20,757 bases of DNA from a virus: positions 1-20,757 of the IMG/VR virus record IMGVR_UViG_3300034120_001427; one strand, 5' to 3'. The notes beneath the pieces are model-generated. The model had not been told where the DNA came from. It saw only the letters and a list, made by a program, of their open reading frames with translations, and ran no database searches. The position numbers and the translations under genes were made by a program. Each line of letters opens with the position of its first letter. Position 1 is the stretch's first letter. Positions 1 through 20,757 of this stretch are shown piece after piece.

Positions 1-24
1 GTAAGTGGTGCAATAACACGATAA
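1..24 (+). CDS. Possible 3' end of an upstream gene (partial)
   Basis: The first seven codons of this frame read VSGAITR and end in a TAA at 22-24. That stop overlaps an ATG at 24-26 (TAATG), the same stop/start arrangement seen at two other gene junctions in this window. This is the only reason to think it is the end of a real gene. Too little sequence is present to say what it encodes. A second frame, starting at base 3, is also open across the left edge and runs into the sulfotransferase-like fragment, so the two readings compete. Confidence 0.25.
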   Translation, partial: VSGAITR

Positions 25-116
25 TGTACTTTTTATCAGGACTTCCTCGTTCAGGCTCTACTGTTTTTAATTCGATATATACCATTTTTGGACTTAGAAT
101 TAAAACAACACCGTAA
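24..116 (+). pseudogene. Truncated sulfotransferase 5' fragment (P-loop only)
   Basis: An ATG at 24 opens a 30-codon frame that starts MYFLSGLPRSGSTVF and stops with TAA at 114-116. Its first part is nearly identical to residues 6-19 of the intact sulfotransferase at 153 (YFLSGLPRSGSTVL; 13 of 14 residues match). This is the 5'-phosphosulfate-binding loop that binds PAPS. At DNA level bases 27-68 match 168-209 at 33 of 42 positions, and most differences are synonymous third-base changes. After residue 15 the similarity stops abruptly and the frame ends, so no sulfotransferase can be made from it. It is best read as the remnant of a second, diverged sulfotransferase gene lost by deletion or recombination. 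The frame is also open upstream to base 3, so the true start is uncertain. Confidence 0.6.
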
Positions 117-146
117 CAAAACATTTACATTTTTATTAGGACTTTC
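116..146 (+). repeat. Decayed direct repeat of the sulfotransferase start
   Basis: Bases 116-146 align with 156-187, the first codons of the intact sulfotransferase, at 26 of 31 positions with one single-base gap. The position matching the intact ATG (153-155) reads GTA here (113-115), so this copy has no ATG, and the gap breaks the frame. It ends just upstream of the real gene. Together with the fragment at 27-68 it makes three copies of the same gene start within about 190 bases. Confidence 0.55.
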
Positions 147-152
147 TTTATT

Positions 153-1868
153 ATGACAAAACCTTTATATTTTCTTTCAGGACTTCCCCGTTCTGGTTCA
201 ACAGTTTTAGCTGCATTGCTAAATCAACGAAATGACATCCATGTAACACCGACTTCAGGGCTGATTGATATATTTGGCTCTGTGGTTCAAACATGGGAAA
301 ACAATCCAACAACTAAAGGTCAAAAACAGACCAAAGAACATCTTTACGAAACACTTAGAAAACTAATCCCTGTGCGTGAAGATGGCAAAATTACTGTTGA
401 TAAATCTAGAGGATGGGTAGCAGCGCCAATTCAAAAGACAATGGGTGAGGTTCTTGGCTCACCAGTACGAATTGTTGCTACTGTCAGAGATGTTGCTACT
501 TGTGCCGCATCTTTTGCTAAAATTGCTAAACCTGAGAACCTTGCTGAGTTCTGCAACGGACACTTAATTGGACACCTTAAAGGTTCTTATGCTACTCTAC
601 ACGAAGGATACACAGAGTATCCTGAGAACATTCTGTTTGTTGACTACGATGAGTTAATGTCAGACCCAAAAGCGGTTGTTACAAAGATAGAAGCCTTTTG
701 GAATTTACAACCATTTGCCCATGACTTTAATAACATTGATGGTAAGTCAGTTGCAGAGGATGACGAAAACGCTTGGGGTCTTGCTGGATTGCATGATGTT
801 AAGCGAAAACTAAAAAATACCAACACATCGCCTAAAAAAATATTAGGTGAATTTGAATACCGATTCCAAGCACCTAAATTTTGGATTGGCGAAACAGAAC
901 CTAAAAAAGATATATTAGATTTTCAAGTCGAAGCTGCCGTGCGTGGTGAGTTTGAAGCTGCTGAGTCAATGTGCAGAATCCTTTTAGAAACAAGACCCAA
1001 TGATGATAGAGCAGCCTTTAATCGTGGTTGGTATGCACTTAGACATGGCAATCTAAAAGAAGGTTTTGAACTGTTAGATAGAGGTCGTAACGAAGAAGTT
1101 TTTGGTAATCCTAATCCATCCTCAATGCCTAAATACGATGGCAGACCCTTAAATGGAGAAGTTGTCTTATTGGTATTAGAAGGTGGTCGAGGTGACCAAA
1201 TACATGCTGCTCGATGGGCTAGAGAAATTGTTAGCCGTGGCGGTGTCTGTGTAGTTGCTTGTATGCCTGAATTAGCTGGTCTAATGATGCTAGTTGATGG
1301 AGTATCTGCGGTGGTCGAATCAAGAGCTGCTGGCGGTGTTTACCATGACTACCATGTTTTAGGAATGTCAGGCTATCTTAGCTTCTTGACAGTTAATAAC
1401 GCACCCTATATACCATGTAAGCCAGTCAAACCTAATGGTAAGATTGGACTGCGGTGGCAAGGTAATCCAATGTTTGAGCATGAGCAAAATAGAGTATTTG
1501 ACCCAGCACCTTTGTTTACAATACCAGCAGAGTTAGTTAGTTTGCAACGAGATGTTGGAATGGAAAATATTCCTGACCATGTGCAAAAACCTTGCCTAGA
1601 CACTTGGCTACATACCAAGGCTGTGATTGAAAGTGTTGATAAGGTAATTAGTTCTTGTACCTCAGTTGCACATTTAGCCGCAGCAATGGGTAAAGAAACT
1701 TGGATTATTAGCCCTGTATTGCCTTATTACCTATGGGCAGATGGCAAAGAATCAAGCATTTGGTATCGCAATGTTAGGCTGTTTAGACAAGAAAAATTTG
1801 GCGATTGGGACACCCCATTAGCTAAAGTAACAAATGAATTTAACCAAAATATTAGGAGAGTAAAATGA
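153..1868 (+). CDS. Sulfotransferase fused to TPR and glycosyltransferase-like region
   Basis: The 571-residue product has three parts. Residues 1-245 are a sulfotransferase. The PAPS 5'-phosphosulfate loop is LPRSGST at 11-17, and the 3'-phosphate-binding segment is around VRDVATCAASFAK at 111-123. Residues about 253-315 look like TPR helices (EAAESMCRILLETRPNDDRA, then a WYALRHGNLKEGFELL stretch). Residues about 335-565 resemble the heptosyltransferase-like (GT9-type) domain often fused to TPRs: GLRWQGNP at 432-439, SLQ at 463-465, SVAHLAAAMGKETW at 504-517 and RLFRQEKFGDW at 542-552. Likely roles are sulfonate transfer from PAPS to an acceptor, perhaps a glycan handled by the C-terminal part. 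Typical single-domain sulfotransferases are about half this length, so the fusion is unusual. The ATG at 153 places the P-loop close to the N-terminus, as usual; the nearest AGGA (138-141) is rather distant. The last four bases overlap the next gene. The glycosyltransferase activity is inferred and could be lost. Confidence 0.85.
   Translation: MTKPLYFLSGLPRSGSTVLAALLNQRNDIHVTPTSGLIDIFGSVVQTWENNPTTKGQKQTKEHLYETLRKLIPVREDGKITVDKSRGWVAAPIQKTMGEVLGSPVRIVATVRDVATCAASFAKIAKPENLAEFCNGHLIGHLKGSYATLHEGYTEYPENILFVDYDELMSDPKAVVTKIEAFWNLQPFAHDFNNIDGKSVAEDDENAWGLAGLHDVKRKLKNTNTSPKKILGEFEYRFQAPKFWIGETEPKKDILDFQVEAAVRGEFEAAESMCRILLETRPNDDRAAFNRGWYALRHGNLKEGFELLDRGRNEEVFGNPNPSSMPKYDGRPLNGEVVLLVLEGGRGDQIHAARWAREIVSRGGVCVVACMPELAGLMMLVDGVSAVVESRAAGGVYHDYHVLGMSGYLSFLTVNNAPYIPCKPVKPNGKIGLRWQGNPMFEHEQNRVFDPAPLFTIPAELVSLQRDVGMENIPDHVQKPCLDTWLHTKAVIESVDKVISSCTSVAHLAAAMGKETWIISPVLPYYLWADGKESSIWYRNVRLFRQEKFGDWDTPLAKVTNEFNQNIRRVK
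1854..1860 (+). promoter_or_regulatory. Ribosome binding site for the 1865 gene
   Basis: AGGAGAG lies four bases before the ATG at 1865, inside the end of the sulfotransferase gene. It is one of the clearest Shine-Dalgarno sequences in the window and supports this start, although the gene also overlaps the preceding stop (ATGA). Confidence 0.7.
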
Positions 1869-2248
1869 GTTTATATGTACGCATAGAAAATAATGAAGTT
1901 AAAGATTGCTGGGATACACCACCTGACAGCAGACCTGGATGGAAAGATGCCATTGAGGTAAGACCTACTATTATACCGCATCGTCAATATTATACAGGTC
2001 ATACATTTGATTTAACTAAAGATCCTGTAGAAATTGTTTATGGTGTAGTTGATATTTCTGTAGCTGACCGCAAAGTGAGCATGAAAGAAAATGCTTCTAT
2101 GGCATTTAATATGCTTTTTAGACAGCAAGCTAATGATCCGTCTACTTATGACCCAGTAGCCCTACAAGCTGCTAAAGATGCTGTTGCACCCAAGCAAGCT
2201 GCTATTGATGCCTGTACTACTCACGATGAATTGGATGCTCTCCTATGA
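1865..2248 (+). CDS. Hypothetical phage protein, 127 aa
   Basis: I do not recognise this family with confidence. The first 75 residues look like a beta-rich segment (MSLYVRIENNEVKDC at the start, then HRQYYTGHTFDL). The last 40 are helical and alanine-rich, with AALDA-like spacing ending in THDELDALL. This two-part plan, a small beta head followed by a helical tail, resembles small tail-accessory or fibre-assembly proteins of phages, but that is only a shape argument. It starts at an ATGA overlap with the sulfotransferase gene and has a strong AGGAGAG site. It ends in an ATGA overlap with the kinase/nucleotidyltransferase gene, so all three are probably made from one message. There are no membrane segments, cysteine clusters or signal peptide. 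Confidence 0.75.
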   Translation: MSLYVRIENNEVKDCWDTPPDSRPGWKDAIEVRPTIIPHRQYYTGHTFDLTKDPVEIVYGVVDISVADRKVSMKENASMAFNMLFRQQANDPSTYDPVALQAAKDAVAPKQAAIDACTTHDELDALL

Positions 2249-3072
2249 AGAAAATACTGATTATGGGTTTACCTGGCTCTGGTAAGACTTACTTAGCCCA
2301 AGCCCTAAAGAAGTATTTAGAAATAAATGGTACTCGCAAAGATTACGGAGAATCCTTTACTGGATTTAACGCACAAGTTAATTGGTTCAATGCAGACGAG
2401 GTGCGTAAGAAGTACAACGATTGGGATTTCTCCAATGAAGGCAGAATCCGGCAATCCCTACGCATGGCTCAGTTTGCATTAGAGGCTGGCGGTGATTATG
2501 TTATCTGCGACTTTGTAGCACCCCTTGTAGAGATGCGTAATAACTTCAAAGCCGACTGGACTGTCTGGATGGACACGATTGATGCTGGCAGGTACGAAGA
2601 TACTAACAAAGCCTTTATCCCACCAACAGTCTATGACTTCCGTGTCACGGAGCAGAACTGCGAGAAGTGGGCTGAGTTCATCGGCAACCACATTATTGAG
2701 AACCGCAGACGCCCAGTCTTTAACTGGCAATCTGAAACAGTACAGATGCTGGGCAGATGGCAACCGTGGCATTCAGGTCATAGAGCCTTGTTTGAACGTG
2801 CCATTGCCAAAACAGGTCAAGTAGTTATCCAAATTCGTGATTGTCAGGGCTGGCAGGGCAGTAACCCGTTTGCTATTGAGCAAGTGAAGAGCAATATTAA
2901 GAGAGACTTAGACCCACTTTTCCAAGGGCAATACGAGATTCAAGTCGTTCCTAACATTACCAACATTACCTACGGGCGTGACGTTGGCTACAAGATTGAG
3001 CAGGAAACCTTTGATAAATCAGTAACCGATATATCCGCAACCAAGATCCGTAAAGAAATGGGGTTAACATGA
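2245..3072 (+). CDS. CysC-like kinase fused to HxGH nucleotidyltransferase
   Basis: The product (275 aa) joins two enzymes. Residues 1-155 are a P-loop kinase with Walker A GLPGSGKT at 8-15. Its next block closely follows adenylylsulfate (APS) kinase: ADEVR at 50-54, N58, DFS at 61-63, R67 and R73, then an ICDFVAP strand at 87-93. Residues about 164-275 are a nucleotidyltransferase: GRWQPWHSGH at 170-179 (HxGH at 176-179), SNPF at 206-209 and the C-terminal ISATKIR at 263-269. These features are typical of NMN adenylyltransferases (NadM/NadR) and relatives. APS kinase phosphorylates APS to PAPS, the donor for the sulfotransferase two genes upstream, so a role in PAPS supply is attractive. The second domain could stand in for ATP sulfurylase, which belongs to the same HxxH superfamily, or could act in NAD salvage. 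A NadR-like role is the main alternative, but NadR has the opposite domain order. The gene overlaps both neighbours by ATGA and has no clear Shine-Dalgarno site, so translational coupling is likely. Confidence 0.8.
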   Translation: MKKILIMGLPGSGKTYLAQALKKYLEINGTRKDYGESFTGFNAQVNWFNADEVRKKYNDWDFSNEGRIRQSLRMAQFALEAGGDYVICDFVAPLVEMRNNFKADWTVWMDTIDAGRYEDTNKAFIPPTVYDFRVTEQNCEKWAEFIGNHIIENRRRPVFNWQSETVQMLGRWQPWHSGHRALFERAIAKTGQVVIQIRDCQGWQGSNPFAIEQVKSNIKRDLDPLFQGQYEIQVVPNITNITYGRDVGYKIEQETFDKSVTDISATKIRKEMGLT

Positions 3073-3281
3073 AACAATTTGTAGAAGCTAGAAACTTAGA
3101 GGGTGGGTTGATTGAACCTGCCCATGAGGTCGAGGTTGTTTGTGCAGCCTGTGGTTACGACTTAGATAAAGCCGAGCTAGAGGCAGATACCTGCTCAGAC
3201 TGCAACACTCCTTTAAACCTAAGACAGCATATCTCTATTCATGCAACTTCAGTTCCAGCCGCTGGCGGAAAGGTGTTCTAA
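3069..3281 (+). CDS. Small zinc-ribbon-like protein, 70 aa
   Basis: Two CxxC pairs, C25-x2-C28 and C42-x2-C45, separated by 13 residues make a treble-clef or zinc-ribbon-like metal site in the middle of the protein (CAACGYDLDK, then CSDCNTPL). The ends are short and probably disordered. The start overlaps the previous stop as ATGA, which ties the gene to the kinase/nucleotidyltransferase. Such small ribbons commonly bind nucleic acid or a protein partner; nothing here tells which. I do not recognise a named family. An eight-base gap separates it from the first membrane protein of the lysis region. Confidence 0.75.
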   Translation: MKQFVEARNLEGGLIEPAHEVEVVCAACGYDLDKAELEADTCSDCNTPLNLRQHISIHATSVPAAGGKVF

Positions 3282-3289
3282 ATTGATTT

Positions 3290-3742
3290 ATGTCAGACGA
3301 TCTGGGTTTGTCAGCAGGTGCAAAGGGCATCAGCGAAGGGATTAAGACTGGTCGAGAAGCTGGGCGAGAGATTGGCAAGAACATTGAGGAAGTACAGAAG
3401 GAAGCAGTAGATGTAGCGAAGGAACGGGCAAATGCCAAGATTCGTGAGCGCAGAGAAGCAGAGTTTAGGAAAGAACGGGCGATATTTAAAGCCCTTGAAG
3501 AATACAAACACCGAAAGAAGATTTCGGACGAGGAATACCAATTACGGATTGACTTTATCAAGCAGCATGGCACGAAGGAGTGGCAAAAGCTAATAGACAT
3601 CAAGACCGAGATTGAACGGCTAGAGAAGGAAGACCGCAAGTACTTTGATGCGGAGTTAGAAAAGGTTAAGTGGGTGCAGTTCTGGTGCTTTCTGGCAGCA
3701 GGTTGGATTGCTTATTTTATTGTATGGGGGAGTAAAAAATGA
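3290..3742 (+). CDS. Tail-anchored coiled-coil membrane protein
   Basis: The 150-residue product has a Gly/Lys-rich start (LGLSAGAKGISEGIKTG) and a long, very charged helical region at about 30-122 that is likely a coiled coil. A single C-terminal membrane helix spans about residues 127-146 (KWVQFWCFLAAGWIAYFIVWG) and is followed by SKK. This pattern predicts a tail-anchored inner-membrane protein with a large soluble coil. It is a family seen repeatedly beside holin genes in aquatic phages, with no assigned function that I know. Its place before the two-helix protein, holin and lysozyme suggests a part in lysis or in membrane association. No signal peptide or lipobox is present, so it is not a classical spanin. 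The start has no strong Shine-Dalgarno site. The last four bases overlap the next gene (ATGA). Confidence 0.75.
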   Translation: MSDDLGLSAGAKGISEGIKTGREAGREIGKNIEEVQKEAVDVAKERANAKIRERREAEFRKERAIFKALEEYKHRKKISDEEYQLRIDFIKQHGTKEWQKLIDIKTEIERLEKEDRKYFDAELEKVKWVQFWCFLAAGWIAYFIVWGSKK

Positions 3743-4089
3743 ACGAACATGAAACCGCCAAAGAAGTTGCTGGTAAATACATTGGCAAACAAGGTCTTTT
3801 CTACATTACTTTTATTGTCGTTATTGGCGTAGGTGCTTCTATAGTTCTTGAAGAATCTAAGATGGCTGCCGTTATGGGGCTACTTGGTGCGTCTTTAACC
3901 GCCCTAATCTCAATGCTTAACGGTGTTGCTGGTGCCACTCCCAAGCAAGACAGACCTGAGTTTGAGATTATGAAAGAACTGATTTCTCGCCTAGATAAGA
4001 TGGCTGATCGTGATCCAATGACTGTTGCAGTAGATGGCGATAAAGTTGTTGTTCGCAAAGGCGATAACGAAACCGCTATAGGGAGATAA
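3739..4089 (+). CDS. Two-helix small membrane protein, holin-like
   Basis: The 116-residue product has two hydrophobic helices close together: about 20-38 (LFYITFIVVIGVGASIVL) and about 44-66 (AAVMGLLGASLTALISMLNG). They are joined by a short charged turn (EESK), and a soluble charged tail of about 50 residues follows, ending in a small beta-like stretch (VAVDGDKVVVRKG). Two-helix hairpins of this kind are common among holin or antiholin candidates, and the gene sits directly before a recognisable 3TM holin. An accessory holin or regulator is therefore plausible but unproven. The start overlaps the upstream stop (ATGA), and only two bases separate its stop from the holin start. Confidence 0.72.
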   Translation: MNEHETAKEVAGKYIGKQGLFYITFIVVIGVGASIVLEESKMAAVMGLLGASLTALISMLNGVAGATPKQDRPEFEIMKELISRLDKMADRDPMTVAVDGDKVVVRKGDNETAIGR

Positions 4090-4091
4090 TA

Positions 4092-4577
4092 ATGTTCACT
4101 TTAATATCCACAGCACTGTCCTTCCTGATGGGGGGACTGCCTAAACTACTGGACTTTTTCCAAGACAGCTCGGATAAGAAGCATGAAATGGCTATGGCTC
4201 AGATGCAGATGGAGCGAGAGCTTAAGATGCTAGAGGCGGGCTATATTGCCCAAGCCCGTATTGAAGAGATCAGGACAGAACAAGTCCAGATGGAGACCCA
4301 AGCCCAAGAGCGTACGGCTATGTATGCCCACGACATTGAGATTGGTAAGGGCGCTTCTCAGTGGATTATTAACCTTCGTGCTTCGGTGCGTCCAGTCGTG
4401 ACCTACCTGTTTGTTCTCCTCTTAATCATCGTAGACATCGCTTCTATATGGTGGGCGTGGTCATCTGGCGCTGCGTTTGCCGAGGCTATCCCAATGGTGT
4501 TTGATGCAGACGAAATGCAGATTTTGGCGTCCATTATTGCTTTCTGGTTCGGGACTCAGGCATTTAGTAAGAGATGA
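4092..4577 (+). CDS. Holin, 3TM family (gene-transfer-agent type)
   Basis: The product makes the inner-membrane lesion that lets the endolysin reach peptidoglycan. Its 161 residues match the plan of the 3TM holin family first described for gene transfer agents. An N-terminal hydrophobic segment (about 3-22, LISTALSFLMGGLPKLLDFF) is followed by a charged, methionine-rich coiled region at about 27-85. Next comes the conserved LRASVRPVVTY block at about 96-106, which leads into a membrane helix at about 107-122. A last helix ends in IIAFWFGTQAFSKR at the C-terminus, close to the family's FWFG-x-R ending. GGGAG-like bases just before the ATG (GGGAGAT at 4081-4087) serve as the Shine-Dalgarno site. 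The gene overlaps the lysozyme gene by ATGA, the usual pairing of holin and endolysin. Confidence 0.85.
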   Translation: MFTLISTALSFLMGGLPKLLDFFQDSSDKKHEMAMAQMQMERELKMLEAGYIAQARIEEIRTEQVQMETQAQERTAMYAHDIEIGKGASQWIINLRASVRPVVTYLFVLLLIIVDIASIWWAWSSGAAFAEAIPMVFDADEMQILASIIAFWFGTQAFSKR

Positions 4578-5050
4578 AAGTAAGCGATAAAGCAATCAAA
4601 ATGATTAAACACCATGAAGGTGTACGCCAGCGTCCTTATCGCTGCCCCGCAAAATTGTGGACGATTGGTATTGGTCATGTACTCTATCCACGGCAAGGTG
4701 CTTTGAAAATAGACGAACGGGATGCCTACCCACTAGAATACAAAGATGACCGTACCTTTTTGATGGAGGAAGTAGATGACATTCTTAGAGACGATCTTAA
4801 TCGCTTTGAGCGAGGTGTTGAACGCTACTGTCCCGTTAAGCTCACTCAAGGTCAGTTCGATTCTCTTGTTAGTTTTGCTTTCAATGTTGGTCTGGGAACA
4901 CTACAGCGCAGCACCCTCCGTCAAAAGGTTCTTCGGGGCGAGATGGAAGAAGCAGCAGAAGAGTTCTTGAAATATACGCTCGCTGGGGGTAAAGTACTGA
5001 AAGGCTTAGTTACTCGTAGAAACGATGAACGAGCATTGTTCTTATCCTAG
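4574..5050 (+). CDS. Endolysin, GH24 lysozyme
   Basis: A T4-type (GH24) muramidase that cuts the glycan strands of peptidoglycan at lysis. The 158 residues are close to the family's usual length. The catalytic triad spacing E-x8-(D/C)-x5-T is present as E15 (HHEG), C24 and T30 (LWTIGIGH at 28-35). The middle position is cysteine, a known natural variant of the Asp seen in T4 lysozyme. Later family landmarks are QGQFDSLVSFAFNVG (about 91-105) and LVTRRNDERALFL near the C-terminus. There is no signal peptide or N-terminal anchor, so release should depend on the holin encoded just upstream. The ATG lies within the holin's stop (ATGA). An 11-base gap with AGGG (5049-5052) leads to the next gene. 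Confidence 0.93.
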   Translation: MKVSDKAIKMIKHHEGVRQRPYRCPAKLWTIGIGHVLYPRQGALKIDERDAYPLEYKDDRTFLMEEVDDILRDDLNRFERGVERYCPVKLTQGQFDSLVSFAFNVGLGTLQRSTLRQKVLRGEMEEAAEEFLKYTLAGGKVLKGLVTRRNDERALFLS

Positions 5051-5061
5051 GGTAAACCCGT

Positions 5062-7110
5062 ATGCCATTGCAGAAACTACAATTTAAACCAGGATTAAAC
5101 AGAGATCAGACTAACTACACCAATGAGGGTGGGTTCTTTGAGTGCGACAAAATCCGCTTTCGCTCAGGCTATCCTCAAAAAATGGGCGGCTGGCTTCGTT
5201 ATGGTTTATTTACTGTGGTGGGAACCTGTCGGCAAGTCTTTAATTGGATCACGACCGCTGCGGATAACTATCTAGCTCTTGGAACGTCTAGAAAACTATA
5301 TATAGAAGCAGGTCAGACCTTATACGACATTACCCCAATACGGCAGACTTTTACTACTACGGCTACAGATAACTGCTTTACCACTGTTAATGGCTCTAAA
5401 ACGGTTACTGTAACTATTTCAGGTCATGGGGCTACAGATGGGTCTTATGTCACATTCTCTGGTGCTGTTGCGGTAGGCGGGATTACAGCACCAAACCTAA
5501 ACACTGAGTTTATTATTGCTTTTGTTGACTCTAACTCCTTTACTATTACAGCAGCCACAGCAGCCTCATCCTCGACTTCAGGTGGTGGTTCTGCTATTAC
5601 CGCAGCCTTTCAAATCAATATAGGAAATGATGGCGGTGTTGCTGGATACGGTTGGGGTTCAGGTACATGGGGTACAGTTGGCTGGGGTTTAGGGTCAGCT
5701 ACGCCTGTTTATGCACCACAACGGGATTGGTTCTTACAAAACTTTGACGATGACCTAGTGGCTAATATCCGTGATGGGAGCATTTTTTATTGGAAGTATT
5801 CTAGCGGTGTGGGAACTAGGGCTACACCTTTAGCCACAACGACTATAGACGGTATTGCCCCTGCTGACGTCCCTACTCAAGCAACGCAAGTCTTAGTTTC
5901 TCAGAACGATAAACACCTACTTTGTTTTGGTGCTACTCCATTTGGGGGAGGTGCGTTTGACCCCTTATTAATTCGCTGGGCAACCCAAGATCAACCCAAT
6001 TTTTGGACTCCGCTAGTTACTAATTCAGCAGGATTCTTACGAGTTTCTCGTGGTTCTGCCATAGTCTGTGCTATCGCAACTCGACAGGAGATCCTTGTAT
6101 ATACAGAGGGAACCCTTAATTCCTTGCAGTTTGTGGGTACAACGGACGTCTTTAGCCTCTCAGAGCTTGCCGATAATATTTCAATCCTTAGCCCAAGGGC
6201 GGTCGTTACTGTTAATAACACGGCTTATTGGATGGGGCATGATAAGTTCTATGCCTATGGCGGGCGGGTAGAGACCCTACCATGTACCCTAAGAAATCAC
6301 GTATTTGAGAACCTTAACTACGATCAAGCCGACCAGATTATCTCAGGAACAAACGAAGGCTGGAATGAAGTCTGGTGGTTCTACCCAACGGCTAATAGTC
6401 AGGTTAATAATGCCTATGTCATCTATAACCACTTAGAAAAGATTTGGTACTACGGCACAATAGACCGCACTGCGTGGTCAGACTCGTCTTTAAGAGAATA
6501 CCCCCAAGCACTAACTGCAACCTACTTCACAGGGGCTATGTCAGGCGGCACAACCCTAAATGTGACTGCAATATCCACAGGAACCCTGCAAGTAGGCTCA
6601 GTCATTACGGGTACTGGCGTGGCTACAGGAACTAAGATTACTGCCTTTGGCACGGGTACAGGCGGGGTAGGCACTTATACCGTCAATATCTCCCAGCTCG
6701 TAGTCCAGACCGCAATGACTGCCGACAGCATTATCTATAACCATGAACAGGGTTTAAACGATGGCACAACGGCAATGACTTCTTTTATTGCCTCATCAGA
6801 CTTTGACCTAGTAGACGGGGATCAGTTCATTCTGACTAAACGGATTATTCCTGACCTTAACTTTGCAGGTTCGACTGCCACCTTGCCTGCGGTCACAATG
6901 TTAATAAAACCACGGAACTTTCCTGGCAACGCATATTCCAACACCGAGACAGGCACAGTAATCGAGACCTCGGTAGATATATACACCGAGCAGATCTTTA
7001 TGCGGGCTAGGGCTAGACAGATGGCTATTCAGATTCAATCTTCTGACTTAAATGTTCAATGGCAGTTAGGTAGTCCTAGATTGGATGGCAGACCTGATGG
7101 GCGTAGATAA
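5062..7110 (+). CDS. Phage neck/tail structural protein (stabilisation-protein-like)
   Basis: The 682-residue product belongs to a very common podovirus family that starts [13 protein letters not shown] and continues with a CDKIRFR[10 protein letters not shown] block. It probably folds as a beta-propeller-like neck or tail component, comparable in place and length to the packaged-DNA stabilisation protein gp10 of P22-like phages; that equivalence is inference. Conserved blocks include a Gly/Trp-rich stretch ([15 protein letters not shown], about 196-210), [14 protein letters not shown] (about 304-317), [10 protein letters not shown] (about 342-351), [16 protein letters not shown] and [12 protein letters not shown]. 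Two low-complexity beta inserts interrupt it: about 95-182 (Thr/Ser/Gly-rich, with [14 protein letters not shown]) and about 485-555 ([17 protein letters not shown], then [12 protein letters not shown]). Similar inserts occur in unrelated phage tail proteins. The stop overlaps the next ATG (TAATG). Confidence 0.82.
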
Positions 7111-7475
7111 TGGGAATGCAACGGTTCCGTGCGCCAGCTTTACCTCTGGCTCCAGTCGAATACGACCAACAGCACATGGCGCAGTTAATTGGGGCATTAA
7201 GGCTTTACTTTACGCAAAGCGACTCCAATGCTGCCTTGCAACTAGACGGGTTACGGCTATTAAATTTGCCAACATCGGGGTACAATTTGCCAGAAGGCAC
7301 AGTCTTTCGGGATGGCGAGTTCTTAAAAATAGTCTCGTTAGACTTTGCTTATGTACAGGGTGTTTCGGGAACTGGGTCAGTTGGCAGTGTCACGGTAATA
7401 GCCAACTCTAATTTAGTTGATGTTCAAGGTGTATCAGGAACGGGTAACGTAGGAACGGTAACGGTAACGGTATGA
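7110..7475 (+). CDS. Small structural protein with VQGVSGTG tandem repeats
   Basis: The first 75 residues (LPLAPVEYDQQHMAQLIGALR, then LYFTQ and EGTVFRDGEFLKIV) match a small protein usually found directly after the neck/tail protein in this phage group, so a companion role in the tail or head-tail junction is likely. The C-terminus (82-121) consists of two copies of VQGVSGTG-x-VG-x-VTV, at 82-96 and 105-119, a beta-repeat cassette also seen at the ends of other phage virion proteins. The start overlaps the upstream TAA (TAATG). A second in-frame ATG at 7116 is possible. The exact function is unknown. Confidence 0.75.
   Translation: MGMQRFRAPALPLAPVEYDQQHMAQLIGALRLYFTQSDSNAALQLDGLRLLNLPTSGYNLPEGTVFRDGEFLKIVSLDFAYVQGVSGTGSVGSVTVIANSNLVDVQGVSGTGNVGTVTVTV
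7353..7466 (+). repeat. Two 45-base coding repeats (VQGVSGTG unit)
   Basis: Units at 7353-7397 and 7422-7466 encode VQGVSGTGSVGSVTV and VQGVSGTGNVGTVTV. They are separated by 24 bases. The protein-level match (13 of 15) is closer than the DNA match, so the repeat is old or kept by selection on the protein. Confidence 0.85.
7455..7472 (+). repeat. ACGGTA hexamer repeat, three copies, next to the stop codon
   Basis: ACGGTA occurs three times in a row and is followed directly by the TGA stop at 7473-7475. It encodes the final Thr-Val pairs. Slippage would change the length of the beta end in steps of two residues without breaking the frame. Confidence 0.8.
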
Positions 7476-7497
7476 ACTTTAACTCTAAAGGGCTTGT

Positions 7498-9312
7498 ATG
7501 GCAGGCTTAAAAACACTCGCTAAAGAACTCCAAAGCAAAGGTCGTAATGGCGACACCATGCTTGCCCATATTAATCCTCAAGAAGCAGGCATTTTAAAAG
7601 CCTTGGGCGGTTCAGGAACAAGAAATCCAGATACGGGTTTACCCGAATTTTTTTATAAAAGATATATTAGCCCTGCAATTGCGTCTATTAACCCATTTAA
7701 TCCTGGCAGTGGTCTAAACAAAACAATTAACACTACCCCTGTAATTGGTGATATTAATAAAGCTGCTAATAAGTTAGGCACACAGATATTCCAACCTTTA
7801 GAAAAAGCCATTGTTCAACCTACTAGTCGTGGATTAGCAGATTTTGATAAACAGGTAGCAAAGACAATTCCAGGTGGCTGGAGTACTGTTGGGCAAGTAG
7901 CTCTTTCAGCAATGGGTGCTCCAGTACCATTACAAGTGGCTTATGGTGCAGCTAGAGGCGGTGGATTAATGCGTACAGGGTCTTCCCTTGAAAAAACCAA
8001 CCTACAAGGTGCTGTAATTGGCGGTGATACTGCTTACGCCCAAGCTAAATTAGGTGAATATATGCGTGGCGCTGTACCTCCTGGTACTGAAAGTACAACG
8101 GATATGGCAACTTTACCTGTTTCTCAAACCGCCCCAATAACTGATTATTCAACATCATTAACTACATCGCCGCCACCAGAAGTCTTTGCGCCAGGACCAC
8201 CACCACTACCACCTAATATAGATGCTGGATATTTTGATGTTCCTCCAACTGCCATATCATCAACACCACCACCACCAGTAGGTGATTTTGCTGGTTCTTT
8301 TAGTGACCCAACAGCAGGTATGGCGTATTCACCTCCAAATGTATCTGGATATGACGTAGGGGGTGCTGGAGTACCATCACCTGCTTCTCCTTCTTTCTTA
8401 GATAGGATGGCAACAAAATCTGGCGATGCAGTAAGTGACACGGTTAAATTTGTTACTGAACCTACAAAAGCAATATCAACGGCAGGAAAAACTTTATCTG
8501 GTCTTGAAAGTTTGACCACTGGACCTGCAACTTTAAAAGCAACAACGGCTGCAACAGGTATAGACCCAATGCAAATAGCTGGAATGGCTCTTTACGGTGA
8601 AACCAGCCTTGCTGGCATGGAAGAACAACGTAAATATCTTGAAGAAGCAAAACGAGCCAACGCAATTAGCCAAGCCGAATACGACAAAGCTATGGCAAGC
8701 ATTAATAGCCAAAGAGATTATGCCGCCGATGTGGTTAGTAGAAATCAATTTAACCCTAATCCAAACCGTGATGTGTCTATTGGCGAAACTTTTTATAGGC
8801 GTGGTGACGAGAATGAAAGTTTATACGGTCGTGCGCCTACATCGGGAAGTACGTTATACGCTATGGGCGGTTCAGTAGATGATGAACTAGGCGGTGATTA
8901 CTCTGCTATGGGTATGGATCAGGGCAATCTCCAAAAAGGTTTATTTGGTCTTGGCTATGCTGCTGGTGGTATGCCAAATCTAGCCCTAAGTAGGCTCTCT
9001 CAGCCAGCATTTAATGAAGGTGCTGTAGGTGGTATACAACAGTTTGCTGCTGGTGGGCAACCACGTTTTTTATCGGGTGGTGGCGATGGAATGAGTGATT
9101 CTATTAAAGCTAGTATTAACGGCGCTCAAGAAGCCCGCCTTGCTGATGGGGAGTTTGTAATCCCTGCTGATGTAGTTTCTCACCTTGGAAATGGTTCATC
9201 TAAAGCTGGTGCAAAACAGTTATATTCAATGATGGATAAGATACGCAAAGCTCGTACTGGTCGCAAATCTCAAGGTAAACAAATCAACCCACGCAAGTAT
9301 CTTCCTGCGTAA
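7498..9312 (+). CDS. Large virion-associated protein with conserved C-terminal domain
   Basis: The product is 604 residues. The N-terminus (HINPQEAGILKALGGSGT, then GLPEFFYKRYISPAIASINPF) and especially the last 75 residues match a virion-associated protein family common in podoviruses of aquatic bacteria. The ending contains DGMSDSIKASINGAQEA, then LADGEFVIPADVVSHLGNG at 548-566, AGAKQLYSMMDKIRKARTG and a basic tail. The centre is low complexity: a proline-rich segment at 222-262 (PGPPPLPP, STPPPPV), an alanine-rich helical stretch at about 375-410 and glycine-rich YA-x-GG pieces at about 455-520. No catalytic motif is visible. The position between the tail-associated genes and the giant gene suggests an internal head or ejection component; the exact role is unknown. 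AAAGG (7487-7491) serves as the ribosome site. Confidence 0.75.
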   Translation: MAGLKTLAKELQSKGRNGDTMLAHINPQEAGILKALGGSGTRNPDTGLPEFFYKRYISPAIASINPFNPGSGLNKTINTTPVIGDINKAANKLGTQIFQPLEKAIVQPTSRGLADFDKQVAKTIPGGWSTVGQVALSAMGAPVPLQVAYGAARGGGLMRTGSSLEKTNLQGAVIGGDTAYAQAKLGEYMRGAVPPGTESTTDMATLPVSQTAPITDYSTSLTTSPPPEVFAPGPPPLPPNIDAGYFDVPPTAISSTPPPPVGDFAGSFSDPTAGMAYSPPNVSGYDVGGAGVPSPASPSFLDRMATKSGDAVSDTVKFVTEPTKAISTAGKTLSGLESLTTGPATLKATTAATGIDPMQIAGMALYGETSLAGMEEQRKYLEEAKRANAISQAEYDKAMASINSQRDYAADVVSRNQFNPNPNRDVSIGETFYRRGDENESLYGRAPTSGSTLYAMGGSVDDELGGDYSAMGMDQGNLQKGLFGLGYAAGGMPNLALSRLSQPAFNEGAVGGIQQFAAGGQPRFLSGGGDGMSDSIKASINGAQEARLADGEFVIPADVVSHLGNGSSKAGAKQLYSMMDKIRKARTGRKSQGKQINPRKYLPA

Positions 9313-9322
9313 AGGATAAATT

Positions 9323-10261
9323 ATGGCAACATCTACCTCGATACAAACAGCACTAACAGACGTCCCAGAGGTCTTACGCCCGTATATTACGGGTGCTGGT
9401 GGTGTTCTTCCTACGGCACAGACTCTTTTATCTAAAGACTATCAAACTACCTATGGCGCTCCGTTACAACAAGCTGGTCTAGCAGGGTCAGGTCGTGTGG
9501 CTGGTTTGTCTCCTATGCAGCAACAGATAGGAACTCAGTTAGGTACTATGGCTACGCCTACTCAGTTTGGTACAGGTACAGGTGCGGCTCAATTAGGTGT
9601 TGGTTCTACCGCTTTAGGTCTGGGTGCGTTGGGTTCTATGTTAAGCCCAGAGCAGACCGCTATGTATATGTCACCATACCAACAAAATGTTATTGACGTT
9701 AACAAAGCCGAAGCGTTAAGAGATGCTCAAAAAGGGTTGATGGCAGGAAATCTTGATGCAGCTCGTAAAGGTACTTATGGTGGAGCTAGACAGTTATTGT
9801 CACAAACCGAACAAGACCGTAACTTACAGACTAAATTAGGAAACATTCAAGCGACAGGTATGCAAAATGCATTTGATGCAGCGCAAAAAGCTCAGATTGC
9901 TCAAGCTGCTGGGTATGGTCAATTAGGTCAGACTTATGGTCAGTTGGGTCAAACTTACGGTGCTTTGGGTACGGCTCAACAAGCTTCAGACATTGATCGC
10001 ATTAAGACCCAAGGTGCATTTGGCGACCTTCAGCGTGGTATACAACAACAACAATTAGATGCTCAGTATCAAGACTTAATGTCTAAGTTGAACTATCCAT
10101 TAACCAGTATTGAGACTATGAGCAATTTAGCCCGTGGTGTACCATTAACACAGACTGCAAGCTCTGGCTCCCAGACTACGCCTCCACCAAGTTTTGCAAG
10201 CCAATTAGCTGGTATGGGATTAACAGGATTGTCTCTCTACAATATGTTTGGGAATAAATAA
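9323..10261 (+). CDS. Gln/Ala-rich putative internal virion protein
   Basis: The product is 312 residues and compositionally simple, rich in Gln, Ala, Gly and Leu. It has a recognisable phage N-terminus (DVPEVLRPYITGAGGVLP) and the block MSPYQQNVIDVNKAEALRDAQKG. The middle carries YGARQLL-like and QTEQDRNLQTKL helices, then three tandem units of YGQLGQT at 198-218. The last residues are a hydrophobic helix (FASQLAGMGLTGLSLYNMFG). Long helical, Gln-rich proteins next to giant ejection proteins are often packaged inside the head, so an internal or ejection protein is the best guess. AAGGA at 9312-9316 precedes the ATG. The stop overlaps the next start (TAATG). Confidence 0.75.
   Translation: MATSTSIQTALTDVPEVLRPYITGAGGVLPTAQTLLSKDYQTTYGAPLQQAGLAGSGRVAGLSPMQQQIGTQLGTMATPTQFGTGTGAAQLGVGSTALGLGALGSMLSPEQTAMYMSPYQQNVIDVNKAEALRDAQKGLMAGNLDAARKGTYGGARQLLSQTEQDRNLQTKLGNIQATGMQNAFDAAQKAQIAQAAGYGQLGQTYGQLGQTYGALGTAQQASDIDRIKTQGAFGDLQRGIQQQQLDAQYQDLMSKLNYPLTSIETMSNLARGVPLTQTASSGSQTTPPPSFASQLAGMGLTGLSLYNMFGNK
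9914..9976 (+). repeat. Three 21-base coding repeats (YGQLGQT)
   Basis: Units at 9914-9934, 9935-9955 and 9956-9976 encode YGQLGQT, YGQLGQT and YGALGTA. Adjacent units differ mainly at third codon positions. The heptad length would extend a helix by two turns per unit. Confidence 0.85.
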
Positions 10262-11709
10262 TGAGCATAGCAAACGAACTTACACAGCAAAAAGGGTCTA
10301 TTGATGACTTAGCTAAACTTCCACAAGCCTTAATTATGCAGATGGCTCAGAAGGGTCAAATTAGCGAGGATATGCTTGCTCCTATCCTTGGTCTTAAAGC
10401 AGAAATGGCTGATGCTTTTGCTAGGAATGAAGCTCTTAAAAATGCTGGGCAAGTACCTCCAACCGTTATGGAGCAGTTACTAGCTAAAAATGCAATGGCA
10501 GAACAAGGGCAAATGCCACAAATGCCACAGCAAATGATGCCGCCACAGCAAATGATGCCACCACAGCAAATGATGCCACCACAGCAAATGATGGCAGAAC
10601 AACAAATAATGGCACAACAAATGCCACAGGGTATGGAAGACGCAGGACTTGCTCAGTTACCTATCCCTAACCGGGAATATGCAGGTGGGGGTATTGTTGC
10701 TTTCCAAAATAACCCAGACCAACCAGTATCGCCTAATATGCCTTTAACTTATACAGTTGATGAAGAAGGCTATAGAATGCCAAGTTCGGCTGCAAAAGGC
10801 ACTTCTCAAGCTGTACGTGACTTGGATGAATTTGTAGAAAACATTGCTCTCAGAGGGAGTTATGCTACTAAAAACATAGGCGATCTATTTAAGAGTGGAA
10901 TTCAAAACGTAAAAGATTATTTTGGTCGTTCTACTCCTGGGCAGTATCAAGCTGGACAAGCTCCAACACTTATTCCTCCTGTTGTTAAAGAAGATAAAAT
11001 TACTATAGGATCAAGGAAACCCCCTACAGCAGCCCCTAATGTTGGAATAAATACACCGCCTCCCCCACAAGATAATTCTCTTGCAGAAACTCTTAAACGA
11101 TTAGAAGCGGGTATTGTAGGTGATGCTAAGGAACGTAAAGCGGCTAGAAAAGAAGCTCGTGATTTACGCATGCTTGAGGGTTCGCTAGGTATATTAGGTG
11201 GAGAGTCGCCTTATGCCTTTGTAAATTTAGGCAAAGGACCAATGAGTGCAATCAGAGGGTACGGAGAAGATATTAAAGGGTTACGTGCTGAAGAGACTGA
11301 TCGTAGAAAACAACTTTCAGCTTTAGGTCTTAAAGGAATAGAACTTCAACAAGCTAATAAACTGCTTAATGCTCAACTTCCTTTATTACGTTCACAAACT
11401 GGATATTATGAAGCTAGAGCAAGGAATCCTTATGGCGCTGCTGGTTTAGGTGGTACCGTAACCCCTGAAGTTACTAGAAAAATGATGGACGCAACTAAAG
11501 CACTTGGGGCTAATCCTAAGTCGGATCCAGCATTTTTTGCTTCTTTACCAAAAAATGTTCAAGATGCTTTAGGCACAAAAGTAGGGTCTCCTTCGTATAA
11601 CAGAGGTATAGAAGAGTCTATTAGAATTGCTAACGAAAAAATGATGAAAGAATTAAACTTTATAAGCTCATTAAATAGAAGATCCCCAACGTTTTCTACA
11701 ACCGAATAA
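10261..11709 (+). CDS. Met/Gln/Pro-rich putative internal virion protein
   Basis: The product is 482 residues. Its first 70 residues are helical (IDDLAKLPQALIMQMAQKG, then ISEDMLAPILGLKAEMADA). A Gln/Met/Pro tract at about 78-120 contains PPQQMM repeats. It is followed by REYAGGGIVAFQ at about 138-149, a short motif seen near the ends of several phage virion proteins. The remainder has a disordered, Pro-rich section (about 230-275) and a long charged helical region (about 275-400) containing a hydrophobic patch (MLEGSLGILGGESPYAFVNLG). No enzyme motif is visible. The neighbours suggest that it is packaged with the giant protein and serves in head filling, ejection or scaffolding. AAGGG just after its stop serves the giant gene. 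Confidence 0.72.
   Translation: MSIANELTQQKGSIDDLAKLPQALIMQMAQKGQISEDMLAPILGLKAEMADAFARNEALKNAGQVPPTVMEQLLAKNAMAEQGQMPQMPQQMMPPQQMMPPQQMMPPQQMMAEQQIMAQQMPQGMEDAGLAQLPIPNREYAGGGIVAFQNNPDQPVSPNMPLTYTVDEEGYRMPSSAAKGTSQAVRDLDEFVENIALRGSYATKNIGDLFKSGIQNVKDYFGRSTPGQYQAGQAPTLIPPVVKEDKITIGSRKPPTAAPNVGINTPPPPQDNSLAETLKRLEAGIVGDAKERKAARKEARDLRMLEGSLGILGGESPYAFVNLGKGPMSAIRGYGEDIKGLRAEETDRRKQLSALGLKGIELQQANKLLNAQLPLLRSQTGYYEARARNPYGAAGLGGTVTPEVTRKMMDATKALGANPKSDPAFFASLPKNVQDALGTKVGSPSYNRGIEESIRIANEKMMKELNFISSLNRRSPTFSTTE
10540..10593 (+). repeat. Three 18-base coding repeats (PPQQMM)
   Basis: CCA-CCA-CAG-CAA-ATG-ATG occurs three times, at 10540-10557, 10558-10575 and 10576-10593; the first unit has CCG instead of CCA. 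A partial unit (CAG-CAA-ATG-ATG, 10528-10539) precedes them. The units are almost identical at DNA level, which points to recent expansion. Confidence 0.9.
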
Positions 11710-11713
11710 GGGA
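11708..11713 (+). promoter_or_regulatory. Ribosome binding site of the giant gene
   Basis: AAGGGA lies five bases before the ATG at 11719 and overlaps the stop of the previous gene (TAA, 11707-11709). It supports this ATG as the start of the giant frame, and the N-terminus it gives (residues 1-25) contains a motif common at the start of such proteins. Confidence 0.7.
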
Positions 11714-11718
11714 TATTT

Positions 11719-14700
11719 ATGCCTCAAGTAACTATTCCTGGAATAGGGAACGTTAATTTCCCAGACGCTATGTCTGATCAGGAAATCATGGCTCAAGCTA
11801 GAGCTATGCAAGAAAAAGCAAGTCAACCTATTTTTGATCCTAAAGATTTAGGACTTGGACAGCTTATTAGTGGGGGTTTTGGTCGTAGTGTTGAGGGTCT
11901 TAAAGGTACAGCACTTGATTTAATTCCTGCGTTTGGTGCATCTCTTATTGGTAAAGATCAATATGCTAAAGAACAGTTAAAAGAATATAGTGAACGCATG
12001 GCTGCCGCAGAGGAGCTTTATCCTACGGCATATAAGTCCTATAAAGATATTGGTGGTATTGGTGGTATATTGCCTTTTGCAGCCGAAACCGTTGGTGAAC
12101 TTGGTCCAGATATAGCTTCATTTATAGGTAGTGGTTTAGGTGTTGGTTTTGTTGGTAAGAAACTTGCTTTAAGTGCGTTAGAAAAACAAGTCCGTGCAGA
12201 AGCGGCAGAGTTTGCGGCAAAGAAAAAACTAAGTGCAGAAGCCACACAAGATTATGCTGATCGGTTAGTAGCCCGCACTCAAGCTGGACAGATTGGCACT
12301 AGAGTAGCCAAAACGGGTAAAGATATTGGTTTAAAGACAGGTATTGGTGGGGCATCTGTTGGTATTAATATCCCTGACGTTTTCCAAAGCATATACGAGG
12401 ATACGGGCGAACTAGCCCCTGGTGTTGCTTTAACAATTGGTTCTTTGGTTTCAGCTCTTGATACTTATTTACCTACTAAGATCTTAAGTCAGCTTGGACC
12501 AAAAGGTAAAGAGCGTATTGCTGCAGAAATGCTCAAAAAATCTACCGTAGTTCCAACTACATTTAAAAAAGCATTTGGTGCTGAAATATTAAAAACTGCA
12601 ACAGGTGAAGCTTTAACTGAAGCCGGACAAGAAGCCCTTACTAAGTTTGCTTCACAGATAGTTGGTAGTAAAGATCCGTTTTTCTCCGAGAAAAATATTG
12701 ATCAGATCATTACTGCTTCTCTAAAAGGCTTTATAGGTGGTGGTGTATTTGGTGCGCCTGGCGCTGCGTTTGAAGCTAAACGTATTAAAGATGAACGTAA
12801 TCGTTTAATTGCTGAAAGACAAGCAGGACAAGAAGACCAAGCAGCCCAGCAATTCTCTAGCCTACAGCAAACACAGCCTGACTTGTTTGGTGAACAAGCT
12901 TCTGCTACCCCGTACGATGCTCGTCAAGCTCAAATGGATGCTGCTATGCAAGGTGTAGCACCACAAGCTGCGGCACAACAAATGCCACTAGATTTACAAG
13001 GTGGTATGACCGCAGAGCAACAAATGGTTGCGGAACGAGATCGGCAAAATCAAGAAATGAATCAGTTGTATCTTGAGGAAGCACAACAGCAAGTACAACA
13101 AGCTAAAGAACGTGCTGCTACTGCAAAAGAAATTCTTGATGAAGAGATCTTTCTAACAGACGAGCGTGTTCGTCTTGGTGATATTAAGCGTACCGAAGCA
13201 GAACGTATTAACTTATTGCTACCTATTATTAATAATTTAGAACTTGGCACAGAAGATTCTATTACCTTATTCCAACAGACTTTACGTAGCGTTGGGTACA
13301 ACAACCTTGAGTTAACTGAAGCCGAACAGAGATTACTACAAAGAGCAGACGACGTTAAGACAGCTATTGCTTTGTCATTACAAGGCGAGTTAGACCTACA
13401 ACAACTAGAGTATTCTGCAGCAAACCAACTTACCCCAGATATCACTGGTATCAAAGAAAAAGGTGAGAAAGGTCCAGCAGGTACACCGAGAGCAGAAGAA
13501 CCCGGTCAACTTAAATTAGACTTAGGTCCTTTAAAAACACCTCGTGCTAGACCAGAACCACCAGTAGAAGTTGCGCCGGAAGCAGCGCCTAGTACAGTTT
13601 TAGATACTAATACATTAGATAGTATTGGTTTGCCTAGGCAGTCTGGGTACTATCGGCAACTTGCTAACAAAGATGTAGCTAACCCTGCAGACCAAGAAGC
13701 CGTGCGTAATATATTAGCTGCTGTTAGACAGAACCCAAATTTATCACCATTTACCAAACAAGCGATAGAGTCAATAGCTATGCAAGCGTTTAATGCATTA
13801 GCTACACAGCAAACATTCCTTGGTCCACGGGGTGGCATTTTAAAAGGAGCCGATTATGGAAGAGTACGATCTGGACCTACCGGTGGAGTTAGTGGAGCAG
13901 GCGTTCCTATTCCTAGTGAACAAGCACCAACAGAACCCACCAAAAGAACTAGAGCACCTAAACAACAAAGAGTGGATTCAACTACAGAACCTGTTGATAA
14001 GTCTGGAAGTGGAGAAAAACTGCCAAGTAGTACATTAAAGAAAAAAGTTAAACCTGCAGCTACTCCGACACCACCTACAACACCTCCCCCACCCCCTGCA
14101 AAGAAAGCTACTACAGAACCTGAAAACATTCCTGTTAATGCATACACTAAAGCATTACGGAAGCGGATAGGTATTGTCAACGATAAGCTACGCACAGAAA
14201 CAGACCCGACTGAAAAAGAACTGCTTAGAGACGAGCTTGAAGAACTTAAGTTAGATCTTAGCGAAAAGACTATTACCCCAGATACATCAGCCAATAATGA
14301 AGTAGCGGCTGAACTAGGTAAATTAGACGAAGCAGAAATAAACGCCCTTGAAACACATTATGGGGCTGCTCGCAATAGTGAAGAGTTTTTAGCTAATATT
14401 AAAGAAGACGTACTTAGCTATGTAAACAAGGGGGCTTCAGCAGTTGCTAAAGCTATTCGGGATATTATTCAAAAGATTGCTAACGGATTGTTGTCCGTAG
14501 CTGTGGTATTTAATGCGTCTGCATTACAACCTGATCTATTTAATGTACCCCAAGCGTTTGCAGCAACAAGAAACATATCTATAGCAGCCCCGACTAATGT
14601 GCCTATGTCTGACATAGCCAAAACAACTTACTCGTTGTCTGCTCCAGTAGCTATTAAGAACAAACAAGCACTCTTTATTGCCGACAAACCTAACGGCATG

Positions 14701-17700
14701 ATTCACATGTTTGATGAAAAAGGGCAGTTTATTGCTTCAAGTAATGCTCTATATGGCAAACAAGCTGGTGACATACTAACCGAAGAGTCCCGTAGTAAAC
14801 CCATTGAGAAGATAACCACGGTAGATAAAGTAACACCTGCTGGTACATATGAGCTTTCTTTTAGTAAAGACTTATCAGGTGATTACGCTGGTGGCTACAC
14901 CCTTAGATTTAACGATAAGAAGGGCGACCTAGGTGGAATAGCTATACACTCGGTTTACTTAGGCGATGTAAAAGAAGATAGATTAAAAAAATTAAGTTCA
15001 GCTGACCCAGCCGATAAAAAAGTTTCGTTTGGTTGTGTAAACACTTCCCCAGAATTTATACTTAACGAGGTGTTACCTCGTGCCAGCACTATATTTGAAG
15101 GCAACAAAAAAGCTATGGCGGTGGTTATTCCCGACCAACAAGCTATGTTAGGTGCTTACCTTAAACCGTTAACACGAGAGTCTAAAGAAGGTACTACTGG
15201 TAGAGCTGCAGCCGATTTAGCCGCAAAAGAAGAACAGATTACTGGCACAGAAGCAGAGTCAGAACAACGTATTGAAGGTAGATTCCGTACTGGTGAAGGT
15301 ACGGGTATGGACAAAGCTGATGTACAGAAGTACATTGCAAACGAGATTAAAGGTTGGAAGAATGCTCCACCCGTAAAAGTAATTGAAACTCAGAATCAAC
15401 TACCTAAGTACTTGCAGGAACAGATTGAGAAAGAAAACATAGTTAACCCCAAAGGTGTGTGGGACCCACGCACTCAGTCCGTATTCCTTATCTCTAGTAA
15501 CTTAACTAATAACCACGATGCTACATACACTGTCCTGCATGAAATCATGGGGCACTTTGGTTTACAGAAGATATTAGGTAGTAAGTTTGACAAGGTAATG
15601 GGTGATATTTATAACAGTAACAAAGCTGTTAAAGACCGTGCTGATAACAAGATTGCCAACGGCATGGACAAGCTGGTTGCTGTTGAAGAAGTACTGGCTG
15701 AGATGGCTGAGACTGCAACTAACCCGTCTTTGATTCAAAAGGTAGTTAACATTATTCGTCAAGCATTAAGAGCGCTTGGTTTTGATCTTGATACCTTTAC
15801 TAATGGAGAAATCCTGCAATTACTGCAAGACTCCCGTAAATTTGTTACAGGAACTGAAGGTGTTCCTATTGGCGGCAACGTAAAATTTGGCGCTGTATTT
15901 AATTCAGATGCCCCCATCTTCTATAGTCAGTTAGCTTCAATGGTAGCTGGCGCACCCAAACAACTTAACGTTGCATCAAAAGAACAATGGGCAGCGTGGA
16001 TTAAAAGCAACGCTGGAAAAAACCAAGTTAAAGAAGAAGAGATTGAATACAGCGGTGTATTAGACTTCCTTAACACCACTTCCGGCAAAATTAGCCGTGA
16101 AGATCTACTTGAGTTTTTAAATCAAGAAGGTGTTCAAGTAGACACAATTATTCGTGATCAATATGCAACTAATGAAGAAGCTGAAAAGTTTGAATTACTT
16201 AAAGATGAAGCTAAAGAAAAAAGACGTTCATTTGCTAAAGATTTAAAAAATCGTTTAGATTTAGGAGAAATAAAATTAAATCAATTAATTTCAGAAAAAT
16301 CTTTAACGTACCCACTTATAAACGCTGAAAGAAATCCTAATAGTAAAGTTGAAAACGAATTTGCAAAAGGATATATAAAACGTGCTGTTTTATATAGAGA
16401 TACACGTAAATGGATGGTAATGCAAAATGAAGATTTTAATACCTATAGCGTTTATGACACTAATAAAACTTTAGATGAACCAGCTATTGCTTTTGAAGAT
16501 GAAGCATCTAATTACAGATCAAAATTTTCAACAGCAGATCAAGCACGAGAAGCTTTAGCAGAGTTTAATCTTAATATGCAAGATAGATTTCCAAATGGTG
16601 GGGTAGATATTTATGATCAGTATATAGACTTAAATACTCAAGTAAGAACTTTTTCAGAAAAAGCAGAAAGTGCTAAAGAAGGTTTAGTCCCACAATATGC
16701 AGGATATACTTTAGGTCCAGAAGTTTCAACTAATTACGCCGAACTTATCTTAACCCTATTACCTAGTAAGCAAGATAAAGAATACAAGATAGTTGAATAC
16801 ACTGACGGTATTATTACTAGTCTTTTTAAAGTTGTTGATGCTGAAGGTAACACGTTAGCAGATGACATCCTTAGTATGCAAACAGCTAAAGAAATAAAAG
16901 ATGGTTTAGATAAAGACGGTGCTACGTTATATGAACATGTGCATTGGGCTAACGTTAACAATCCAATAGTACACGTTCGGGTTAATGAAAAGACCGATGC
17001 TCAAGGCAACCGTGTATTGTTTGTAGAAGAATTGCAATCTGACTGGGGTCAAGCATACGCAACTAATAAAGAACCAAAAGTAGAAGTATTAGCACCGTTT
17101 GAAAACGACCGTATAAGTGGTTTTTATTCCGCTTATATTGACGGAACTAGAGTTGCAAGAGCAGCTACAGCAGAACAAGCCCGTGAAGAAGCTTTAGAGT
17201 TTTGGGGAAATCATATTAAAGATAACGTAGCTAAAGCACCGTTTGTAACAGACCCACGCTCATATACCGCACTTGCTATCAAACGATTACTACGTTATGC
17301 CGCAGATAACGGCTACAGTAAAATTTCGTTTATTAGTGGAATAGAAGCACACAATCGTTTTCCCAAAACACAAGATGGTGAAAGTACTAAAAAAGGTATG
17401 GAAACTCACTATGATGTGCGTATTCCTAGTGTAACCAGAGATATATTTAAAAAATTAGGTATTAATCCTAACTCACGCACAGAAGAAATAGCGGTGCGGA
17501 TTCCCCAAGATGTATATAGCCTTGAACTTACAAGTGAAGATGGCGGTACTACTATAGAAGAAAAAAATGTTGATGCACCTGAAATTGATGGCCTTATATT
17601 AGATGGGTATTTTAGAATGTATGGTTCATACCCTAAATTTACAAAAGATTATTACGACCCTGTTACACAAGAACTTTTCTATAAAAAAGGAGACCGTTTA

Positions 17701-20700
17701 CGTTCTAACGTAAAACTACAAAACGCAATAAATAGAGGCATGGATATACAAGAAATACTTGTTGACTCTGTTACGCCTTCAATGAAAGTTAAAATAGAAG
17801 CAAAACAAAGTAGTACAACAGAACCATTCTTTACTATCGACCTTACTCCTGAAACCAAAGAGAAAGTTAAACGTGGTCAGGCTATGTTTCGTGCGGCTCG
17901 TTTTAGTACTGGTGCTGGTGCTACTTTCCGTAATAATCCTGCTGCGCCTGGGGTAAATGGAAACGATGCTAGAACCGTCTTTGATAGTTTTGCTGACAGA
18001 ATTGAAAGCGCAGGGATATTAAACTCCGAACGTGCAGATAGCTTACATGAGTTTATTAAAAATGGTATTTTCGGTAATGCCCGCAAAGCATTACTTTACA
18101 CGTTACCTGTTAAGCCTTTAACTGAAGAAGCTAAACGTGCTGGTTTAAAAATGGCTCCTCAGTTTAATACAATCATTGATGAACAATCAGGATATGTAAA
18201 TAGCTTGAATCGTCGTATCGAGCCTTTGGTTCAACGTGCTGAAGCTTGGGCTAAGGGTGCTGGGCAAAAACAAATAGATCTATTTAATAAAGTAGTTTAC
18301 GACAGCACAACCCTTAAAGCCGATCCAACCAAACTTAAGAAGGCAGACGTTTCTCAAGCCGATTATGACTTAGTAAAAAATAACTACGATAAGTTAGGTG
18401 GCGCAGGTAAAGCTTTATATGCACAGATTCGTGACGCTTACGCCGAAATGTACCAAGAGATTCTTGATTCTATTGAAGATCGTATTGATACGTTTGAAAT
18501 TAGTAAAGATTCAAAATCAAAAATTAAACAAGATATTTTAGAAAAACTTTCTAAACAAGGCAAGCTTGATCCTTACTTTGCGTTAACCCGTAAAGGTAAA
18601 TACTGGCTATCGTATAACTTAAAAACTAAGAGATCAGATGGGCAAGTAACGCTTGAACCATACATTGAAGCTTATACGACTGAACGTGAACGCACAAAAC
18701 AATCGGCTTTAGTTAGAAACGAAGGCGCTACAGATATACAAGCGTTCTCTCAAATATCCCAGTATAGGTATAGCCGTGCACCATCAGGTTCTTTTGTAAA
18801 TGAGTTTCTTAAAATTTTAGAGCTTAATAAACCAAAGAACATGTCTAAAGAAGAATCGGACAAATATAACGAAGCTGCTGATGAAGTAATGCGCTTATAT
18901 CTAAGCACCTTGCCTGAAACATCTTTTGCACAATCATTCCAAAAACGTAAAGAAACCCTTGGATTTAAACGGGACGCTATTGAAGCTATGCGTGATCGGA
19001 TGTACAGCACGTCTCAACAACTTGGACGCATGCGGTACTCGGCAAAACTTAATAAGTTATTAGAAGAGATGCGAGCATATTCTAAACTTGTTAGCAAGGG
19101 TATAGGCGAAGAGGGTGAGAAAATTACCCAACAAGATAACAAGTTAATGAACGACTATATAAGCGTACTGGAAAAACACGCTGAGTCTATTAACAATCCT
19201 AATGTTAGCAATATTTCTAGGTTAATTAACTCCCTTGGATTTAACTATTTACTAGGTTTAAACATATCTTCTGCTGTAATTAACTTGGGTCAAGTACCTA
19301 TGGTTGTAGCACCTTATCTTGCCGGTGAGCATGGATGGGGCGAAACAATGTCTGCGGTTAATAGAGCTTACAAACTATATTTAAATAGTGGTTATGGTAA
19401 AGATGCTCGTACAGTTGAAGTAATTGGCACAGAAAAACGAGACTTAAATGGCAACATAACTACTCCTGCTGAAAAAGTTAAACAACGTGGTATGCCATCT
19501 ATTAGTAACTATGATCTAAATAGTGCCGAAGGTAAGAAGTATGGTACTTTAATTGAACAGGCACAGAAACAAGGGCAAATTAATCAGTCACAGTTCTACG
19601 ATATTTTAGAAGTTGACGGTCGCAAAAACTTTGGAAGCACAGTAAATGCTGTTACCGGTTTTGCATTCCACCACGGAGACCGTATAAACCGTGAAGTATC
19701 TATGGTAGCTGCATATGACTTACAGTTAGCTAAACTAAAGAGCCAAGGTAAAACAGGTAAAGAAGCTGAGATTGAAGCTGCTAACTACGCAATCTATGTA
19801 ACCGAAATGACTAACGGTGGAGTGTCGGCAGCTAGTTCTCCTTTAATTGCTAAAGGTAATATTGGTAGAGTACTCTTTATGTTTAAACGCTACGGCGTTT
19901 CTATGTATTACATGTTATTTAAAATAACACGTGAAGCACTCAAAGGGGAAACACCAGAAATACGTAAAGCAGCTATGAGTCAACTTGCTGGTGTTTATGG
20001 CACGTCAGCTTTGTTCTCTGGCTTACAAGGTGTACCAATGTTTGGTATTGCCGCTATGATTTACAACTTGTTTGCAGAGGAAGATGAAGATGACATGGAG
20101 ACTGCAACCCGTAAATATGTTGGCGAATTTGCCTATAAAGGTATGTTGAACTATGTTACCGGTGCTGAAGTTGCTAGTCGCTTTAGCTTAAGTGACCTAA
20201 TATTTAGAAGTAACCCAACAGCAAACTCACGTACATTTGAGCAAGGTCTTTTAGAAAACATTGGCGGTCCTGCATACGGTGTAATGTCACGAATTAAACG
20301 TGGCTTGGACTTTATGAGCGAAGGTAATATGGAGCGTGGTGTTGAAAACATACTGCCATCAGCTATAAGTAACTTGTTTAAAGCATATCGTTTTGGAACA
20401 GAAGGCGCCCAAAGTTTACGTGGTGATCCAATCGTAGAAGATATTAATGCGTTTAGTATTGCTGCTCAAGCTATGGGATTTGCTCCAGCAGATTACGTAC
20501 GTCAGTTAGAAATAAACTCTAACTTAAAGGGTGTTGAAAAAACCATCCTTCAAGAAAAATCTAAGTTACTTCAAAAGTGGAACGTTGCTACTCGCATGGG
20601 TGACACCGAAGATGCTAATGAATACAAAGAAGAACTTTTTGAATTAAACAAAAAACATCCTGATCTTAAGATTTCTGAAGATACTTTCCAACGTTCCGAA

Positions 20701-20757
20701 AGAGCCTTTAATGCAGCAACCAAACGTACAGTAAATGGTGTTCAGTTTAGTCAAAAA
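11719..20757 (+). CDS. Giant polyvalent virion protein, at least 3013 aa (3' end off window)
   Basis: One frame stays open for 3013 codons and runs off the right edge. The N-terminus has FPDAMSDQEIMA (14-25), a tag common at the start of such proteins. Glycine-rich hydrophobic segments follow (about 112-150 and 205-250), then a Gln-rich coiled region (about 365-490) and disordered Pro/Lys linkers (about 575-640 and 720-805). A hydrophobic helix lies at 905-934. Enzyme-like domains are a YkuD L,D-transpeptidase fold (about 975-1145; H1077, C1106) and an HEXXGH zincin-like domain (about 1215-1380; H1274, E1275, H1279, E1323/E1324). Regions typical of large polyvalent phage proteins follow: EEIEYSGVLDFL (1439-1450), then HVRVNEKTDAQGNR to EELQSDW (1752-1776) with KRLLRYAADNGY (1855-1866). 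The end (about 2090 onward) is PLxRFG-like, with RVLFMFKRYGVSMYY (2717-2731). Such proteins are thought to be packaged and ejected with DNA. The functions of the individual domains here are inferred. Confidence 0.9.
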   Translation, partial: MPQVTIPGIGNVNFPDAMSDQEIMAQARAMQEKASQPIFDPKDLGLGQLISGGFGRSVEGLKGTALDLIPAFGASLIGKDQYAKEQLKEYSERMAAAEELYPTAYKSYKDIGGIGGILPFAAETVGELGPDIASFIGSGLGVGFVGKKLALSALEKQVRAEAAEFAAKKKLSAEATQDYADRLVARTQAGQIGTRVAKTGKDIGLKTGIGGASVGINIPDVFQSIYEDTGELAPGVALTIGSLVSALDTYLPTKILSQLGPKGKERIAAEMLKKSTVVPTTFKKAFGAEILKTATGEALTEAGQEALTKFASQIVGSKDPFFSEKNIDQIITASLKGFIGGGVFGAPGAAFEAKRIKDERNRLIAERQAGQEDQAAQQFSSLQQTQPDLFGEQASATPYDARQAQMDAAMQGVAPQAAAQQMPLDLQGGMTAEQQMVAERDRQNQEMNQLYLEEAQQQVQQAKERAATAKEILDEEIFLTDERVRLGDIKRTEAERINLLLPIINNLELGTEDSITLFQQTLRSVGYNNLELTEAEQRLLQRADDVKTAIALSLQGELDLQQLEYSAANQLTPDITGIKEKGEKGPAGTPRAEEPGQLKLDLGPLKTPRARPEPPVEVAPEAAPSTVLDTNTLDSIGLPRQSGYYRQLANKDVANPADQEAVRNILAAVRQNPNLSPFTKQAIESIAMQAFNALATQQTFLGPRGGILKGADYGRVRSGPTGGVSGAGVPIPSEQAPTEPTKRTRAPKQQRVDSTTEPVDKSGSGEKLPSSTLKKKVKPAATPTPPTTPPPPPAKKATTEPENIPVNAYTKALRKRIGIVNDKLRTETDPTEKELLRDELEELKLDLSEKTITPDTSANNEVAAELGKLDEAEINALETHYGAARNSEEFLANIKEDVLSYVNKGASAVAKAIRDIIQKIANGLLSVAVVFNASALQPDLFNVPQAFAATRNISIAAPTNVPMSDIAKTTYSLSAPVAIKNKQALFIADKPNGMIHMFDEKGQFIASSNALYGKQAGDILTEESRSKPIEKITTVDKVTPAGTYELSFSKDLSGDYAGGYTLRFNDKKGDLGGIAIHSVYLGDVKEDRLKKLSSADPADKKVSFGCVNTSPEFILNEVLPRASTIFEGNKKAMAVVIPDQQAMLGAYLKPLTRESKEGTTGRAAADLAAKEEQITGTEAESEQRIEGRFRTGEGTGMDKADVQKYIANEIKGWKNAPPVKVIETQNQLPKYLQEQIEKENIVNPKGVWDPRTQSVFLISSNLTNNHDATYTVLHEIMGHFGLQKILGSKFDKVMGDIYNSNKAVKDRADNKIANGMDKLVAVEEVLAEMAETATNPSLIQKVVNIIRQALRALGFDLDTFTNGEILQLLQDSRKFVTGTEGVPIGGNVKFGAVFNSDAPIFYSQLASMVAGAPKQLNVASKEQWAAWIKSNAGKNQVKEEEIEYSGVLDFLNTTSGKISREDLLEFLNQEGVQVDTIIRDQYATNEEAEKFELLKDEAKEKRRSFAKDLKNRLDLGEIKLNQLISEKSLTYPLINAERNPNSKVENEFAKGYIKRAVLYRDTRKWMVMQNEDFNTYSVYDTNKTLDEPAIAFEDEASNYRSKFSTADQAREALAEFNLNMQDRFPNGGVDIYDQYIDLNTQVRTFSEKAESAKEGLVPQYAGYTLGPEVSTNYAELILTLLPSKQDKEYKIVEYTDGIITSLFKVVDAEGNTLADDILSMQTAKEIKDGLDKDGATLYEHVHWANVNNPIVHVRVNEKTDAQGNRVLFVEELQSDWGQAYATNKEPKVEVLAPFENDRISGFYSAYIDGTRVARAATAEQAREEALEFWGNHIKDNVAKAPFVTDPRSYTALAIKRLLRYAADNGYSKISFISGIEAHNRFPKTQDGESTKKGMETHYDVRIPSVTRDIFKKLGINPNSRTEEIAVRIPQDVYSLELTSEDGGTTIEEKNVDAPEIDGLILDGYFRMYGSYPKFTKDYYDPVTQELFYKKGDRLRSNVKLQNAINRGMDIQEILVDSVTPSMKVKIEAKQSSTTEPFFTIDLTPETKEKVKRGQAMFRAARFSTGAGATFRNNPAAPGVNGNDARTVFDSFADRIESAGILNSERADSLHEFIKNGIFGNARKALLYTLPVKPLTEEAKRAGLKMAPQFNTIIDEQSGYVNSLNRRIEPLVQRAEAWAKGAGQKQIDLFNKVVYDSTTLKADPTKLKKADVSQADYDLVKNNYDKLGGAGKALYAQIRDAYAEMYQEILDSIEDRIDTFEISKDSKSKIKQDILEKLSKQGKLDPYFALTRKGKYWLSYNLKTKRSDGQVTLEPYIEAYTTERERTKQSALVRNEGATDIQAFSQISQYRYSRAPSGSFVNEFLKILELNKPKNMSKEESDKYNEAADEVMRLYLSTLPETSFAQSFQKRKETLGFKRDAIEAMRDRMYSTSQQLGRMRYSAKLNKLLEEMRAYSKLVSKGIGEEGEKITQQDNKLMNDYISVLEKHAESINNPNVSNISRLINSLGFNYLLGLNISSAVINLGQVPMVVAPYLAGEHGWGETMSAVNRAYKLYLNSGYGKDARTVEVIGTEKRDLNGNITTPAEKVKQRGMPSISNYDLNSAEGKKYGTLIEQAQKQGQINQSQFYDILEVDGRKNFGSTVNAVTGFAFHHGDRINREVSMVAAYDLQLAKLKSQGKTGKEAEIEAANYAIYVTEMTNGGVSAASSPLIAKGNIGRVLFMFKRYGVSMYYMLFKITREALKGETPEIRKAAMSQLAGVYGTSALFSGLQGVPMFGIAAMIYNLFAEEDEDDMETATRKYVGEFAYKGMLNYVTGAEVASRFSLSDLIFRSNPTANSRTFEQGLLENIGGPAYGVMSRIKRGLDFMSEGNMERGVENILPSAISNLFKAYRFGTEGAQSLRGDPIVEDINAFSIAAQAMGFAPADYVRQLEINSNLKGVEKTILQEKSKLLQKWNVATRMGDTEDANEYKEELFELNKKHPDLKISEDTFQRSERAFNAATKRTVNGVQFSQK
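14641..15150 (+). other. YkuD (L,D-transpeptidase-like) domain inside the giant protein
   Basis: Residues about 975-1145 follow the YkuD plan. The opening strands (NKQALFIADKPNG, IHMFDEKGQFIASS) are followed by a TPAGTYEL turn (1039-1046). Next comes the catalytic block IAIHSVYLG with H1077 and, 26 residues later, SFGCVN (1103-1108) with the nucleophile C1106. The family signature is a His followed by (S/T)-x-G-C-x-(R/N), so the key residues are kept. Known members join or cut peptidoglycan stem peptides through an acyl-cysteine intermediate in the periplasm. In a phage ejection protein this would fit local wall remodelling during DNA entry. Confidence 0.75.
15361..15858 (+). other. HEXXGH zincin-like peptidase domain inside the giant protein
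   Basis: Residues about 1215-1380. The strand GVWDPRTQSVFLISSNL leads to a helix with LHEIMGHFGL, where H1274, E1275 and H1279 form HEXXGH rather than the usual HEXXH. About 45 residues later VEEVLAEMAE supplies E1323, E1324 and E1328. The pair HEXXGH plus EExxAE is the arrangement known from dipeptidyl peptidase III (M49). Similar metallopeptidase-like modules recur in phage polyvalent proteins. A peptidase acting on a host or virion protein is plausible; the target is unknown. Confidence 0.7.
16921..17340 (+). other. Conserved EELQSDW (large polyvalent) domain
   Basis: Residues about 1735-1874. LYEHVHWANVNNPIVHVR, then EKTDAQGNRVLFVEELQSDW (to 1776) and, after a variable stretch, TALAIKRLLRYAADNGYSKI (1850-1869) match a module found in many giant phage and integrative-element proteins, where the core reads close to EEIQSDWHQ. 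No catalytic mechanism is known to me. Acidic residues around 1770-1776 and the aromatic W1776 are the best-kept positions. Confidence 0.65.

Follow-up and report, generated by a model that had tools for sequence, protein, structure and literature searches.

The YkuD-fold cysteine enzyme encoded in the window, our term for the whole 20,757-nucleotide stretch of viral DNA analysed here, is best read from sequence comparison as a probable accessory, horizontally mobile cassette within a polyvalent phage protein. The unit is a cassette of about 320 residues in which a helical stretch is followed by an internal signal-like hydrophobic segment and then by the YkuD domain (Table 1), and it represents both a new domain type and a mobile cassette within a known class of polyvalent phage proteins.

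The giant protein that carries the cassette is of the polyvalent or ejection kind, with recognised large-polyvalent domains revealed by matches to PLxRFG (NF032893, E 1.3e-113), LPD39 (E 1.3e-8), and a DarB-like PHROG (E 7.5e-72). Together with a nearby gene that matches a DNA-ejection-protein family, these matches support the earlier note, which had called it an ejection-type giant phage protein. A near-identical contig, L006, supplies 14 further residues of this protein beyond the window end. In its size, its multidomain organization, its LPD39 and DarB-like regions, and its zincin motif, the window protein resembles the polyvalent proteins of phages and conjugative elements (PMC5512222). 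Peptidoglycan enzymes are already a known theme in that class: polyvalent proteins are reported to contain domains of the lysozyme, SpoIID, and DD-peptidase types, for which a part in breaching the wall on entry has been proposed, and the main text describing them never names YkuD or a transpeptidase (Iyer et al. 2017; PMC5512222). Our search of the literature for YkuD or transpeptidase in connection with virion, polyvalent, or internal virion proteins found no description. A giant podoviral protein, A0A8S5MBC9, has been annotated automatically as containing an L,D-TPase domain.

Table 1. Positions of the cassette, its catalytic elements, and surrounding features in the window
Feature	Position	Strand	Residues	Remarks
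Lysozyme gene, separate, likely endolysin	4574..5050	+		Phage_lysozyme, E 8.9e-37
Upstream neighbour gene, DNA ejection protein-like (phrog_4287)	9323..10261	+		E 1.6e-7; context for virion ejection
Giant polyvalent-type protein	11719..20757	+	3013 within window	Frame continues past window end
Cassette by presence/absence	14281..15251	+		971 bases missing, with identical breakpoints, from L007 and L008
Helical lead segment	14338..14463	+	874-915	'LETHYG...VNKG..AVAKAIRD'; alignment with L099 and L101; helix in model
Internal signal-like hydrophobic segment	14464..14520	+	916-934	IIQKIANGLLSVAVVFNAS; AFAA after it at 946
YkuD-fold catalytic domain	14650..15165	+	978-1149	Window-free HMM and predicted fold
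TPAG turn	14833..14844	+	1039-1042	T, A, G invariant across both sets (26 giants, 80 bacterial copies); a single copy lacks P
Catalytic histidine	14947..14949	+	H1077	Invariant
S-F-G-C-V-N motif	15025..15042	+	1103-1108	Nucleophile C1106 at 15034-15036; C, G, N invariant
Zincin-like HExxxH motif, HEIMGH	15538..15555	+	1274-1279	171 residues past S1103; motif only
PLxRFG-type C-terminal region	18571..20757	+	2285-3013

Sequence and predicted fold of the YkuD domain

The YkuD signature had been read from H1077, SFGCVN with C1106, and an upstream TPAG, and the frame, residue numbers, and motifs all proved exact. A profile HMM trained on 106 relatives, of which 26 are giant-borne and 80 bacterial, with the window left out and Z set to 97,973, matches the window at 130 bits (E 2.5e-37) over residues 978-1149; this is its sole match among all six-frame stretches of the window, which argues against a chance occurrence of the signature. 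The catalytic His and Cys are present in the window and in every one of the 106 relatives, as G1105, N1108, R1088, D989, and K990 also are, and S1103 is kept in 26/26 giants and 76/80 bacterial copies. The interval from H1077 to S1103 is 25 residues in the window and 24-26 across the family, and the position two before the Cys is occupied by Tyr or Phe in most copies (F1104 in the window).

The Pfam YkuD model (PF03734) gives no match at E<1 to the window sequence itself. Applied to homologous cassettes, it reaches 27.2 bits on that of the E. coli phage-plasmid giant (P0006), above the curated cut-off of 23.4 bits, and 23.5 bits on that of L122; six further cassettes are matched under the cut-off. 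Sequence queries of the PDB, made with the window domain and with profiles, brought up chiefly NHL-repeat/TRIM proteins, which were judged spurious because the matches are confined to a short 'DK...FD..G' stretch. An E. faecium L,D-transpeptidase was found at E 0.24-0.37 only, but on the S-x-G-C-x-N stretch. Matches to Streptomyces phages (E 0.02), which are without the His/Cys motif, were rejected.

Structure prediction points to the YkuD fold, as the earlier note had proposed. The AlphaFold2 core model has a pLDDT of 91.5 and a pTM of 0.88, and the 50 PDB matches listed for it are without exception structures of L,D-transpeptidases, L,D-carboxypeptidases, or DpaA. Csd6 from H. pylori leads the matches listed (E 1.9e-7, TM 0.54) and is, with Pgp2 from C. 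jejuni (TM 0.52), the best structural match; DpaA is likewise high (TM 0.53), on a scale of scores that is moderate throughout (0.39-0.54 among the PDB matches listed).

Extent, recurrence, and mobility of the cassette

The borders of the unit are visible at the DNA level. In L007 and L008, the two closest relatives of the window, the cassette is cleanly missing; the flanks of the gap are 80-94% identical to L007 and 89-90% identical beside the gap in L008, and the window and L007 share 94% identity over the downstream 5.5 kb. Compared with these borders, the module extent first assigned (14641-15150) covers the catalytic half only. The clamp-like peptide QPDLF (937-941), earlier taken as part of the design, is kept in 0/25 other giants and was ruled out as a component of the module. 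As to conservation in close homologues, the answer is split: every copy of the cassette keeps the catalytic residues unchanged, but L007 and L008 have no cassette at all. Since L007 and L008 do without it, the cassette is accessory and is not essential for entry.

The same cassette was found inside giant proteins of at least 25 other IMG/VR contigs, some of which appear twice, and of one E. coli phage-plasmid. These carriers are otherwise mostly unrelated to the window protein; the cassette recurs whole in their giant ORFs and is usually the sole segment that they have in common with it. Queried with the domain as a single sequence, viral and genome contigs yielded no relative; finding relatives took the whole giant protein, alignments, and the phage-plasmid relative as queries. 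Seven diverse members aligned together proved too variable for searching. The helical lead is common to the window and other giants, as is a hydrophobic peak at the position equivalent to 916-934. This segment ranks third among the 19-mers of the giant protein by hydrophobicity, and the window copy is marginally membrane-like only (mean 1.34). The metallopeptidase module that had been placed shortly after the YkuD domain corresponds to the metallopeptidase-like HEIMGH, recognised by motif only, as none of the family models matched this region; a zinc-peptidase motif lies at most 700 residues downstream of the cassette in 24 of the 27 carriers.

Decay of the cassette into an inactive relic would fit its absence from two close relatives and the departures of the window copy from the family consensus at several sites (K1100, K1101, F1104). 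With the reading frame open and all catalytic residues intact in the window and 26 diverged giants, we regard this as very improbable.

Free-standing YkuD proteins of the DNRISYGCINVP type, found in Comamonadaceae, Sphingomonadales, Caulobacterales, Lysobacter, and others, belong to the same subfamily by motif and spacing. They differ from the giant-borne cassettes in being short, at about 225 residues from hydrophobic stretch to stop, and the two sets are split by a 99/99 branch. A strongly hydrophobic, signal-like stretch precedes the domain in 75/80 of these bacterial relatives, which fits a periplasmic enzyme. A cytoplasmic role, in which the domain would act on proteins, or on its own polyvalent protein as a self-processing acyltransferase or peptidase, would be in line with other polyvalent domains: polyvalent proteins are thought to bring effectors into the host cytoplasm, and the adjoining zincin belongs to a class proposed to process them. 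The secretion-type stretch, echoed in the giants, speaks against such a site, as does the substrate of the YkuD enzymes known to us, which act on mDAP stem peptides, and we hold cytoplasmic action to be improbable.

Small YkuD-like proteins of Stenotrophomonas, Xanthomonas, and Erwinia phages (phrog_38499) match the window at E 6e-8, and the Stenotrophomonas and PhiXhv phage copies have the TPxG...AIH...GC[IV]N core seen in the window. Unlike the cassette, these proteins are stand-alone, span about 115 residues, and have neither the lead nor the hydrophobic segment. XacN1 ORF390, which belongs to this group, is annotated as an L,D-transpeptidase.

Comparison with known YkuD-fold enzymes

In terms of catalytic elements, the cassette shares with the YkuD family PF03734 the predicted fold, the catalytic His and Cys, the S-x-G-C-x-N motif, and the TPxG turn, whereas enzymes of that family have 14-17 residues from His to S-x-G-C and a His before G-C, in place of the 24-26 residues and Tyr/Phe of the cassette. 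Classical L,D-transpeptidases follow the motif HXX14-17-(S/T)HGCh (PMC9638812), from which the window departs in both spacing (25 residues) and residue (F1104 for His). In Tlde1a, substitution of the S-H-G-C histidine (H129A) greatly lowers crosslinking and only partly lowers carboxypeptidase activity (PMC9638812). This T6SS effector, too, is a wall enzyme with the YkuD fold that is brought into the periplasm of another cell (PMC9638812); it differs from the cassette in being delivered by a secretion system, in standing alone, and in having the classical S-H-G-C motif.

A reading of the domain as a genuine L,D-transpeptidase that re-crosslinks the wall (3-3 or 1-3) once the DNA has entered, to seal the puncture or to change the wall to the disadvantage of competitors, draws on the predicted YkuD fold and on the Asn two residues past the Cys, which LdtMt2, a true crosslinking enzyme, also has (Asn356; PMC3605043). 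The Lys of the YGK motif, found in 21/26 giants and 0/80 bacterial copies, adds to this resemblance: by positional comparison rather than structural superposition, K1014 may be the counterpart of Lys282 in the acceptor-site Gly-Lys of LdtMt2. These two features speak for crosslinking, but the replacement of the S-H-G-C histidine by Tyr/Phe in most copies, the His-to-Cys spacing in excess of the classical motif, and nearest folds that are carboxypeptidases and an amidase make this role doubtful. Membership in the LDTGo 1,3-crosslinking family was considered and seems unlikely, the window apparently having Phe in the place of Glu262 and Asn in that of Arg266.

Like the L,D-carboxypeptidases Csd6, Pgp2, and Bd1075 and the amidase DpaA, the cassette lacks Arg at the second position past the Cys, a residue present there in E. 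coli transpeptidases; the cassette has an invariant Asn at this site (Asn1108) in contrast to the Ala or Val of that group. No NTF2 domain was seen in the cassette, and phmmer and hmmsearch detected no sequence similarity to its members. The idea, taken from the DpaA papers, that Asn at this position proves hydrolysis was dropped because LdtMt2 has it too. On balance, with carboxypeptidases as the best structural matches and Tyr/Phe at the site of the Tlde1a H129A change, hydrolysis appears somewhat likelier than crosslinking, a choice that sequence alone cannot decide.

YkuD enzymes that attach proteins to peptidoglycan are known, and DpaA detaches Lpp (PMC8263019, PMC12729407). The cassette domain could similarly link the ejected protein of the phage, or one of the host envelope, covalently to peptidoglycan, or detach host lipoproteins, and so hold or open a trans-envelope channel. 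By TM-score, DpaA ranks with the best structural matches, and most DpaA-like proteins have Ala or Asn two past the Cys, as in the cassette; that Asn is not specific, however, no direct sequence match to DpaA was obtained, and no acceptor sequence was identified on the phage protein, all of which leaves this role unlikely. The broader notion of a mobile cassette, common to phages, that brings in an enzyme for wall rebuilding or wall anchoring together with the DNA, to reseal the entry hole by unusual crosslinks or to tie the ejected channel covalently to peptidoglycan, we treat as speculative and rather unlikely.

A proposed role in phage entry

The enzyme is best read as a putative accessory, virion-delivered enzyme of stem peptides. 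The giant protein would be packaged in the head and ejected along with the DNA, and its hydrophobic segment would seat at or cross the inner membrane, so that the YkuD domain would come to lie in the periplasm where the DNA enters. With H1077 as its activator, C1106 would then attack the peptide bond beside mDAP, so that stem peptides would be trimmed or opened and the wall locally loosened or altered during passage; the downstream zincin module may cut the YkuD unit free. As a whole, the reading that we consider probable is a mobile cassette whose cysteine enzyme has the YkuD fold and acts, most likely, on mDAP-containing peptidoglycan stem peptides. Lysis would not need the YkuD domain, since a separate lysozyme gene is present.

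To our knowledge, where peptidoglycan enzymes have been reported from ejected phage proteins, they cleave glycan strands or D,D bonds. An L,D-class cysteine enzyme in about 26 giant phage proteins would bring a different chemistry to the entry step, and its movement as one cassette with an internal signal-like segment suggests a route by which such an enzyme might reach the periplasm. The window and L007 form a natural pair with and without the cassette, and the YkuD subfamily, widespread in Proteobacteria, is directly assayable. Its recurrence in some 26 mostly unrelated giants suggests that the cassette may be a common tool for passing or tuning the host wall.

Fold and conserved residues of the YkuD domain

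An HMM was built from 26 giant-borne domains and 80 free-standing relatives, with the window excluded to test for chance. It matches residues 978–1149 of the window giant with an E value of 2.5e-37, and no second match was found among all six-frame stretches of the window. The Pfam YkuD model does not match the window copy because this copy is too diverged; its cut-off is passed by the clear homologues P0006, from the E. coli phage-plasmid pSTEC648_2, and L122, another locus. The models of the cassette (pLDDT 83) and the catalytic core (pLDDT 91.5, pTM 0.88) predict the YkuD fold proposed in the earlier note, matching only YkuD-fold enzymes among the PDB matches listed, with Csd6 (core: E 1.9e-7, TM 0.54) and Pgp2 at the top and LdtMt2, YkuD, and DpaA among the others. 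Among viral models, the one that matches best comes from an uncultured phage and is labelled "large polyvalent protein" (38% identity); another already carries an automatic L,D-TPase annotation.

H1077, S1103-F-G-C1106-V-N, and TPAG at 1039 lie where they had been placed. Across 26 giants and 80 bacterial copies, the His, the Cys, the Gly before it, and the Asn after it are invariant, as are R1088, D989-K990, TxAG, G1013, and D1018; the S1103 position is Thr in four bacterial copies. The spacing from the His to S-x-G-C is 24–26 residues in all copies, whereas it is 14–17 in the classical L,D-transpeptidase motif (PMC9638812), and most copies have Tyr or Phe, not His, just before G-C.

The free-standing subfamily (DNRISYGC[IV]NVP) occurs in 284 genomic stretches from Alpha-, Beta-, and Gammaproteobacteria, 80 of which are loci L018–L097. 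Its tested members have no Pfam YkuD match or fall below the cut-off, and we found no activity assigned to it. A strongly hydrophobic stretch precedes the domain in 75 of 80, as in secreted proteins, by a hydropathy test rather than a signal-peptide predictor. Stand-alone YkuD-like proteins of ~115 residues, mostly annotated as hypothetical, are also present in Stenotrophomonas and Xanthomonas phages.

A recurrent cassette in giant proteins

Window bases 14281–15251 are exactly absent, with identical breakpoints, from L007 and L008, relatives of the window giant; L007 is 94% identical to the window in DNA downstream and 80% upstream. In the absent piece (~320 residues), a helical lead ("HYG...VNKG..AVA.AIR") and then a hydrophobic segment come before the YkuD domain. 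The domain announced at 14641–15150 stands, and the module is to be drawn with these wider borders. The QPDLF peptide that had been counted with it is conserved in 0 of 25 carriers. Clamp-like peptides (QPDLF twice and QLKLDL) occur at residues 386–390, 597–602, and 937–941 of the giant, in its N-terminal third; L007 shares the first QPDLF, and that at 937 was not seen in other cassettes.

An alignment-based search found the whole cassette in at least 25 IMG/VR contigs, always inside a long ORF (about 2370–4420 residues where uninterrupted by a contig end); three of five contigs from an earlier search recur among the 25. In most carriers, at most two 19-mers exceed the cassette's hydrophobic segment in hydrophobicity, and direct reading of the sequence places a signal-peptidase-like AxA after this segment in several. 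Of 27 carriers, 24 have HExxH or HExxxH within the next 700 residues downstream (median distance 183; composition predicts 0.007). In piecewise comparison, most carriers have the cassette alone in common with the window giant; eight have the C-terminal region in common with it as well, and the zincin region is shared by two. The repeats flanking the cassette in contig L098 suggest recent duplication or recombination. In a tree of 107 domains, a 99/99 branch splits all 27 giant-borne copies from the 80 bacterial ones, which fits an old viral lineage moving between giant proteins; finer placement is unsure because long branches meet.

Features and their coordinates (in the window unless a locus is named)
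Feature	Coordinates	Remarks
Giant ORF	11719 to window end	3013 residues in the window; near-identical contig L006 supplies a further 14, the last of the protein
Lysozyme gene	4574-5050	separate from giant; can serve lysis
Viral gene, 571 residues	153-1868	sulfotransferase domain (Pfam E 2.4e-13) and TPR-like stretch
P-loop kinase-like gene	2245-3072	APS kinase E 7.5e-7; weak cytidylyltransferase-like match over second half; may be a bifunctional nucleotide enzyme
pSTEC648_2 giant with cassette	L012:13270-20226	2318 residues; adjoins GH104 gene; annotated hypothetical protein only
L098 direct repeats	7963-8262 and 11278-11577	300 bases, 96% identical, on both sides of cassette; within 5524-residue ORF
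Stand-alone phage YkuD-like proteins	L005:2920-3270, L004:2926-3270, L017:2947-3294	

Context and possible role at entry

The window giant matches the polyvalent-protein families LPD39, DarB-like PHROG, and PLxRFG, and a gene a short way upstream has a match to a DNA ejection protein family. Contigs L006 and L009 are 99.8–99.96% identical to parts of the window. On the simplest account, the giant would be delivered with the virion and its YkuD domain would act on stem peptides in the periplasm during entry. Sequence does not decide between hydrolysis and crosslinking of these peptides, of which hydrolysis is somewhat likelier. Hydrolysis would be favored by the nearest folds of the predicted models, which are carboxypeptidases, and, given the Tyr or Phe of most cassette copies, by Tlde1a, whose crosslinking is greatly reduced when the His ahead of G-C is lost, its carboxypeptidase activity only partly (PMC9638812). 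For crosslinking, the Lys that follows G1013 in most giants may, in our comparison, match the acceptor-site Lys of LdtMt2. The Asn after the Cys does not discriminate, since it is present both in DpaA-like proteins and in the crosslinking LdtMt2. "YkuD-fold wall-peptide enzyme" is a safer name than transpeptidase.

In the 2017 survey by which polyvalent proteins were defined, the domains presented as tools for breaching the wall are lysozyme, SpoIID, and DD-peptidase, and zincins are given a likely role in processing; YkuD and transpeptidases go unmentioned in its main text (PMC5512222). We found no description of a YkuD domain in a giant polyvalent phage protein in the open-licence papers searched. 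Polyvalent phage proteins are themselves known; the YkuD domain would add another domain type to them, carried on a mobile cassette that recurs. Because relatives without the cassette exist, it would be an optional aid, whose use perhaps depends on the host or wall type.
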